DNA of 64,000 nt from Candidatus Omnitrophota bacterium (GTDB lineage: Bacteria > Omnitrophota > JACPQZ01): NCBI GenBank assembly GCA_016190205.1, contig JACPQZ010000038.1, positions 12,965 to 76,964 of the forward strand, in the 5' to 3' direction. Positions 1-64,000 of the stretch are shown one piece after another (position 1 is the first letter of the stretch; each line of letters opens with the position of its first letter). The notes under the pieces are model-generated. The model saw only the letters and a program-made list of their open reading frames with translations, was not told the origin of the DNA and ran no database searches. Made by a program: the position numbers and the translations under genes.

Positions 1-584
1 CAATCGGTGCAAACGGCGGAAGCCGCTAGCCCCTTCTTAAGAAGCGCCAACCCGTGCACGCTTTCCGCGTAACTTGCCACAGGCGTCTCCTCGGAGAGAT
101 GAAACTTCTTCATCTCATCCACCTGCTCGTGGCACTGGGCGCAGGTCGACGGGATATTCAGCCTGTAGACTGGCGAGTCGGGATGCCGCGAGGGAACCAG
201 GACATGGGGATCCCCGTGGCAGTCCCGGCAGGAGGCCGCCTCCGCAATGCCGGCCTTAAGCGCCCGGCCATGGTCGCTTTTCAGATACACTTCACTTTCG
301 ATCATATGGCATGTGGAACAGCTTACCGCTGGGAGGGGAACTGCGTGCGGTACAGCCTGAATTCCGCTGTGGCAGCTCGTGCACAAGTGTCCGCCATGAA
401 CAGAACTCTGGAATTTTTCCTGCTCCACGCGGGCGGGGCCGTCCGGGACGCCGTGGCAGGCAAAACAGGTTTCGTTATCTATGCCTTCCGCCCGGGCGGA
501 CGCCCCGGGCACAGCAATGCACATGACTCCGGCCGCAAGAAAACCAAGGCGCCACGCTACAAACCGCTTGTTCCTTGATGACAC
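1..584 (-). CDS. Multiheme c-type cytochrome, C-terminus cut by window edge
   Basis: Reading the minus strand from a GTG at 584 gives a signal-peptide-like start (basic residues, then a hydrophobic stretch ending ASARAEG). Five heme-binding motifs follow in order: CFACH, CTSCH, CSTCH, CRDCH and CAQCH. A further Cys (VCTD) sits right at the edge and probably begins a sixth. The protein is therefore an exported, periplasmic electron carrier. The start overlaps the end of the upstream NapC/NirT-like gene by 28 bases, so the two are probably translationally coupled; no strong ribosome binding site is visible. It is the last gene of the cytochrome operon that fits in the window. The total heme count and any membrane anchor cannot be judged because the 3' end is missing. 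Confidence 0.8.
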   Translation of the reverse strand, partial: MSSRNKRFVAWRLGFLAAGVMCIAVPGASARAEGIDNETCFACHGVPDGPARVEQEKFQSSVHGGHLCTSCHSGIQAVPHAVPLPAVSCSTCHMIESEVYLKSDHGRALKAGIAEAASCRDCHGDPHVLVPSRHPDSPVYRLNIPSTCAQCHEQVDEMKKFHLSEETPVASYAESVHGLALLKKGLAASAVCTD

Positions 585-2071
585 TGGCTGCACTTAAACT
601 CCGTGACGTCCATCCCCAAATCGACCGGGTGTCTAAAGGGCTGGGACACGAGGCTGGCCGCCGCAACTTCCTGCGGGGGCCCCTGGGCCAAAATGGTGTG
701 GCAGGCATTGCAGTCTTTGGTAATGGTATGGCCCTCGCCTGAGCGGTGCAGGCCGTCGTGACAGCGGAAACAGCCCTCGGAATTCAAGTGCCCGATGTGA
801 TCGGGGTAGGCCCTCCAGTCGGCCTTCATCTCGGGAAAGAAATTGCGCGCGTAAATCTTCCCAAGCTCCTCGGCGGACCGGCGGATTTCCAGGGCTTTTT
901 CGCGTGCCAGATCAGGGAAACTCCTCTCGTAATACGCGGCAAGACCCTTTTGGATTTTGCTCACAGCCTCATCCTCCGAGAGGTACGGCTCTGCTAAAAT
1001 TCTAATCGCCTCGCGCTTTAAGTAGGGAAGGGTGGGGTCCAGCCGTTCTGTTTCAAAAGCCCGTTCCACGGCGCGGTCGGGGGGATGGAAATGATGGCTG
1101 GGCCTGTTGTGGCAGTCCATGCAGTCCATGCGGCGCACTTCACGGGACGCGAGCTCCCCGGCCGTCAGGGGGTTTTCCGTCGAGACGTATTCCGTGGCGT
1201 GCCCCCCGCGGTCCACGACCTTGATCCAGGGAATCTCCTCCCGGCCTTCGTCACGGGCCGCATAGTAGATTTCCTTATTGATATTCATATGCCAGTGGAT
1301 GCCGGCCGGGGTTCCGCGCTCCGGATCACCGCCTCCCACCTTAATCAGCATCTGGATCTGCCAGGGAGAGTTTGTCTCATCGGCCAGGTAGTGCTGAAAA
1401 ACTTTTTGTTTCGCCCCGAAAAACTTCTCCGGCCAATGGCACTGTTCGCACGTCTCCTGGGCGGGTCTTAAGTCCTCGATGGGAGTGGGAATTGGGCGGG
1501 GGTACTTTTTGAGCGACACGGCATAGACCTGATAGGCCCCCGTGATTTTGGAGCGCACAAACCAGCTTGCGCCGGGCCCCACGTGGCACGACGCACAGGC
1601 CACGCGCGCGTGGGGGGAGTGCTGATACGCCGTAAACTCGGGCTTCATGACCTGGTGGCACACGAGCCCGCAGAATTCGACCGACTCCGTGAAGTGATAC
1701 GCGCGGTAACCCGTAAGCGAGAGGAGCATCACCCCGGTCATCGCGACGAGAAATGCGCCCAACAAAAAGGCCCTGTGAGAGGGCCGGTTGAGATCGAGGC
1801 TGGGGAGCCTCGTCTGCCCCAGCTCGGGCCTCCTCTTCCTGCGCCTGCGCTCCCAAAGGAGACCCAAGAGAATGAGGATTACCCCCGCGGTCGCCCCCAT
1901 GGGGCATACGAGGTAAATGACGACGCCCAGGTAGGCGTTCGTGTGGCGGCTGAAAAAATCCGTCACCATGAGGGGAAGACCAACCGCGGTATTTAAGCAA
2001 GCGATACCTATCCCAAATAAACTTACCGGGTTACGTATGAGGCCTACGGGTCTTAAAGGACGTTTATCCAC
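557..2071 (-). CDS. NapC/NirT-like membrane-bound multiheme cytochrome c, 7 hemes
   Basis: Two hydrophobic segments occur in the N-terminal third (around RNPVSLFGIGIACLNTA and then the GVILILLGLL and FLLGAFLVAMTGVMLLSL stretches), followed by a periplasmic domain with seven heme motifs: CGLVCH (CX3CH), CASCH, CEQCH, CMDCH, CFRCH, CNACH and CSQCH. A CX3CH first site after an N-terminal anchor recalls the NapC/NirT/NrfH quinol-oxidising family, but the protein (about 504 residues) is much longer than a simple NapC. I prefer the GTG start at 2071, which overlaps the upstream stop by 8 bases. An in-frame TTG at 2128 lies inside the previous gene. By inference it passes electrons between the quinone/Rieske-b module and periplasmic cytochromes. 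Confidence 0.82.
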   Translation of the reverse strand: MDKRPLRPVGLIRNPVSLFGIGIACLNTAVGLPLMVTDFFSRHTNAYLGVVIYLVCPMGATAGVILILLGLLWERRRRKRRPELGQTRLPSLDLNRPSHRAFLLGAFLVAMTGVMLLSLTGYRAYHFTESVEFCGLVCHQVMKPEFTAYQHSPHARVACASCHVGPGASWFVRSKITGAYQVYAVSLKKYPRPIPTPIEDLRPAQETCEQCHWPEKFFGAKQKVFQHYLADETNSPWQIQMLIKVGGGDPERGTPAGIHWHMNINKEIYYAARDEGREEIPWIKVVDRGGHATEYVSTENPLTAGELASREVRRMDCMDCHNRPSHHFHPPDRAVERAFETERLDPTLPYLKREAIRILAEPYLSEDEAVSKIQKGLAAYYERSFPDLAREKALEIRRSAEELGKIYARNFFPEMKADWRAYPDHIGHLNSEGCFRCHDGLHRSGEGHTITKDCNACHTILAQGPPQEVAAASLVSQPFRHPVDLGMDVTEFKCSQCHQGTSGL

Positions 2072-3347
2072 TATGAGTGGGTCCCTTTTTGTCCATACTG
2101 CGGATCTTCGCAATGAGGGCAAGGACAAAGATTCCCAGGAGGGCCACGGTAACCCAGAGACCCTTGCGGCGGAAGTAGACCTCTTCGACCGCCTTTTCTC
2201 CCGCCTTCCGGGCCTCGTCTGCGTGGGCCAGGCCCTCGCCGGCCACCGATTTCACTTTCTCGATCGAAAAGGAATGCACATAGGCCCGGGTCTGCGTGAG
2301 CCGTGAAGAAGCCTCATGGAGCGTATACTCGGCGTCCTCCATGTCCATGCCAAAATGATGGGCGCGCTGGATACTTTCCTCGGCCCCCTGGATGCGGGCC
2401 TTCAAATCCTCAACTGCCGCGCGCATCGCCTGCGCCGTTTCAAATCCTTTTGAGCCCGGCTCATGACAGCGCGCGCAGAAAGACTCCGGCCCCGTGCCCA
2501 GCATCTCATCGGAGGTCTTTTGAATGGCGTGGTTTCCGTGGCACACCTCGCATTCCGGAAGCCCCAGGGCCTCGTGGACCATCTTGTGCGGGCTGGCCGC
2601 GAAAAGGTCGCGCGAGAGGCTGTGGCACTGGGCGCAGACATTCCCTACCGCAATCGCCCCTGGCTTGGAGGCCTCGTGAGAACCGTGGCAGCTCGCGCAA
2701 TGCGGCGCCCCCCGGTCACCGGCCACAAGAAGAGCCTGTCCATGCACGCTGTGGGCGTAGTCCCAGTGCTGGTTCACGGGCAGCCCGTGACGCTTCATGA
2801 GATCCGCATCCGTGTGGCAGACGGCGCAGGTCCCGGGGATATTCGTGGCGTAAACGGGAGAGAGCGGGTCCTTGGCTGAACGGATGCCGTGCACTCCATG
2901 ACAGCTCGTGCAGACCGCTACATCTTCATCCCCGGCGGCGTTTGCCTTGCCGTGCTGGCTCGTCAGATACTTCGCATACTGATCGGTGGGAAGATTAGGA
3001 TTAAAGCGCCGCATAAAGGCGGGATCCGCGTGACAGCGCGCGCAGAAGCCGGGGATATCCTGGCGGGCGGGACGGCCCACGAATCCCTTTTCAAGGGCCA
3101 TAGAAAGAGTCGGATCCTGTGCAGCAGGGTCACCCCCATGGCAGTCGGCGCAGGTTAAGCCCCGCTTAGAATGCACATCAACTTGAAAAAGAGCGGCGGG
3201 GCCGCGGGTTTGGCCCTCCAGCATCTCGTGGCATTCGGCGCACGTGTTTAAAGGCGCGGCCCAGGCTGACACCGCCGGCCACATGGCGAGGCTTAAGCCT
3301 GCAAGAGAAAAAATAAGACGCCGTATCAATGCCGAGCTATGAACCAT
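2064..3347 (-). CDS. Nine-heme c-type cytochrome with C-terminal membrane anchor
   Basis: A signal peptide (RRLIFSLAGLSLAMWPAVS, then AWA/AP) precedes nine CXXCH sites: CAECH, CADCH, CARCH, CTSCH, CAVCH, CASCH, CAQCH, CEVCH and CARCH. After the last heme comes a charged helical region of about 90 residues and a single hydrophobic helix (WVTVALLGIFVLALIA) near the C-terminus. The heme domain would thus sit in the periplasm, tethered to the inner membrane. The ATG at 3347 overlaps the end of the cytochrome b gene; a TTG at 3330 overlapping the cytochrome b stop (TTGA) is an alternative. Placement straight after Rieske and cytochrome b suggests it replaces cytochrome c1/f as electron partner of the b complex, which is inference. 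Confidence 0.85.
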   Translation of the reverse strand: MVHSSALIRRLIFSLAGLSLAMWPAVSAWAAPLNTCAECHEMLEGQTRGPAALFQVDVHSKRGLTCADCHGGDPAAQDPTLSMALEKGFVGRPARQDIPGFCARCHADPAFMRRFNPNLPTDQYAKYLTSQHGKANAAGDEDVAVCTSCHGVHGIRSAKDPLSPVYATNIPGTCAVCHTDADLMKRHGLPVNQHWDYAHSVHGQALLVAGDRGAPHCASCHGSHEASKPGAIAVGNVCAQCHSLSRDLFAASPHKMVHEALGLPECEVCHGNHAIQKTSDEMLGTGPESFCARCHEPGSKGFETAQAMRAAVEDLKARIQGAEESIQRAHHFGMDMEDAEYTLHEASSRLTQTRAYVHSFSIEKVKSVAGEGLAHADEARKAGEKAVEEVYFRRKGLWVTVALLGIFVLALIAKIRSMDKKGPTHSG

Positions 3348-4411
3348 TTGGCGTATACCGTCATCCCTATCATGTAGAAAACTGTCAGAAACCCCGCGAG
3401 CCAGGCGAGCCAATGCGCTTGGCCCCGGGCCGCCGGCCGGTCGAGCCAGGGGACTAAGATCAAGACCAGCCCCGCAAGACCCATGGCGACAATCGCCACA
3501 AGCTCCCCCTCAAGCCCCAGGATGTGCCCCGGGAAAAACTTGAGCGTCTGAAACATCCACAAAAAGTACCACTCCGGCTCGATTCCGGCCGGTGTCGGGG
3601 CAAAGGGATCCGCCTTCTCGCCCACCGTGGCCGGATAATAGGCGCTCAAGGCAAGCACTATCCCGAGCATGACCGACCAGGCGGCCAGATCCCGCAGGAG
3701 AAAATTTGGGATAAAGGGCATGGCGCGCTCCGACCGCACGGATAAAGGCCGGCTCATCCCCTGAAGCTGAACCATCATAAGATGCGCGCCCAATAGGAAG
3801 AAAAGGCAGACGGGGAGCGCCGCGATATGGAACCAAAAGAAGCGGGAAAGTGTCGCGTCCCCCACATCCGCCCCGCCGCGCAGGAAAGTGCTCAACACCT
3901 TTCCGATCACAGGGACGCTTGAGGCGATCTCCGTCCCCACTTTTGTGGCGAAAAAGGAGAGCGTGTTCCAGGGAAGGAGGTACCCGGTGAAACCAAAGCC
4001 CATAAGGAGAAAAAAAAGGAGACAGCCCGTGACCCAGGTGAGCTCCCGGGGCGGCCGGTAGGCCTTCAGGAAAAACGCGCTCGCCATGTGGATGAAGGCC
4101 GAGAGGATAGCCATGTTCGCCGCCCAGGCGTGCACCGAACGCACGAGCCACCCAAACTCGACCTTCGTCATGATAAGGCGCACCGACTCGTGCGCCTCGC
4201 CCACAGAGGGCCTGTAGTACAAAAGGAGGAGGAGCCCGCTCAAGATCTGCACCGCGACCAAGACAAGCGTCGTTCCGCCCAGATAGTACCAAAGAGAGTG
4301 GCCGTGGACCGGCACAGTCTTGTGCGTGACAAGCTCGCCCAAGCCCCCCAAGTTGTAGCGGGCTTGAAAAAAAGACTTGAGCCTCTCGCGGGCGCCCATG
4401 GGTGAACCCAT
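3326..4411 (-). CDS. Cytochrome b of a bc/b6-type complex (b6 and subunit IV fused)
   Basis: A 361-residue polytopic membrane protein with heme b ligand pairs H94/H108 and H195/H210. The second pair is 15 residues apart, the spacing typical of b6-type rather than mitochondrial bc1-type cytochrome b. A PEWY quinol-site motif (GIEPEWYFLW) lies in the C-terminal part, so the b6-like and subunit IV-like halves are in one chain, with C-terminal helices reaching FYMIGMTVYAKW. Its role is quinol/quinone redox chemistry and proton translocation together with the Rieske protein encoded just upstream (4-base gap). I chose the ATG at 4411, just after the Rieske stop; an upstream in-frame start at 4456 lies inside the Rieske gene. 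Confidence 0.9.
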   Translation of the reverse strand: MGSPMGARERLKSFFQARYNLGGLGELVTHKTVPVHGHSLWYYLGGTTLVLVAVQILSGLLLLLYYRPSVGEAHESVRLIMTKVEFGWLVRSVHAWAANMAILSAFIHMASAFFLKAYRPPRELTWVTGCLLFFLLMGFGFTGYLLPWNTLSFFATKVGTEIASSVPVIGKVLSTFLRGGADVGDATLSRFFWFHIAALPVCLFFLLGAHLMMVQLQGMSRPLSVRSERAMPFIPNFLLRDLAAWSVMLGIVLALSAYYPATVGEKADPFAPTPAGIEPEWYFLWMFQTLKFFPGHILGLEGELVAIVAMGLAGLVLILVPWLDRPAARGQAHWLAWLAGFLTVFYMIGMTVYAKWFIARH

Positions 4412-4415
4412 CGCG

Positions 4416-4877
4416 TTATCCGGTCTTGGTGACCACGACGTCTTCCCCGCGCACATTCACCTCGTAGTTTTCCAGGGGACGCGGGGGCGGGCCGGAAATG
4501 ACTTGTCCTTTGAGATCGAATCTCCCGTTGTGGCAGGCGCACCAGATGGAGCGGGAGGCATCGTCGTACTGAACCGTGCAGTTTAAGTGGGTACAGACGG
4601 CGGAGTAAGCTTTGAGTTCCCCCTCAAGGGTGTGCACCAAAAGCCCCGGCCGGTTCCCGAAGCGGAAGATCTTGGCCGAATTGGGTTTTAAGTCGCCTAT
4701 CTTGGCCGCGACGACGCTGGATTGTGCGGCCTCAACGCCTGGAGGGGGCTTGAGATAACGCAGGATGGGATAGAAGGCGGCGGCCAGAATGGCAAGGAGC
4801 GAGCCGTTTAAGGCGGATTGACAGAAAGACCTTCGTGTGATGAAAAACCCGCGTGCTCCCGGGCGATCTGCCCTCAT
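4416..4877 (-). CDS. Rieske [2Fe-2S] protein of cytochrome b complex
   Basis: A 153-residue protein with an N-terminal twin-arginine-like export and anchor signal (TRRSFCQSALNGS followed by a hydrophobic helix LLAILAAAFYPIL). The C-terminal Rieske fold has both cluster-binding boxes, CTHLNC and CACHNG, the latter followed by a GPPPRPLENYEV loop. It carries electrons from quinol at the P side to a c-type cytochrome. It immediately precedes cytochrome b and follows the outer-membrane barrel gene in the same orientation. Full length for a small bacterial Rieske protein; all ligand Cys and His residues are present. Confidence 0.93.
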   Translation of the reverse strand: MRADRPGARGFFITRRSFCQSALNGSLLAILAAAFYPILRYLKPPPGVEAAQSSVVAAKIGDLKPNSAKIFRFGNRPGLLVHTLEGELKAYSAVCTHLNCTVQYDDASRSIWCACHNGRFDLKGQVISGPPPRPLENYEVNVRGEDVVVTKTG

Positions 4878-4905
4878 GTGACTTTACCCCCACCCAGAGA
4901 TCGTA

Positions 4906-6963
4906 TCAGAAGGTCTTGGAGACCGCAAGTGAGACGAGATGCGCCTTGTACTTTCCTATTTCAGCCTGCGAGCCGGGCTGGTAGTGGTAATACCCGTACT
5001 CGGCCCTGACCGAGGTGTCTTGAGCAAGCTCACAGCGGAGGCCGCAGGTGAGATCAATTTGACCAAAGTCCGCACCCAGCGGAAGCCCGGTCGACGTAAA
5101 ATCGTTGAAATTGTCGGCCTCGGAATACTGCGCAGAGGCGTCGAGCGTAAGATTGGGTCTCATCATATAATCGGCCCCGACAAGCCAGGTATTGACGTCC
5201 GCGTTAAACACCGGGACCTGCCCGCTTGCGGCAAGCCTCGCCGGGGTCACGGTGGCCGCCGTCTGATGCGAGAATGAGCCCATCAGCATGAGCTCCCTAA
5301 GCACGTGGATGGTCAGGTCATAAGTATAGGTGTGTGAGGTAAACTCGCTTTTCCTCCTGGGCTCGCTTTCCGCGCGTGTCAGGTAATCTTTGTCCTGAAG
5401 CTGATAACGAAATGAGGTGCGGACCTTGCGGACGGGACGAAGGCTCACGCGCGCCATGATCTCATCCGTATCGATACTCATCCCGTCCATAAAGGCTGAA
5501 CGGGCCGCGGTCGAACCGGGATCGGTCTCAAAGAGATCGTCATAGTCCTGGTTGTCCCGGCGGTGCCGGTAGTGGGTGGTGAGATCGACATAATGCACCG
5601 GGGTCACCCTGCCTCCCACGGTCACAGTCCCCCGATCGGCATCCGTAATCGTGTCGCGCTCGAAGCTGACAGCGCCGGTGGCGTAGCTCACAGACTGCTC
5701 TTCCAGCTTGATCCTGGACTGCTCAAGCTCTAGTTCCGAGTAGAGCGCCGTATAGGGGATCCCGGTGTAATGGATGTTGAGCCCCTCCCCCCACCTCACG
5801 GCTGTCGAGTCATTGGTGCTGATTTCGGCCTCTTCAACAAATCCGTCAGGCGTGCTGCCGCCCGAACTATTGGGATTACTATCCTCCGGATACCTGGAAT
5901 TGCTGTCCCGGCTCACCAGTTCTGACTTAAGTTTAAGTCCCACTGCCACGTCCTCCCACTCATAGAGCACGGCATTTCCCACCCACGTATGGGTAAAATA
6001 ATCATTATCAGCGGTGGCATCCCGCTTTTGCTTGGGGTTACTGAAATTGGTGATCACCCCGTTCTCATTCGTTTCAAAGATGTCTTCCAGTTCCGTAAAA
6101 TTGAGATACGCGAACTGGTAACCCCCCGACGTAAAGAGTTTCCGGTCCCAAAACCACCTTTCTGCACCTAAGAAAGTTGTGTACAAATCGCTCTCCGGGC
6201 TTTGGAGTTGCCGCCGGATCTTTTTGTCGGAAGCTGTCGTGGTCGTGGAGAGGCTCTTTTCTACGCGGGTCGATTCGGTCCGGACGAATTCCACGTGCTG
6301 TTTCCCCGTGAGCCGCGCGCCGCGAAAGTCATCTGCGACTTCGAGCTCCAGCATATCCACCCGCTCATCAAAGTCCTGCCACGAGGGCCCGATAAAACGC
6401 GTGGTGCTCCCTTCCTTCACTCCCGCCCAGGTCAAACGGGATTTCGCCCCATCCTTAAACTCACGCTCATACGTAAAGGTGATTTCCGGCACGTCTTCCT
6501 TGCGGAGCCCGGTCTTAAAACCGAAGTGGCCGATCTCAAGTTCAAGATCTTTATCCGCATCCTGGCCGGACAAGGTGCCGAAGCGGTAGTACACGCCTCC
6601 GGTATTGTCAAAGTACTTGCTGAACTCATTGTAGTCAAACGTTAGAAAACCCAGACCTTCTTTTTTTAGCGTAATCTCCCCTCCCAGATCGTTCTGATCT
6701 ATGAGGGCATGCGCCTCGGAGGAGAGCTGGGTGCCATCCGCGAGTCCATAATTAAACTCGAAGTCCTCCACGCCAAACACGTAACGATCGCGCATCCACT
6801 GGTGTTCCCGAAACTTAGGCCTGTCTCCATCCACAGAGATATATCGCAGCGGGAGAACAGAAATCCCAACCTCGGGATCCCCGGCCTGCGCCGGGCCGCC
6901 CCATGAGAGCAGAACCCACATCGCTCCGGCCGATAATAACCCGATGATCTTGGCGCGCATCAT
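4906..6963 (-). CDS. MtrB/PioB-like outer-membrane beta-barrel
   Basis: A 685-residue exported protein: signal peptide (AKIIGLLSAGAMWVLLSWGG, cleavage near AQA) and then almost entirely alternating amphipathic beta-strand sequence with many aromatic residues, ending in Phe (SLAVSKTF), as expected for an outer-membrane barrel. Size and the adjacent DmsE/MtrA-like cytochrome gene fit the porin partner of a porin-cytochrome conduit (MtrB/PioB/MtoB type). I do not see the N-terminal CXXC pair found in Shewanella MtrB, so exact family membership is uncertain. The proposed job is to hold a multiheme cytochrome across the outer membrane so electrons can cross. ATG at 6963 follows a GGGG-rich ribosome-binding region. 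Confidence 0.75.
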   Translation of the reverse strand: MMRAKIIGLLSAGAMWVLLSWGGPAQAGDPEVGISVLPLRYISVDGDRPKFREHQWMRDRYVFGVEDFEFNYGLADGTQLSSEAHALIDQNDLGGEITLKKEGLGFLTFDYNEFSKYFDNTGGVYYRFGTLSGQDADKDLELEIGHFGFKTGLRKEDVPEITFTYEREFKDGAKSRLTWAGVKEGSTTRFIGPSWQDFDERVDMLELEVADDFRGARLTGKQHVEFVRTESTRVEKSLSTTTTASDKKIRRQLQSPESDLYTTFLGAERWFWDRKLFTSGGYQFAYLNFTELEDIFETNENGVITNFSNPKQKRDATADNDYFTHTWVGNAVLYEWEDVAVGLKLKSELVSRDSNSRYPEDSNPNSSGGSTPDGFVEEAEISTNDSTAVRWGEGLNIHYTGIPYTALYSELELEQSRIKLEEQSVSYATGAVSFERDTITDADRGTVTVGGRVTPVHYVDLTTHYRHRRDNQDYDDLFETDPGSTAARSAFMDGMSIDTDEIMARVSLRPVRKVRTSFRYQLQDKDYLTRAESEPRRKSEFTSHTYTYDLTIHVLRELMLMGSFSHQTAATVTPARLAASGQVPVFNADVNTWLVGADYMMRPNLTLDASAQYSEADNFNDFTSTGLPLGADFGQIDLTCGLRCELAQDTSVRAEYGYYHYQPGSQAEIGKYKAHLVSLAVSKTF

Positions 6964-6977
6964 GCCCCCCTTAGCTT

Positions 6978-7754
6978 TTAATAGCGCAAATGGTCATCAA
7001 AATTCGAGCCGTGCGGTGCCGTGTGGCACCCGGCGCTAAAACATGTCCCTTGCGCAAGATTGGCCGTATGGCTTCTCTTGCCAATGGTCGGAAAATTAAC
7101 CTGGGTATGGCACCGCAGACACAGGGTGCTGTCACGCGCGATCAGCATCTTCGCATGCATGGAACCATGCACCTTGTGGCAGGTCGTGCAGCCCTCGCGC
7201 AGGGCCTCATGCTCCCACACGAAGGGCCCCCTCTGCTCCTTATGGCATTTGTAGCAGGCCTCGTTGATGTCCTGAAGGGTCGTGGCTGACCAGGGCCTGA
7301 CCTCGGTCCCGTGGGGGCTGTGGCAGTCGGCACAGCTCATCTTGCCCTCTAAGACAGGGTGATGAAAGGAAAGCTTAAATTCCATTTTCTTGTCCAGGTG
7401 ACATTCAAAACAGGTGCTGGGGTCCTTCCGGGGATTTACAATCCCTCCCACACCCTTCCCGCCCCCCGCCGCCACGTGGAGGCTCCCCGGGCCATGGCAC
7501 ATCTCGCAACCCTGCCGTTCAAGACCCTCTCCCTTCACATTGATACGCGCATGGGTGGAAAGCTTAAATTCCTGGTGCTCCTTGTCGTGACACATGGCAC
7601 ACGTCTCGGTACCAACGAATGTCGCTTCTTCGGACTCCTCTCCTTGAGGCTCACCCTCATCGGCCCACACCGATGTGGCACCCAATAGACACACGGCAAC
7701 GAAAGCAATCCCCCATCCCGCCTGTTTCATCAAACCTCTTCGTGAGCCGCGCAT
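6978..7754 (-). CDS. DmsE/MtrA-like multiheme cytochrome c
   Basis: A 258-residue exported protein with a signal peptide ending near VWADEG. Heme sites in order are CAMCH, CEMCH, CFECH, CADCH, CYKCH, CTTCH, CLRCH and a longer CX4CH-type site (CFSAGCH) near the C-terminus, so seven canonical and one atypical. Spacing and the repeated H-x-x-H-x-x-x-G-x-x-C-x-x-C-H pattern resemble the DmsE/MtrA/PioA decaheme family, though shorter by about two hemes. It lies 14 bases upstream of the barrel gene, as mtrA is next to mtrB. A strong AAGGAGG precedes the ATG at 7754. Proposed role: the heme wire inserted in the barrel. Confidence 0.82.
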   Translation of the reverse strand: MRGSRRGLMKQAGWGIAFVAVCLLGATSVWADEGEPQGEESEEATFVGTETCAMCHDKEHQEFKLSTHARINVKGEGLERQGCEMCHGPGSLHVAAGGGKGVGGIVNPRKDPSTCFECHLDKKMEFKLSFHHPVLEGKMSCADCHSPHGTEVRPWSATTLQDINEACYKCHKEQRGPFVWEHEALREGCTTCHKVHGSMHAKMLIARDSTLCLRCHTQVNFPTIGKRSHTANLAQGTCFSAGCHTAPHGSNFDDHLRY

Positions 7755-7771
7755 ATTTGTGCCTCCTTGGG

Positions 7772-8191
7772 CTATTCAGATTGTGCGGGAGTGCCCGCCG
7801 TATCCGTGCCCGCCGCACCACCCGCAGCCGGAGGGGTCACCCCCTCGGGATGCGACGCGGGATCCGCAAGATCGGTGCCCTGTTCCCATTCCATAAGATT
7901 GGCGGCTCCGTCCTGGTCGGCATCTTCCTGATCCAGGAGGTGGAAGTCCGCCTCCGCCAGGATCTTGGCCGCCCCTCCGGGCTTCGTGGCCTTGAGACTC
8001 AACCCATAGACATTGAGGTCATCCGCCTTTCCCATGGCCCCCTGGTGGCAGACCTTGCAGGAATAGGCCTTCGCGTCCTTCCCCGGATAGGCTTTTTTGA
8101 AGGTCATCAGGTTCTGAACCGTCGCCTCTGCGCCCGGGCAAACGGAAAAAAGAATAAAACTTGAGACGATTAAGAGACCTGCACGGGACAT
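7772..8191 (-). CDS. Small monoheme c-type cytochrome
   Basis: A signal peptide (SRAGLLIVSSFILFSVCPGAEA) is followed by a single heme motif, CKVCH, in SCKVCHQGAMGK, and a DxDxDG-like stretch (DADQDGAANLMEWEQGTD) resembling a thrombospondin/dockerin-type calcium loop. The tail is Pro/Ala/Gly/Thr-rich. About 139 residues. The ATG at 8191 is preceded by AAAGGAGGAAG and overlaps the end of the hemA-like gene by 22 bases, so this start is firmer than the in-frame one at 8227. It is probably a soluble periplasmic electron shuttle of the conduit; its partner cannot be deduced from sequence. Confidence 0.8.
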   Translation of the reverse strand: MSRAGLLIVSSFILFSVCPGAEATVQNLMTFKKAYPGKDAKAYSCKVCHQGAMGKADDLNVYGLSLKATKPGGAAKILAEADFHLLDQEDADQDGAANLMEWEQGTDLADPASHPEGVTPPAAGGAAGTDTAGTPAQSE

Positions 8192-9228
8192 GTGACTTCC
8201 TCCTTTAAAGGACCACGGTTTAACCATTCCATAAAATGCTCTACCTGATCATGCAAGATAAGTTCACACGCCGGGAGGTGCCTTCCCCGTTCCTTGAGCG
8301 CGGCTTGGGACGCGGCGGTAAGATCATCGATATTCTTAAGGTGCACGCCGCGCACCTCGCCCGCCGCGGGGTCCACGTTGCGGGGGACGGCGAGATCCAA
8401 TAGATAAACGGGTCTCCCGCTGCGGCGGGTCATGACGGCGAGCATGTCCTCGCGGCTTAATACATAATGGGGTGCCTGGGTTGAGAGTACGGCGAGATCC
8501 ACCTCTTCCAAATATCTCATCCCCTCTTCCCACGAAGCCCATCCTGCCCGGCAAATCTCCGCCAGGTCCTGGGCCCTGGAGAGGGTGCGATTGACGACCC
8601 AGAGCCGGCCCAATCCAGCCTGGGTGAGATTCCGGGCCGTAGACTCCGAGGCCTTGCCCGCCCCCCAAACGAGCGCGCTTCTACATTCAAGATCCTGTCC
8701 CAAGGACTCGCGCGCCCAGCGCACGACCATGGATCCTATGGAGGTCTGCCCCTTTGCGATATCGGTTCGCGAACGCACGAGGTGCGCGCAGTGAAATGCC
8801 TTCTGAAAAAGCCGGTTTAAAATGGAATCCGCGGCCCCCGCGCTTACGGCCGCGCCATAGGCGTGCTTGACCTGGGCCGTGATCTCGGTTTCTCCCAAAA
8901 TCATGGAATCCAGACCTGCCGTCACGCGAAAGAGGTGGTGCGCCGCCTCCCGCCTTTCCATCCAGTACAAGTGTGCCTCGAATTCGGAAGGCTCCAGATG
9001 ACTTAAGCCCGCTAAAAGCTCCACTCCTTGAGCGCGCGCTTCGTGGAGATTACCACTTACCGCGTAAAGCTCCGTCCGGTTACAGGTAGACAAAATAACC
9101 GCTTCCTGAATGGAAGCGGTTAAGAGTCCTGGGAGGGCCTTTGGTAAATCCCGTGACGGGATGGAAAGCCGCTCGCGCAGATGGATGGGCGCGGTGCGGT
9201 GATTCATTCCTAAGACGGATAGGGACAT
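8170..9228 (-). CDS. hemA: Glutamyl-tRNA reductase, short form
   Basis: Converts glutamyl-tRNA to glutamate-1-semialdehyde, the first step of heme synthesis by the C5 route. Seen: the N-terminal GMNHRTAP box, the catalytic Cys (C49) in STCNRTE, the GETEI..QVK block, and a Rossmann NADPH domain (LVWGAGKASESTARNL). The protein is only 352 residues and stops soon after the spinal helix (DQVEHFMEWLNRG), lacking most of the C-terminal dimerisation domain of the usual roughly 420-residue enzyme. The ATG at 9228 follows GGGAGGG, which decides the start. It is the first gene of the cytochrome operon, so it probably supplies heme precursor for more than 30 heme sites encoded downstream. It could be a second, dedicated copy. 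Confidence 0.88.
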   Translation of the reverse strand: MSLSVLGMNHRTAPIHLRERLSIPSRDLPKALPGLLTASIQEAVILSTCNRTELYAVSGNLHEARAQGVELLAGLSHLEPSEFEAHLYWMERREAAHHLFRVTAGLDSMILGETEITAQVKHAYGAAVSAGAADSILNRLFQKAFHCAHLVRSRTDIAKGQTSIGSMVVRWARESLGQDLECRSALVWGAGKASESTARNLTQAGLGRLWVVNRTLSRAQDLAEICRAGWASWEEGMRYLEEVDLAVLSTQAPHYVLSREDMLAVMTRRSGRPVYLLDLAVPRNVDPAAGEVRGVHLKNIDDLTAASQAALKERGRHLPACELILHDQVEHFMEWLNRGPLKEEVTCPVQVS

Positions 9229-9260
9229 GACCCTCCCAAACAAACGCTGTTTGAGCCCCC

Positions 9261-9304
9261 ATGATAAGACAGGTCCGGGGAGACTACTATGATACAGGTC
9301 ATAG
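9261..9304 (-). promoter_or_regulatory. Promoter and Crp/Fnr-type operator of the hemA-cytochrome operon
   Basis: On the minus strand a -10-like TATCAT occupies 9266-9261, giving an expected start near 9254. The perfect inverted repeat CTATGA-N6-TCATAG occupies 9287-9304 with its centre at 9295.5, exactly 41.5 bases upstream of that start, the class II activator position of Fnr/Crp proteins. TGA-N6-TCA is the family half-site spacing. Two Crp/Fnr regulators are encoded next door. Sequence is seen; regulation is inferred. Confidence 0.6.
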
Positions 9305-9389
9305 AGCCAACGATCATAAATTAACCCCTAGTATAAGTTACAAGAAGGGGTCAGGTGAAGAACGAATATTAATACTATAGGCTGGGCGC

Positions 9390-10055
9390 TTAATTGCAGT
9401 TTCGCAGGATACCCTTAAGCTGCCGGGGGGCTAATATCGTAATCCAGCCCCTGCCGGACGAAACCCATCCCTTTTGCTTGAGGTGCGCCAGCGTGCGGAT
9501 GGAGGTCTCCCAGCGCGTGCCCACCATACGCGCGAGCTCCTGGTGCGTAATGGGAACGGTCCGGCCGAAGGAATTTCGGAGTTTTAAGAGGACGTGCACG
9601 AGCCTCTGCTCCACGCTGGCCTGGGAGAGGCTGATCATCTCCGCCATGTGGCGCATGCGGTCGCAGCAGCTTAAGAGGACCCGGGATGCGAACTTGGGGT
9701 AGCGGCTTAACAGTTTAAGAAACGCGGCCCTCGGTATGCGGAGAAAGCTCGCATCCGTAGCCGCCACGGCGCGTGTGGAGTAGACGCCCCCCCCATCCAG
9801 GGCGGAGATCCCGCACAGGGCCTCGTCGGGCGTCAGGATAAAAATGGTGGCGTACCCCCCGTTTAAGGTGTGTTTAATAAGATACACCCAGCCGCTTTCG
9901 ATGATCCAGACAAACTCGGCCGGGTCCCCTTCATCGAAGATGACCTTGCCCTTCTTAAATTTAAGGAATTCCAGCTCCCGGGATAGGCCCCTCCGCGCCG
10001 AGCTCGGCATGGAGCAGAAATAGGAGATCCGGTCCAGGGAATCGAGGGTAATCAT
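9390..10055 (-). CDS. Crp/Fnr-family transcriptional regulator (second)
   Basis: About 221 residues: an N-terminal cyclic-nucleotide-binding-type beta roll (KGKVIFDEGDPAEFVWIIESGWVYL), a long dimerisation helix, and a C-terminal winged helix with the recognition region ITHQELARMVGTRWETSIRTL. No four-Cys iron-sulfur signature like that of E. coli FNR is visible, so oxygen sensing by a cluster is not supported. It is third in the nirA-crp-crp operon, 20 bases after the first regulator. The ATG at 10055 is chosen; a GTG at 10082 is an alternative. It is a candidate reader of the TGA-N6-TCA palindromes upstream of hemA and nirA. Confidence 0.87.
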   Translation of the reverse strand: MITLDSLDRISYFCSMPSSARRGLSRELEFLKFKKGKVIFDEGDPAEFVWIIESGWVYLIKHTLNGGYATIFILTPDEALCGISALDGGGVYSTRAVAATDASFLRIPRAAFLKLLSRYPKFASRVLLSCCDRMRHMAEMISLSQASVEQRLVHVLLKLRNSFGRTVPITHQELARMVGTRWETSIRTLAHLKQKGWVSSGRGWITILAPRQLKGILRNCN

Positions 10056-10102
10056 GGCGGTACCAAGATACCCCCTCGGCACGAAGTCTTCTATGATTAA
10101 GA

Positions 10103-10774
10103 TCAGGGTTTGGGAGAGTGATTGAGGAAAGCCGCCAGGCCTTCGGAATTGGTGATCGTGGTCTTGCCGCGTGAAGATTGAATCAAGCCCTGCTGCTTGA
10201 AACGGCTCAAGATCCGGATGGCCGTCTCATGGGTGGTGCCGGCGATCTCGGCAAACTCCTGGCGGGTCAACGGGATGGTACCTGAAAATTTCTTGCCCAA
10301 TACGAGCAGGGTATGGGCGAGCCTAAGTTCCGCCGGTTCGTACAGCCGGCAGCCGGCCCGTTCCACGATCCTCAAGCGCTCGCAGAAAAGGCACATGACG
10401 TCTTGCGTGAAATCAAAAGACCGCCTCATGATGCCGTGCATGGCCTGAATGGGAATGCGCATGACGGTCGTGGGCTCCGCCGCCACGGCATCCGCAGGGT
10501 AGGGCTTGCGGTCTAAGGAAGGAAGACAGCAAAACACCTCGCCGCGGGTCATGACACAAGTCGTACTCACCTTGCCGTCGGCCAGGACTTTTAAAAGATG
10601 CACGCGCCCGCTCTTGACGAGCCAAACGGCATCGGAGGGCTGGCCCTCATAAAAGATGACCTCTCCTTTGGCAAAATGCTTTTCGGACGAGGCCTCCGCC
10701 AGACGGTGCTGGTCTTCCCGGCTTAAACGGCGGAAGGGATCTGTCTTTTGAAGGAGCGCGCCATTTTCGGTCAT
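10103..10774 (-). CDS. Crp/Fnr-family transcriptional regulator (first)
   Basis: About 223 residues with the same architecture: beta-roll sensor (FAKGEVIFYEGQPSDAVWLVKSGRV), dimer helix and HTH (LTRQEFAEIAGTTHETAIRILSRF). The sensor domain carries a CC pair (EVFCCLPS) and further Cys residues (MCLFCERL), so heme or thiol sensing is possible but unproven. The ATG at 10774 overlaps the nirA stop as ATGA, showing translational coupling. It probably controls nirA itself and the cytochrome operon. The two regulators are clearly different proteins rather than a recent duplication. Confidence 0.88.
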   Translation of the reverse strand: MTENGALLQKTDPFRRLSREDQHRLAEASSEKHFAKGEVIFYEGQPSDAVWLVKSGRVHLLKVLADGKVSTTCVMTRGEVFCCLPSLDRKPYPADAVAAEPTTVMRIPIQAMHGIMRRSFDFTQDVMCLFCERLRIVERAGCRLYEPAELRLAHTLLVLGKKFSGTIPLTRQEFAEIAGTTHETAIRILSRFKQQGLIQSSRGKTTITNSEGLAAFLNHSPKP

Positions 10775-12561
10775 ACCGCGCACTCTCCCTGACCCACGGT
10801 GAGCTTAAATTCCTCTTTTTGATCCCAGTCCACGTACACGCCGCGGTTCGTGTCGTACTCCTCAACTTGGGCGAGGTCCTTCAAGGCCTCACGCGCGGCC
10901 TCGCGGTCGAGGCGTCTTAAGTACGCTGCGATCGATTCACCCGGGGCGCGTTCCTTGCGATAGAGCGCAATAATACGCTCAACCGCCTCGGGCACCTTTT
11001 TGGTAGGGAGCTTCATGATGGCGCGTCCTATCTGGCAGACTTCCTGGTCCATGCCGCCCCCGAAGAACATCTGCACATGGGGAACCTCACGGCCGTTACG
11101 AGTTCCCACCGCCCCGTGAAAGCCTAAGGCCGCGACGTGGTGCTGGCCGCAGGAATTGGGGCAGCCGCTGATTTTGATGGTCAAGTCCTTGACGTCCTCG
11201 TACTTCCCATTGCCCTGGGCAAACATCTCGTTCAAGGCCCGCGCAAGTCCTTTCGAGGACGTGATCCCGAGATTACAGGTATCCGCCCCGGGGCAGGCCA
11301 GGACATCGTAGACCTGTCCTGCCCCCGCCTTGGGAAAACCCAATTTTTGAAGCTCCACATAAAGAGCCAGGACATGTTCGTCACGGACCCAGCGGATGAG
11401 CACGTTCTGGGTAATGGAAAGCCGCACCTTGCCGTCGGCAAAACGGGTTGATAGTTCAGCCATGCCCCTCATCTGGGCGGGGGTCATATCCCCAATAGGA
11501 ATGAGGACCTCGACCGTGGAGTAACCCTTGTGCTTCTGGGGGAAGACGTTGGCCGCCTTCCAATGATTGAACTCGGGGCTCGTGAGCATCACCTTTGGCG
11601 GCGGGTTTTTAGGAGAGGGGGGAGGGGCCTCCTCCCACTTGGCTTTATATTCCTCGATATCCGGGTACCTGACGCCCTGGGCCTTCAAGGCTTCGGCCTC
11701 TTGCAAAACGCGCTTTTTAAATTCTTCAAAACCAATTTTTCTTACCAGAAACTTCATACGGGCTTGGTTTTTGTTGACGCGGTCTCCGCATCGGTCTTGA
11801 ATCCTGACGATCGCGTGCATGAGCCGGAGAAAATCCTTTTCCTGGACAAAGTCGGACAGGAGCTGGCCCACCATCGGGGCTGCCCCCAAGCCCCCGCCCG
11901 CATACATCTTAAATCCGCACACGGGTTTTCCGTTTACAGCCTTTATCTTGGGGACCAGGCCAATTTCGTTAAACGTCACCTGCCCCTCATTCTTATGCGA
12001 GGAGGCGAAATTGATCTTAAACTTGCGCGGGAGCTTCTGGCTGTCGGGGTGCCTTAAGAAATACGCGGAGGTCATGCGCGCATAGGGGGTGACGTCAAAA
12101 GGCTCTTCTGAACTCACCCCCGCCATGGGATCGGCCACCACGTTTCGGATGGAGTTGCCGCAGGCCTCCCGCGTTGTCAGGCCCGCCTCGTACAGAAGGC
12201 GCAATACGGTGGGCGTATCCGGGGTCTGGACGAAGTGTATCTGGATGTCCTGCCGGGTCGTGATGTGGCCCAGTTTGTGCGCGGTGTAGTTATCGATAAT
12301 ATCGGCGATACGCACGAGCTGATCGCGGGTTAAGATCCCCGAGGGGATCTTGATCCGGATCATGTGGTTCGTGCCGCCCTGCCTCTGGCCGTAGACCCCC
12401 CTCATCAGGCGAAAGGGCCTGAACGTATCGTCAAAAATCTCCCGCCTCAAGTAGCGGCTGACCATCTCGCTAAAATCAGAAAGATCCTTCTCAACTTCCA
12501 CTGGAAGGGGTATCCCGGAAGGTTTGAGGGCCCGCGAGGTTAGTGCGCTGTTCGTTTCCAT
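10771..12561 (-). CDS. nirA: Ferredoxin-dependent nitrite (or sulfite) reductase
   Basis: 596 residues, the normal length for this siroheme/[4Fe-4S] family. Two ferredoxin-like half domains are visible (ITTRQDIQIHFVQ in the first) and the cluster/siroheme Cys set is complete: CPGADTC followed by CPNSC in SGCPNSCGQHH. The CPNSCGQ form is more common in assimilatory nitrite reductases than in sulfite reductases, so nitrite to ammonia is favoured, though sulfite cannot be excluded. It is first in an operon with two Crp/Fnr regulators. Its promoter has a Crp-like palindrome. The tail CAV at the C-terminus overlaps the next gene. Confidence 0.85.
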   Translation of the reverse strand: METNSALTSRALKPSGIPLPVEVEKDLSDFSEMVSRYLRREIFDDTFRPFRLMRGVYGQRQGGTNHMIRIKIPSGILTRDQLVRIADIIDNYTAHKLGHITTRQDIQIHFVQTPDTPTVLRLLYEAGLTTREACGNSIRNVVADPMAGVSSEEPFDVTPYARMTSAYFLRHPDSQKLPRKFKINFASSHKNEGQVTFNEIGLVPKIKAVNGKPVCGFKMYAGGGLGAAPMVGQLLSDFVQEKDFLRLMHAIVRIQDRCGDRVNKNQARMKFLVRKIGFEEFKKRVLQEAEALKAQGVRYPDIEEYKAKWEEAPPPSPKNPPPKVMLTSPEFNHWKAANVFPQKHKGYSTVEVLIPIGDMTPAQMRGMAELSTRFADGKVRLSITQNVLIRWVRDEHVLALYVELQKLGFPKAGAGQVYDVLACPGADTCNLGITSSKGLARALNEMFAQGNGKYEDVKDLTIKISGCPNSCGQHHVAALGFHGAVGTRNGREVPHVQMFFGGGMDQEVCQIGRAIMKLPTKKVPEAVERIIALYRKERAPGESIAAYLRRLDREAAREALKDLAQVEEYDTNRGVYVDWDQKEEFKLTVGQGECAV

Positions 12562-12590
12562 AACTAGTTCCTTTTAAAGGGCTTATAGAT

Positions 12591-12633
12591 TTAATAAGGC
12601 GGGGTGCGTCACTGCTCGGTGATGTACGTCACC
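12591..12633 (-). promoter_or_regulatory. nirA promoter with Crp/Fnr-type operator
   Basis: On the minus strand a -10-like TATTAA occupies 12596-12591, predicting a start near 12584. The inverted repeat GGTGA-N6-TCACC covers 12618-12633, centred at 12625.5, which is again exactly -41.5. The half-sites match the Crp consensus GTGA-N6-TCAC. The leader then carries AAAGGAA just ahead of the nirA ATG. Autoregulation by the downstream regulators is inferred. Confidence 0.6.
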
Positions 12634-12667
12634 TAGCGTACCACAAGGGCGGCTGCCCGGTCAAATG

Positions 12668-12710
12668 CCAGACACGCTGTCGTGTCTGCCAGACACGACA
12701 GCGTGTCTGG
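12668..12710. repeat. Perfect 21-bp inverted repeat abutting phoU
   Basis: Two 21-base arms (12668-12688 and 12690-12710, beginning CCAGACACG and ending CGTGTCTGG) are exact reverse complements separated by one base. The structure starts one base after the phoU stop codon and lies between phoU and the nirA promoter. There is no T-run, so it is not a classic terminator. It resembles an extragenic palindromic repeat and may block or stabilise the 3' end of the pst-phoU message. Confidence 0.8.
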
Positions 12711-12711
12711 G

Positions 12712-13389
12712 TCACGGGGGGGGTGCTACCAAATCCTTGGTGTGGTGCTTAATAGACTTTCCCTGAACGAGATAGATCACATCCTCCGCAATATTGGTGG
12801 CATGATCGGCCACCCGCTCCACCTGGCGGCTCACGAGGATGAGGCTCAAGGACCGTGTGATCGTCTTGGAATCTTCCAGCATATAGGTCAAAAGGGCGCG
12901 GAAAATCTGATGATCGAGTTCGTCCACTTCCCGGTCCCTTAGGCAGACTTGACGCGCGAGCCCCGCGTCCTTCCGGACAAAGGCATCCAGGCTATCCTTA
13001 AACATCCCCTGCGCGAGATCAGCCATGCGGGTGAGATTGACCAGGGGTTTTAAGGGGGGCTCCTTGATAAGGTCCAGAACCCGCTCGGCAATATTGACCG
13101 CGAGGTCCCCCACGCGCTCGAGGTCGTTATTGAGCTTAAAGGCCATTGCAATGAACCTCAAATCGACCGCCTCCGGCTGGTAGAGCGCCAAGAGCTTTAG
13201 GCACCTCTCATCGATCGCGATCTCAAGCTGATCGATTGATTTGTCCGCCTGGATCACGCCCTCCGCAAGTTTCGGATCCCGCGCGACCAAAGACTTCACG
13301 GCCTTACCGATGGCCTCCTCTGCAAGGCCAGCCATCGTCAACAGATCCTGCCTTAACCCTTTAAGTTCCGCCTCGATGCGCTCACGCAT
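12712..13389 (-). CDS. phoU: PhoU phosphate-signalling regulator
   Basis: 225 residues, two repeated three-helix PhoU bundles, with the conserved metal-site-like motifs (ERVGDLAVNIAERV in repeat one and ERVADHATNIAEDVIYLVQGK in repeat two). It links Pst transporter activity to PhoR kinase control. It is the last gene of the pst operon, 12 bases after pstB. The C-terminus ends in APPP from a run of eight C residues next to the stop, so the exact end may vary by slippage. Start ATG at 13389. Confidence 0.95.
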   Translation of the reverse strand: MRERIEAELKGLRQDLLTMAGLAEEAIGKAVKSLVARDPKLAEGVIQADKSIDQLEIAIDERCLKLLALYQPEAVDLRFIAMAFKLNNDLERVGDLAVNIAERVLDLIKEPPLKPLVNLTRMADLAQGMFKDSLDAFVRKDAGLARQVCLRDREVDELDHQIFRALLTYMLEDSKTITRSLSLILVSRQVERVADHATNIAEDVIYLVQGKSIKHHTKDLVAPPP

Positions 13390-13401
13390 GGCCTGCCCCT
13401 C

Positions 13402-14178
13402 TCATCCAAAACGACCTGTGATATATGCCTCGGTCCTTTTATCCGTTGGGTTCGTAAACATAGTCTCCGTCTGGTCAAATTCCACGAGTTCTCCCATCAG
13501 CAAAAACCCAGCCACATCTGAAACCCGCGCCGCCTGCTGCATGTTGTGCGTGACGATGACAATAGTATAGCGCGCCTTCAGGGTATACAACAGCTCCTCA
13601 ATCTTGCCCGTAGCGATGGGGTCCAGGGCCGAACAGGGCTCGTCGAGGAGCAAGACCTCCGGACCCACGGCCAGGGTGCGCGCAATGCAGAGGCGCTGCT
13701 GCTGCCCTCCGGAAAGCCCCAGGGCGTTTTTGTGGAGGCGGTCCCGGACCTCGTCCCAGAGGGCCGCCTGCTTGAGACTGCGCTCCACCACTTCATCGAT
13801 CACCCTGCGGCTCCTCTCTCCGTTCACGCGCAGCCCATAGGCGACATTTTCATAGACCGATTTGGGGAAGGGATTGGGCTTTTGAAAGACCATCCCAACC
13901 CGCTTGCGGAGCGCACTCACGTCCAAGTTGGGGTCGTAGAGATCCTGTCCGTACAAACACATGCGGCCTTCTATGCGCGCGCCGTCAATGAGATCGTTTA
14001 AGCGATTCAAACAGCGTATGAGCGTGGACTTCCCGCAGCCGGAAGGCCCGATGAGGGCCGTCACCTGATGCTCACGAAACGGCATGGTAACGTTCGAGAT
14101 AGCGTGCGCGGTCCCATACCACACGTTGAGGTCTTGTATTTCCATCGCTGCCTCTTGAGCTCTTACCGCCTCCTCCAT
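13402..14178 (-). CDS. pstB: Phosphate ABC transporter ATP-binding protein
   Basis: 258 residues with Walker A (GPSGCGKST), the PstB-type signature LSGGQQQR, Walker B ([12 protein letters not shown]) and the switch His in [16 protein letters not shown] hydrolysis powers phosphate import through PstC/PstA. A GGAGGAGGGAG stretch precedes the ATG at 14178; a second in-frame ATG lies 11 codons further in. It sits between pstA and phoU in the same orientation, 22 bases from pstA. Confidence 0.96.
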
Positions 14179-14200
14179 CTTCTCTCCTCCCTCCTCCTTC

Positions 14201-15823
14201 CTAAATCTGCGCGCCCTGAAAGCGCGTCCTAAGCCTTGCCCGTATCACGATCGCGGCCCAGTTGAGCATGAGCACGATCCCCACAAGAAGAAGGGCCGTC
14301 ATAAACACCATGGGCTTGGAGGCCTCGACATTGGGCGATTGAAAACCCACGTCGTAGATATGAAACCCGAGATGCATGAAGCGCCTTTCCAGGTGAAAAA
14401 AGGGGAAGTTAAGATCGAAGGGAAGCTCGGGCGCAAGCTTCACCACCCCTGTGATCATGAGGGGCGCCACCTCCCCCGCCCCCCGCGCCATCGCGAGGAT
14501 CATGCCCGTCAAAATGCCCGGAAGGGCGGAAGGCAGGACGACGCGCCAGATGGTCTGAAACCGGGTAGCCCCGCAGGCTAAAGACGCCTCACGGTAGGAA
14601 CGCGGAACCGCCACCAGCGCCTCTTCTGTCGCGACGATAACCACAGGAACAGTCAAGAGGGCAAGCGTAAAAGATGCCCACAAAATTCCCCCTCCTCCAA
14701 AGGTCGGCGTAGGAAGCCGCTCCGCGAACAGCAAGCGGTCTAGTGTTCCCCCCACGAGGTAGCAGAAGAACCCCAGCCCAAAAACCCCGAAGACGATCGA
14801 AGGGACCCCGGCCAGGTTATTGACCGCAATGCGGACCGCCGAAACCAGGGGACCTTTGTGCGCGTACTCATTGAGATAAAGCGCCGTCAAGACCCCGAAG
14901 GGCACAACGGCCACCGCCATCATGAGGGTCATGAGCACCGTACCGAAGATCGCAGGGGCCACCCCGCCTTCCGAGTTGGCCTCGCGCGGCTCATCGAAAA
15001 TGAATTCCTTGAGGCGCGACGCGTACACACCCAGCCGCCCGAACCAAGAGAGGCTGTTGGGGGCGTGCACCCGCACGATGGAAGAAATCGGAAGCTCCTT
15101 CTTAAAGCCCTCCACCGTGGCCAAGGTCACGCGGTAGGCCTCATCCTGGGAGCGCAGAACCGTAAGTTCCTCCGCGATTTTTCCGTACCGCTCTTCAAGC
15201 CGGCGCATGGCCTCCTCGTGCGCGGCCCGCACACGCTCCATCCCCTGGGCACCCAGTCCGTATCTTAGCTCGTTACGGCGCAGGGCCAAACGCTCCCGCT
15301 CCATCGCGTCATTGAGTTTGCCGATCACATGCCGTTCGATGTGACGGATTTTTTTTGCCCGGGCCCGGGCCGCGCGCATTTCTTCATGAAGCTGCGGCAA
15401 AAGTCTGTTCTCGTCCGAAATTTTTGCTTCGGGCGTTTCGATCCCCCGGATAAACCCAAAAAACGGGCCCCATTCGAGCCTTTCGACGACCACCGCGTCC
15501 TTTGGCTTCGTGCGCCTGATAACCTCATGGTCATTAAGCCACACGAAGTCCGTTCCATAAAACTCCCTGTCGGCGATCCGGTAGAAGGTTCTCGTGAAGC
15601 CGCTCCCCACGTCCCACGTCCCACGTCCCACGTCCCTCATATATTCCCTGCCTTGCACCACCCCCAAATAAACCTTCCCAGTACCGTCCTCAACCTGCCA
15701 GAGCGGCCTTGGCCAGAAGGCCCCCAGCCCCATGTAGAGGATGAAACCCAAAAGGGACGCAATCATGATGAGCGAAAGTCCCAGCATCATGCCGGAAAGC
15801 CAGGTGTAGAGGCGGTCTTTCAT
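14201..15823 (-). CDS. pstA: Phosphate ABC transporter permease PstA, long form
   Basis: 540 residues, nearly twice the usual length. A first membrane helix is followed by a long insertion of about 230 residues (to about residue 270) that is charged and partly coiled-coil (many Arg/Glu around [16 protein letters not shown]). The standard permease core follows, with the EAA-type motif ([32 protein letters not shown]). Such long forms occur in several Gram-negative lineages. The insertion contains a 7-bp tandem repeat (15606-15633) that encodes [10 protein letters not shown]. The start overlaps the pstC stop as ATGA. Confidence 0.92.
15606..15633 (-). repeat. Four tandem copies of a 7-bp unit inside pstA
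   Basis: CCCACGT (plus strand) is repeated exactly four times within pstA codons, 28 bases in all. Seven is not a multiple of three, so loss or gain of one unit would shift the frame early in the gene, before most membrane helices. With four copies the gene is in frame. This is the classic layout of a slipped-strand switch, though four copies is few. Confidence 0.85.
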
Positions 15824-18045
15824 AATCCCGCAAGCCTCGCGCGCAGTTTAAGCCGGACGATCTCCGCCGCCGTATTCACCACAAACGAGATGCCAAAAAG
15901 AATAAGGGCGGCCACGAAAAGCACCCGGTAGTGACTGCTTCCAAAAGGCGCCTCCGGAATCTCCACGGCGATGTTTGCGGAGAGCGCCCGGAAACCGTTA
16001 AAGATCGACCAGTCCATGATGGGGGTATTGCCCGTCGCCATGAGGACGATCATGGTCTCCCCCACCGCCCGCCCAAAGCCCACCATGACGCCCGAAAAAA
16101 CCCCGGATCCGGCGGCCGGGAGAACCACCCGCGTGGCCGTCTGCCAGGCCGTCGCCCCGCAGGCTAAAGACGCCGAAACCAGATGCCTCGGCACCGAGCT
16201 AAAGGCATCCTCGCAAATGGTAAATATGATAGGAATAATGGCAAACCCCATCGCCCAGCCCACGACGATTGAGTTGCGCTGATCATAGCGAATCCCGGCC
16301 GCTTGGTTCATCCAGAGGTCAAACCGTCCGCCAAACAGCACACGCTCGAGCCAGGGTCCCAATAGTGCCGCCGCCCAGAGCCCGGCCGCGATCCAAACAC
16401 AAAGGAGCCAGAGCTCACGGCTTGAGGAAAAGGTGCCGGATGGCGCACGCCCCTTTGCGCACAGGAGCATCCCCAAGAAGACCACTCCGGGAACTACGAG
16501 GGGGACGATGAGGACCGACACGATGTGGCGCTCAACCAAAGGGGCGAGTACCAGACCCGCCACAAATCCCAGGACCACGCTCGGAAGAGATGCCATGAGT
16601 TCAATCACCGACTTACACGGGCCGCGCAGCTTCTTGTCCAGAAATTGCGAGGTATAGAGAGCCCCAAAAAGCGCGAGCGGCACGGAAAAGAGCATGGCAT
16701 AAAGAGTCCCCTTAAGCGTCCCAAACACAAGCGGCACGAGCCCGAACTTGGGCTCAAAGTCATCCGTCGCGCCGTGGGACTGCCAGGTGTGCTTGGGCTC
16801 ATCATGGCCCTCATACCAGACCTTGCGAAAGAGGGTCTTGAGACTCACGTCTGGATGGGGATTCGCAATAAACCAGTGCTCGAGCCGGCCCGGACCATCT
16901 GTAAACACAGCCCCGTCCGCCTTGGGGGCAAAAGCCACAGCTTCTGGGACGAACCCTAAAGCCCGCTCCGCGAGCGCCCGTTCGGTGGTCATGTGCATGA
17001 GGCGCGCCTTTCCATCCTCGAACACAGCCACAAAGCTCTTGTCGCGCGGAGAAGGAATGAGTGTCCGGACCGGAGAAGAGTGCAACTGGAAGGGATGGAT
17101 AAGGGTGAGCTTTTTCCCGTCACGACTTACTGGATCCCCCACCAGTGACCAGGTAGACACGCTCCCGTCGCTGCCACCTACTACAAAAGACCGGCCGCCC
17201 AAAAGCGGGGTCAGGCCCGTCACCGCACCTTCCGAAACAGCTCGGACTATCTCCGCGAGCTCGGGCTCCCCCTCCCGTCTGAATTTGAACCGCGCGACTT
17301 CCCCCGCCCGCGTCCCTACCAGTAGCCCCGCGCCGTCCTCCAGAACAAGGACTGTGGTTGGAGCGCCGACATCCTCATACGAAAGGATATCGCTTTTTGT
17401 CTCCAAGACGGGCTCCCCAACTAAAGGCCTCTGTATCGCTATTCGGCTTAAGACAAGTCTCTGCTCATCCAGGATACATGCGATGACGCCATAGTCCGCG
17501 CTCCACGCATGGGAAAGAGCCGAGATAGGGTGCCCAGGCTCGATCTCGACCACCGCCTCGCGCTCAACGCGCGGTACGGTCTTTGGTTCCGTCCCCTCAA
17601 AACCCGTGTCAAGCGCGAGCTCGCCCACCCACACCGCCCCAGTATCCGTCCCCAGCGCAACGGTTGAGCCGTCGCCGGAGCGGGACGCGGCTTGAACGAC
17701 CGCTCCATCCAGCCCCGCGAGCTCGACCTCCTGAAGCAGCCTGCCATCTTTGAGTGAATGCACAAACGCCTTTGGGGCACCGGCAATGATAAGCGCCTCT
17801 TCGCGGCGCTCGTCCACGAGCACAAGTCTTGGCTCTTCCCCGGCCCCCGCGAGTCGAAGCGCGGACACGCGCTCCATGCGCGCCCCGGACAAGAGCGGCA
17901 GGGCCTCAAAAAACAAAAAGGCCCCAATCCCCAATATGGCCGCTATGACCAAGGCCGCATTGGCCGCTATAAAAATGCCCGCCAGACGGTCCTCTATCCT
18001 GGCGCGCCGCCTGAAGGGTAATTCTCTTTCGGTTTGCGTTCTCAA
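15820..18045 (-). CDS. pstC: Phosphate ABC transporter permease PstC, long form
   Basis: 741 residues, against about 320 for a minimal PstC. One membrane helix near the N-terminus ([23 protein letters not shown]) is followed by a soluble, beta-rich region of about 370 residues with repeats suggestive of a beta-propeller (for example [19 protein letters not shown]), then the permease core with the EAA motif ([22 protein letters not shown]). Only the permease role is certain; the propeller-like part may sense or scaffold at the periplasmic side. ATGA overlap joins it to pstA and its start overlaps pstS. Confidence 0.92.
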
Positions 18046-19031
18046 TGAAGCTTCGCCCGCTCTGCCTCTGCTATTTCCTTCGCCAGAGGGACATAACCAT
18101 CCTTCACCACGACCTCCTGCCCCTCGATGCTCAAGACATACTCCAGAAACTGTTCGACCAACGGATCCAGAGGCCGCCCCGGCGCCTTATTGACATATAC
18201 ATAAAGGTAACGGCTCAAAGGGTACGAGCCCGCGTACACATGGTCCGGAGTGGCCTCGTACACGCTCACGCTCCCAGGCGCCTGTAGCGGGACGGCGCGT
18301 ACCCCGGCAGTCCGGTAACCCAGGCCGCTGTAACCAATGCCCGCCCGGTCGTTCGTGATGCCCTCCACCACAGCGGCAGAACCCGGCTGTTCCTTGACCG
18401 AATTTTTAAAATCCCCTTTGCTCAAGGCATGCTCTTTGAAATATCCATAAGTTCCCGAGGCAGAGTTCCGACCGTACAAACTGATCGGTAAAGACTCCCA
18501 CTCGCCTGCAAGACCCTGTTCGCCCCATGTCGTAATGTCCCGGGGGGCCCCGCTCAAGCGCGTGCTCGAGAATATGGCATCCACTTCTTGAAGGGTAAGC
18601 CGTTCGATCGGGTTATCCTTGTTGACATAGACGGCCAGGGCATCCAGGGCCACGCCCACGGCCGTGGGCTTATAGCCAAACTTTTTCTCGAAGGCGTCTA
18701 TCTCACTTGACTTCATCGGCCGCGACATGGGCCCGAGCTGGGCCACTCTGGAAATCAAGGCCGGAGGCGCCGTGGTGGAACCCTTTCCTTCGATCTGAAT
18801 CCTGACGTTAGGATACTTCTTGCGGAAGCCCTCGGCCCAAAGGGTCATGAGGTTATTTAAAGTGTCCGACCCCACGCTCGAAAGATTTCCGGAAATTCCC
18901 CCCACCGTCTGATAGGGGGGTAGCCCAGGATCTACGGCCAAGACGCCCTCCCCTGTGCCCGCCCGCGCAAGATGCGCGCCGGCCGCTAGAGCCACGACCG
19001 CAGCCACCAGTCCGAATCGTTTCATCGTCAC
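18042..19031 (-). CDS. pstS: Periplasmic phosphate-binding protein PstS
   Basis: 329 residues with a signal peptide ([18 protein letters not shown]). Phosphate-pocket motifs of the PstS/PtsS family are present: [10 protein letters not shown] near the N-terminus, [10 protein letters not shown], and [13 protein letters not shown]. It captures phosphate in the periplasm for PstCA. Located between the porin gene (11-base gap) and pstC, which it overlaps. Full length. Confidence 0.94.
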
Positions 19032-19042
19032 ACCGCGTGTGT

Positions 19043-20287
19043 TTAAAACTTGGTCACCCAGTCCATTTGAACGGTGTCAAAATGATTCTTGGACCCGGTG
19101 ACCTCCTTCGTATCAAAATATTTCACTCCAAACGTTGAATTTTCGAGGACCGCTAGTTTCACCCAAAATACGTTCCCCTTGTGGTTGGTTCCTCCACCGC
19201 CAAAGTCGGAGTCCACAAAACCGTCGAATGCCGCATCGGGTTCAAGGCGTTGAATGAAATAGCCCGCCTCCCAGCCTTCCACAAGATCCCAGGGCCTCTT
19301 GGCCTTTCCCAGCTTAAGGCCCACATGGTAGCCGTTTTCATCCGACTCCACCGAGGCGTTGTGGACCCAGTCACCGAAGGCCGAGACAGGAAGGGCGCCC
19401 ACCTTCGAGGAGATCTCGACCGAGGGGTTGAGTTCATTGAAATCATCCACGGCGGCACTGTTTCCGCTCGGGGTGTTGACGAGCGCATTCTTCGCAGAAT
19501 TCTTATAGTCGTAGTAGGCAAAGGCCCCCTTAACCTTAAGCTGATTTAAGAACGGGGTGTCGGAGCTCTCGAAAGGCTTCAGGGCGAGCCCCGCCTGTCC
19601 CCCCCACAGGCTGGGGTTGTCCGTCCCAAATCCGTCGGAATCGATCGGAAAGGCACCCGCGTTTAAAAAGGCTCTCACCGGTCCCAAATCCTTCTCAAGC
19701 TGGCCGGAAGCCCCCGCAAATCCCAGCTCTTCGTCCCACACCAACGGGCTCGCAGTCCAGAAAGGATTCTCGAAAATCCCCCCTTTAAGCCTTAATGATT
19801 CCACGACCGCCACGCTCGGGGCGTATTCTACGTACGCCAAGTCCAGATTGAAGGTCTTCTTCGAGAAAGTATCGTCAAAAGTCTGATTGGTGGATACCGG
19901 GTCCGTGAGACTCCCGGTTGCCAAGCGCGCTTCGACTTTCAGTTCATCCGTGACCCTGCCTTCCATGCCGAGGCGGAGACGGATGCGCTGACGGTGGAAA
20001 TCTGCATTCGCGGTGCGGTCGCGGTATTCGTCCCGCAGGCGAAGCTCACCCTTTAATCTCCAGTTCCGGCTCCACTCGGGGACGATGTCCTGGGCGATTT
20101 CCTGATCCCGTTCCTCTTTCGTTTCCTTTATTTCCTGGCGGATCAAACCCGCCTCCACACTGGAGAGCACCCCCTTGTCCACCAATTTGTCCAAGAGGAT
20201 ATCCATCTCGCTTAAGGCCTGGGCCTGCGCATGGCACAAGAAAACGCCTAAGCAAGACAAGACAAAACCACGCACCACTCGTGACAT
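19043..20287 (-). CDS. Outer-membrane porin, probable phosphate-regulated
   Basis: 414 residues: signal peptide ([18 protein letters not shown]), a short coiled segment with a polar [12 protein letters not shown] motif, then a beta-barrel ending in aromatic Phe (QMDWVTKF). The layout resembles the putative-porin family often linked to pst genes. AAAAGGAG precedes the ATG at 20287. It is first in the pst operon, behind a PHO-box-like sequence, so phosphate or organophosphate passage across the outer membrane is the likely job; substrate selectivity cannot be read from sequence. Confidence 0.8.
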
Positions 20288-20333
20288 AAGTTTCTCCTTT
20301 TCATGACACGACTACACTACAAGACGAGTGTTA

Positions 20334-20367
20334 GGAATAAATAGAGGAGATGTAATACCTGTGTAAG
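20334..20367 (-). promoter_or_regulatory. PHO-box-like repeat and -10 upstream of the porin-pst operon
   Basis: On the minus strand two 7-base direct repeats, CTTACAC and ATTACAT, lie 11 bases apart (20367-20361 and 20356-20350), the layout of a PhoB box (7 plus 4 plus 7). An AT-rich CTATTTATTCC follows at 20344-20334 as a possible -10. The bases differ from the E. coli CTGTCAT consensus. PhoB is encoded close by. Confidence 0.42.
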
Positions 20368-20368
20368 G

Positions 20369-22471
20369 TTATCGGTGAGGAGAGGCCGCAAGCTTAAGTT
20401 CCGTTTTAAACGTGAGGGTGACCCGGACGCCGCCTTCCTCGCGGTTTTGTACCTGGATCACTCCCCCGTGAAGCTCCACGAAGGTCTTGGAGATCGCAAG
20501 CCCGAGGCCCGTCCCTTGCTCAATCGGTTTGGTTGTGAAGAAGGGATCAAAGATTTTGGGAAGGTCCGCTTCGGAGATGCCTGGCCCCGTATCCTCAACG
20601 CTTACACTGACTACGGAGTCCCCTAAAACAAAGGGACGGGTTTTTCCGCCGCCAGGAAAGCTGTCCAAGTCTCGGATCCTATCGACCCGGGTCTCGATGC
20701 GCAGTATGCCGCTCACGGGCATGGCATCTATGGCATTCGAGATGAGGTTCACCAAAACCTGCATGATCTTCTGTCTGTCCAACATGAGCGGGGGAAGCCC
20801 GGGTGTAAGCCCCATGATCGGATTGATACACGAACCTCTCAATTTGTGTGTGACCTGAAGAAACGCCTCCTCAACCAGTGCATTTAAGTCCGTGGGCTCT
20901 GGCTCGATGCGAACCGGGGCTGAATACTTGAGCAGTCCCTTGATAATTCTGTCCGCACCCTCCACCGCATAGACCATATCGTCCAGCACACCTTTTAAGT
21001 CGTCCTCCGTCATACGGTCGAGGTCCTTCGTAATGCGTTCCACGCCCAGCCGCAACAGCGTGAGAGGTGTCTTGACCTCATGCACGATCGAGGCCGCCAG
21101 GCGGCCAATGGATTCGAGCTTCTCTGCCTGGATGAGCCGGGCATGCTTTTCTTTAAGCTCCGCCGTGCGCTGTTCCACCCTTCGCTCGAGCTCCTCATAA
21201 GCCCACCGCACGGCTTTCTCCCCCCTCTTACGCTCGCTGATGTCAATGATGGCGGCCAGGATAAAGGCGCCCTCCGATGTCCGGATGGGATTTAAGCCGA
21301 TCTCCACGGGAATCTCCGTGCCGTCCTTGTGGCGGGCGTAGAGATCGCGGCCTTGCCCCATGGGGCGTGCAGTTGGAGCGTGAAAGAACTCCTTGCGGTG
21401 CCTCTCGTGCGCGCCTTGAACACGGCTGGGGATAAGGAGTTCCACCGGCCGCCCGACGAGTTCACTCCGGGCGTATCCAAAGGTGGACTCGGCCTGGGCA
21501 TTGGCAAGCACGATGCGCCCTTCGCCATCCACGACGAGCATCGCGTACGGCGCCCCCTCCACCGTCAGGCGGAACTGTTCCTCCGCCTCCTGCCGCTCGA
21601 AGAAAATCGCCGCCACGAGGAGCCCTGAAACGGTAATAAAGCCCATAAAAATCTGCGTGAAGAGAAACGACTCCGGGGGGGACTGCGTCGAAAACGGCCC
21701 CAGGCCCGTGCCTGCTCCCTTGACCGCGAGATACGCCATCGCCATGATTGAGAGCATCACCCCGCTCGATCCGAAGCGAACCCCTGCCCAGATAATGAAG
21801 GGAAGCACCGCCCAAGCGAGGGGATATTTGTTGACGGCAAAGGCAGAGTGGCTGCCGAAGATGAACTCGCTCACCGCAACCCAGGCGCACACGAAAGCGA
21901 TCGCTTCACCCCAACGCCTGGGAGTCCAGTCGAGCCTGGAAAACTGTCCCCAGGTGATGATCAGCGGGGTTACGATGCAAACACCGATGAGATCCCCCAG
22001 CCACCACGTGAGCCACGTTTGGGCGAACGCCGCCGAACCCACAAATCTGCCGAGCCACAGACCTGCGACGCCGCATGTAGACGCGATGAGGCACGCCACT
22101 ATTCCAATTCCCAGAAACATGACCATGTCACGGGAGCGGTTGAACGGGTTCTGTGTCCCGACCCAGTTCCGGATAAGAAACGCCCCTGCCAGGGCCTGGA
22201 GAGTTGACCCCGTGGCGATCGCGCATGAGACCAAAAGTCCCGCCATACCCGCCGTCGGCATGTGGATAAAAAATATGAGGTTGGCCAGGAAGGAACCCAT
22301 CCAAATACCGGGCCAAATGCGGGGGCCGCGAAGCAAGGTGCCTGCAAGCGCTAACCCCGAGGGCGGCCACAGGATGGTGACGTTACCCGGCGGGATAGCA
22401 AAAAGAAAGCCGAATAACGCGGTCGTCAGGTATGCGACGGCCATGATGCCGATCTCTAAAAGTTTTTTCAT
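20369..22471 (-). CDS. MASE1-PAS sensor histidine kinase
   Basis: 700 residues. The first 290 or so form about eight membrane helices of the MASE1 type, containing PPGNVTILWPPSGLALA and LTWWLGDLIGVCIVTPL. A PAS domain follows (AMLVVDGEGRIVLANAQAE), then a PAC-like EIPVEIGLNPI stretch, a coiled coil, a HisKA phospho-acceptor (LAASIVHEVKTPL) and an HATPase domain with N and G boxes (NLISNAIDAM, DTGPGISEADLPKIF, GTGLGLAIS). It overlaps phoR by four bases, so it is cotranscribed with the phosphate regulators. No dedicated response regulator is adjacent; the stimulus is unknown. Confidence 0.88.
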   Translation of the reverse strand: MKKLLEIGIMAVAYLTTALFGFLFAIPPGNVTILWPPSGLALAGTLLRGPRIWPGIWMGSFLANLIFFIHMPTAGMAGLLVSCAIATGSTLQALAGAFLIRNWVGTQNPFNRSRDMVMFLGIGIVACLIASTCGVAGLWLGRFVGSAAFAQTWLTWWLGDLIGVCIVTPLIITWGQFSRLDWTPRRWGEAIAFVCAWVAVSEFIFGSHSAFAVNKYPLAWAVLPFIIWAGVRFGSSGVMLSIMAMAYLAVKGAGTGLGPFSTQSPPESFLFTQIFMGFITVSGLLVAAIFFERQEAEEQFRLTVEGAPYAMLVVDGEGRIVLANAQAESTFGYARSELVGRPVELLIPSRVQGAHERHRKEFFHAPTARPMGQGRDLYARHKDGTEIPVEIGLNPIRTSEGAFILAAIIDISERKRGEKAVRWAYEELERRVEQRTAELKEKHARLIQAEKLESIGRLAASIVHEVKTPLTLLRLGVERITKDLDRMTEDDLKGVLDDMVYAVEGADRIIKGLLKYSAPVRIEPEPTDLNALVEEAFLQVTHKLRGSCINPIMGLTPGLPPLMLDRQKIMQVLVNLISNAIDAMPVSGILRIETRVDRIRDLDSFPGGGKTRPFVLGDSVVSVSVEDTGPGISEADLPKIFDPFFTTKPIEQGTGLGLAISKTFVELHGGVIQVQNREEGGVRVTLTFKTELKLAASPHR

Positions 22472-23832
22472 AGCGGGAGTGTAAACATAAATGCGGAGCC
22501 TTGATCGGGCCTGCTGGTAACCCAGACCCGGCCCTGGTGCGCCTCTACAATATGCTTGACGATGGCAAGTCCTAAGCCGGTGCCGCCCAGACTGCGGGAG
22601 CGGGCCTCGTCAACGCGGTAAAAACGCTCGAAGATCCTGGGAAGATCTTTCTCCGGAATCCCGATGCCGGTATCTTCAACGGCAATCTCCACATGATGGT
22701 CCCGGCTGCGCGCCGATATGGACACGGACCCGCCGTCGCGGTTGTAACTTACTGCATTACCGATCAAGTTCATAAAGACCTGGCGGATCCTCTCGGGATC
22801 CGCCTGAATGCGCGGCGCGTTTTCAAAATCCGTCTTCACAGTCAGACGTCTCTTTTCAATGGGCTGTTTGAGCAGTGAGAGGACCTCGTCCACAATGGGC
22901 TTAAGCTCTATCGCCTTAACCCGGGGAGGTGATTCCTTGAGTTCCAACTGGGCCAGCTGCAGGAGATCATCCACGAGGCGGGTAAGCCTTGCCGCTTCCT
23001 GGTCAATGAGCTCCACGAACCTCCTGTTATTCGCCGGATCATTGATAGCACCGTCTTTCAACGTTTCCGCGAGACTCCTGATGCCGGTTAACGGGCTCTT
23101 GAGCTCGTGCGAAACATTGGCAACAAAGGCCTTTCTCAAACGTTCATACCTGTAAACTTCTGTGAGGTCCTCAAACACCATGACGACCGAAGGACGCGCA
23201 CTACCCAGGGCCCGTCCCAAAACCGCCGTCGCACGAAGCGTCCTCTCCGTAGGCTGGTAGATGGTAAACTCTCGGTTTGCCGTGAGCCCCTGGGCGCGAA
23301 CTTCCTCAACCAGTTCATTTACCTCGCGCAATCTTACCACCTCGAGAAGCGGCTTACCCGGCGCTTGGGCCAAATCCGTGCCGAAAAGAGACGCCGCAGA
23401 GGGGTTCAAGATGGCGATGCGGTCCTCCGCATCCAGTGCCAGGACACCCTCTGCCATACTCTCCAAAACCGCCTGGGCCTGATTCTTTTCGGTGGAGAGA
23501 GTATGCATCTCATTCTTAAGCAGACGCGCCACGGCATGCAAGGCTCGCCCTAACTCATTGATCTCTGGGATATTTGATCTCGGTGCCGGACCACCCCACC
23601 CTCCCTGCGCTATGGATCTTGCCTGATCCGTAAACCCTGTAAGCGGACGCACAACCTTGCGGGAAAACACGAGACGTAAAAGCAGGGCGAGCACAAGGCT
23701 CGCACCCAGGCCTGCTGAAAGGGCACGTGCAATATCGTCCCCCACCGGCATGACCGCCCCCGTGAACGCAAGCGCTGCGATCACACAAGCCATGATGCTA
23801 AGGAGAAAAATTTGGTGGAGGGAAATTTTCAT
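22468..23832 (-). CDS. phoR: Phosphate-regulon sensor kinase PhoR
   Basis: 454 residues: two N-terminal membrane helices, a HAMP-like linker (RPLTGFTDQARSIAQG), a PAS domain (VLESMAEGVLALDAEDRIAILN), HisKA with the PhoR-type H-box FVANVSHELKSPLTGI, and a catalytic domain (NLIGNAVSYN, DTGIGIPEKDLPRIFERFYRVD, GTGLGLAIVKH). It phosphorylates PhoB under phosphate limitation. It lies directly after phoB (18-base gap) and before the MASE1 kinase. Confidence 0.92.
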   Translation of the reverse strand: MKISLHQIFLLSIMACVIAALAFTGAVMPVGDDIARALSAGLGASLVLALLLRLVFSRKVVRPLTGFTDQARSIAQGGWGGPAPRSNIPEINELGRALHAVARLLKNEMHTLSTEKNQAQAVLESMAEGVLALDAEDRIAILNPSAASLFGTDLAQAPGKPLLEVVRLREVNELVEEVRAQGLTANREFTIYQPTERTLRATAVLGRALGSARPSVVMVFEDLTEVYRYERLRKAFVANVSHELKSPLTGIRSLAETLKDGAINDPANNRRFVELIDQEAARLTRLVDDLLQLAQLELKESPPRVKAIELKPIVDEVLSLLKQPIEKRRLTVKTDFENAPRIQADPERIRQVFMNLIGNAVSYNRDGGSVSISARSRDHHVEIAVEDTGIGIPEKDLPRIFERFYRVDEARSRSLGGTGLGLAIVKHIVEAHQGRVWVTSRPDQGSAFMFTLPL

Positions 23833-23850
23833 GAATGTATTTTTTAAGAG

Positions 23851-24537
23851 TTACCTATCGATCAGAAACCGGTACCCCACATTTTTGATAGTGAGAATGC
23901 GCTTTCCGGCAGCCCCAAGCTTTCGGCGGAGCTGGCTTACATGAAGATCCACCGTCCTAGACTCTATGTCCAGCGAGCGCTCATAGCCCCAGACCCGGCT
24001 TAAGAGGACGTCCCGGGAAAGGACCTTTCCCCCGGCCTGGGCCAGGGCTTTGAGGAGCTCGAATTCCTTGGACGTGAGCTCTATCCCTTTTCCCTTGACC
24101 GTCACGAGGTGTCTGGCCCAGTCCGCCTTGAGCTCACCCAGGGAGAAAATCTCCTCATCACCTTGATCCCGGTAGCGGCGCAGAACCGCCTTGATGCGCG
24201 CAACGAGCTCCCGGGGGCTGAAGGGCTTGGTCATATAGTCATCCGCCCCGAGCTCAAGGCCCACTACCTTATCCGTCTCGTCGGATTTTACAGTGAGCAT
24301 AATGACCGGTATATGCGCAGTTCTTGTGTCCCGCTTGATTGAGCGGCAGACCTCAAGGCCATCCATCTTGGGGAGCATGAGATCCAGGACCACGAGATCC
24401 GGAAGCTCCCTTTGGCACATCCCAAGGCCATCGTCTCCATCGGCGGCGGTGAGCACGTTAAAACCGGCCGTCTTTAGCCCGTAGGTTACGGCCTCCCGAA
24501 TACTCGTCTCATCATCCACAACAAGGATCTTTTCCAT
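23851..24537 (-). CDS. phoB: Phosphate-regulon response regulator PhoB
   Basis: 228 residues: receiver domain with acidic pocket (VVDDE), phospho-acceptor Asp in LVVLDLMLPKMDG, conserved Thr and Lys (MLTVKSDETD, DYMTKPFSPREL), and an OmpR/PhoB winged-helix domain (LTSKEFELLKALAQAGGKVLSRDVLL; ESRTVDLHVSQLRRKLG). It probably activates the porin-pst operon. The ATG at 24537 heads the phoB-phoR-kinase unit and is divergent from the metalloprotease gene. Confidence 0.94.
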   Translation of the reverse strand: MEKILVVDDETSIREAVTYGLKTAGFNVLTAADGDDGLGMCQRELPDLVVLDLMLPKMDGLEVCRSIKRDTRTAHIPVIMLTVKSDETDKVVGLELGADDYMTKPFSPRELVARIKAVLRRYRDQGDEEIFSLGELKADWARHLVTVKGKGIELTSKEFELLKALAQAGGKVLSRDVLLSRVWGYERSLDIESRTVDLHVSQLRRKLGAAGKRILTIKNVGYRFLIDR

Positions 24538-24662
24538 ACAGCTAGAATTTTACCACGCGAGGTAAGCGCATTTATATAGAAGCAACTGGGTGTGCCAATT
24601 GTGCAATTTACAAATTTTATAACTAAATATTAGGAAACAGGATGCGGAACCTCATGGTATAT

Positions 24663-24689
24663 TTGTCAGGTATTTACTTTTACTATACA
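24663..24689 (+). promoter_or_regulatory. Possible promoter of the metalloprotease gene
   Basis: TTGTCA (24663-24668) and TATACA (24684-24689) are separated by 15 bases in an AT-rich stretch ahead of the 24719 start. The spacing is two bases short of ideal. The rest of the 157-base divergent region shows no clear further signal. Confidence 0.35.
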
Positions 24690-24718
24690 AAACTATGCAT
24701 AGCCAAGGAGACCGCCCC

Positions 24719-26644
24719 ATGCACTTCGCTCACCGAAGCTCCTTCTTACTAGGCCTGTTCGTTTTCATAGCGTTCCTGTCCACAATTTTTGCTCCAGCCA
24801 CCTTCGCTGACCCTCCCTCTGCAAAACTCATCCGGAAGGCCGCTCCTTTTCAACGCACGGCCCCCGAACTGGGCGAGGTCCGCTCCCGTGCCGTGGAGCT
24901 TAACCTGGACGCCCTTCCTGGGGACATCCCGGAGTCGCACCCAGTGCATGGATACATTCGAAAGGTCGAAATCACACTCTTTGAAGATGTCGTGCTCACC
25001 CTTTTACTATACCCTTCGGAGAGAAAGGGCCCCGACCATATCGCGTGGCAGGGTTATGTGGAGTCAGATCCCACCAGCACCGTCTTCATTGTGAGAAACA
25101 AGGCAAGCGTCACGGGAATCATTTCCACGGTGGGCACGAGCTACGAAATCCGGTTTTTGGGTAACGGCCTCCACAGAATTCTGGAGGTGAACTACTCGGC
25201 CCTTCCGCCCGAAGCTAAGCCGCACACCCACGACGAGGGCGACGCGTCCGGGGGCGAAGCTCCTACGGGCGAAACCGCAAGCGCTGATTCCGGCGGGGTG
25301 ACCGATCTCCTGGTGGTCTATACGCCGGCGGCGCGGGCGACATTGGGCGGGACGGACGCCATGAATTCTCGCATTTCGCTCTTCGTGACGCAGACCAACA
25401 CGGCCCTCGCCAACAGTCAGGTCACGACCCGCATGAATCTCGTGCACACCGCGGAGGTGAGTTACGTCGAGAGCGGAAGCTTTTCAACAGACCTCTCCCG
25501 GTTGCGCGGTTCCACGGACGGTTACATGGATACTGTGCACGAGATGCGCAACCTTTACGGAGCGGATCTCGTGTCCCTCATCTTAAACAGCGGGGATTAC
25601 TGCGGCACGGGATACCTTCCCAAAAGCCTTTCGACCGGCAATAGCTCCCTGGGCTTCAGCGTGGTGCTGCGCAACTGCACCGATTACACCTTCGCACACG
25701 AGCTGGGCCACAACATGGGCTCGCATCATGATCGCGCAAATGCGGGCGGCACCCCCCTCTTTCCTTACGCCTACGGCTGGCGATTTTACGGAAATAGCGG
25801 CACCCTGTTCCGCACGGTCATGGCCTACAGCCCCGGGAGGCGCATCCCGTATTTTTCTAACCCCAACCTCCTCTACGACGGAACGCCCACGGGCGTCCCT
25901 GATTCCGAGGACAATGCCCGGAGCCTGAATCAATTCGTTCCCTACTTCTCCAACTACCGCACGAGCACCACCCCGGTGCTTGAACCGGTCCTCTCCTTTT
26001 CGCCGGTCGATTTACAGTTCGGAAATCTGGCTATCGGAGGAAGCAAGCGCCTTATCCTCACCCTGTCCAATAAAGGAGGTGCTGACTTAACCGTCACGAA
26101 CATCCAGCTTGCGCACACGGAGTTCGCTCTGGCGAACCCTGAAAACTGCATCAAGACCCTGGCGCCCTTTGAGTCTTGTTCTCTCTCCGTCGACTACCTG
26201 CCGTTTGACTCGGGTTCAGACACCGGCGTCATCACCTTCACCTCGAACGACCCCACGGGCCCGCACGGATATTACCTCTTCGGGACGGGTGTTGCTGCGG
26301 AACCGGATATCATGCTGAGCGCGACTGGAATAAGTTTCGGAAACGTGAAGGCGGGTTCCTCACAAACGAGGAGCCTCTCCATTTCAAATACCGGCAGCGT
26401 GGACCTCCTCTTAAACCGTCTGGAGATCGTAAATAACGCCACAGGCGCCTTTCAAATCGCCTCGGATGGCTGCTCGTCCCGCGTGATCGCCCCGGCAGGC
26501 TCGTGCACAGTCTCCATCCGCTTTTCGCCACTCGCCAGCACGAGCTACTCGGCGGACCTTGTGATCGAATCCAACGATCCTGATGAGAGTTCGCTTGCGG
26601 TCCCGTTGTCCGGGCAAGTGAGAGGGGCCCGTGGAAAGAAGTAG
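24719..26644 (+). CDS. Secreted reprolysin-like (M12B) zinc metalloprotease with two ASH-type domains
   Basis: About 641 residues. A signal peptide (SSFLLGLFVFIAFLSTIFAPATFA) is followed by a pro-region and a catalytic domain carrying the extended zinc motif HELGHNMGSHHD and a downstream Met-turn region (VMAYSPG). Two repeats of choice-of-anchor-D/ASH type follow (VDLQFGNLAIGGSKRLILTLSN, and GISFGNVKAGSSQTRSLSISN), each with a Cys pair (NCIKTL..SCSL; GCSSRV..SCTV). AAGGAG eight bases before 24719 favours that ATG over 24695. It probably acts outside the cell or in the periplasm; substrate unknown. It is an isolated gene, convergent with the next kinase. Confidence 0.85.
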   Translation: MHFAHRSSFLLGLFVFIAFLSTIFAPATFADPPSAKLIRKAAPFQRTAPELGEVRSRAVELNLDALPGDIPESHPVHGYIRKVEITLFEDVVLTLLLYPSERKGPDHIAWQGYVESDPTSTVFIVRNKASVTGIISTVGTSYEIRFLGNGLHRILEVNYSALPPEAKPHTHDEGDASGGEAPTGETASADSGGVTDLLVVYTPAARATLGGTDAMNSRISLFVTQTNTALANSQVTTRMNLVHTAEVSYVESGSFSTDLSRLRGSTDGYMDTVHEMRNLYGADLVSLILNSGDYCGTGYLPKSLSTGNSSLGFSVVLRNCTDYTFAHELGHNMGSHHDRANAGGTPLFPYAYGWRFYGNSGTLFRTVMAYSPGRRIPYFSNPNLLYDGTPTGVPDSEDNARSLNQFVPYFSNYRTSTTPVLEPVLSFSPVDLQFGNLAIGGSKRLILTLSNKGGADLTVTNIQLAHTEFALANPENCIKTLAPFESCSLSVDYLPFDSGSDTGVITFTSNDPTGPHGYYLFGTGVAAEPDIMLSATGISFGNVKAGSSQTRSLSISNTGSVDLLLNRLEIVNNATGAFQIASDGCSSRVIAPAGSCTVSIRFSPLASTSYSADLVIESNDPDESSLAVPLSGQVRGARGKK

Positions 26645-26646
26645 TG

Positions 26647-27957
26647 TCAGGTCTTGAAAATAAGCGTCGCCCGAACCCCGCCGCCTCTTCTGTTGGAGAT
26701 ATTTAATTCGCCTCCGTGCATGTCCATAATATTTTTGGCGATGGAAAGCCCAAGCCCCGTTCCCTGGCCGGTCTTCTTGGTGGTGAAGAAGGGGTCGAAG
26801 ATCTTGCTTAAGTGCTCCTCCGGGATCCCGGGCCCGGTATCGTCGATTTCCAAAACGGCCAGGGTTTCGCCGGCCTTAAAGCGATCGCCCTCCCTCCTGC
26901 CTTTCCCCGCACCCGCGTTTCCAATCTTCTGGGTGTAGGCCCGGACGGTGAGCGTTCCTCCCACACCCATGGCGTGCGACGCGTTTAAAATAAGGTTAAC
27001 CAGAACGTGCTGAACACGATTTCGATCCATGAGGGCCAGCAGGGGCTCTTTCGCAATATTCCTGACCACCTTGACGCGCAGCCGCTCGAGCTCGTGTCTC
27101 ACAAGAGAAATAGAAGCCTCGAGCACCGCATGAAGATCATCCTGCTTTAAGCTCACGGCGCTTAAAGACGAGAAATCGAGTATTCCCCTGATCACGGTAT
27201 CAGCCTTGCGAACCGCATCCGAGATGTCTTCTATCACCTGTCTTGCATCCGGGTCGCCCTCGCCGATTCTTTTGGCAAGGAAATCCGCCCCCATCCGGAT
27301 AACGCTTAGGGGGTTCTTCACCTCGTGCGCCACGCCTGCGGCGAGGCGCCCGACCGACTGGAGCTTTTCGGCCTGAACGAGCATCGCCATGGTTTCCTGT
27401 AGCTTTTTCTCGCGCGTCTCAATCTCTTTATGGCGCAGCTCCAGGTCCTCCATGACATTGAGCGCGGCCAGTTGAGCGCGTTCGAGCTCCGCCAACCGCT
27501 TCTGCTCGCTTAGGGCAGCGCTTTGAGCAAGCTCCCTCTCCCTTTCAAGAGAGCGCGCGCGTTCGGTCACATCCTGTACCAAAAGAATGGCGGCCTCTTC
27601 GCGTTCGCTCAAGTGAAACCGGGACCCTTCGATCTCGAGCGACAAGACCTCATCCCCTCTCTTGAGCTGGTATGCCTCCCGCTCCATCACGCCCGTTGTC
27701 ATGATGAGGCGCAAGGGATGCGCCTCCGGCGGAACCAAACGACCGTCCCGGCTCAGTGGCAAGAACCCTTCCAGGCCGATCCCCAGGATCTCAATATGGG
27801 CGCGGCCGGTGATCCTGTCAAACCCCCTGTTGCACCACTGGACCCTGCCTTTGGAGTCCGTCCAGACGACACCCGTATCAATGGACCCTAAGGCCACCTC
27901 GAGCTTGCCTAAAATGGACCGGAGCTCCGCGATGAGAGCCGCTAAGTCTGCTACCAC
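26647..27957 (-). CDS. Soluble PAS sensor histidine kinase
   Basis: 436 residues without membrane helices: an N-terminal PAS domain (DTGVVWTDSKGRVQWCNRGFDRITG), a long coiled coil (from about residue 140 to 210), a HisKA box (LAAGVAHEVKNPLSVI) and HATPase (NLILNASHAMGVGG, DTGPGIPEEHLSKIFDPFFTTK, GTGLGLSIAKNIM). The NtrB-like H-box suggests pairing with an NtrC-type or stand-alone regulator. It is third in an operon after a HAMP membrane protein and a stand-alone PAS protein; the three together look like a sensor kinase split over separate chains. Confidence 0.86.
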   Translation of the reverse strand: MVADLAALIAELRSILGKLEVALGSIDTGVVWTDSKGRVQWCNRGFDRITGRAHIEILGIGLEGFLPLSRDGRLVPPEAHPLRLIMTTGVMEREAYQLKRGDEVLSLEIEGSRFHLSEREEAAILLVQDVTERARSLERERELAQSAALSEQKRLAELERAQLAALNVMEDLELRHKEIETREKKLQETMAMLVQAEKLQSVGRLAAGVAHEVKNPLSVIRMGADFLAKRIGEGDPDARQVIEDISDAVRKADTVIRGILDFSSLSAVSLKQDDLHAVLEASISLVRHELERLRVKVVRNIAKEPLLALMDRNRVQHVLVNLILNASHAMGVGGTLTVRAYTQKIGNAGAGKGRREGDRFKAGETLAVLEIDDTGPGIPEEHLSKIFDPFFTTKKTGQGTGLGLSIAKNIMDMHGGELNISNRRGGGVRATLIFKT

Positions 27958-27991
27958 AGGGGCTTGATCGCCTTATGCTTCACTGAAGGCC

Positions 27992-28339
27992 TCACTCCAA
28001 AGGAGTAAGGGTCGCCCCAAAAACCCACTTGCCATCCTGTTTTTCCGCAATGATCAGGTGCTCGCAGTCAGTTTCCTTCCCTGCCTTGGTTACCGCTTTA
28101 AGTTTGAGCGGCTTATTGAGCAGGGTACCCTGCTCCGTGAGAAGAAAGCGGGAGAATCCCAGGTGGTGGGCATCATGCAGGTTTTTGGGAATGAGAACGG
28201 TGAGCGGTCTTCCCATTATTTCCTTCGATTTCCAACCGAAAAAGGATTCGAACGAAGCATTCACCCAGCTGATGAGTCCGTCCCGGTCCGAGATGACGGC
28301 CGGAACTGCGGTTACTTTCTTGAGTTCCTCAAGGGTCAT
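27992..28339 (-). CDS. Stand-alone PAS-domain protein
   Basis: 115 residues forming one PAS fold: VPAVISDRDGLISWVNASFESFFGW is the PAS core and GRPLTVLIPKNLHDAHHLGF resembles the MEKHLA/PAS segment often found in redox or light sensors. There is no output domain. The start overlaps the HAMP-protein stop (ATGA) and the kinase gene follows after 34 bases, so it likely works as a subunit of a split sensor. Ligand unknown. Confidence 0.75.
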   Translation of the reverse strand: MTLEELKKVTAVPAVISDRDGLISWVNASFESFFGWKSKEIMGRPLTVLIPKNLHDAHHLGFSRFLLTEQGTLLNKPLKLKAVTKAGKETDCEHLIIAEKQDGKWVFGATLTPLE

Positions 28340-28968
28340 GCCCCATCCTCCATTTTGAGCCGGAGGGTGCCCCCGGCAGCTGAAACCTTGTCGGGAACCT
28401 CATACCTTCTAGGTTGTCCCAACTGACCGGCCAGCGTATTTATCTCCATTTTGAGCTTGATCATCTCCATCTCCCGGTCTACGGTCACGCGGAAAAACCG
28501 CTCCAGCCTCTTTTGTTTCTCTTCTAAATCGGAATATGCCGTATCGAGCTCTTCGGCCCGCTCCTTTTCTTCCTGCGCGCCCTGTAACGCCTTTTGGGTC
28601 AAGGCCTTTTCTCTTTCCAGAAGACCCTTAAGATCGGCCGCCATTTTGTTAAATGACATGGCGAGCTGCCCCACCTCATCACGCGAGACGACCACAATCC
28701 TCGTGTTGAGATCTCCCCTCCCGACCGCCTGCGCGGCATCCCGAAGTCTCCTGATGGAAGATGTCAGTGACCGCGCCAGAAAGTCTCCGACCGAAATGAC
28801 TATGGCAAAAACTATGGTTGCATAGCCGATCATAACCGTCAGTTTATAGGGGAGTTCTGTGATCCGGATGACGATGGCAATTCCCAGCACCGCCAGGCCT
28901 ATAATGAGCGCGGAAAGCAATACAAAGACTGCGGCGAGCCTCGATCTGATGCTCCGGAACATGCCCAT
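28336..28968 (-). CDS. HAMP-domain inner-membrane protein without output domain
   Basis: 210 residues: two membrane helices close together near the N-terminus (LAAVFVLLSALIIGLAVLGIAIV; MIGYATIVFAIVISVGDFLA) with hardly any periplasmic loop, a HAMP domain (SSIRRLRDAAQAVGRGDLNTRIVV...DEVGQLAMSFNKMA), then a long coiled coil to about residue 190. No kinase or methyl-accepting module follows. It is first in the HAMP-PAS-kinase operon and may transmit membrane or redox signals by coiled-coil contacts. Confidence 0.78.
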   Translation of the reverse strand: MGMFRSIRSRLAAVFVLLSALIIGLAVLGIAIVIRITELPYKLTVMIGYATIVFAIVISVGDFLARSLTSSIRRLRDAAQAVGRGDLNTRIVVVSRDEVGQLAMSFNKMAADLKGLLEREKALTQKALQGAQEEKERAEELDTAYSDLEEKQKRLERFFRVTVDREMEMIKLKMEINTLAGQLGQPRRYEVPDKVSAAGGTLRLKMEDGA

Positions 28969-29027
28969 TACTTTAGCACGGGGAGAGGCTCCTTACAACC
29001 ACCGGCGCCCTGAGGTCGGCACAGGCA

Positions 29028-29066
29028 AATAAAAAGCGATGGGGGCCTTCGAACGGCCCCCATCGC
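29028..29066 (-). terminator. Intrinsic terminator
   Basis: A 12-bp G/C-rich stem (GCGATGGGGGCC paired with GGCCCCCATCGC, 29036-29066) is followed on the minus strand by TTTTTATTT. It lies about 30 bases after the stop codon at 29098 and so ends the transcript of the frameshifted small gene. Confidence 0.88.
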
Positions 29067-29097
29067 CTGCCCCTTGCGCCGCCAGATCTCTTGGTTT

Positions 29098-29515
29098 TTA
29101 CGGCTTCTCCGGGACAGTATCTTTTTCTATGGTAATGGTCTCGGTGATGTTCTTGCCGTCTTCCTTGCGGTACCAGATCGTTTGCTTTTGATCAATAATA
29201 TTTCCAAAAATTATTGGCTTCCTGGTTCCCACGGCCTCCTTCCTCAAACACGCGGGGGTTAAGCTGCGATTCGCCCGGCTCTTTCCCGTACGCTCCCTCC
29301 GAAGCAAATTGCGCTCGATAAAATTCGAGTCTCTTGTTCGTCAACTGCACGTCGGGAAGATCAAAAAGACGCTCGCTCGTATGATCAATGGAGTAGGCCT
29401 CTTGAGCAGATCCATTTGCATTCTTCACAACGACACCGATCGGCCAGCACAAAACGGCCGCCAGCGCACACAACAAAAGACAAACCGCCCTTATTCCAAA
29501 CACTTTTTCGGTCAT
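29098..29515 (-). pseudogene. Small exported protein gene with an apparent 1-base frameshift
   Basis: From the ATG at 29515 (preceded by GGAGGTGATG) the protein has one membrane/signal helix (AVCLLLCALAAVLCWPIGVVV) and a periplasmic region ending abruptly in NNFWKYY at 29192. A second frame continues to a stop at 29098 with a protein-like, non-random tail (TIWYRKEDGKNITETITIEK). The frames would join if one base of the five-T run (plus-strand A run 29206-29210) were removed, giving NNFGNIIDQKQ. A terminator sits just after the second stop. Either a sequencing error, a real frameshift, or programmed slippage. Function unknown. Confidence 0.55.
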
Positions 29516-29629
29516 GGACATCACCTCCATGACTGAAGAGTAGCAAAATCACCATGACAGGAACATGAACTTAAAATTACAATTTGTCCATGGAGTGTCT
29601 GGGGGGTTTGGATCTTACGAGGGACGTTT

Positions 29630-31150
29630 TTAAGAGCGGTCCAGACGTGGAAGCCAAACGGTACAGAGGGTCCCCTGGCCGGCGTGGCTCGTCACATCCA
29701 TACGGCCGCGGTGAACTTCGGTAATCCACCTGCACAGCCCAAGTCCAATGCCCGTCGCATCTTTGGGCGCATCGCTGCGCGGGCTTGTGATGCCGTTGAA
29801 GATGTGCGCCAGCTTTGACTCTGGAATACCCGGTCCGCTGTCTTGAACGCGGAGCGAGACAATATCTTCTTGTGCCTCTACCTTGATCGTGATGGTTCCA
29901 TGAGGAGGTGTGTACCTTACAGCATTATCGACAAGATTAGATATCAGACGGTTCAAGAGCTTCGCATCGCCCTCTACCCACGCCGCCCCGTCCGTCTCGA
30001 CCTCCATTTGGACCTTCGCCTTGCGGGCGATGGGCATCCAGCGCTCCTTAAGCCGCTCCATCATGGTGGTAAGCTCGACGGGCTCCGTCCTCATCACCCC
30101 CTCGCTTCCATCTGTGCGCGCCAGGGTCAATAGCTCTCCCACCACCTCCGTCATCTCCTCCACCGTGCCGAGCTGCAGGCGCAAAAGGTCCTGGTATTCC
30201 TTGGGGCTTCGCGGCGAGCGCAGGGCGAGCTCCACCTCGCCCCTCATGACCGTGAGCGGGGTCCTTAGCTCATGAGAGGCGGCGGCGCTGAACCGCCTTA
30301 TTCTCTCAAAGGAATTTTCAATGCGCGAAAGAAGGCCGTTGAAGGTCACGGCGAGCCGCTCCAATTCGTCCCCGGTCTTCGGCACATCAATGCGGTCAAA
30401 AAGACTCTCCGCGCTGATGCGTTGGGCCTGCCGGATCATGCGGTTTATGGGATGAAGGGCGGTTGAGGCCACGAGCCACCCCACGAGAACAGCGATGGCA
30501 AGCGCAGGCGGCACGAGCAGAAAGAGCCAGAGACGTAATTCCCTGCGCGCAGCATCCACCCGATTGAGCAAGCCGCCCGTTTGTATGTAATAAAGCCCCT
30601 CGCCGTCTTCTACCGCCGGATGGGTTAGAAACCGAATGCGGCTCTCTGCTGTCTTGTGCGTACGGTGAACCGGGTGACGTGAGGCCTCATCCGCCGTCAC
30701 GAGTTCCGGAGTAAGCGACTCAAGTCCCTCAAATCCCCAGGACGCCGCCAGGACATTACCCCCATGGTCCAGAATGCGGAAGGGGCGTGCCGTTTCAAGC
30801 ATGCGCGTCGCTTGCGCCCAGGCCGCGATTACTTCGGAGAGCTTCCCCTCGCGGACGGCAGCCTTGAGCGGCTGTTGGGGCGACTCCATCCAGTTCCCCA
30901 ACTCGCTCTCGCCTCTCCAGTAAGCGCTGATTGCGCTTTCGACTCCCTCGGCATGCGATCTAAGTGTCTGGTCGAGCTGCCGCCCCATCCCCGTAGACAA
31001 TATGGAATAGAGAATGACGGTAAAGATAGCCAGGACACAAGCCCAGACGCCCACGTACCACAAGGTGAGAGAAAGCCGTATGGAGGTTTTGTGGCGCCTG
31101 AACTTCCCCAGCCGGCTCCTATGGGGCGCCTGGGCGGTCGACATGCTCAT
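29630..31150 (-). CDS. CusS-like sensor histidine kinase
   Basis: 506 residues: N-terminal membrane helix (VGVWACVLAIFTVILYSIL), a periplasmic sensor of about 150 residues, a second helix (WLFLLVPPALAIAVLVGWLVA), HAMP (HPINRMIRQAQRIS), HisKA with FSAAASHELRTPLTVMRGEVELAL, and HATPase (NLVDNAVRYTPP, DSGPGIPESKLAHIF, GIGLGLCRWI). The H-box and overall layout match the heavy-metal CusS/CopS group, but the periplasmic domain has no obvious metal-binding His/Met cluster, so the signal is open. Its start overlaps the response regulator gene by 32 bases. Confidence 0.86.
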   Translation of the reverse strand: MSMSTAQAPHRSRLGKFRRHKTSIRLSLTLWYVGVWACVLAIFTVILYSILSTGMGRQLDQTLRSHAEGVESAISAYWRGESELGNWMESPQQPLKAAVREGKLSEVIAAWAQATRMLETARPFRILDHGGNVLAASWGFEGLESLTPELVTADEASRHPVHRTHKTAESRIRFLTHPAVEDGEGLYYIQTGGLLNRVDAARRELRLWLFLLVPPALAIAVLVGWLVASTALHPINRMIRQAQRISAESLFDRIDVPKTGDELERLAVTFNGLLSRIENSFERIRRFSAAASHELRTPLTVMRGEVELALRSPRSPKEYQDLLRLQLGTVEEMTEVVGELLTLARTDGSEGVMRTEPVELTTMMERLKERWMPIARKAKVQMEVETDGAAWVEGDAKLLNRLISNLVDNAVRYTPPHGTITIKVEAQEDIVSLRVQDSGPGIPESKLAHIFNGITSPRSDAPKDATGIGLGLCRWITEVHRGRMDVTSHAGQGTLCTVWLPRLDRS

Positions 31151-31820
31151 CCGTACCTTCTAAAATGTAACCACTCCCTCTCACCGTCCGGATCAGGCCG
31201 TCCCCGGAATCACCTCCCAGCTTCTTCCGAAGCCGGGCGATCAAGACGTCGATCACGTTTGACATGGAATCAAAGTCATGCTCCCAGACGTGCTCAGACA
31301 GCATCGTCCTCGTTACAACTTTCCCCTGGTTACGGACGAGAAACTCGAGCACCGAGTACTCTCGTGTCGTCAACTGGACCATCTGCCCGGCGTGCGTGAC
31401 GCTGTGCTTTGAGGTGTCCATTTCCAAACCCCCCGCCCGGAGGACCAAGGGGTACAACTCACCCTGTCTCCGCAAAAGCGCCCGCAGGCGCGCGAGGAGC
31501 TCTTCGAATTTAAACGGTTTGACTAAATAATCATCTGCCCCTTTATTGAGCGCTTCCACCTTGTCCTTTAGATCATCCTTTGCGGTCAGGACCAAGACAG
31601 GCACCTTATTTTGATGAGCACGGAGGTGTGTCAAGACCTCGATCCCATCCCGCTTGGGCAGGCGCAGGTCCAAGACCATGGCGTCGTATTCCCCGGTCTC
31701 CGCCATAAACAGGGCCTCTTCGCCGTCCTGGGCCACATCCACGGTAAATTGCTCCTCCCGCAGGCCCCGGCGTACAAACTGCGCTACTCGCGGTTCATCT
31801 TCGACCAAGAGAACACGCAC
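31119..31820 (-). CDS. OmpR-family response regulator (CusR-like)
   Basis: About 233 residues with a receiver domain (VEDEPRVAQFVRRGL; phospho-Asp in MVLDLRLPKRDG; DYLVKPFKFEELL) and a winged-helix DNA-binding domain (LTTREYSVLEFLVRNQGKVVTRTMLSEHVW; SNVIDVLIARLRKKLG), very like CusR/CopR. The GTG at 31820 is preceded by GGAGGG at good spacing and begins right at VRVLLVEDE, so I prefer it to the ATG at 31850. It forms an operon with the sensor kinase. Target genes are not evident; the small outer-membrane protein upstream is a candidate. Confidence 0.88.
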   Translation of the reverse strand: MRVLLVEDEPRVAQFVRRGLREEQFTVDVAQDGEEALFMAETGEYDAMVLDLRLPKRDGIEVLTHLRAHQNKVPVLVLTAKDDLKDKVEALNKGADDYLVKPFKFEELLARLRALLRRQGELYPLVLRAGGLEMDTSKHSVTHAGQMVQLTTREYSVLEFLVRNQGKVVTRTMLSEHVWEHDFDSMSNVIDVLIARLRKKLGGDSGDGLIRTVRGSGYILEGTDEHVDRPGAP

Positions 31821-31874
31821 CGTCAAACCCTCCACACGCTCGTCTTTCAAGTATTATATTCCTCAAGCCGCCCC

Positions 31875-31911
31875 AAAAAAAGGGCCGTTGAAGCACCCAC
31901 TTCAACGGCCC
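31875..31911 (-). terminator. Intrinsic terminator between outer-membrane protein gene and response regulator
   Basis: A 12-bp perfect stem (31882-31893 with 31900-31911, GGGCCGTTGAAG paired with CTTCAACGGCCC, loop CACCCA) is followed on the minus strand by seven T residues. It lies about 120 bases after the stop at 32034. I see no convincing gene in the interval. Confidence 0.85.
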
Positions 31912-32033
31912 CTTCAGCGTCCTTACGGGGGGGAGACCCCGCTTTTTAATCCCCGGGCCGACCTGCCCCACGAGGTCCTGCGCCGGGGAATCTTTTTTCT
32001 CCGGTTTCCCCTTAAGGAGACGCCTTAATAACG

Positions 32034-32603
32034 TCAAAACCGGAGGCCGACCGACACCCCCGGCATTACATCTGCATCCGCCCCGCGCCCATTTTTAAGG
32101 TCTGTAAAATTCACCGTGAGCCGCGTATCCAGGCTTGTGTTCGGTGAGATGGCATGATCATATCCGAACCCGACCGGAATAAGCCATGAGGTATCGGAAT
32201 CACGGAAGTCGGAATGGACAAACCCGGCGCCCGCATGGAGGTACACCCTCCCGACCCCTTCCGTCTCGGGGAGATCCATCCAATATTTTCCCTGGCCCGA
32301 GAGCCCGAAGAGCGCCATGTCATCTGAAAAGCCCAGCTGTGCCATGGGGCCGAATGACACCCGATCGCTCACGAAACGGTCCAGAGAGGCATTGAGCGTA
32401 AAGGCCGTGTCATCGGGTGTGCTGGCAAGAAATCCGGGCCCAAAGCCGAAGGACCATTCGTTTTCTGATGGAGCGTGTACCTGTGTTACAGCACCTTCGT
32501 TGTACGCCGAGGTGGCCGTCGCCCCCTGCGCCCAAGAGGGTTGCGGTACGAAACAGATGGCTGCAAATCCCCACACGAACCACTGGTGCAACTGTCTCAT
32601 CAT
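32034..32603 (-). CDS. Small outer-membrane beta-barrel protein
   Basis: About 189 residues: signal peptide (WFVWGFAAICFVPQPSWAQG) and amphipathic strands typical of an eight-stranded OmpA/OmpX-like barrel, ending in Phe (MPGVSVGLRF). GGAGGGAGC precedes the ATG pair at 32603. No functional motif beyond the barrel is visible. It is a single-gene unit with its own terminator, located between the two-component pair and another response regulator. Confidence 0.72.
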   Translation of the reverse strand: MMRQLHQWFVWGFAAICFVPQPSWAQGATATSAYNEGAVTQVHAPSENEWSFGFGPGFLASTPDDTAFTLNASLDRFVSDRVSFGPMAQLGFSDDMALFGLSGQGKYWMDLPETEGVGRVYLHAGAGFVHSDFRDSDTSWLIPVGFGYDHAISPNTSLDTRLTVNFTDLKNGRGADADVMPGVSVGLRF

Positions 32604-32701
32604 GTGAGCTCCCTCCAGCTTTACACCCGAAAGTCTACCACCCGGCAGGTGACACAAAGATGACAATTACATTAAAAATCTGTCATGTTTCAGGCAGGGG
32701 A

Positions 32702-33478
32702 TCAACGCTCGTGCAGTTCGAAGGCGCGCAGCGCTGTGACGAAATTGCCGTAATGGGCGGGGTCTTTGACAAACCCGTCCGCGCCGCTCTTGAGGGACCT
32801 GACCTCATAATCAAAACCGGAATAGGAATACACGAGGACTGGAACACGTGTCGTGATCGCCCGGTCCGAAAGCGCGGTGGACAATACCTCCTTTACCCTA
32901 CGGACTGCCTCCTCTCCCGGCAGTTCCTTCTGAACATATTCCATGAGGATATAGTTGGGGAGTTCTTTTCTCAGGGCCCCCTCCAGCTTGCTTATATCCT
33001 CTATCAAAACCACCTGATAACGCTCCTCTTTGAGACAGTCCATAAGCCCTTGACAGTGGGGATTGGATTTTAAGTCCAGCAAAAACACGACCTGCGCCTC
33101 GATCTGCTCCCAAATGAGCCTCATCTTGAGCAAAAGCTCATCCATCTCGAAGGGCTTCGCGAGAAAGGCATCCGCGTCCACGTCTTGAAACGTGCGGCGC
33201 AAATCCTCCCGCGCCGTCATGATGATGACGGGGTAACGGGGCCGGGCATGCTCCGTGCAGAGTTTTGTGTAGACAGATATCCCGCTCTCTTCCGGCATGG
33301 TGAGGTCGAGCAAAATCATATCGGGCGCAATAGTATCCACCGCCTCAAGCGCAGTTTTTCCATCATGGGCGGTGAAGACATCGTAGCCCTCAAGCTCCAG
33401 GTTTCTCTTTAAAAGAGCGACCAGATCCTTTTCGTCATCTACCACCAGGATCTTGCGGGGACTGGCTTGAATTTTCAT
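32702..33478 (-). CDS. Response regulator with an active and a degenerate receiver domain
   Basis: 258 residues. Residues 1-125 form a normal receiver (ILVVDDEKDLVALLKRNL; phospho-Asp in MILLDLTMPEESG; DAFLAKPFEMDELL). The second half repeats a receiver-like fold (VVFLLDLKSNPHCQGLMDCLKEERYQV... ADGFVKDPAHYGNFV) but the phospho-acceptor strand reads NYILMEYVQ, without the Asp. No DNA-binding or enzymatic output is visible. The ATG at 33478 overlaps the CCC1 stop (ATGA). It may act as a phosphorelay or protein-interaction hub. Confidence 0.8.
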   Translation of the reverse strand: MKIQASPRKILVVDDEKDLVALLKRNLELEGYDVFTAHDGKTALEAVDTIAPDMILLDLTMPEESGISVYTKLCTEHARPRYPVIIMTAREDLRRTFQDVDADAFLAKPFEMDELLLKMRLIWEQIEAQVVFLLDLKSNPHCQGLMDCLKEERYQVVLIEDISKLEGALRKELPNYILMEYVQKELPGEEAVRRVKEVLSTALSDRAITTRVPVLVYSYSGFDYEVRSLKSGADGFVKDPAHYGNFVTALRAFELHER

Positions 33479-34188
33479 TGCATCATCTCCTGACAATAAC
33501 TGAAGGCCTTCCCGGCTAAGAAACCGATCCCAGCCGAGCCCACGGCCACCGCAAAGAACTGTAAGCCCGATAGGAAAGCGGGGCGCCTGGCTACAAGCCC
33601 CTTCCAATAGCCCACCCCGAAAAGCACGAGGGAGGAGAGGAGGCAGGAGGAAGGAAGCGCGCCCCCTCCTTCCATGAAGAGATACGGAAGAAGCGGGATG
33701 CCTCCCCCGATTACAAATGACATATACATGACTGCGGCCGCCTTGATAGGATCCCGGATCTCGGCCGTGCCCAACCCCAGCACCTTCTCCTGAAAAGTGC
33801 GCAGGAACACCCGCTTTTCGTGCGCGAGGAGTTTGACCAGACGATAGGCCGCCTCTCTGGAAAGCCCCTCTCCGGCCAAGGCCTCCAAAAGGCCCTCCCT
33901 GGCCTCGTGAGGTTCCTCAACCGCGAAGGCCTCCTGGTCTTTAAGCTCCTTGTCGAAAATCTCCTTTTCGGCATGCGTAGACAGATAAGAGCCCGTGGCC
34001 ATGGAGAGCGCTCCCGTCACGACCGCAGCAAGCCCAGTCAAAATCACCGCCGGCCGGCTCCCGGTCGCCGACTGAATGCCGGTCAAGAGTCCCACCGTGC
34101 TGATGAGACCATCCTGGATCCCGAACACGAACTCGCGTATCCGCCCGAGCGACGCTACCCGGGCCTTTTTCTTGTCAAGTGCTTCCAT
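33475..34188 (-). CDS. VIT1/CCC1-family membrane transporter
   Basis: 237 residues with the family N-terminus (REFVFGIQDGLISTVGLLTGI), the SMATGSYLSTHAEKE segment, a central cytosolic helical region rich in Glu/His that in relatives binds metal, and three C-terminal membrane helices. Family members move Fe2+ or Mn2+. It lies between the peroxiredoxin gene (5-base gap) and a response regulator, so a link between metal handling and peroxide defence is plausible. Confidence 0.85.
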   Translation of the reverse strand: MEALDKKKARVASLGRIREFVFGIQDGLISTVGLLTGIQSATGSRPAVILTGLAAVVTGALSMATGSYLSTHAEKEIFDKELKDQEAFAVEEPHEAREGLLEALAGEGLSREAAYRLVKLLAHEKRVFLRTFQEKVLGLGTAEIRDPIKAAAVMYMSFVIGGGIPLLPYLFMEGGGALPSSCLLSSLVLFGVGYWKGLVARRPAFLSGLQFFAVAVGSAGIGFLAGKAFSYCQEMMQ

Positions 34189-34193
34189 GGGCT

Positions 34194-34721
34194 CTAGTAT
34201 TTAAACTCCGGGTCTCCCGTTTCCTCACCGGGTCTCCAGTCAGCCGGGCAGAGCCTTTGGGTCTTAAGGGCCTTCAAGACGCGCAGGGTTTCCTCCACGC
34301 TGCGGCCCACGTTCATATGGCTCATCACAGAATAGGCAACGGTCCCCGCGGGGTCTATGACAAAGGTGGCGCGCAGGGGAAGATTTGACGCCGCATCCAA
34401 AACGCCGTAGCTTTTTGCAAGCGCGCGGTCAGGGTCGCTTAAGAGCAGGTATGAGATGCCGCCCAGCTCCTCCGCCCAGGCGGCATGGGTTTCGAGGGAA
34501 TCGGCGCTCGCGCCCAAAAGGACTGCCCCCTCATTCCGGAAGGCCGCCGCCGCCTTTTCAAAGCCGATGACCTCGGTCGGGCAGATGAAAGTGAAATCCT
34601 TCGGATAAAAAAACAGAACCGCCCATTTCCCCTTCAGTTGACTTAAAGAGACGCGTATTTTGTTCCGTTTCTCGATCGCGCCGAGAGAAAAGGGCGGGGC
34701 AGGCTGGTTGACTGACAGCAT
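34194..34721 (-). CDS. 2-Cys peroxiredoxin (AhpC/Prx1 type)
   Basis: 175 residues. The peroxidatic Cys (C47) is in FTFICPTE and a resolving Cys is near the C-terminus (LCPADWRPGE), so this is a typical 2-Cys peroxidase that reduces H2O2 and organic peroxides. ATG at 34721; an in-frame start at 34736 adds five residues. It heads a three-gene unit with the CCC1 transporter and a response regulator, divergent from alternative oxidase. A reductant partner gene is not nearby. Confidence 0.92.
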   Translation of the reverse strand: MLSVNQPAPPFSLGAIEKRNKIRVSLSQLKGKWAVLFFYPKDFTFICPTEVIGFEKAAAAFRNEGAVLLGASADSLETHAAWAEELGGISYLLLSDPDRALAKSYGVLDAASNLPLRATFVIDPAGTVAYSVMSHMNVGRSVEETLRVLKALKTQRLCPADWRPGEETGDPEFKY

Positions 34722-34775
34722 GTGCCAATTGTACACGTAAACCCGCTTGGGCTTCCATGATAAAATAGACTTGCC

Positions 34776-35450
34776 ATGAACCCTGACGAGACTGAACCCC
34801 TCACCGGCAGCGGGGACCTAAAGCGCGAGGCGGAAAAAACCCTGGGCTCGGCCCGGCGCCGCTATGGGCTCCTCGCCCGGATGCTCTTTGTGACCCTGGA
34901 CCTCGTCTACGGCCGCAAGAGGACGCTCTCGAAATTTAAAGTCCTCGAGGTCATCGCCAGGGTCCCCTACCAGGCCTGGGAGCACGTGGCCTACATCGCC
35001 GTGACCCACACCTACCGCTGGCCGGATTTCGCCCGCCGGATCTTTGACTTTGTCAAAGAATCCCGGGCCCAGCAGGACAATGAGCAGTGGCACCTCCTCA
35101 TCCTGGAAGAGCTCGTGCAGAAGAAAGGAATCCGGGAGGGCTTCTTCCGGCACCGGCTCTTGCCACAGTTCATCGCGTTTTTCTTTTACCACACGAGCTG
35201 GCTCCTGTACGTCATCAGGCCCGCCTTAAGCTACTCTTTGAATGCGGACTTCGAAGACCACGCCGAGCACGAATACATGGAGTTTGCGAAAGAGAACCCC
35301 AGTTTTGAGCACGAACCTTTCGACAGTACATTCAGGGAAAACTACGCCCGGCTCTCGAACCTGGCGGATTTATTCAGGCGGATAGGGCTGGATGAGCGGA
35401 TGCATAAGGAGGAAAGCTTAAATCGCATTGAAAAGGCGCGGTTCTCGTAG
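34776..35450 (+). CDS. Alternative oxidase (diiron ubiquinol oxidase, AOX/PTOX-like)
   Basis: 224 residues. All six diiron ligands of the family can be placed: E58 (LEVIARVP), E103 and H106 (NEQWH), E160 (DFEDHAEHEY), and E207 and H210 (DERMH), in a four-helix pattern with a membrane-facing hydrophobic stretch (QFIAFFFYHTSWLLYVI). The enzyme reduces O2 with quinol without pumping protons. A TAAAAT box ends only 9 bases before the ATG and there is no ribosome binding site, so the message may be leaderless. It is divergent from a peroxiredoxin, fitting oxygen or redox protection. Bacterial AOX is uncommon. Confidence 0.82.
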   Translation: MNPDETEPLTGSGDLKREAEKTLGSARRRYGLLARMLFVTLDLVYGRKRTLSKFKVLEVIARVPYQAWEHVAYIAVTHTYRWPDFARRIFDFVKESRAQQDNEQWHLLILEELVQKKGIREGFFRHRLLPQFIAFFFYHTSWLLYVIRPALSYSLNADFEDHAEHEYMEFAKENPSFEHEPFDSTFRENYARLSNLADLFRRIGLDERMHKEESLNRIEKARFS

Positions 35451-35460
35451 CTCGTTCTCA

Positions 35461-36486
35461 ATGAAAGCCACCAGTCGGATTTACCGGCTTGCGGCGGCCG
35501 TTCTAAGTGCATTCGTCATCGCTTCACAAATTGAGGGACCGCTGGCGTCCCCGGTTGAGGAGAAAGGAAACGACATGGAGATGTACAAAGTAATCCCCGA
35601 TTCGGCTTCTATCATTCTGCGCGCGACGCACATCCTCTTGGTGCGTGTTGAGGAAGTTAAGAAGGGGCCTCCCGCCCGCGAAGCTGACGCAGGTCTTGTG
35701 ACGGAAAGGTTGCGCCTAAAGCTCGCGCTGGAAGAAACGCTTAAAGGAAGGACGACAGAACCCGGCGGAACTGTGTTGGATGTCGAGGTGCTTCAGCACA
35801 GTTTGCCCACAGGCCGGATCGCCGCGCTTCCAGGGGTGTGGTCGGGGTGGGACGTTAAGCCCGGCACCCGGCTCATCGCCTTTTGTGTGGGTGCGGAGCT
35901 ATCGGCCGCCAAGCTACTCGCCGATCCCAATATCCAGAAGCTAAAGGGCGCCCAGGAAAGTCTCACCGGGGTGCGCCTTGCCCTTGGCGCCGAGGGCAAG
36001 AATTTAAGTCCAAACGCCCTTCTCGACGCCGCAGCCTCCGAATCCGCAGAGCTCGATGAACTCTTCGCCGACTACTTCTGGTGCCGTTTGGAAGCGCCGG
36101 CCCTCAAGGATTTCAAAACATTCGATGCCGTGGCGAATCTCATCGAGCGCCCTGACCTTTCCCCATCCTTCTGCGCCATGTTGCTCGATTCCGTCAACGC
36201 CTCGCTCGCCGCCTCGGACACGGTACCGGCGGGCCATGTCCACCGCCTGGCCGTTCTTTTCTTCCGCCTGTGCGCGCTTAAAACAGCTCGCGAAGTCCAC
36301 GACGACATCGTGGGCACTTACCTACCGGCCCTCCTTCACCTGGAAGACCCCGACGAAACCCCGTTAAAGCCATCCGAAGTTTTTAAGGACTACCCCACTG
36401 ACCGCCCGCGCGCCCTGAAGGCCCTGGCGGGCTACCGGGGCGATCAGGCCGACTATGCCGCACAGATAATTGATTGGCTGCGTTGA
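35461..36486 (+). CDS. Exported protein of unknown function
   Basis: 341 residues from the ATG at 35461 (an in-frame ATG at 35428 lies inside the previous gene). There is a signal peptide or anchor (IYRLAAAVLSAFVIASQIEGPLAS) and a mixed alpha/beta body. An early segment (ATHILLVRVEEVKK...LEETLKG) resembles secreted proteins that start with a small beta domain, and the C-terminal half is helical. I recognise no catalytic motif. It follows the alternative oxidase gene by 10 bases in the same orientation, so the two are probably cotranscribed. No clear ribosome binding site. Confidence 0.72.
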   Translation: MKATSRIYRLAAAVLSAFVIASQIEGPLASPVEEKGNDMEMYKVIPDSASIILRATHILLVRVEEVKKGPPAREADAGLVTERLRLKLALEETLKGRTTEPGGTVLDVEVLQHSLPTGRIAALPGVWSGWDVKPGTRLIAFCVGAELSAAKLLADPNIQKLKGAQESLTGVRLALGAEGKNLSPNALLDAAASESAELDELFADYFWCRLEAPALKDFKTFDAVANLIERPDLSPSFCAMLLDSVNASLAASDTVPAGHVHRLAVLFFRLCALKTAREVHDDIVGTYLPALLHLEDPDETPLKPSEVFKDYPTDRPRALKALAGYRGDQADYAAQIIDWLR

Positions 36487-36550
36487 AGATAAGTACGTGC
36501 GCCCAGCCCTTCGACTTCGCTCGGGACGGGCGCCAACTCCTATAAGAACT

Positions 36551-36624
36551 TGCGCCCAGCAAGATTCGAACTTGCGGCCTTCTGATTCGTAGTCAGACGC
36601 TCTATCCAACTGAGCTATGGGCGC
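36551..36624 (-). tRNA. tRNA-Arg (anticodon ACG)
   Basis: A full cloverleaf on the minus strand: acceptor GCGCCCA paired with TGGGCGC, D-arm AGCTCAGTTGGATAGAGC, anticodon loop CTACGAA, and T-arm GTTCGAATC. Discriminator A; CCA is not encoded. The 10 bases of its 3' end recur at 36498-36507, within the 64-base stretch between the preceding gene and the tRNA. Confidence 0.96.
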
Positions 36625-36650
36625 GGAAGGACGCTTGAGTATAGCAAATT

Positions 36651-37322
36651 TCAATGAGTAGTTATAGATCTGCTTGCCAGATAGTTTAGGAATGATTCAA
36701 AGCCCCTCTTCTCATAATGCGCTCTGATTTCCTTCTCTAAAAGGCCCCCCAATGCAGCTTGGTAATCCCTCTTGGTGAATTGGTGAATGTGTGATATGAG
36801 GGCCTTCCTATCTTGATTCGACACCTCCGGCTTAATCCCTTTCTTAATAAGAAACTCGAGATCAAAATAGTCCCTCAGCTCGCTCCTTGTAAGAGCCGCC
36901 TCTACCTTTCGTCTGGCCATTTCTTCCAAGGATAAGGTTTTAACAAGGACTTGACGTGACCCGTATTTTGAAAAAGCGATTCTTTCTTCAATGCCCTGCT
37001 TGGCCATCTCCTTTCTGATTTCGATCTTCATCCTTCTATGATACATGCCGGACCTGAACTCAAACAGCAGGGTAAATCGCTTGCTCTTGTGATCTGTCAT
37101 TTCGTAGCGATTCGACAAAATGCGCAGCATTTTCTTGAAAAAGATGCCATACTCGAGCCTCTTTACAAACCAAAAATCTAAATCAACGGAATATCGAGGC
37201 AGCTCATGGCAGAGACGCAGCATCGTCCCGCCTCCAAAGACAAGAGGTTTTAACGCCCCTTCGCTATGCAGGGCTTCCAAAACCTCCATCTCGAACAATT
37301 CGTGCCGGCTCAAATCTGCCAT
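36651..37322 (-). CDS. abiEii: AbiEii-type nucleotidyltransferase toxin
   Basis: 223 residues of the AbiEii/DUF1814 family of type IV toxins: nucleotidyltransferase core with GGGTMLRL and the acidic pair in YSVDLDFW, a later Lys-rich EMARRKVEAAL motif and RDYFDLEFLI. The family blocks growth by modifying tRNA 3' ends (established for MenT/AbiEii relatives). It overlaps the antitoxin gene by 13 bases. AT-richer than the flanks and placed next to tRNA-Arg, so probably acquired. All visible active-site residues are kept although the antitoxin is interrupted. Confidence 0.86.
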   Translation of the reverse strand: MADLSRHELFEMEVLEALHSEGALKPLVFGGGTMLRLCHELPRYSVDLDFWFVKRLEYGIFFKKMLRILSNRYEMTDHKSKRFTLLFEFRSGMYHRRMKIEIRKEMAKQGIEERIAFSKYGSRQVLVKTLSLEEMARRKVEAALTRSELRDYFDLEFLIKKGIKPEVSNQDRKALISHIHQFTKRDYQAALGGLLEKEIRAHYEKRGFESFLNYLASRSITTH

Positions 37323-37894
37323 AGGGTTTTTAAGATCCTTCTCGTCGGCTCGGGAAAGCGTTTAGAAAAATCCTTGAGCAGCTTCACATCAAATTTCGCC
37401 TTATCTACGCTGCTGACATCCAGGCGGTACCTCCCGAGCGTCATGATATATAAGGCATCCAAAAGCGCCTTCTCCGGCCTCGCAATAAAATAGTTATTCC
37501 TCTTTACAAACCCGAAGTACAATTCCTTTGCCACCTTCGTGTACTCAAATTGCCGCGCAACGGTCACTACCTTTTTGGTTCTCTTGACAGCTATAGACTC
37601 GACAAAGTCTTGTTGAACCTGTGTCGTTGCTTCATAAAAAGCAAGGGCAGTGGTAAGAGATATGTACGAGGGGACCTGAAGTCTGTTCGCCAGCATGAAC
37701 AGCTCATCATCCCTAGCGCGTTCCCACCGTCCGCTTAGGACATAGACGTCTCTCATCGGCCGTATGAGCAGACCCTGCCGGACGTACCGCGAGCAGCTCA
37801 CCTTGGCCGAGGCCGCCTAAACCTCCAGGGCCCTCGCTGCGTCACGCACCGAGAAGTAAAAGGACTTTATGGCACTTAGCCGAGTTATTTTCAT
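37310..37894 (-). pseudogene. abiEi: AbiEi-type antitoxin with an in-frame amber codon
   Basis: From an ATG at 37894 the frame reads MKITRLSAIKSFYFSVRDAA then RALEV, a TAG at 37817-37819, then AASAKVSCSRYVRQGLLIR and on to a stop at 37310. Both sides belong to the same winged-helix DNA-binding domain of AbiEi antitoxins, so the amber codon splits the HTH. Downstream, an intact 163-residue remainder could start at a GTG (37801) but would lack the first helix. TAG is an ordinary stop elsewhere here (yidD, yidC, parA), so recoding is unlikely. Promoter and palindromic operator upstream are intact. Repressor function is probably lost or reduced; toxin neutralisation might survive. Confidence 0.8.
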
Positions 37895-37904
37895 AGGTAC
37901 AAAT

Positions 37905-37955
37905 AGTTAACACTTTTGTTAACTAATTATACTTAAAACCTTAAGGGGGGGTCAA
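37905..37955 (-). promoter_or_regulatory. Promoter and palindromic operator of the abiE locus
   Basis: On the minus strand TTGACC (37955-37950) and TATAAT (37931-37926) are 18 bases apart. The inverted repeat AGTTAAC-N6-GTTAACT (37905-37924) covers the expected transcription start near 37919, the right place for autorepression by AbiEi. Between here and the next gene at 38236 the sequence is AT-rich and has no other clear feature except leader sequence. Confidence 0.7.
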
Positions 37956-38235
37956 GGGGACGCGTTAACTTATGGGGGTGAAAATTTTGCGTTGTTATAA
38001 CCCTTATTCTTCCACGTGGTTAAATTTTTTGTATATTCTATGTACATTTTCGTTTCCACGCTTTTTGTGTTATCCTTTGTGCATCCTGATTCTCATTCGA
38101 TACTTAAGAGCCAAGTTTTAAGCGCGCTTTTCAAGGCTTAACATTCCGTGTTAGGTTGCTCGAGCTCGCTCGGTGCGTTGCAAGACGGCTTAGGATTGAG
38201 GGTTTTTTATTCCTATAAGGAAGGGGGTGAAAGTT

Positions 38236-38379
38236 ATGTTACCTAAGAAGAAGGGGACGGGTAAGAAAGGGGAGAAAAAAGAGGCCCAGGAAAAGCCGAA
38301 GGAAGAGACTCGCTCGGAAGGCTGCTCTTCCTGGGACTGGGATAAAAAGTCGGAGGGAAAGAGCGGGGGCTGCCACTAA
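38236..38379 (+). CDS. 47-residue Lys/Glu-rich small protein
   Basis: ATG at 38236 with AAGGAAGGGGG about eight bases before it, stop TAA at 38377. The product begins MLPKKKGTGKKGEKKEAQ and ends SGGCH. The first 30 residues are nearly all Lys, Glu, Gly, Pro and Gln and should be disordered; the last third has GCSSWDWDKK and GGCH, giving two Cys, a terminal His and two Trp. It is followed by a terminator 22 bases on and sits alone between minus-strand genes, so it is likely a strongly expressed single-gene unit. I know no family for it. The terminal Cys/His might bind metal or form a disulfide. Confidence 0.7.
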   Translation: MLPKKKGTGKKGEKKEAQEKPKEETRSEGCSSWDWDKKSEGKSGGCH

Positions 38380-38400
38380 AATTTGTATTAACATAACAAA

Positions 38401-38436
38401 ACGGGATGCTTGAATTCAGGCGTCCCGTTTTTATTT
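38401..38436 (+). terminator. Intrinsic terminator, probably bidirectional
   Basis: ACGGGA pairs with TCCCGT (38401-38428, with an inner GC pair) followed by TTTTTATTTT on the plus strand; the minus strand also gives a short T-run. It ends the small-protein gene and may also end the membrane-protein gene that stops at 38443. Confidence 0.75.
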
Positions 38437-38442
38437 TGAGGC

Positions 38443-38754
38443 CTATTTTTCATTTAGCGTAACGTCTATTCCCCCGAACAAAGACGCGAAGATATTATAG
38501 ATGAGGGCCGAGAGGGCGGAGCCCAACCCGAGAATAAGCCCATACATGACGCCCGTAATGCCCCCCAGAAAGATGACCCGCGTGGCCTTTGCCGCCCCGG
38601 CAATGAATGGCAGATTGGCCAGCACGGCGGGGACCTCCAGCCTATTCGCCGACGCGAGGAAAATCCCGCCAATGACACCGAGTAAAATCCCTGTCCCTCC
38701 GTAAAAGCGAAACACAGAAATAGGATGAACGGTTTTCACTTCGACTTTTCTCAT
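38443..38754 (-). CDS. Small inner-membrane protein, DUF3566-like
   Basis: 103 residues: a short polar N-terminus (MRKVEVKTVHPISVFRFYGG) leading into two hydrophobic helices (TGILLGVIGGIFLAS; GVMYGLILGLGSALSALIYNIFASLFGG). The start-then-helix pattern resembles small DUF3566-type membrane proteins; no functional residue is obvious. GGAGACC precedes the ATG at 38754. Neighbours give no clear role. Confidence 0.7.
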   Translation of the reverse strand: MRKVEVKTVHPISVFRFYGGTGILLGVIGGIFLASANRLEVPAVLANLPFIAGAAKATRVIFLGGITGVMYGLILGLGSALSALIYNIFASLFGGIDVTLNEK

Positions 38755-38808
38755 GATCGGTCTCCACAGTTTGCGTATAGCATATCGCTTCTGCCGGTTA
38801 GCGTAAAC

Positions 38809-39249
38809 TCATTCCTCATACGGAAGAATCTTGACGACGCGTTGCTCCTGCCGTCCGCTCCTAAGAAACAGGGTTTCGTCAAAAGTGGCTGCTCCGTCTT
38901 GAATCTTAAGCAGCTTTAAGATGCTCCATTGGCGCGTCGTTCCCACATTACAGCTCTCCCCGGGCCTTAGCCAAATTTCATCCGGCTGACGGCCCTTCGG
39001 AAACTCCTTCAGCTCCCCGCCCGCTGTGAAATAATGCCCCTCATCTGTAACCCCACCCTCGGGCGATCTGGAATCCAACACGTAATCGCTGGACTTTAAA
39101 TAAACCTTGTCGGGACCAACAATCTGCACCTTTTTAATTTCGAATAACCTTCCCTTGTTCGTCATCACCTGGTTATCCTCTCCTCGCAAAGGGCTTGAAA
39201 ACGCGAAGCAGAACGCAAGTACGAGTACGCCCATCATGCCGCGGTTCAT
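38809..39249 (-). CDS. Exported protein of unknown function
   Basis: 146 residues from the ATG at 39249 (GGTGG upstream); the longer frame to 39420 runs into repeat sequence and is not credible. Signal peptide MMGVLVLAFCFAFSSPLRG, then a beta-rich periplasmic domain (GRLFEIKKVQIVGPDKVYLKS; QWSILKLLKIQDGAATFDE). No recognisable motif. It is 54 bases upstream of the small membrane protein gene and in the same direction. Confidence 0.7.
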   Translation of the reverse strand: MNRGMMGVLVLAFCFAFSSPLRGEDNQVMTNKGRLFEIKKVQIVGPDKVYLKSSDYVLDSRSPEGGVTDEGHYFTAGGELKEFPKGRQPDEIWLRPGESCNVGTTRQWSILKLLKIQDGAATFDETLFLRSGRQEQRVVKILPYEE

Positions 39250-39287
39250 GTTCGAGTCACCACCCTGCTTTATATAAAAATAACTTC

Positions 39288-39460
39288 GGAGAGGGGGAGA
39301 TTCGGCGGTTTGGGCTCGCGATGTTGAATGCTCCTTTATAGCGCGTTTCCTATCGCTCGCCCAAACTCGGCCCCTCGCCGCGCCAAGGATGGTGGCGCTC
39401 CCTATCCGGTCGCGCCACATTATGTTGGGGGGCGCGGCTCACTTTCGAATCCCCCCCTCT
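39288..39460. repeat. tRNA-Ser-derived inverted-end repeat element, copy 1
   Basis: The left end (39288-39305) is GGAGAGGGGGAGATTCGG, the 3' part of the neighbouring tRNA-Ser. The right end (to 39460) is the same T-arm in reverse, TTCGAATCCCCCCCTCT. The interior has imperfect palindromes. It is followed by an 18-base spacer and then a true tRNA-Ser. It is clearly homologous to copy 2, though diverged inside. Confidence 0.7.
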
Positions 39461-39488
39461 AAGAGCGAAAATAAATCCGGAGAGGGGG
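39437..39488. repeat. 52-bp exact direct repeat, copy 1
   Basis: These 52 bases recur without mismatch at 39998-40049. The block covers the right end of the repeat element, the spacer AAGAGCGAAAATAAATCC, and the first 10 bases of the tRNA-Ser on its 3' side. Confidence 0.85.
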
Positions 39489-39565
39489 AGATTCGAACTC
39501 CCGAGGCCCAAAAAGGACCTAACGGTTTTCGAGACCGCCGCATTCGTCCGCTCTGCCACCTCTCC
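39478..39565 (-). tRNA. tRNA-Ser (anticodon CGA)
   Basis: Minus-strand cloverleaf with acceptor GGAGAGG/CCTCTCC, long type II variable arm, anticodon loop TCTCGAAAA (CGA) and T-arm GTTCGAATC. Discriminator G, as needed by seryl-tRNA synthetase. About 88 bases. Confidence 0.95.
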
Positions 39566-39843
39566 CTGATCCACCTTGTCGGTTATCGGCGTTCGGCGAT
39601 CGGTTATCGCAAGCGGCTTTAAGTTTGCGATCACCGATAACCGATTCACGATCACCGAATCAATTGCTCGCCCAAACTCGGCCACCTGCCGCTCGAACCC
39701 TTTTTCAGGAAAAGTTTTTTGAGCAATAGAACAATAGAGCAATAGAGCATTCGACTGCAATTGAGCTTTTAATCTATTGTTCTATTTTCTATTGCTCAAT
39801 TGCTCTGCCAATTTTGCCCCAGTCTAACTCAGGCAAAAATGGC
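39566..39843. repeat. Intergenic stretch with two large palindromes
   Basis: No gene is seen. ATCGGTTATCG (39599-39609) pairs with CGATAACCGAT (39635-39645). GAGCAATAGAACAATAGA (39721-39738) pairs with an interrupted complement at 39773-39797. CTCGCCCAAACTCGGCC at about 39667 repeats a block found at about 39356 inside repeat copy 1. Confidence 0.65.
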
Positions 39844-40021
39844 GGAGAGGGGGGGATTCGGCGCCCTTCGCTCGCCGAGGTTGACAGCTCGGCTTCTAAC
39901 TTGTTTTTGAGCCGGCTCGCTGCGGGTCGGCCACTCGCGCCGGCCGTGGAAGGCGGTGCTTCCTATTCGGTCGCACCGCATATTTTGGGGGGCCGGCGCT
40001 CACTTTCGAATCCCCCCCTCT
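39844..40021. repeat. tRNA-Ser-derived inverted-end repeat element, copy 2
   Basis: Left end GGAGAGGGGGGGATTCGG (39844-39861), right end TTCGAATCCCCCCCTCT (to 40021), interior homologous to copy 1 (shared CCTAT-CGGTCGC and TTTTGGGGGG-like blocks). Again followed by the 18-base spacer and a real tRNA-Ser. Confidence 0.7.
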
Positions 40022-40038
40022 AAGAGCGAAAATAAATC

Positions 40039-40128
40039 CGGAGAGGGGGGGATTCGAACCCCCGTGGGAGGTGTTAGCCCCCCGGCGGTTTAGCAAACCG
40101 CTGCCGTAAGCCGCTTGGCTACCTCTCC
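40039..40128 (-). tRNA. tRNA-Ser (anticodon GCT)
   Basis: Minus-strand type II tRNA of about 90 bases: acceptor GGAGAGG/CCTCTCC, anticodon loop TTGCTAA (GCT), long G/C-rich variable arm, T-arm GTTCGAATC and discriminator G. Confidence 0.95.
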
Positions 40129-40170
40129 ATGATGAAAATCTAAGAAAGAACGATGCTATACGCTAACAAA

Positions 40171-40257
40171 CGGAGGAGGTAGGATTCGAACCCACGGTGC
40201 CCCGAAGGGCACAACGGTTTTCAAGACCGCCGCATTCGTCCGCTCTGCCACTCCTCC
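40171..40257 (-). tRNA. tRNA-Ser (anticodon TGA)
   Basis: Minus-strand type II tRNA of 87 bases: acceptor GGAGGAG/CTCCTCC, anticodon loop CTTGAAA (TGA), variable arm with a CCCTTCGGGG hairpin, discriminator G. Its 5' end (40257) directly follows the stop codon of the M50-like peptidase gene, with no spacer. Confidence 0.95.
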
Positions 40258-40929
40258 CTAGAAAAAAAGCTGTTTAAAGATCGACTGGTAGGCCTGACGT
40301 ATCCTAAGTGCGGACTCCCAAACGTACGCTTTAAACTCAAGCTGCGGCACGGCAACTGACAGCACGCCTGCCAACATCACGATGTTCACCAGGGCAATCA
40401 CGACCAAGGAAAAGAGCTGTCCTGTGCGAATGATATCGGGCTGGTCCATGCGGATGAATTTGACCGTCATCACGAGATGCATGGCCCACGTAAACCCAAT
40501 GGCCGCAAGAAATGGTTTAACAAAATAGGCCGCATGACCCGTCATGCGCAGCACAAGAAACGCGACCATAAAGATGAGGGTATAAAACGGCACAAGATAC
40601 GGCCCCAAGGAGATCAGGAAATTGGACTTGGAGAGGGTAGTCGTCCCCCCGGCGGCCGAGATCTCCACGCGGGACACCTTCGCTCGGAAGAGAAGCCCGA
40701 AAAAGGCGTGGGTAAGCTCGTGCCCCAGAACGTAAAACCACGTGGGCTCCCAAACGAGTGTATGCAAGACAAAATAGCAAAACACCCCTCCGGCAAAATA
40801 GGCCCCGCCCCCGCTAAAAAACGGAGCCGACTCTACGCTCCTCCACAGGACCGCCCCCGCCACATAAGCGGCCGGGACAAAAAGGACTCCGATCAAAAAC
40901 TTGCTGCCCTTTTCCAGAATGGCGATCAT
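40258..40929 (-). CDS. M50-like membrane metallopeptidase
   Basis: 223 residues with about six membrane helices and the zinc motif HELTH in YVLGHELTHAFFGLLF, placed in the second or third helix as in intramembrane site-2-type or related membrane peptidases. A second conserved feature, SLGPYLVPFYTL, resembles the NPDG-region helix but lacks that exact motif, so activity is uncertain. The ATG at 40929 overlaps the serS stop (ATGA). It is followed immediately by tRNA-Ser. Confidence 0.72.
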   Translation of the reverse strand: MIAILEKGSKFLIGVLFVPAAYVAGAVLWRSVESAPFFSGGGAYFAGGVFCYFVLHTLVWEPTWFYVLGHELTHAFFGLLFRAKVSRVEISAAGGTTTLSKSNFLISLGPYLVPFYTLIFMVAFLVLRMTGHAAYFVKPFLAAIGFTWAMHLVMTVKFIRMDQPDIIRTGQLFSLVVIALVNIVMLAGVLSVAVPQLEFKAYVWESALRIRQAYQSIFKQLFF

Positions 40930-42197
40930 TTGAGGATGAGATCCCCGCCGAGGTAAGGGGCAAGACACTCCGGCAGGCGCACGGTTCCATTTTCCTCTTG
41001 TCCACTTTCGAGAAGTGCCGCAACGGTTCTGGCCAGGGCCACCCCTGATCCGTTCAGCGTATGAACAAACTCGAGTCCCTTGCCGGTCTTAGGCCGATAA
41101 CGAATGCCGATACGGCGCGCCTGGAAATCCTCAAAATTGCTGCAACTTGAAACCTCGAGCCACTTTTCCACCCCAGGCGCCCAGACCTCCAGGTCGTAGC
41201 ACTTCGTTGAGGCAAAACTCAAGTCTCCGCGGCAGAGCTCCATCGTTCGAAAGGTTAGCCCAAGCGCCTTGAGCACCTCTTCGGCGTTCCCCACCAGCTT
41301 TTCCAGCTCTTCATACGAGGTCTCCGGCCGCACAAACTTCACAAGCTCCACCTTGTCGAACTGATGCACCCTCAAGAGTCCTTTCGTGTCCTTCCCGTAG
41401 GATCCTGCCTCCCGCCTGAAGCAGGGGGTGTAGGCCGTGTAATAAATCGGAAGGGCGTCCTCACCTAACACTTCACCCTGCAGGAGATTGGTAACAGGTA
41501 CCTCCGCCGTAGGGATCAGAAAGTAATCCTCGTCTCTTAAGCGGTACATATCCTCTTCCAGATTGGGGAGCTGACCTGTCCCCGTCATAGACTTTCGGTT
41601 GACCAGTGCGGGAGGCCATACCTCCACGTAGCCATGCTTGGAGGTGTGAAGGTCCAGCATAAAATTGACAAGCGCCCTCACCAAGCGGGCCCCTTTACCC
41701 ATAAAAAGGGCAAACCCGCTTCCCGCAATTTTACTTGCCCTTTTAAAATCTAAAATTCCCAACTTCTCACCAATCTCTAAGTGAGTTTTGCACTTATAAT
41801 TAAAGCGTTTCTCATTACCATGCTGACGCACCTTCTTATTGTGTGAACTATCAGACCCTTGTGGTGTAGAAATATGAGGGAAATTTGGGACCTTATATAT
41901 CAAAACATCTAGTTTTTTATCTATATCCTCCACATCAGTCAGAACTGAAGAGGCGCTTTCTGATGTTTTACTCAACTCTTTTATCTTCGCACTAAAATCC
42001 TTGTTTTCTCTCTGCAAAACGCCGATTTCTTTATTGGCTACGTTCTGCCTCGCGCGCAGGCTTTCCAGCTCAACCAAAAGCTCGCGCCTTCGCTCATCGA
42101 GCTTGAGCAGCTCATCGAGGTTAAACGAGTATCCTCTATCGCGCAATGCTTCCCGCACCCTTTGGGGATTTGACCGAATCATTTTTATATCGAGCAT
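40926..42197 (-). CDS. serS: Seryl-tRNA synthetase
   Basis: 423 residues: N-terminal tRNA-binding coiled-coil arm, then the class II core with motif 2 (PCFRREAGSYGKDTKGLLRVHQFDKVEL) and motif 3 (LNGSGVALARTVAALLE). It charges tRNA-Ser; three tRNA-Ser genes lie downstream. The segment from about 41,740 to 42,010 (end of the arm and start of the core) is clearly AT-richer than the rest of the gene, with an unusual Lys/Ser/His/Asn-rich stretch, suggesting recombination or relaxed constraint. ATG at 42197, 3 bases after rtcB. Confidence 0.95.
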   Translation of the reverse strand: MLDIKMIRSNPQRVREALRDRGYSFNLDELLKLDERRRELLVELESLRARQNVANKEIGVLQRENKDFSAKIKELSKTSESASSVLTDVEDIDKKLDVLIYKVPNFPHISTPQGSDSSHNKKVRQHGNEKRFNYKCKTHLEIGEKLGILDFKRASKIAGSGFALFMGKGARLVRALVNFMLDLHTSKHGYVEVWPPALVNRKSMTGTGQLPNLEEDMYRLRDEDYFLIPTAEVPVTNLLQGEVLGEDALPIYYTAYTPCFRREAGSYGKDTKGLLRVHQFDKVELVKFVRPETSYEELEKLVGNAEEVLKALGLTFRTMELCRGDLSFASTKCYDLEVWAPGVEKWLEVSSCSNFEDFQARRIGIRYRPKTGKGLEFVHTLNGSGVALARTVAALLESGQEENGTVRLPECLAPYLGGDLILK

Positions 42198-42200
42198 GGG

Positions 42201-43670
42201 TTACCCTTTAATGACTCCGAGCGGCTTTAAGCGCGCCACCGGCCGCGCAATCCCCGCCCTTTCAACGACTGAAACCACGCTATTGACATCCTTGTAAGCC
42301 TGCGGCTGTTCCTCATCCAGACCATGGCGATCCCGCGCCATGGCAACTACACCAGCATCTTCGAGCTCGCGGGCGATGTCCCTCCCCTTCGAAGCTCGGA
42401 TGGCGGCCTTCCTCGACATCTGCCTTCCCGCCCCGTGGCAGCAGGTACCGAAGGTCTCTTGCATAGCCTGCTCCGTGCCAACCAAGACATAGGAGGCCCG
42501 CCCCATGTCTCCAGGGATGATGACGGGTTGACCGACTGCGCGGTATTCCTCCGCAAGTTCAGGGTGCCCGGGGCCAAAGGCCCGGGTGGCCCCCTTACGG
42601 TGTATGCAGAGCTCTTTTTCCTTGCCGTTTACGCGATAGCGTTCGAACTTGGCGATATTATGCGCCACGTCGTAGACCAAATCCATACCCAAATCGCGCG
42701 GGCCCATTTTAAAAAAGCGCTCAAACGTGTGGCGCGCGAGGTGTAGTAGGCACTGGCGGTTGGCCCAGGCAAAGTTCGCGGCCGAGCGCATGGCGCCTAA
42801 ATAACTCTGCCCCTCGCGCGAGTGGATGGGAACACAGCACAGTTGCGGGTCCGGCATCTGGATCCCATATCTCCCCATTGCCGCGGTCATAACCCTCAAG
42901 GTATCCTCACACACCTGGTAGCCCAATCCTCGAGACCCCGAGTGAATCATGACCGTGACTTGGCCCTCATGCAAATGAAGTACTTGAGCTGCCTCTGGAA
43001 AGAATATCTTCTCGACCTTCTGCACCTCCAGAAAGTGGTTCCCGGAACCCAAGCTCCCCAGCTGGCGCTTGCCCCTTTCATACGCCCGCTCGCTCACCTC
43101 GTCGGGCCTGGCCTCCTCGAGACAGCCCTCGGCCTCCGTTGCCTTTAAATCCTCTGGACGCGCAAATCCTTTATCCAGCGCCCAGTGAGACCCTTCTTCC
43201 AAAACACCCCTAAGCTCACTCCGGCCGAGCTGAATCTCGCCCTTGACCCCCAGCCCCGTCGGGATCTCGTTAAAAAGTGTCGCGATGAGACTCTTAAGCC
43301 TCGGCCGCACCTTTTCTTCTTCCAAATTCGTCCGCACGAGCCGGACCCCGCAATTGATGTCGAAACCGATCCCGCCAGGTGTAACGACACCCCCCTCATC
43401 CGGGTCCGTGGCCGCCACCCCGCCGATGGGAAACCCATAACCCCAGTGAATATCGGGCATGGCCAGGGAGTAGCGCACGATACCAGGTAGATGCGCCACA
43501 TTTACCACCTGCTCGAGGGCCTTGTCCTTTCGGATTCCTTCCAAAAGTGTTTCATCCGCAAGAATAAGTCCCGGAACCCGCATGCCCGGATCAAACGACT
43601 TTGGGATACGCCAGCGGCAGTCGTCGATCTTTTCGAGAGGAATTCCCGAAGTCATGGAGAGACTAGACAT
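42201..43670 (-). CDS. rtcB: RNA-splicing ligase RtcB
   Basis: 489 residues. Seen: PDIHWGYGFPIGGVAATD, the metal-site Cys in GGIGFDINCGVRL, the HSGSRGLG loop and the guanylated-His region CCHGAGRQMSR. It joins 2',3'-cyclic phosphate (or 3'-phosphate) RNA ends to 5'-OH ends in RNA repair or tRNA splicing. The ATG at 43670 overlaps the archease stop by 8 bases (ATG at 43655 is an alternative); longer frames to 43802 lie inside archease. Its activator archease is immediately upstream. Confidence 0.95.
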   Translation of the reverse strand: MSSLSMTSGIPLEKIDDCRWRIPKSFDPGMRVPGLILADETLLEGIRKDKALEQVVNVAHLPGIVRYSLAMPDIHWGYGFPIGGVAATDPDEGGVVTPGGIGFDINCGVRLVRTNLEEEKVRPRLKSLIATLFNEIPTGLGVKGEIQLGRSELRGVLEEGSHWALDKGFARPEDLKATEAEGCLEEARPDEVSERAYERGKRQLGSLGSGNHFLEVQKVEKIFFPEAAQVLHLHEGQVTVMIHSGSRGLGYQVCEDTLRVMTAAMGRYGIQMPDPQLCCVPIHSREGQSYLGAMRSAANFAWANRQCLLHLARHTFERFFKMGPRDLGMDLVYDVAHNIAKFERYRVNGKEKELCIHRKGATRAFGPGHPELAEEYRAVGQPVIIPGDMGRASYVLVGTEQAMQETFGTCCHGAGRQMSRKAAIRASKGRDIARELEDAGVVAMARDRHGLDEEQPQAYKDVNSVVSVVERAGIARPVARLKPLGVIKG

Positions 43671-44079
43671 CAAAAATGACCTCCGCGACCCATTTCCCCT
43701 TCTTCTCTTCGACCCGCAGCCCATGCCGGGTGACTGCCTTGACTTCCTTCTTGAGTACATGCGCCTTCTGATCCAGCCCTTCGCCCCCGACTTCTGCGAC
43801 AAGACCTATGGAGCCCTTCCAGCGCACATTAAACTTTGAAAAAAGGCTCTCCCCAACTTCCGCGCGGTACAAAAGCTCGCTCAACCATTCAACGAAAAGC
43901 CCTTCGACGCTCGAGGATTTTAGCTCAAGGTGAAGAGCCTTCCTGGGTTTGACGCGCCTAAGATCCGTCATAAGAGAAAAAAGCCCCGCCGCGGCGTTTT
44001 CAAAAAGCTCTTCGCGGGAGGCGCCAAACACCCTTAAGGCCGCATCGGCCGTATGCTCAATCGTTTCGTACCGCTTCGT
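43663..44079 (-). CDS. Archease, RtcB activator, with non-canonical start
   Basis: About 138 residues beginning [20 protein letters not shown] and ending [15 protein letters not shown] is the conserved metal-site motif; archease helps RtcB turn over by promoting guanylylation. The frame is open back to a TAA near 44164, but there is no ATG, GTG or TTG before HTAD. The family start, MKRYE, aligns with ACG-AAG-CGG-TAC (44079); an ATT at 44061 overlaps the gyrA stop as ATTGA. The only canonical start (GTG at 44031) would delete HTAD. I give 44079 as the likely start. Confidence 0.78.
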
Positions 44080-47000
44080 TGCCCAAGGCCTCCGCCTGTT
44101 CTTCTCCCTCCTCCGGCTGGATCCGCGCCACCCCTGCCACTTTATCCCCGGCCTTAAGCGAGATTAGTTTCACCCCCTGCGTCCCGCGCCCCATGACCCG
44201 GATATCGCGCACGGCAACCCGCACCACCATACCCTGCGACGACATGATCATGAGCTCATCTTCATCCCGCACCATCTTGGCGTCTACCGCGTCTCCATTT
44301 TTGGCGCCGGTCAAGATGTTGCGAACCCCCTTGCCGCCGCGATTGGTCTTCCGGTAGTCCTCAAACTTGCTGCGTTTTCCCCGCCCCTTGGCCGTTACGG
44401 TAAGAAGTGTAGCGTGCTTCTGCGAAACGCACATGCCGATCACCCGGTCTCCTTTGGCGAGGCGCACGCCTTTGACCCCGCGGGCGCCGCGCCCCATCGC
44501 CCGCACCTTCGCCTCGTCAAACCGGCACGCCTGACCCTTCGCCGTAGCAAGAAGAATCTCCTGCTTTCCATCTGTCTCGCTGGCCTCGATCAGCCGGTCT
44601 CCCTTATCCAGAGTGATGGCGATGATGCCGCCCCGGCGTGGATGACTAAAGTGGGAAAGGGAACACTTTTTGATGACCCCCTGCTCCGTCGCCAAGACCA
44701 GAAAGTGGTCCTCGGCAAACTCCTTGACGGGCATGTGGCTCGTGATCTGTTCGCCCTGGGCGAGCTCCAGGAGGTTTACGATCGCCTTCCCCTTGGCCTG
44801 CCGCGAGGCCTGCGGAATCTCAAACACCTTGACCCAGTGCACACGGCCCTTATCCGTAAAAAAGAGCATGTAATCATGGGTGGAGGCCACGAAGAGATGC
44901 TCGACAAAATCCTCCTCCTTCATCTTTCCACCCGTCACCCCCTTGCCGCCGCGCCTCTGCTTGCGGTATACAGACACCGGCAGGCGCTTGACATAGCCGG
45001 CGTGACTCACCGTGATGACCACGTCCTCTTTGGCAATCAGGTCCTCGATCTCAAAATCCTCGGCCTGGGCCAGGATCTCGGTCCTGCGCTCATCGTTATA
45101 CTTCTTCTTGATCTCCTCGGTTTCCTCCTGAATAAGCTTTAAGACCTTGGTGCGAGATTTTAAGATCGACTGGTAGAGCTCTATCCTTTTGATGACGTCC
45201 AGATACTCCTCCTCGATCTTGTGCCGCTCAAGCTGCGTGATCCGCTGAAGCTGGAGTTCAAGGATCGCCTTCGCCTGTATCTCGGAAAGCTTGAAGTCCT
45301 TCATAAGGCCGGCCTTCGCCTCCTCGGGCCCCTTGGATCCCCGGATGAGCTTCACGATCTTGTCAATATTGGCCTGGGCAATCTTTAAACCCTCCAGGAT
45401 ATGCGCCCGCTGCTCCGCCTGGTCCAGAAGGAACCGTGTCCGGCGTGTGATCACCTCTTCGCGGTGTTTGATGAAGTACTCGATCATCTGCTTAAGCGAC
45501 AAAACCCGAGGTCTGTTGTCCACCAGGGCCAGCATGATGACGCCGAAGGTCTCCTGCATCTGCGTGTGCTTATAGAGCTGATTGAGGACCACCTGGGCAT
45601 TGGCATCTCGCTTGATCTCGATCACGATACGCATCCCTTCCCGATCCGACTCGTCTCGGATATCGCTGATGCCCTCCAAGCGCTTACCGGTCACGAGATC
45701 CGCAATGGCACTGATCAAGGTCGCCTTATTCACCTGATACGGGATTTCGGTCACGATAATAGCCTCCCGGTTGCCGCGAAGCTCTTCGATCGAGGCCCGG
45801 GCCCTGACCAAGACACGCCCCCGGCCCGTTTCATAGGCGCTCCGGATGCCGTCCCGCCCAAAAATGATCCCGCCCGTCGGAAAATCAGGACCTTTTACGG
45901 TCTTGAGAAGCTCCTTCGTACCGAGCTCTGGATTCGCGATCACGGCCTGAATCCCTTCGCAGATCTCGCCCAGGTTGTGCGGCGGGATATTGGTGGCCAT
46001 GCCTACGGCGATGCCATTTGAGCCGTTCACCAAAAGGTTGGGTATCCTCGCCGGAAGAACGGTCGGCTCTTGAAGGCTCTCATCGAAATTCGGCATGAAA
46101 TCCACGGTCTTTTTGTCCAGGTCCTCCAAAAGCTCGTTTGTGATGCGGTCAAGCCGCGCCTCCGTGTACCGCATCGCTGCCGCCGCATCACCATCTACCG
46201 AATTGTGGACAAAAACTCCGGCATCGAGCAGGAAGTTGTGGTGCTCGTCAACCGTGATGTCGTAAACATCTGCTGTTTCCTCAACAGGCCGGACACTGAT
46301 TATTCGGTGATTTCGACCTCCCGTGGCACCAGAAAGTTCTTCCGGGCTCTTAAAATAGGTTACCGCTATTCTATAATGCGGCACCCAAGCCCCAGGTCTA
46401 TTCTCGTCGAATAACTCTTCTGTGACAGGCGCATCACCCACGCGCTCCCTAAGCCGTGTCAAATATCTTTCTATTCTGGAGCGCATAACGCGCTTCCGGT
46501 ACTCATCACTTTTCCATCGCTCCCTAAGACTCTTGGCTGCAAGCCGAGAGAGCCGCTCCATCATTTTAGAATCTTCCTGAATTCTTGCCCTGTTGCTTTT
46601 CTGTACCCCGGCCCTCTGGGCTTCTCGAAATTGAGCTTCCTGCCATTGTCTTGCGATTTTTTCACGGTGCTTCAAAACTGTGTCGGGAGCCGACCACAAG
46701 ATCCTGGCCATGCGCCTATGGTGATCCGTCTTGTACTTAGCCCTATAAGAAGCATCCAACCACAATGCCTTGGAATTTTCAGATATCTTTTCCCTCACAA
46801 GAGGATTGCTCAACGCCTTCTGGATGGCCTCGCGAAGCAATTCCCTCTTGCTGGGATCTCTCCACATGGCAAAATTTTTCTTCGAAACAATTGCAGAAAC
46901 ACGCCTTCTTGTTTCATCATCCAGCGGCTTCTTTGTCAAACCTGTTAAAACGCGCGCCATCTTCTCCCGAAAAGAAGGCTCGCTCCACCGCAGCTTTGCG

Positions 47001-48190
47001 CCGCGGGCCATCCTCACACGAAACTCTGGATGCTCCTTATAAAACCGTTTCACCGAGGCGACGCGTTTTTGCTCACTTTTCGGAGTCCTATAGACGTTTT
47101 TCTGGTTGGCAGCACGAATGCGCATACGCCTTTCTTCTCTCGCAAGCGGGTTGGCATCGTAGTAGCCTTTCACTCCGGCACGTTGAGCTGCACGGAATTC
47201 CTCGTCTTGCCAAAGGGCCTTGGCATGCTGACCGTGCTTTTCATTATGCTCACGGAAAGAGAGTCGCTCAATGTTATCCGGAGAATTATTGAAACGGTTG
47301 AAATCCTTGTGATGTCGAATTCGTCCCGCGCTCCGAAGGTACTTGCCCTCATTGATATTAAACTCGTCGGCTAGCCCGTGTACGAACGACCGACTTCCGT
47401 CCACTTGCTGGATTCTTAAATAATCGTTCGAGCGCCTCTCACGAACAGGAGCAAAATCAAAGTACCCAGCCATCAAACTGTCCTGAGGGGTGAGGTCCAC
47501 TGCCTGCTTGTAAGCACCGTTTCGCAAAAGAAACAAATGGTCCGGCGTGCACCGTATGATCTCTCCGTTGTCCAGCAAAACCTGAACGAGTTTTGCCTGC
47601 CTGCGGGTCACGCGCGCGTTCCGGGCTCTGCCAATGACAATACGGTTGCTTTTATCGACAGAGTAAACATAAAAGTTTGTTCCCTCCGGGAGCCCGGCCA
47701 GTTGCTCAAAGGTTTTCACGGAGCCATCGGTCAGTTTTATTTTTGTATCACCCGTAAAACAACCAAAATTCCCCTGCCCATCCACCAAGGGATAGCGCAG
47801 GCTAAAATCCTGTACCATGCGCACCAGCGCGTCGTACACCGCCGTGTCCCCATGCGGGTGGTATTTTCCAAGGGTCTCGCCTACGATGCGCGCGCTCTTC
47901 TTATACGGCCTGTTAAAATGGAGGCCCAGGTCATCCATGGCATAGATGATGCGGCGGTGCACAGGCTTCAAGCCATCGCGCACATCCGGGAGGGCCCGCC
48001 CGATGATCACGCTCATGGCATAATCAATATAGCTCGTCTTAACCTCTTCCCCAATGTCACGGTCGACGACCTTTTCATTCAAGGCGTAGGGATTCCTAGG
48101 GGCCGCCTTGTCGGGAGCCGCCTGCTCTTCCGGGGGATTCGGTGGGGTGCCTTTTTCCCCGTCACCGCCCTTGCTCTTCTTACGCGCCAT
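44057..48190 (-). CDS. gyrA: DNA gyrase subunit A, interrupted by an intein
   Basis: 1377-residue precursor; without the 520-residue intein the mature subunit is 857 residues, a normal length. Features: N-terminal winged helix ([29 protein letters not shown]), the catalytic Tyr in [11 protein letters not shown] (Y675 of the precursor, Y155 mature), the tower and coiled coil, and a C-terminal pinwheel with a GyrA-box-like QRRGGKGV. With GyrB it supercoils DNA and is the quinolone target. It follows gyrB by 22 bases, and its stop overlaps the archease region. The C-terminus is acidic. Confidence 0.96.
46202..47761 (-). mobile_element. GyrA intein with HNH homing endonuclease
   Basis: 520 residues (C144 to N663 of the precursor). 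It begins with [10 protein letters not shown], has block [13 protein letters not shown], block [16 protein letters not shown], and ends VFVHN before Ser of the C-extein, so all splicing residues are present. The centre holds an HNH nuclease ([21 protein letters not shown]) and then about nine 20-25-residue Arg/Lys/Trp repeats of NUMOD type that probably bind DNA. The insertion is at GNFG|SVDGD, 11 residues before the catalytic Tyr, not the Y|T site known from mycobacterial gyrA. The DNA is AT-richer than the exteins. Confidence 0.95.
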
Positions 48191-48212
48191 GCCTTAGAAC
48201 CGCCTCTTCCAT

Positions 48213-50696
<2,484 letters not shown>

Positions 50697-50808
50697 CTAT
50701 CCGAAAGGATTAACTGGCTAGAATGCATCGGATCGGTTGGCTCCCGGCAGATAGCCACAACCGACTGAGCCCACACCCAAACGCGCAACGAGGCCTTGAA
50801 ATAGCCCG

Positions 50809-51117
50809 TCATACCCTGCCCAGCCTGAAATGAACAGCGGTCACCGCTCCCCGGCCCAATGCCCGGGACAATTTCTCCAACAGCGCGACCTTTATCCTTT
50901 GGTTGAGATCGTAAAGCCAGGTGGGATGATCCACGTATACCAAAAGCTGGCCGTCTTTAATCCGAACCGGCCTACTGTGCCGTGCGGCCCTCCCACCTAC
51001 CCAGCGCGGCCACTCTCTGAAAACAGAGCTTTCTTTCGATTGCCCCTTGACTTCTATTTGCTCGAATACCTTGCCTAATACGTTCCCCAGTCTTGCGGTA
51101 TCGGCGCTTCGGGTCAT
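50809..51117 (-). CDS. DciA-like (DUF721) helicase-loading protein
   Basis: 102 residues with the DUF721 core: FEQIEVKGQSKESSVFREWPRWVG then RPVRIKDGQLLVYVDHPTWLYDLNQRI and a C-terminal KLSRALGRGAVTAVHF. DciA proteins help load the replicative helicase DnaB in bacteria lacking DnaC/DnaI. It sits where recF usually lies, between dnaN (ATGA overlap) and gyrB; recF itself is absent from the window. Confidence 0.84.
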   Translation of the reverse strand: MTRSADTARLGNVLGKVFEQIEVKGQSKESSVFREWPRWVGGRAARHSRPVRIKDGQLLVYVDHPTWLYDLNQRIKVALLEKLSRALGRGAVTAVHFRLGRV

Positions 51118-52205
51118 GAGAGTTGCATGGGCATTACAACGTAAAGATAGTCATCCCCCGTTCGTATGACGCCGGGCTTCTCGGCATCTTCCAGTTCTAG
51201 AGAGATCTCCTCCAGAGCGATATTCTTAAGCGCGTCCATCAGGAAACCGGGATTAAAGCCCGCGACTACGGCATCCCCTGAATAATGGGCATCCACCTCC
51301 TCGCGCGCTTCTCCTACCTCGCCCGACTGCGCCGAAGTCGTGAGCCGGTTTTTCCCGAGCTCGAGACGAACCGGCTGCGATGAGCCTGCCAGCAAGCTCA
51401 CACGCTTCACCGCGCTCAAAAAATCTTCCCTTCTGATCTTTATCTCTTTACCCTTATGCTTCGGGATGACCTGCTCGTAGTTTGGAAACTGCCCCTCGAT
51501 CAACCGGGAGTATAGTTTTGTCCGGTCGAAGTCGAACCGTATCTGGTTTTCCCCGAAGTGCACAACCACGTTTCCGCCCCCGCCCATGTTGCGGTTCAGC
51601 TCATGCACCGTTTTTGCCGGGATGATCACTTCTTTCTCCAGCGCCTCTGGAGAAATCCCTTTTCTCTTAACAACCGATAAACGCCTCCCGTCCGTTGCTA
51701 CAACCTTTACTTCCCCGCCACAAACTACCATGAGCACACCGTTCAGGACGTAGCGCGTCTCATCGTGAGAGACAGCAAAGCTCGTGATCGCGAAAAACTC
51801 TTTGAGCACTTCTTGAGGAAGCGTTAATATCTCCTGTGTATTAAGTTCCGGGGGTTTGGGGAAGTCATCGCTTGGGGTGCCCATAATTTTGAAATAGGCC
51901 TTCCCGCATTCTATCTCGACGGTGTTGTTCTTTCTCACAGTTATCTCTATCTCGCCGTCGGACAACTCCTTTATGATGTCGTAAAACTTGCGGCCCGGAA
52001 CCGTAATAGACCCTGTCTCCCCCACCTCTGCGTCCATTTCGGTCTGTATCGCTATCTCAAGGTCTGTCCCGGACCAGTATAATTTTGATTTGTGGGCTTC
52101 CAGGTGAATGTTCGAGAGAATGGGAAGGGTGCTCTTGGTAGCTGTTGCATTAACCACACTCTGCGCGCAACGGATCAGTTCTTGTTTTGGTGCCTTGATT
52201 TGCAT
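51114..52205 (-). CDS. dnaN: DNA polymerase III beta (sliding clamp)
   Basis: 363 residues in three clamp domains. N-terminal block MQIKAPKQELIRCAQSVVNATATKSTLPILSNIHLEA is typical, as are ETRYVLNGVLMVV with the GRRLSVV loop in the middle domain, and the C-terminal DDYLYVVMPMQL, which forms part of the partner-binding pocket. It encircles DNA as the polymerase processivity factor. AGAGGGTGAA precedes the ATG. Downstream of dnaA with a 150-base gap that holds a DnaA box. Confidence 0.96.
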   Translation of the reverse strand: MQIKAPKQELIRCAQSVVNATATKSTLPILSNIHLEAHKSKLYWSGTDLEIAIQTEMDAEVGETGSITVPGRKFYDIIKELSDGEIEITVRKNNTVEIECGKAYFKIMGTPSDDFPKPPELNTQEILTLPQEVLKEFFAITSFAVSHDETRYVLNGVLMVVCGGEVKVVATDGRRLSVVKRKGISPEALEKEVIIPAKTVHELNRNMGGGGNVVVHFGENQIRFDFDRTKLYSRLIEGQFPNYEQVIPKHKGKEIKIRREDFLSAVKRVSLLAGSSQPVRLELGKNRLTTSAQSGEVGEAREEVDAHYSGDAVVAGFNPGFLMDALKNIALEEISLELEDAEKPGVIRTGDDYLYVVMPMQLS

Positions 52206-52327
52206 TTCACCCTCTTTTACTATTACTTGGTTATTTTACAGTATAACAGTCTCAGCTAATAGGATTATTTTTAATGTTGATAAGCACATAACTGTTTGGA
52301 AACACGATAGATAGGTTGTGTAGAAAA

Positions 52328-52336
52328 TGTGGATAA
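52328..52336. promoter_or_regulatory. Perfect DnaA box in the dnaA-dnaN gap
   Basis: TGTGGATAA, the reverse complement of consensus TTATCCACA. The surrounding 150-base gap is AT-rich. It may serve in origin function or in autoregulation of dnaN. Confidence 0.7.
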
Positions 52337-52355
52337 GTCGGCGATTTTCCAATAG

Positions 52356-53702
52356 TTATGAGTAGGAATTTACCCCGCGTATTAATGTTGTTAGCCGTGT
52401 TACTAACTCGCGCATATTCGGCTTTGTTTTAACCTCGTTGTTAATTTTGGCGTATGCGTGTAGCACCGTGGCGTGGTCTCTCCCGCCGAAATGCTCCCCA
52501 ATGGAAGGTAAGGAATGATCTGTCAACTCCCTGGATAAAAACATAGCCACCTGGCGCGGATAAGCAATGGAGCGGACGCGCCTTTTGGATACCATATCTT
52601 GGAAGCGGACCCCAAAGTAATCAGCAACCCTATGCTGAATAAGATCTATGGTCAACTTAGAATCTTCTTCCCTAAACGTGTCCTTGAGTAATTCCTTGGT
52701 AAGATCGATTGTGACGGGTGTACTTGTGAGTTCCGCAAAAGCGGCAACACGTATTAGTGCACCTTCAAGTTCTCTTATATTAGTTTTAATGCGTTGCGCA
52801 ATATAAGCGGTAACTTCGTGCGGTACAAAAACTTTTCCACACTCACACTTTTTCCTCAAAATAGCCATTCTAGTTTCATAGTCAGGCTGTTGTATATCAG
52901 TAATTAAGCCCCACTCAAAGCGCGATACCAAACGTTCTTCCATAGTTGCAATGTCCTTTGGGGATCTGTCGGAAGACACTACAATCTGCTTGTGCGCGTC
53001 ATAGAGGGCGTTGAAGGTATGAAAGAATTCCTCCTGGGTACTTTCTTTGCCTGCGATAAATTGAATATCGTCGACAAGCAGGACGTCCACCTCCCGGTAT
53101 TTTTTACGGAACGAGGCCGTGCTTCTTGTTTGGATGGCGCCGATGAGCTGGTTGGTGAACTGCTCGCTCGAGGTATACACAATGTGGGCTTCCGGGTTCT
53201 GCACAGCCACCCTGTGGGCGATGGCCTGCATGAGATGGGTTTTGCCCAGACCAACCCGTCCATGTATAAAAAGCGGATTGTAGGCCCTTGCCGGAGAGTC
53301 AGTGACTGCTACGGCGGCCGCATGTGCAAAGCGGTTATTATTTCCGACCACAAAACTGTCAAAAGTATACCTGGGATTGAGCCCGGAGGAGTGAAACGCT
53401 TTCTCGTGGATCGGCTTGGGCCGCGGGATGAAAGGGCGTTGAACCTGCTCGGGGCGCGACTGGTATTCCACCTGGACCGGGGATCCGACCAGTTCGCCTA
53501 GGGCGTGCTCGATCGTCTTCTGGTAATGCCCCTTAAGCCAGTCGGCAAAGAACCGGTTGGGCACGAGCACGGTAGCCTTGTCTTTGTCTATTTCCGAAAG
53601 GTGTGTGGGCGTGAACCAGGTTTGGTAGGCTTGCTCATTGACAGAGTTGTGGATAAGATCTAGGGCGTCTGACCACAACTTCTCACAAGAAAGCACAGGC
53701 AT
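52356..53702 (-). CDS. dnaA: Chromosomal replication initiator DnaA
   Basis: 448 residues: domain I helicase-contact region (MPVLSCEKLWSDALDLIHNS), AAA+ core with Walker A (GRVGLGKTHLMQAIAH), Walker B (VDVLLVDDIQFIAG), sensor motifs, and domain IV DNA-binding helix (YPRQVAMFLSRELTDHSLPSIGEHFGGRDHATVLHA). The 3' half is AT-richer than the flanking genes. A DnaA box, TGTGGATAA, lies within the first codons (53648-53656). Oriented away from rpmH. Confidence 0.97.
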   Translation of the reverse strand: MPVLSCEKLWSDALDLIHNSVNEQAYQTWFTPTHLSEIDKDKATVLVPNRFFADWLKGHYQKTIEHALGELVGSPVQVEYQSRPEQVQRPFIPRPKPIHEKAFHSSGLNPRYTFDSFVVGNNNRFAHAAAVAVTDSPARAYNPLFIHGRVGLGKTHLMQAIAHRVAVQNPEAHIVYTSSEQFTNQLIGAIQTRSTASFRKKYREVDVLLVDDIQFIAGKESTQEEFFHTFNALYDAHKQIVVSSDRSPKDIATMEERLVSRFEWGLITDIQQPDYETRMAILRKKCECGKVFVPHEVTAYIAQRIKTNIRELEGALIRVAAFAELTSTPVTIDLTKELLKDTFREEDSKLTIDLIQHRVADYFGVRFQDMVSKRRVRSIAYPRQVAMFLSRELTDHSLPSIGEHFGGRDHATVLHAYAKINNEVKTKPNMRELVTRLTTLIRGVNSYS

Positions 53703-53898
53703 GATGCAGGATGAATTACGTTTAAATTACTTATGAACAGGACGGGTAGGGGATATGAAAAACCAAAAGTTACGTAACGTGTAGTTGTGGCGTAGATTAC
53801 AGCTCGATAGAGAGCCTAAGAGTGTTCCGCGAAAAGTTTTCCACATGTTATTCACAAACCAGAACCGAGATCGCCTTCAGTAAGGCTGTATTATATGC
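53703..53898. other. Candidate origin of replication (oriC)
   Basis: The dnaA-rpmH interval contains AT-rich sequence next to dnaA (for example GTTTAAATTACTTATGAA) and two DnaA-box-like 9-mers in the same orientation 11 bases apart: TTTTCCACA (53837-53845) and TTATTCACA (53848-53856), each one mismatch from consensus. A further perfect box lies just inside dnaA. Gene order on both sides is that of a bacterial origin. No strand-asymmetry calculation was possible. Confidence 0.55.
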
Positions 53899-53928
53899 AG
53901 GCTTGCGCGCGGTGCGCAAGCCTTTTTT
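53899..53928 (+). terminator. Intrinsic terminator facing rpmH
   Basis: GGCTTGCGC (53900-53908) pairs with GCGCAAGCC (53914-53922), followed by six T. It works only in the plus direction, yet no plus-strand gene lies upstream, so it may end a small RNA or stop transcription leaving the origin. Confidence 0.85.
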
Positions 53929-53958
53929 ACTTTCTGCTCTAGGTGCGTGTGTTATAAT
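53926..53958 (+). promoter_or_regulatory. rpmH promoter with extended -10
   Basis: TGTTATAAT (TATAAT at 53953-53958) is an extended -10 element. The -35 region, TTTACT or nearby, is weak. The predicted start is about 25 bases before the rpmH TTG. Confidence 0.7.
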
Positions 53959-53989
53959 GTGTGCCCACTCGTGTTAAGAGGAAAATTAT

Positions 53990-54136
53990 TTGAAGCGAAC
54001 CTACCAACCATCCAAAGTAAGGCGGCGAAGAACCCACGGTTTCCGCAGGCGTATGAGGACTAAGGGCGGGCGGCGGGTCTTGAAATTAAGAAGACGCAAG
54101 GGCCGTCAACGACTCACACCTATCTCAAACCTGTGA
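53990..54136 (+). CDS. rpmH: 50S ribosomal protein bL34
   Basis: 48 residues starting [20 protein letters not shown] and continuing with the family [19 protein letters not shown] block. The start is TTG at 53990 with GAGGAAAA upstream. The stop overlaps the GTG start of yidD as GTGA. rnpA, the usual next gene, is missing. Confidence 0.95.
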
Positions 54137-54378
54137 AATCTGTTTTCAAAATGGGCGTAAACAAAGCCTTCCTAGTTTATCGTAACCTATTCTCGCGTTT
54201 TATGTTACCGTGTTGCCGATTTGAACCGACCTGTTCGGAATACGCGCGAGAAGCCCTCCTTGCGCTTGGGTTTTGGAAGGGGAGCTGGCTTGCCATGCGC
54301 CGCATCCTGCGGTGCCAGCCCTTGGCTCGGGCTGGGTATGATCCGGTCCCGGTCACCGTTCATAAGGAAAGGCGCTAG
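54133..54378 (+). CDS. yidD: Membrane protein insertion efficiency factor YidD
   Basis: 81 residues with the family core [19 protein letters not shown]-type segment (here [19 protein letters not shown]) and [13 protein letters not shown]. It is a small amphipathic protein thought to help YidC insertion. GTG start at 54133 overlapping the rpmH stop; its TAG stop overlaps the yidC GTG start by one base. Translational coupling across rpmH-yidD-yidC is evident. Confidence 0.93.
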
Positions 54379-55976
54379 TGGATCAAAAACGACTTTTTCT
54401 CGCCGCCTCTCTATCGCTCCTTGTCCTTTTTACCTACTACAGCTGGTTTGGACAGCGTTCGAAATACAGTCTGAGCGATGCTCCTCACTTGGACGAGCAG
54501 GTCGTTAGGCGCCAAGAGACTCGCGCCCCCATGACGGGGGCACAGGTCGAATGGACACAGCTGGAGCGCGAGGAATTCAACCTCATTTCCCGGGAGACAA
54601 AGTTTTTACACATGGTCTTTAGCCCCTCCACAGCGGATCTTAAAGCAATTGCCCTTCGTGACTATATTGAAACGGATGCGGACCGTATGGAGCATCTAAC
54701 CGACCGTGCAGGAAGCCCTGTGGGGACGTTCACGCTTATTTCTGCGGATGAAGAAGGGGAGCACGAGTGGTCAGGATTCGAGTATCGTCCCAGCGAGGGT
54801 GAGGTTATTTTTAGCGGGATGAGGGGGGATCTTAAGGTCATTAAGACCTTCGAGTACCACCCGGAGAGCCGTCTCATCTGGGCGACTTTTCGCTTCGAAA
54901 ATTCCGGAGCGGTGCCGGAAACCCTGGATTACGAAACGACCGTTTCTCTAACCGCAGATTTTAGGAACGGTTATGATAAAAAATTTATAGAGGGGACATG
55001 GCTTTCTCAAGACCAAGTCAAACATAAGGGGCTGGGCAATTTTCAAAAGGGCCTTGCCCAACCGGGGCAGGATCTTGTCTGGAGCGGGATCCGGACGAAA
55101 TATTTTTGCCTTTTGGCCCGTCCCTTCACGGCAGTCAAGACCCAGCGTTTCTGGAGCGCTGGAGACTCGGCCCTTTTTGTTTCCTTAAGGCCGGAGCCCG
55201 TGGAGCTTGCTCCCGGGGAAAGCGCGGAGCATAAGTACCTTTTGTATGCCGGTCCTCAAAGCGTCGAGATTCTCAAAAAGGCCGAGCACGATTTCGTAAG
55301 GGTGGTGGATTACGGTTTCTTCGGGGCATTAAGCACCCTTATCCTTGCGGTTTTGCGCTTTTTTCACAAGTGGTTTGGGAACTGGGGCTGGGCCATTGTC
55401 CTCCTATCCATCGTGATCAAGATCGTCCTCCATCCTTTGACCGAGAAGAGCCTCAAATCCATGCGCGAGATCCAGCACCTGCAGCCGGAGCTCAACAAAT
55501 TGAAGGAAAAGTATCAGTCCGATCCCCAGAAACTGAACAGGGCGATGCTCGATTTTTATAAGGAACATAAGGTAAACCCATTGGGAGGTTGCCTCCCCAT
55601 TCTTTTTCAAATGCCCGTCTTCTTCGCCTTGTATAACGCGCTCATCCGTGCCGTGGAACTAAGAGGGGCGCGTTTCGTCTTCTGGATAAAAGACTTGTCG
55701 CAACCGGATAAGTTTCTGACCTTTTCCGGCTCGTTGCCCGTCGTGGGAAATTCAGTACACCTTTTACCCATCCTGATGGGACTGGCCACGATTCTCCAAC
55801 AGAAACTATCGTCTACTCAAGGCGCGCAAACAGAGCAACAGCTCGCAATGGCCATTATGATGCCGATTATGCTCACCCTCATTTTCTACAACCTGCCTTC
55901 AGGCCTGGTTCTCTATTGGACGACCAATACCCTGCTTACTGTTATTCATCAATACAGAGTCGCGCGGGCTAAATAG
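54378..55976 (+). CDS. yidC: Membrane protein insertase YidC
   Basis: 532 residues: N-terminal membrane helix (LFLAASLSLLVLFTYYSWF), a large periplasmic beta-domain (about residues 60-310), and the conserved C-terminal core with helix FFGALSTLILAVLRFFHKWFG, the coiled-coil loop around SMREIQHLQPELNKLKEKY, and NPLGGCLPILFQMPVFFALY. The length and periplasmic domain show a Gram-negative-type YidC. Inserts and folds inner-membrane proteins with or without Sec. Start is GTG at 54378. Confidence 0.96.
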   Translation: MDQKRLFLAASLSLLVLFTYYSWFGQRSKYSLSDAPHLDEQVVRRQETRAPMTGAQVEWTQLEREEFNLISRETKFLHMVFSPSTADLKAIALRDYIETDADRMEHLTDRAGSPVGTFTLISADEEGEHEWSGFEYRPSEGEVIFSGMRGDLKVIKTFEYHPESRLIWATFRFENSGAVPETLDYETTVSLTADFRNGYDKKFIEGTWLSQDQVKHKGLGNFQKGLAQPGQDLVWSGIRTKYFCLLARPFTAVKTQRFWSAGDSALFVSLRPEPVELAPGESAEHKYLLYAGPQSVEILKKAEHDFVRVVDYGFFGALSTLILAVLRFFHKWFGNWGWAIVLLSIVIKIVLHPLTEKSLKSMREIQHLQPELNKLKEKYQSDPQKLNRAMLDFYKEHKVNPLGGCLPILFQMPVFFALYNALIRAVELRGARFVFWIKDLSQPDKFLTFSGSLPVVGNSVHLLPILMGLATILQQKLSSTQGAQTEQQLAMAIMMPIMLTLIFYNLPSGLVLYWTTNTLLTVIHQYRVARAK

Positions 55977-55987
55977 TCTTCTCTGCT

Positions 55988-56036
55988 AACCGTATCATCT
56001 AAAACATATTCATAATATTTGGGTTAAACCGTATCA
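55988..56036 (+). repeat. AACCGTATCA motif pair upstream of mnmG
   Basis: Exact copies at 55988-55997 and 56027-56036; the second touches the mnmG ATG. The 60-base yidC-mnmG gap is otherwise AT-rich with no clear ribosome binding site. Confidence 0.8.
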
Positions 56037-57827
56037 ATGTATTATGAAGTCATCGTTGTGGGCGGAGGACATGCTGGTTGTGAAGCTGCTTTGGCAAGCG
56101 CGCGCCGAGGGAAAAAGACCTTGCTTGTCACGATGTCCAAAGGGGCTATTGCCAAGATGAGTTGTAACCCAGCTATTGGAGGGCTTGCCAAGGGGCACCT
56201 GGTTCGGGAGATCGATGCCATGGGGGGCGAGATGGGTAAGATTACCGACAGGACCGGGATACAGTTTAAGATGCTCAACCGCAGAAAGGGCCCGGCGGTG
56301 TGGGCCCCACGCGCGCAGGCGGATAAGAAGTTGTACGCGCGAGCTATGCAGGAGGTGATTCTGCGTACCTCCAACCTGGATGTAATCGAGGACGAGGTCG
56401 TGGGGATTGATGTAGATAATGGAACCCTGCGCGCCGTGCGCACAGCCAAAGGCCAGAGAGTCGAAGTGCGAGCGGCGGTCTTAACTACAGGCACGTTTTT
56501 AAACGGTCTTATTCACATCGGAGAAAAGCAGTATCCTGCTGGAAGGGGTGGTGAAAGTCCTGCCAGAGGCTTGTCGGAAGACCTTGAAAAATATGGATTT
56601 AGAGTGTCAAGACTGAAAACGGGTACGCCCCCGCGCATTCATAAGGACAGCATAGACTTTGACGGGCTGGAGGTACAGGAGGGAGACCCGCTCCCAGAGC
56701 CTTTCTCTTTCTGGGGGAATGGAATTACCCAGCCCCAAGTGGTTTGCCATATAACACACACGTGCGAAAAAACACACCGTCTCATTCAAGATAATCTGGG
56801 TAAGTCTGCTATGTATAGCGGCAGGATTAAGGGGATAGGACCCCGTTATTGCCCTTCTATAGAGGATAAGATCGTGAGGTTTCATGAGAAAGACAGGCAT
56901 CAGCTCTTTCTGGAACCCGAGGGGCTGGATACGGAGGAATATTATATAAATGGTCTCTCCACCAGCCTTCCGGGAGATGTCCAGATTGACATGGTGCATT
57001 CCATCCCAGGGCTAGAAAGGGCGCGCGTTTTGAGGCTGGGGTACGCGATAGAATACGATTTTTGCCCACCCACCCAGCTTAAACCCAGCCTGGAAACCAA
57101 GAGGATTGCAGGACTTTTTTTTGCGGGCCAGATAAACGGCACGACGGGGTATGAGGAAGCTGCAAGTCAGGGTTTTGTGGCCGGCGTAAATGCGTCCTTG
57201 CATGTTGAAGGAAAGGAGCCCTTGGTGCTGGATCGCTCCGAGGCCTACGTGGGGGTATTGATCGATGACCTGGTAACCAAGGGGACCGAGGAACCCTACC
57301 GCATGTTTACATCGCGCGCGGAATATCGGCTTTTGCTCAGGCAGGACAACGCGGATCTTAGGCTGGGAGAGTATGGTCACAAGTTGGGTTTGCTGACGAG
57401 CGGACAATATTGTAAAATAATGCACAAGAGAGAGCTTATTCACAAGGAAGTCGAGCGGTTGCGCAAGACGAGGGTACATGGAAAGGCGCTCTCATCCCTC
57501 ATGATTTCTGGGAAGCTCGGTTATAACGAGCTTCCCGGCAGCGCCGAGGCGGGGCTTGGCAGTGACGAGATCCGCCAAGTTGAAATGGAGATTAAGTATC
57601 AGGGTTATGTGGATAGGGAACAGCGCGCCATTGAGCGGTTCCGCGCCCTGGAACGCAAACGCATCCCGCTGGGCCTTGATTTTAGGAAGATACGCGGGCT
57701 AAAGAAAGAAGCGATTGAAAAGCTTGAGAAGATCAAACCCCTTTCCATCGGGCAGGCAGCCCGCATATCGGGCATTACCCCCTGCGATCTGTCCCTCCTC
57801 CTCGTCCACGTTAAGGCATATCACTAA
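56037..57827 (+). CDS. mnmG: tRNA uridine-34 carboxymethylaminomethyl synthesis enzyme MnmG (GidA)
   Basis: 596 residues: FAD-binding GGGHAGCEAALASARRG, the family box CNPAIGGLAKGHLVREIDAMGG, the active-site Cys region RVSRLKTGTPPRI, and FRTSRAEYRLLLR-like FTSRAEYRLLLRQDNADLRL. It modifies the wobble uridine of several tRNAs with MnmE. The C-terminal helical domain is slightly short. mnmE and rsmG, often adjacent, are not in the window. Confidence 0.95.
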   Translation: MYYEVIVVGGGHAGCEAALASARRGKKTLLVTMSKGAIAKMSCNPAIGGLAKGHLVREIDAMGGEMGKITDRTGIQFKMLNRRKGPAVWAPRAQADKKLYARAMQEVILRTSNLDVIEDEVVGIDVDNGTLRAVRTAKGQRVEVRAAVLTTGTFLNGLIHIGEKQYPAGRGGESPARGLSEDLEKYGFRVSRLKTGTPPRIHKDSIDFDGLEVQEGDPLPEPFSFWGNGITQPQVVCHITHTCEKTHRLIQDNLGKSAMYSGRIKGIGPRYCPSIEDKIVRFHEKDRHQLFLEPEGLDTEEYYINGLSTSLPGDVQIDMVHSIPGLERARVLRLGYAIEYDFCPPTQLKPSLETKRIAGLFFAGQINGTTGYEEAASQGFVAGVNASLHVEGKEPLVLDRSEAYVGVLIDDLVTKGTEEPYRMFTSRAEYRLLLRQDNADLRLGEYGHKLGLLTSGQYCKIMHKRELIHKEVERLRKTRVHGKALSSLMISGKLGYNELPGSAEAGLGSDEIRQVEMEIKYQGYVDREQRAIERFRALERKRIPLGLDFRKIRGLKKEAIEKLEKIKPLSIGQAARISGITPCDLSLLLVHVKAYH

Positions 57828-57845
57828 AAAAAGTCCTCTGATTGC

Positions 57846-57861
57846 AGTTTCCAATGAAACG
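57846..57861. promoter_or_regulatory. Degenerate parS-like site
   Basis: AGTTTCCAATGAAACG keeps the inverted arms GTTTC and GAAAC of the bacterial parS palindrome but the centre is CAAT instead of ACGT. It lies 17 bases before parA. Confidence 0.5.
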
Positions 57862-57878
57862 TGTAGGCAAAGGGCGGC

Positions 57879-58664
57879 ATGGGTAGAGTTATAACTATTT
57901 GTAACCAGAAGGGGGGAGTAGGTAAGACAACGACAGCTATCAACTTGTCTACTTACCTAGCCTATGCGGGGCAAAACGTTCTTTTAATTGATATAGACCC
58001 CCAGGCAAATGCCACAAGCGGCCTCGGGTTTGAAAAAGAAAAAGTAGGCCAGAGTATTTATCAAACACTGGTAGGCGATCTGGAGCTAAAGTCTGCTGTG
58101 AGAGATACTGTCGTGCCTAATCTTTCTCTTATTCCCAGCCACCCAGATCTTGCTGGTGCCGAGGTGGAACTTATTTATCTTGAGAAACGAGAGTTTAGGC
58201 TTCGCGAAAAACTACGTAACCTATTATCAGAATACGACTTAGTATTTATAGATTGCCCGCCATCACTCAGCTTGCTTACTGTGAACGCTATAGTGGCATG
58301 TGATTCCGTACTCATTCCCCTGCAATGCGAGTACTATGCCTTGGAGGGCCTTTCCCAGCTTTTAAAGACTATAGGACTCATTAAGAAACGCTTTAATCTG
58401 CAAATCGAGATCGAGGGGATACTGCTTACCATGTCTGATGCCCGCACATCTCTTTCTGAACAAGTAATCCGTGATGTACGCGAACATATGGGAGACCGGG
58501 TATTCAGACAGGAAATTCCGAGGAGTGTGCGCTTGAGCGAAGCGCCAAGTTTTGGAAGGCCAGTCTTGTTACATGACAGCAGGTCAAGAGGAGCATTAGC
58601 ATACAAGGACCTTGCGTCCGAGTTTTTGTCTAGACGTTTAGAATTATCAACAAAACTGTTCTAG
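57879..58664 (+). CDS. parA: Chromosome-partitioning ATPase ParA (Soj)
   Basis: 261 residues with the deviant Walker A KGGVGKTT, Walker A' DIDPQANATSGLG, Walker B VFIDCPPSLSLLT, and switch region LLTMSDARTSLSEQV. With ParB it segregates chromosome origins and may control DnaA. The gene is AT-richer than its neighbours. It follows mnmG and precedes parB with a 55-base gap containing two AACCGTATCA motifs. Confidence 0.95.
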   Translation: MGRVITICNQKGGVGKTTTAINLSTYLAYAGQNVLLIDIDPQANATSGLGFEKEKVGQSIYQTLVGDLELKSAVRDTVVPNLSLIPSHPDLAGAEVELIYLEKREFRLREKLRNLLSEYDLVFIDCPPSLSLLTVNAIVACDSVLIPLQCEYYALEGLSQLLKTIGLIKKRFNLQIEIEGILLTMSDARTSLSEQVIRDVREHMGDRVFRQEIPRSVRLSEAPSFGRPVLLHDSRSRGALAYKDLASEFLSRRLELSTKLF

Positions 58665-58697
58665 AACCGTATCATCTATAGATAGGCAACCGTATCA
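58665..58697 (+). repeat. AACCGTATCA motif pair between parA and parB
   Basis: Exact copies at 58665-58674 and 58688-58697, 23 bases apart, in the same orientation. Confidence 0.85.
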
Positions 58698-58719
58698 TGT
58701 TGTATAAGGAATCTACTAT

Positions 58720-59598
58720 ATGACTAAAAGGATTTCACTTGGGAAAGGTTTGTCGGCTCTATTCGAAGGTAAGGAGATACCCATTGTAGAGCAAAATAAA
58801 TCTACGGACAGCGCTTCCGTTTCTATCGGCAAGATCGTTCCTAATAGGTTTCAGCCGAGGACACAATTTAACGCGGAGAGCATCCAATCTCTAGCCGAGA
58901 GTATCAAGACAAGGGGTCTGCTGCAACCCGTAGTTGTAAGGCGATTAGATTCCGATCGTTATGAACTTGTCTGTGGAGAGAGAAGGCTTAGGGCAGCGAA
59001 GGAAGCGAGTTTGGGTGAAGTGCCTGTACTCATCAAGGATGTGACCGACGCAGAGGCTCTAGAGCTGGCCCTTATTGAGAACCTGCAACGTGAGGATTTA
59101 AATCCCTTGGATGAAGCCAAGGGGTATCAGATGCTTATGGAGAAGTTCGGGCTTTCTCATAAAGAAATTGGTGAGAAGGTCGGACGGGACCGCACAACGG
59201 TTATAAATACCCTGCGCCTGCTCGGTCTGGACGATAAGGTCAAGCAGTGGGTGTTGGAAGGCCGTCTTACCCAGGGTCATGCGCGGGCGCTTCTGGCCCT
59301 CGATTCCAAGGAAGAACAACGTAAGTGGGCCGACGAGATCTTAGCGCACGGGCTCTCCGTACGAGAAGTTGAGGAGCGTATCTATGGCCCCAAGCGACTG
59401 GTGAAGCGTAAGTTAAAAGCGAAGGCTTCCGGCAGGCCGGATCCTGATCTGGGGCGTATGACTCAAGCCCTGGAACGGAAGTTTGGGACTCGGGTCAGGA
59501 TCCGGACCTCAGCACGCAAGGGGGGGCGCATCGAGATTGAGTACTACTCTCTGGACGATTTTGAGCGCATCATAAACATTTTGGGCATCCAGCCATGA
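58720..59598 (+). CDS. parB: Chromosome-partitioning protein ParB (Spo0J)
   Basis: 292 residues: N-terminal ParA-contact region (RISLGKGLSALFEG), ParB/Srx CTPase fold with IVPNRFQPRTQFN and the GERRLRAAK C-motif, ALIENLQREDLNPLDEAKGY, and HTH region (SHKEIGEKVGRDRTTVINTLRLL; LTQGHARALLAL). It clamps onto parS sites. It overlaps ndk by four bases. Whether it reads the degenerate parS or the AACCGTATCA motif is open. Confidence 0.95.
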   Translation: MTKRISLGKGLSALFEGKEIPIVEQNKSTDSASVSIGKIVPNRFQPRTQFNAESIQSLAESIKTRGLLQPVVVRRLDSDRYELVCGERRLRAAKEASLGEVPVLIKDVTDAEALELALIENLQREDLNPLDEAKGYQMLMEKFGLSHKEIGEKVGRDRTTVINTLRLLGLDDKVKQWVLEGRLTQGHARALLALDSKEEQRKWADEILAHGLSVREVEERIYGPKRLVKRKLKAKASGRPDPDLGRMTQALERKFGTRVRIRTSARKGGRIEIEYYSLDDFERIINILGIQP

Positions 59599-60110
59599 AA
59601 GAAGCCACGCTCGTCATCATCAAGCCGGATGGTTTGCATAGGTCTCTGACTGGTAATATCTTAACGCGTCTTTCGGAAACAAGGCTCTTTATTGTAGGGG
59701 CCAAGGCAGTGAAAGTTTCAAAGGAGCTGGCCGAGGAGCACTACCGCCATATGAGGAAGGCCTCCTTTTTTAATGCGCTCATAGACTACATCATGGGGAA
59801 GGCGCATAACACGCGCCGCGTACTTTGCCTTGCCTATTATGGTGAGGACGCTATTCGAAAGGTACGGAGGATCACCGGATCGACAAATCCTGAGGAAGCT
59901 GACCCTGTATCTATCCGCGGGGCATATGGGAGAATCACCACGAAAGGTTTATATGAAAATGTGGTGCACGCCTCATCCAGTCAGAGCGAGGCCGAGAGAG
60001 AAATAAAACTCTGGTTTAAACCAGATGAGATTGTAGTTACTCTGTATAAAACAAAACTTGTAGTACAGGAGTCTTCTAAATTAAGATGCTGGGATAATAA
60101 AAATAAATAA
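59595..60110 (+). CDS. ndk: Nucleoside diphosphate kinase
   Basis: 171 residues. ATLVIIKPDG start, RRITGSTNPEEADPVSIRG, and the phospho-His (H125) in NVVHASSSQSEAEREI. It balances NTP pools using ATP. About 30 residues longer at the C-terminus than the usual 140, ending in a Lys/Asn-rich tail (WDNKNK) with AT-rich codons. ATGA overlap with parB. Confidence 0.93.
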   Translation: MKEATLVIIKPDGLHRSLTGNILTRLSETRLFIVGAKAVKVSKELAEEHYRHMRKASFFNALIDYIMGKAHNTRRVLCLAYYGEDAIRKVRRITGSTNPEEADPVSIRGAYGRITTKGLYENVVHASSSQSEAEREIKLWFKPDEIVVTLYKTKLVVQESSKLRCWDNKNK

Positions 60111-60113
60111 AAG

Positions 60114-60203
60114 AACCGTATCAAATATTCAAAGAACCGTATCAAATATTTGTTGACACGGTTTTAGTGTCTGTGTTATAGGAAGTTATACGCTGATACG
60201 GTT
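60114..60203. repeat. Cluster of AACCGTATCA motifs in the ndk-tolC gap
   Basis: Forward copies at 60114-60123 and 60135-60144, 21 bases apart and embedded in a longer AAAGAACCGTATCAAATATT-like repeat; a one-mismatch reverse copy at 60154-60163 (TGACACGGTT); an exact reverse copy at 60194-60203. Confidence 0.88.
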
Positions 60204-60236
60204 CAAAATTTAGGTGAGTAGAGGCGTGGGGAGAGG

Positions 60237-63197
60237 ATGGGAAATTTTCTTGTCTTGATCCGTGGTCTCTGTTTTTGCTTTTCCTGCCTGGTTTTAATCC
60301 TCATTCAACCTTCTTGGAAAAATGCCCTAACCGTATCAGCATCTGCGGGCGAACCGTATCATGAGTCCCATATTGTAAAGGTTGATACGGTTGACCGAGG
60401 CCCCACCAGGTTTGAGCTCCATATCACGACGGATGGGCCCATCCGTATCATGCCTGTCCAAATGAAAGATCCCAATAGGATTTATTTTGATTTCCTAGGA
60501 AGGGGGGTTTTAACCAGCCCTGGCAGCTTACCTAAGCTAGATCATCCAGTTGCAAAGTCGTTGCGAGTGCAATATTTGAAAGAGCCCGTGGCCGGCGCTG
60601 AATGGGTTGCGGCGGACGGTTTAGTCGTTGAGCTCGTGAGGGAGGAGCCGTTCCGCGTCTTGGAGGAGAGCGAAAACGGATATGTGTATGAGATCGGAAC
60701 CCTAAACCGCGACGAGTGGAGAGAGTTCATGCAGGGGGAGCTCACTCAAAGGGCAAAAAAGGGGGGCGGGAAGGTTGACTTAAGGCGTGTTACAAAAATG
60801 ACCGAAGCGGAAGAAAAGTTGTATGAACAAGTAAGAGCCGAGCTTAGGCTCCGAGCCGGCCTAAAGCCCCAGGCCATGAGCAAAGCCGACGCCCTTCCCG
60901 CTCGGGAAATAGGGCTTAAAAAAAAAGTAGAGATAACATCGCCGACCCCGCCTATCCCCGCGAGTAAAAGCAGAATTCTCGCGCAAGAAATATTGCCGCT
61001 CAAAGACCACACAGGGTACTACCTTCGCCTTGATAAGGACGTAAGGTTTCTTCCCATCCGCCTTAAGAGCCCACCCGGTCTGATGTTGGATATATTGGAT
61101 GACCATGTGTATATGAGTGCCCCCGAGGAGTTGGAGGTTGCTGGGGCACTCATCTCTAGAGTAGACATCCTTTATTATAAAGGAGAGAGCCCCGACCTGG
61201 ATGGGGCCAGGCGCGTGGATGCGATAAAACTTTCCTTTAGAAAAGAAGCAGATTATTCCATAGAAACGGCCGACGGAAAGGTGTCAGTTAATGTCTTTCC
61301 CGCCCGTGTTAGAGAGGCGAAGGCCGCCAAGCCAAGTGCCGAGAAACCCTCTGCTTTGCCCGCTCCACCGCGCGCGGCAGGCGAGGTCGGCGGTCGCGAG
61401 CAGGATGAGGCGGGCCGTCTCCCTAAGAAAGTCGAAGTCATCCCCGCGCCTCCTCCGCCGGTCGCGGTTAAACCGCCAGGGGAAGCGCTCCGAGTGGAGG
61501 GGCCCAAGCCCTTGGAGGCGCGGCCTGGTCGAGCGGACGTAATGGTTAAGGCCGCTCGGGATGCGGTCAAGGAGTATGACTACCCGGTAGCCCAGCTCAA
61601 GGTGGAGGAGGCCTTGAAAGTTGAGCCTGGGCATGCCCAGGCTCAGGAGCTTAAAGACCAGTTGATGCGACGCCGGGAACTCTACGACATCGTCAAGCAA
61701 GAGGTGGAACTCCATATAGAGGGTTTGCAGAAAGGTTTTGAGAAGGCCAGGGTAGAAAGGGAGGCCCAAGACCAGGAGACCGATCTTAAGGAGGCGAAAG
61801 AGATGATTCGAGAGCTTTCGCTTGAGGCGGTGGCAGATCTCGTGGCGGAGGAGGATGCAAGGATTCTCTCTTTGGACGAGGCCGTTCAGGTGGGGCTCTC
61901 TCACTACGGTGGGCTTCGGGCTCAAGCCAAGGAACGCGCGGCGGCTGCGGCGCGGGTATTGGAGTCGAAGCGCGCGCTTTTGCCCAACGCAACACTCAAG
62001 TTCTCGGACACGGATGGCAAGACCCTGGGGGTTGACTTCAATGAGCGCGCCTATGGCCTTCAGATTGAGCAGCCGCTTTACACCTCCGGGGTGCTCATGA
62101 ACACCCTGCGGCAGGCGAGACTCAATCACCGGCTGGCCAATAGCCGGTATGCGAAGTTGAGTGAGGATTATTCCTTTAGAATCATCGAGGCTTATTACGA
62201 TCTCATGGAGGCCGAGATGAGCGCTCACATTCAGCGCGGCCTCATGGCAGAAGGCGGGAAGGCCCTCAACGAGGCCCGGGCCCGTTATGAAAAGGAGCTT
62301 TCCAGGAAGCTCGAGCTCTTGAATGTCGAGACCCAAGTGAACCAGATAGGCTTTCAGGTCGCTTCCGCGGAGAGGGATCTTAAGCTGGCCGAGTTCAAAT
62401 TATCCCAGCTCTTGGGGGGTGAGGAAGAAGAGGCGTTCTATGGAATTCCATCGATGGAGCTGCCGGAGAAACTCGAGTTTACGCCGCTTAATCTCAATCT
62501 GGATGAGGTCCTGGCGCGGGCGGAGGAGAACCATCCGGATCTAAAGATGGCCCGGCTCCGGATGGCGGTGGGGCAATTTGAGAAAAAAATCGCAAAGGGG
62601 AAAGAAGGGTTTAGAGTTGATCTCACCGGCTTCCTCGGACAGGCCGGGTCCAATTTCGCGACAGAGGACTTGGATCTTAATACCGAGCGCAATTTTGGAA
62701 TCCGCGTAAGCCGTGCCTGGGGGGGAAGCACCTTGAGTTCTTCGTATACCAATGATGAATCCGCACGGCGCCTGGGCGAGACGGACCGCACGGAGGCGCG
62801 CGTTTCCTCGGCGGAGTTGGGACTTTTCGACGCGCTTAAAGCGAGGGGGGATGTCCTCGAGGCAAAGGCCGAAGAAGAGAGGGCGAGCGAGGATTTCAGG
62901 GAAAGTTTCTTGAACGTCATGGTTGAGGCGCGGGAGGCATTCTATGGCTACCAGGAGGCCATCCTCCAAGTCAGGAACGCCATCGAAAAGGTCAAATTCC
63001 AGGAAGAGGCCGTCAAGGTAACCCAGGCCGAGGCGGGCTTAAACACGTCACTCACCTCGGATGTCCTTCAGGCCAAGATTAAGCTCGCGGATGAAAGGTC
63101 TTTATATGTGCAGGCGCTTGCGAACTACAACGTATCTATTGCCAAGGTCAACAAGGCGGTGGGCGTGGCGGGACATTATAAGGTGGGTGAATCATGA
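60237..63197 (+). CDS. AMIN-domain/TolC-family outer-membrane efflux fusion
   Basis: 986 residues, twice a normal TolC. After a signal peptide (GLCFCFSCLVLILIQPSW) come two AMIN-like beta domains (about residues 40-160 and 255-360), a Pro/Ala-rich linker, a short TPR-like helical repeat (DAVKEYDYPVAQLKVEEALKVEPGHAQ), a coiled coil, and then a full TolC/OEP module from about residue 540 (ILSLDEAVQVGLSHYGGLRAQ; IEQPLYTSGVLMNTLRQARL) to the end. TolC proteins form outer-membrane exit ducts; AMIN domains bind cell-wall or secretin partners. The next gene is its likely membrane-fusion partner. Three AACCGTATCA motifs overlap its first 50 codons. Confidence 0.82.
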   Translation: MGNFLVLIRGLCFCFSCLVLILIQPSWKNALTVSASAGEPYHESHIVKVDTVDRGPTRFELHITTDGPIRIMPVQMKDPNRIYFDFLGRGVLTSPGSLPKLDHPVAKSLRVQYLKEPVAGAEWVAADGLVVELVREEPFRVLEESENGYVYEIGTLNRDEWREFMQGELTQRAKKGGGKVDLRRVTKMTEAEEKLYEQVRAELRLRAGLKPQAMSKADALPAREIGLKKKVEITSPTPPIPASKSRILAQEILPLKDHTGYYLRLDKDVRFLPIRLKSPPGLMLDILDDHVYMSAPEELEVAGALISRVDILYYKGESPDLDGARRVDAIKLSFRKEADYSIETADGKVSVNVFPARVREAKAAKPSAEKPSALPAPPRAAGEVGGREQDEAGRLPKKVEVIPAPPPPVAVKPPGEALRVEGPKPLEARPGRADVMVKAARDAVKEYDYPVAQLKVEEALKVEPGHAQAQELKDQLMRRRELYDIVKQEVELHIEGLQKGFEKARVEREAQDQETDLKEAKEMIRELSLEAVADLVAEEDARILSLDEAVQVGLSHYGGLRAQAKERAAAAARVLESKRALLPNATLKFSDTDGKTLGVDFNERAYGLQIEQPLYTSGVLMNTLRQARLNHRLANSRYAKLSEDYSFRIIEAYYDLMEAEMSAHIQRGLMAEGGKALNEARARYEKELSRKLELLNVETQVNQIGFQVASAERDLKLAEFKLSQLLGGEEEEAFYGIPSMELPEKLEFTPLNLNLDEVLARAEENHPDLKMARLRMAVGQFEKKIAKGKEGFRVDLTGFLGQAGSNFATEDLDLNTERNFGIRVSRAWGGSTLSSSYTNDESARRLGETDRTEARVSSAELGLFDALKARGDVLEAKAEEERASEDFRESFLNVMVEAREAFYGYQEAILQVRNAIEKVKFQEEAVKVTQAEAGLNTSLTSDVLQAKIKLADERSLYVQALANYNVSIAKVNKAVGVAGHYKVGES
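60329..60392. repeat. AACCGTATCA motifs within the start of the AMIN-TolC gene
   Basis: Forward exact copies at 60329-60338 and 60352-60361, reverse exact copy at 60383-60392, plus a one-mismatch copy at 60441-60450. They fall in different codon phases (LTVS, EPYH, VDTV), so selection acts on DNA rather than protein. Confidence 0.85.
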
Positions 63198-64000
63198 ATA
63201 AACGCTTAGGGATACTGCTGATTTCGGTTGCGATTGCCATGGGCGGATTCTGGAGCGCCCAGCGGTTCGGGGGAGGGATTGCCCGGCGTGTAAAGGAGTC
63301 TTCGCTCGTAAAGGGGGTCAAGGGGATGGCCCCGGAGGCGGAAAAAATAGCGCCGCAAGCGGTGGAGGAAAGCCGCAGGCTTCTCGTGCGGGTCTTTAAG
63401 ACGGCGAAGGGGGATTTCAAAGATTTCCTTCCTGCCATCGGCGTCATTCAAGCGAGTTTGGAGGTGGAGCTAAAGTTCGCGACCGAGGGGACGATTGAAT
63501 CGCTCAATTTTCAGGAAGGGGATGTGGTGCGAAAGGGCGACCTCTTGGGCGCGCTGGATCAAAAGGATGCGCGGCTCAAGCTCGAGTTTAATCAGGCGAA
63601 GCTCAAGACCGCCAAGACCCAGGAATTGGGCGCCAAGAAAAAGCTCGACATGAATAAGGAACTTTATGAGATCGGGGTCATCATTAAGGCGAAGCTCGAG
63701 GAGGTGGCGATCGAGTACGAGACCGCAAAATCCCAGGCGGAATCCGCGCAGAAAGAGGTCGCCTTCGCACAATCCGAGTTTGACAAGACCTATCTCTATT
63801 CGCCGGTGAACGGCGTTATGGGCAGGCGCGAGTCAGAGATGGGAGAGGTCGTCAATTCCAACACGAAGATCGCGGTTGTCTATGATATCGCGCGCGTGTC
63901 CAGTGAAGTGGGGATCACGGAAAAGGACATCGACAAGGTCCGCCTGGGACAGACGATGGAGGTGACCGTCGACACCTATTCGGGGCAGAAGTTCACCGGC
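63194..64000 (+). CDS. HlyD/RND-type membrane-fusion protein, cut by window edge
   Basis: ATG at 63194 overlapping the tolC-like stop (ATGA). The visible 269 residues start with a membrane anchor (LGILLISVAIAMGGFWSA), then a biotinyl-lipoyl-like half (VELKFATEGTIESLNFQEGDVVRKGDLLGALDQKD), an alpha-helical hairpin (residues about 130-190), the returning lipoyl half (TYLYSPVNGVMGRRESEMGE) and the start of a beta-barrel (GITEKDIDKVRLGQTMEVTVD). It would link an inner-membrane pump, presumably encoded just outside, to the TolC-like duct. Confidence 0.88.
   Translation, partial: MNKRLGILLISVAIAMGGFWSAQRFGGGIARRVKESSLVKGVKGMAPEAEKIAPQAVEESRRLLVRVFKTAKGDFKDFLPAIGVIQASLEVELKFATEGTIESLNFQEGDVVRKGDLLGALDQKDARLKLEFNQAKLKTAKTQELGAKKKLDMNKELYEIGVIIKAKLEEVAIEYETAKSQAESAQKEVAFAQSEFDKTYLYSPVNGVMGRRESEMGEVVNSNTKIAVVYDIARVSSEVGITEKDIDKVRLGQTMEVTVDTYSGQKFTG

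Follow-up and report, generated by a model that had tools for sequence, protein, structure and literature searches.

An Omnitrophota operon joins MtrAB-like outer-membrane conduit genes to a Rieske/cytochrome b complex and further quinone enzymes

The window, a stretch of 64,000 nucleotides from a Candidatus Omnitrophota contig, opens with a run of cytochrome genes on the minus strand (Table 1). Consistent with the original prediction, nine co-directional genes lie between positions 9243 and 1 in the expected place and order. The operon runs past the window edge on the same contig (L002), giving 12 co-directional genes over about 14.7 kb in the order HemA, monoheme cytochrome, 8-heme MtrA-like cytochrome, MtrB-like barrel, Rieske protein, cytochrome b, 9-heme cytochrome, 7-heme cytochrome, 11-heme/b561 protein, 145-aa ORF, ResB, and CcsA. 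The last gene in the window had been read as a cytochrome with at least five hemes. It does encode a multiheme cytochrome, but as a fragment cut by the window edge; the whole protein, of 621 aa, joins 11 hemes to a cytochrome b561 domain at its C-terminus. Two Crp/Fnr-type regulators are encoded upstream of the operon. A relative of the nearer one is found on the same side in locus L077, and homologues of the other precede hemA/mtrA in L077, L081, L083, and L104. An ARAGORN tRNA-Asp at 4119-4210, inside the cytochrome b gene, was taken as spurious because it is absent from the Rfam matches. A PhsA-like Mo enzyme, the sole PF00384 Mo enzyme of this genome, adjoins the operon.

Table 1 Genes of the operon and its upstream regulators (window coordinates unless prefixed by L002)
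Feature	Position	Strand	Evidence or remark
HemA-like glutamyl-tRNA reductase, 357 aa	8170..9243	-	TIGR01035 306 bits, over cut-off; GlutR_N and Shikimate_DH
Monoheme c-type cytochrome, 151 aa	7772..8227	-	One CXXCH (CKVCH), hydrophobic N-terminus
MtrA/DmsE-like 8-heme cytochrome	6978..7754	-	Seven CXXCH and one CX4CH
MtrB-like outer-membrane beta barrel, 685 aa	4906..6963	-	AF2 model and structure matches
Rieske 2Fe-2S protein, 153 aa	4416..4877	-	PF00355 E 2.8e-14; CTHLNC and CACHNGRF cluster motifs
Cytochrome b, b6 and subunit IV fused, 376 aa	3326..4456	-	PF00033, PF13631, PF00032; PEWY
9-heme c-type cytochrome, C-terminal TM anchor	2064..3413	-	Nine CXXCH, TM 416-441
7-heme NapC/NirT-family membrane cytochrome, ImcH signature, 523 aa	557..2128	-	PF03264; three N-terminal TM
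11-heme/cytochrome b561 (CbcL-like) protein	1..593 (5' part); whole gene L002:11692-13557	-	11 CXXCH, PF01292 over cut-off
145-aa ORF	L002:11223-11660		After CbcL-like gene
ResB	L002:9265-11007		ResB domain match
CcsA	L002:7497-9338		Cytochrom_C_asm match
Crp/Fnr-type regulator	9390..10082	-	Upstream of operon
Second Crp/Fnr-type regulator	10103..10783	-	Upstream of operon

Both elements of an outer-membrane conduit, an MtrA/DmsE-family cytochrome gene and an adjoining gene for an MtrB-fold barrel, are present. The family profile of the cytochrome matches MtrA (6r2q_A, E 3.5e-42), which upholds the predicted DmsE/MtrA likeness with the heme count corrected to eight; against TIGR03508 the protein scores 164 bits, below the cut-off of 192. 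Eight heme motifs, one of them CX4CH, occur in the window protein and across its family, two fewer than in decaheme MtrA. With ten hemes in the MtrA subunit as the strict definition, the protein is therefore a short-chain MtrA relative and not a decaheme MtrA. The barrel was predicted by AF2 (pLDDT 83.8) to close with about 26 strands, as anticipated, and the model matches MtrB (6r2q_B) with a Foldseek E of 4e-13 and a VIA Z of 21.1 (rmsd 3.6 over 578), compared to a Z of about 15 for other outer-membrane barrels. A search of PDB sequences with the barrel profile returned no match, MtrB included, and no barrel relative was found in a plasmid collection.

The Rieske protein carries CTHxxC and CxCH ligands, and the cytochrome b combines N- and C-terminal cytochrome b domains with PEWY. 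Its scores against the NCBIfam cytochrome b6 and ExtP models are both under the cut-off (ExtP, 207 bits against 290), and a viral collection yielded no cytochrome b relative. All 17 aligned Rieske proteins of these loci have Gly at the Ser position. The Ser-to-Gly change, together with Tyr to Phe, predicts a low potential (effect sizes of such substitutions are given in PMC12954380); the housekeeping Rieske protein of the same genome retains Ser. No cytochrome c1 or f subunit was found in the operon, and the TM-anchored 9-heme protein may stand in for it. The divergence of this protein tracks that of cytochrome b (r 0.98) and the Rieske protein (r 0.96), and it is probably the c subunit of the complex.

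Quinone oxidoreductases of the ImcH-like and CbcL-like types and the ResB/CcsA genes for cytochrome c maturation went unnoticed in the original prediction, and their presence makes the tie to the quinone pool much stronger. The published ImcH signature consists of three N-terminal TM, an adjoining CX3CH, 5-9 CX2CH, and a NapC/NirT domain (PMC6295460). Judged by this signature, the 7-heme protein is ImcH-like: the predicted number of hemes stands, but one of the seven motifs is a CX3CH close to the membrane, the other six are CXXCH, and three TM precede them at the N-terminus. The CX3CH motif and seven hemes are shared by 23 long homologues, out of 24 listed. Geobacter ImcH shares the three TM, the CX3CH, the six CXXCH, and the length of about 500-520 aa (PMC6295460, PMC9129911). 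No mtrAB was found next to imcH in that earlier work (PMC6295460), whereas here the ImcH-like gene belongs to the same unit as mtrAB. The CbcL-like protein has the architecture of the CbcL/MtrH/MtoC group, with an N-terminal 11-heme domain and a C-terminal PF01292 membrane domain with conserved His, and its family profile matches FdnI (1kqf_C, E 2e-4). Geobacter CbcL is built in the same way from an N-terminal multiheme part and a cytochrome b membrane domain, but with nine c hemes.

The operon HemA, which is without the C-terminal dimerisation domain, is the second hemA of the genome. Its shortness is nothing special, because the housekeeping copy on contig C31 is equally short (362 aa). Operon-type HemA proteins form their own clade (100% SH-aLRT), bearing out the proposed dedicated HemA as a second, distinct lineage. 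Homologues of the monoheme cytochrome are encoded at L080, L106, and L111; domain and family searches gave no family match for it. About 36 c-heme sites would be served by the extra HemA and ResB/CcsA, which would provide the heme and its attachment.

We compared 37 related loci, 35 labelled Omnitrophota and two without a stated phylum. Genes near MtrAB included Rieske/b at 16 loci, ImcH-like at 28, CbcL-like at 12, ResB/CcsA at 21, and HemA at 20. The quinone-enzyme genes nearly always had the same orientation as MtrAB, and cytochrome b was co-directional with mtrA in all 16 cases. Locus L081 has the order hemA-mtrA-mtrB-Rieske-b-9-heme-7-heme-b561-resB, large parts of which are also found in L077, L084, and L104. 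Among 43 more distant MtrA loci, by comparison, Rieske/b occurred once and ResB/CcsA and HemA not at all. Cytochrome b of the operon type and MtrB were found together in 11 of 96 same-phylum genomes compared to about 2.8 expected (Fisher p 4e-7, the genomes being phylogenetically non-independent). The same combination recurs in many Omnitrophota, more than chance would give. However, the MtrAB loci of several relatives have no Rieske/b, some loci have just one of the two, and the distances of conduit and Rieske/b are uncorrelated (r 0.08). The two are therefore separable modules rather than one indivisible pathway. The refuting observation named with the original prediction, operon homologues that lack one half, is thus partly made; of the single pathway originally suggested, the repeated linkage of conduit and b6-type Rieske/b in the phylum stands and the inseparability of the halves does not. 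Judged from gene content and divergence, the two are modules that get reshuffled.

The arrangement is a variation on a known kind of system, represented by the Geobacter ext cluster, with further precedents in MtrAB with CymA or MtrH. The earlier statement that conduits and bc complexes are known separately was thus overstated, as Geobacter extHIJKLMNOPQS, a cluster implicated in selenite/tellurite reduction, combines an outer-membrane porin, several multihemes, a Rieske protein, and a b6-type cytochrome b (PMC5877670). Its porin ExtI is a phosphate-porin-like barrel, neither MtrB nor a Pcc conduit, whereas the operon barrel is MtrB-like and not of the ExtI type. Moreover, ext encodes b6 and subunit IV separately, where the operon has them fused, and contains no ImcH- or CbcL-like gene. 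The succession of an MtrA-family gene and an MtrB-fold barrel gene is shared with Shewanella MtrAB(C) and DmsEF, Sideroxydans/Gallionella MtoAB, and Rhodopseudomonas PioAB. Unlike these, the operon encodes eight instead of ten hemes in MtrA, the last being CX4CH, has neither MtrC nor DmsAB, and links its conduit to Rieske/b, ImcH-like, and CbcL-like enzymes. In Kuenenia, too, the core of the Rieske/b complexes is joined by a multiheme c subunit that is possibly HAO/octaheme-like (PMC12954380). In contrast to them, no NAD(P)H-handling genes were seen in the operon, its Rieske protein is without the Ser that both Kuenenia proteins retain, and an outer-membrane conduit is linked.

Taken together, the parts of the operon probably form one dedicated electron chain linking the quinone pool with the cell surface, a judgement on their joint working and not on direction. 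Three enzyme types encoded in one gene run would take electrons from quinol, namely Rieske/b with its 9-heme subunit, the ImcH-like heptaheme, and the CbcL-like 11-heme/b561 protein. The b6-type complex with its TM-anchored 9-heme subunit could add Q-cycle proton translocation. Electrons would then cross the periplasm to the 8-heme MtrA in the MtrB barrel and leave to an external acceptor. Given such a chain, we lean slightly towards a net outward flow, while inward flow is a substantial possibility that falls somewhat short of even; the nature of the external partner is something we can only infer.

The original prediction held that sequence does not decide the direction, and we agree, as the signals point both ways. 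A possible but less probable reading than the outward chain is that the conduit serves to oxidise an external donor, for example Fe(II), in the manner of MtoAB/PioAB. Electrons would run downhill to a cytochrome oxidase or a nitrate reductase, and some would be driven uphill into the quinone pool by way of the CbcL-like or ImcH-like enzymes or of Rieske/b with its low potential. Heme-copper oxidase (COX1) is encoded in 15 of the 18 genomes carrying these loci, and in this genome contig C4, which also has a Rieske/b cluster, breaks off within a gene for a CuA-type COX2. Neither COX1 nor cytochrome bd was found in its assembly. However, the COX2 and the COX1 of relatives rule out the missing COX1 as proof of anaerobic outward flow, so that nothing compels a reading of outward flow as anaerobic respiration. 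No MtrC-like surface cytochrome gene lies at the related loci, which also favours uptake; MtoAB and PioAB are likewise not known to have one. Partner enzymes point the same way. In L082, mtrAB is directly followed by genes for NapA (994 bits, above the cut-off) and for a cytochrome resembling NapB, and L078 and L080 each have a quinone-reductase set like QrcABCD, although the Qrc-like scores are below curated cut-offs. The CbcL/MtoC family has been implicated in electron flow in either direction, but the ImcH family, present at 28 of the 37 loci, so far in quinol oxidation only (PMC6295460). Parallel quinone enzymes also better fit quinol oxidation at differing acceptor potentials, as in Geobacter. 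The sole UbiA-family match, amid sugar- and glycan-type genes and unlike a quinone prenyltransferase, was rejected as a marker of quinone type, menaquinone or ubiquinone.

Two further explanations would leave the conduit and Rieske/b functionally unconnected. Shared need for c-type heme assembly (HemA, ResB/CcsA) could have made them neighbours with no electron transfer between them, as might be expected of modules that evolve separately, that occur singly at some loci, and whose partners vary (Qrc-like, NapAB). We consider this unlikely, given that the genes are co-directional and closely spaced, and that the same units also encode ImcH-like and CbcL-like proteins, which are related to known EET quinol oxidases. 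In addition, two Rieske/b lineages, whose cytochromes b share 67-73% and 40-45% identity with that of the window, each lie beside MtrAB, whereas the second, housekeeping Rieske/b complex of the genome is found on a contig without MtrAB. More improbable still, Rieske/b may serve a periplasmic N or S reaction that its 9-heme subunit catalyses in the way of HAO or octaheme enzymes, a role suggested for anammox complexes, the conduit link being incidental. The 9-heme model does resemble HAO and octaheme reductases (Z 10-12), and its family has nine proximal His with just eight further invariant His, so that one heme could be open. Yet model confidence is moderate (pLDDT 74.5, pTM 0.58), the Foldseek E is 6e-3, and for helical models a Z under about 13 may merely reflect a common helix arrangement.

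The Geobacter ext cluster raised, without settling, the question of bc-type complexes in extracellular electron transfer. In the poorly known phylum Omnitrophota, a conduit, Rieske/b, ImcH-like and CbcL-like enzymes, and heme machinery now appear repeatedly in one gene run. The main published survey of the phylum described metal reduction on the basis of FeGenie cytochrome matches and conductive pilins (PMC10066038); a term search of its text found mention of neither MtrA nor extracellular electron transfer. It is possible, though less likely than not, that a Q-cycling Rieske/b is wired through its membrane-anchored 9-heme subunit into MtrAB, so that EET itself would conserve energy at the bc step, and that the module travels with heme synthesis and cytochrome c maturation genes. 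If true, this wiring would mean energy-conserving EET in a phylum not known for it. The operon provides a concrete candidate gene set for iron cycling or electron exchange in groundwater and soil Omnitrophota, and could tie these bacteria to iron or other minerals.

The gene run reaches the left edge of the window (G000:C27:12965-76964; 1.65-Mb assembly of 76 contigs, 92.8% complete), and the analysis was extended by the adjoining 12.96 kb of the contig (L002). From window position 9243 leftwards into L002, genes on the same strand encode HemA, a monoheme cytochrome, an MtrA-like cytochrome (8 hemes), an MtrB-like barrel, a Rieske protein, a fused b6-type cytochrome b, a 9-heme protein with a C-terminal transmembrane (TM) segment, a 7-heme NapC/NirT protein, an 11-heme protein with a b561 domain, a 145-aa ORF matching no known family, ResB and CcsA. 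The originally predicted heme-synthesis-led, co-directional operon is real and well conserved, and shared direction and spacing suggest a single transcript for the whole run. Its last cytochrome, put at five or more hemes, has 11 in the whole 621-aa gene completed with L002. A tRNA-Asp called by ARAGORN within the cytochrome b gene (window 4119-4210) is probably spurious and absent from Rfam matches.

Genes flanking the operon and related loci in relatives and elsewhere in the genome
Feature	Coordinates	Position	Remark
Two Crp/Fnr-type regulators		upstream of operon	
NirA/sulfite-reductase-like siroheme protein	window 10771-12561	upstream of operon	
Phosphate-porin-like barrel, PhsB/DsrO-like Fe-S protein, PhsA/ArrA-like Mo enzyme, TorD	L002 1982-7227	diverging at far end of operon	
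Second Rieske/b complex, then cupredoxin-like gene, then COX2	L215 1-4030 (own contig C4)		COX2 cut by contig end
QrcABCD-like set (5-heme QrcA-like, QrcB-like, QrcC-like, NrfD/QrcD-like)	L078 3845-9123 (relative)	between mtrB and Rieske	scores below NCBIfam cut-offs
QrcABCD-like set, same composition	L080 13959-18952 (relative)	between mtrB and Rieske	scores below NCBIfam cut-offs
NapA and NapB-like cytochrome	L082 12831-15691 (relative)	directly after mtrAB	one Omnitrophota contig; NapA over cut-off

NirA-like genes also lie near the extracellular electron transfer (EET) loci L080, L084 and L087 of relatives. The PhsA/ArrA-like enzyme is the genome's only PF00384 match, and enzymes 78-79% identical to it occur in the conduit neighbourhoods of L079 and L082.

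The MtrA-like profile matched MtrA of the solved Mtr complex in the PDB (6r2q, the Mtr complex by its entry title, its chain being wrongly labelled among the matches; E 3.5e-42), while a profile search of PDB sequences gave no match for the barrel. A structure prediction for the barrel, one half of the modelling proposed with the original prediction, yielded an AlphaFold2 model (pLDDT 83.8) whose nearest structure was MtrB (Foldseek E 4e-13). VIA superposed the two at Z 21.1 (rmsd 3.6 across 578 residues), while the remaining outer-membrane barrels scored about Z 15. MtrA and MtrB co-diverge (r 0.81, 36 sequences), and Omnitrophota MtrA has 8 hemes, the eighth motif being an invariant CX4CH.

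An MtrA-like alignment search returned 80 named loci; those 48-77% identical were titled Omnitrophota, save two without a phylum in the title, and the best match outside was 42% identical (Verrucomicrobia), which places the window in an Omnitrophota genome. Roughly 10 kb on each side were examined in 37 related loci, where many contigs stop early and counts are thus lower bounds: at least 16 carry Rieske/b, 28 ImcH-like, 12 CbcL-like, 21 ResB/CcsA and 20 HemA genes. Cytochrome b runs in the same direction as mtrA in 16/16. Among 43 distant MtrA loci, BLAST with the window proteins, which distant homologues may escape, found Rieske/b in one and neither HemA nor ResB/CcsA in any. Conduit and Rieske/b, the two halves of the proposed single pathway, are linked recurrently but evolve apart (r 0.08 for MtrB and cytochrome b). 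Because tight co-divergence (r 0.94-0.98) joins Rieske, cytochrome b and the 9-heme protein and does not extend to the conduit, the Rieske/b set and the conduit are, judged by sequence divergence, separate modules that have been reshuffled. Two Rieske/b lineages exist, each occurring beside MtrAB.

The window cytochrome b has a PEWY motif and no Cys at what we take to be the b6 extra-heme position. The potential-raising Ser of Rieske is replaced by Gly in 17/17 aligned sequences, and the window protein has Phe in place of Tyr; in yeast, mutation of this Ser and Tyr drops the potential by 130 and 65 mV (PMC12954380). The genome's second Rieske/b complex, beside tatC-, polyprenyl-synthase- and ubiE-like genes, retains the Ser. 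The model of the 9-heme protein (window 2064-3413; pLDDT 74.5) lies nearest to HAO/octaheme cytochromes (Foldseek E 6e-3, VIA Z 10-12), and 11 homologues share nine proximal and only eight other invariant His, which together hint weakly at one open heme site.

Geobacter-type ImcH homologues have three N-terminal TM segments, an adjoining atypical CX3CH, six CX2CH and 495-519 aa (PMC6295460). The window 7-heme protein shows this make-up (523 aa; CGLVCH at 153), and among 24 listed long homologues, 23 share both CX3CH and seven hemes. The 621-aa protein, with a second conserved His available for each heme, resembles CbcL in joining multiheme and cytochrome b membrane domains, whereas CbcL has nine c hemes and six TM (PMC9129911). 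Three ImcH-like and three CbcL-like proteins were previously counted in Omnitrophica (PMC6295460).

Elsewhere in the genome a second hemA has as neighbours hemB, hemC and a cobA-hemD-like fusion, all three assigned by eye from sequence. Six operon-type HemA sequences group as a single clade (SH-aLRT 100%), separate from other copies, including same-genome ones where a second lineage exists, which supports the operon HemA being a dedicated copy, as proposed.

That conduits and bc complexes are known only separately does not hold, since the Geobacter ext cluster already joins porin, multihemes, Rieske and cytochrome b (PMC5877670; PMC2825233), though its porin is not MtrB. MtrAB together with CymA or MtrH is also known (PMC6295460). 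That paper found no mtrAB beside imcH, whereas here mtrAB and the ImcH-like gene stand in one run. A search of open-access literature, with subscription papers and preprints outside its scope, found no report of MtrAB or this operon in Omnitrophota; two further papers contain the words Omnitrophota and MtrA once each.

The original prediction left the direction of electron flow undecided, and the neighbouring genes indeed allow either way. COX1 was not found in the genome (92.8% complete), and a COX2 gene carrying the CuA motif is cut by the end of contig C4; the oxidase seems to have been lost at an assembly gap. COX1 is present in 15/18 searched genomes carrying these loci. On L228, from the same contig as L089, the EET locus has its Rieske and 9-heme genes next to an oxidase cluster and to a Rieske/b complex of the C4 type. 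The NapA and NapB-like genes of L082 would fit nitrate-linked electron uptake. Both outward and inward flow are possible, because of COX2 in the genome itself, COX1 in relatives and NapAB- or Qrc-like sets beside mtrAB; because of ImcH, we lean slightly towards outward flow.
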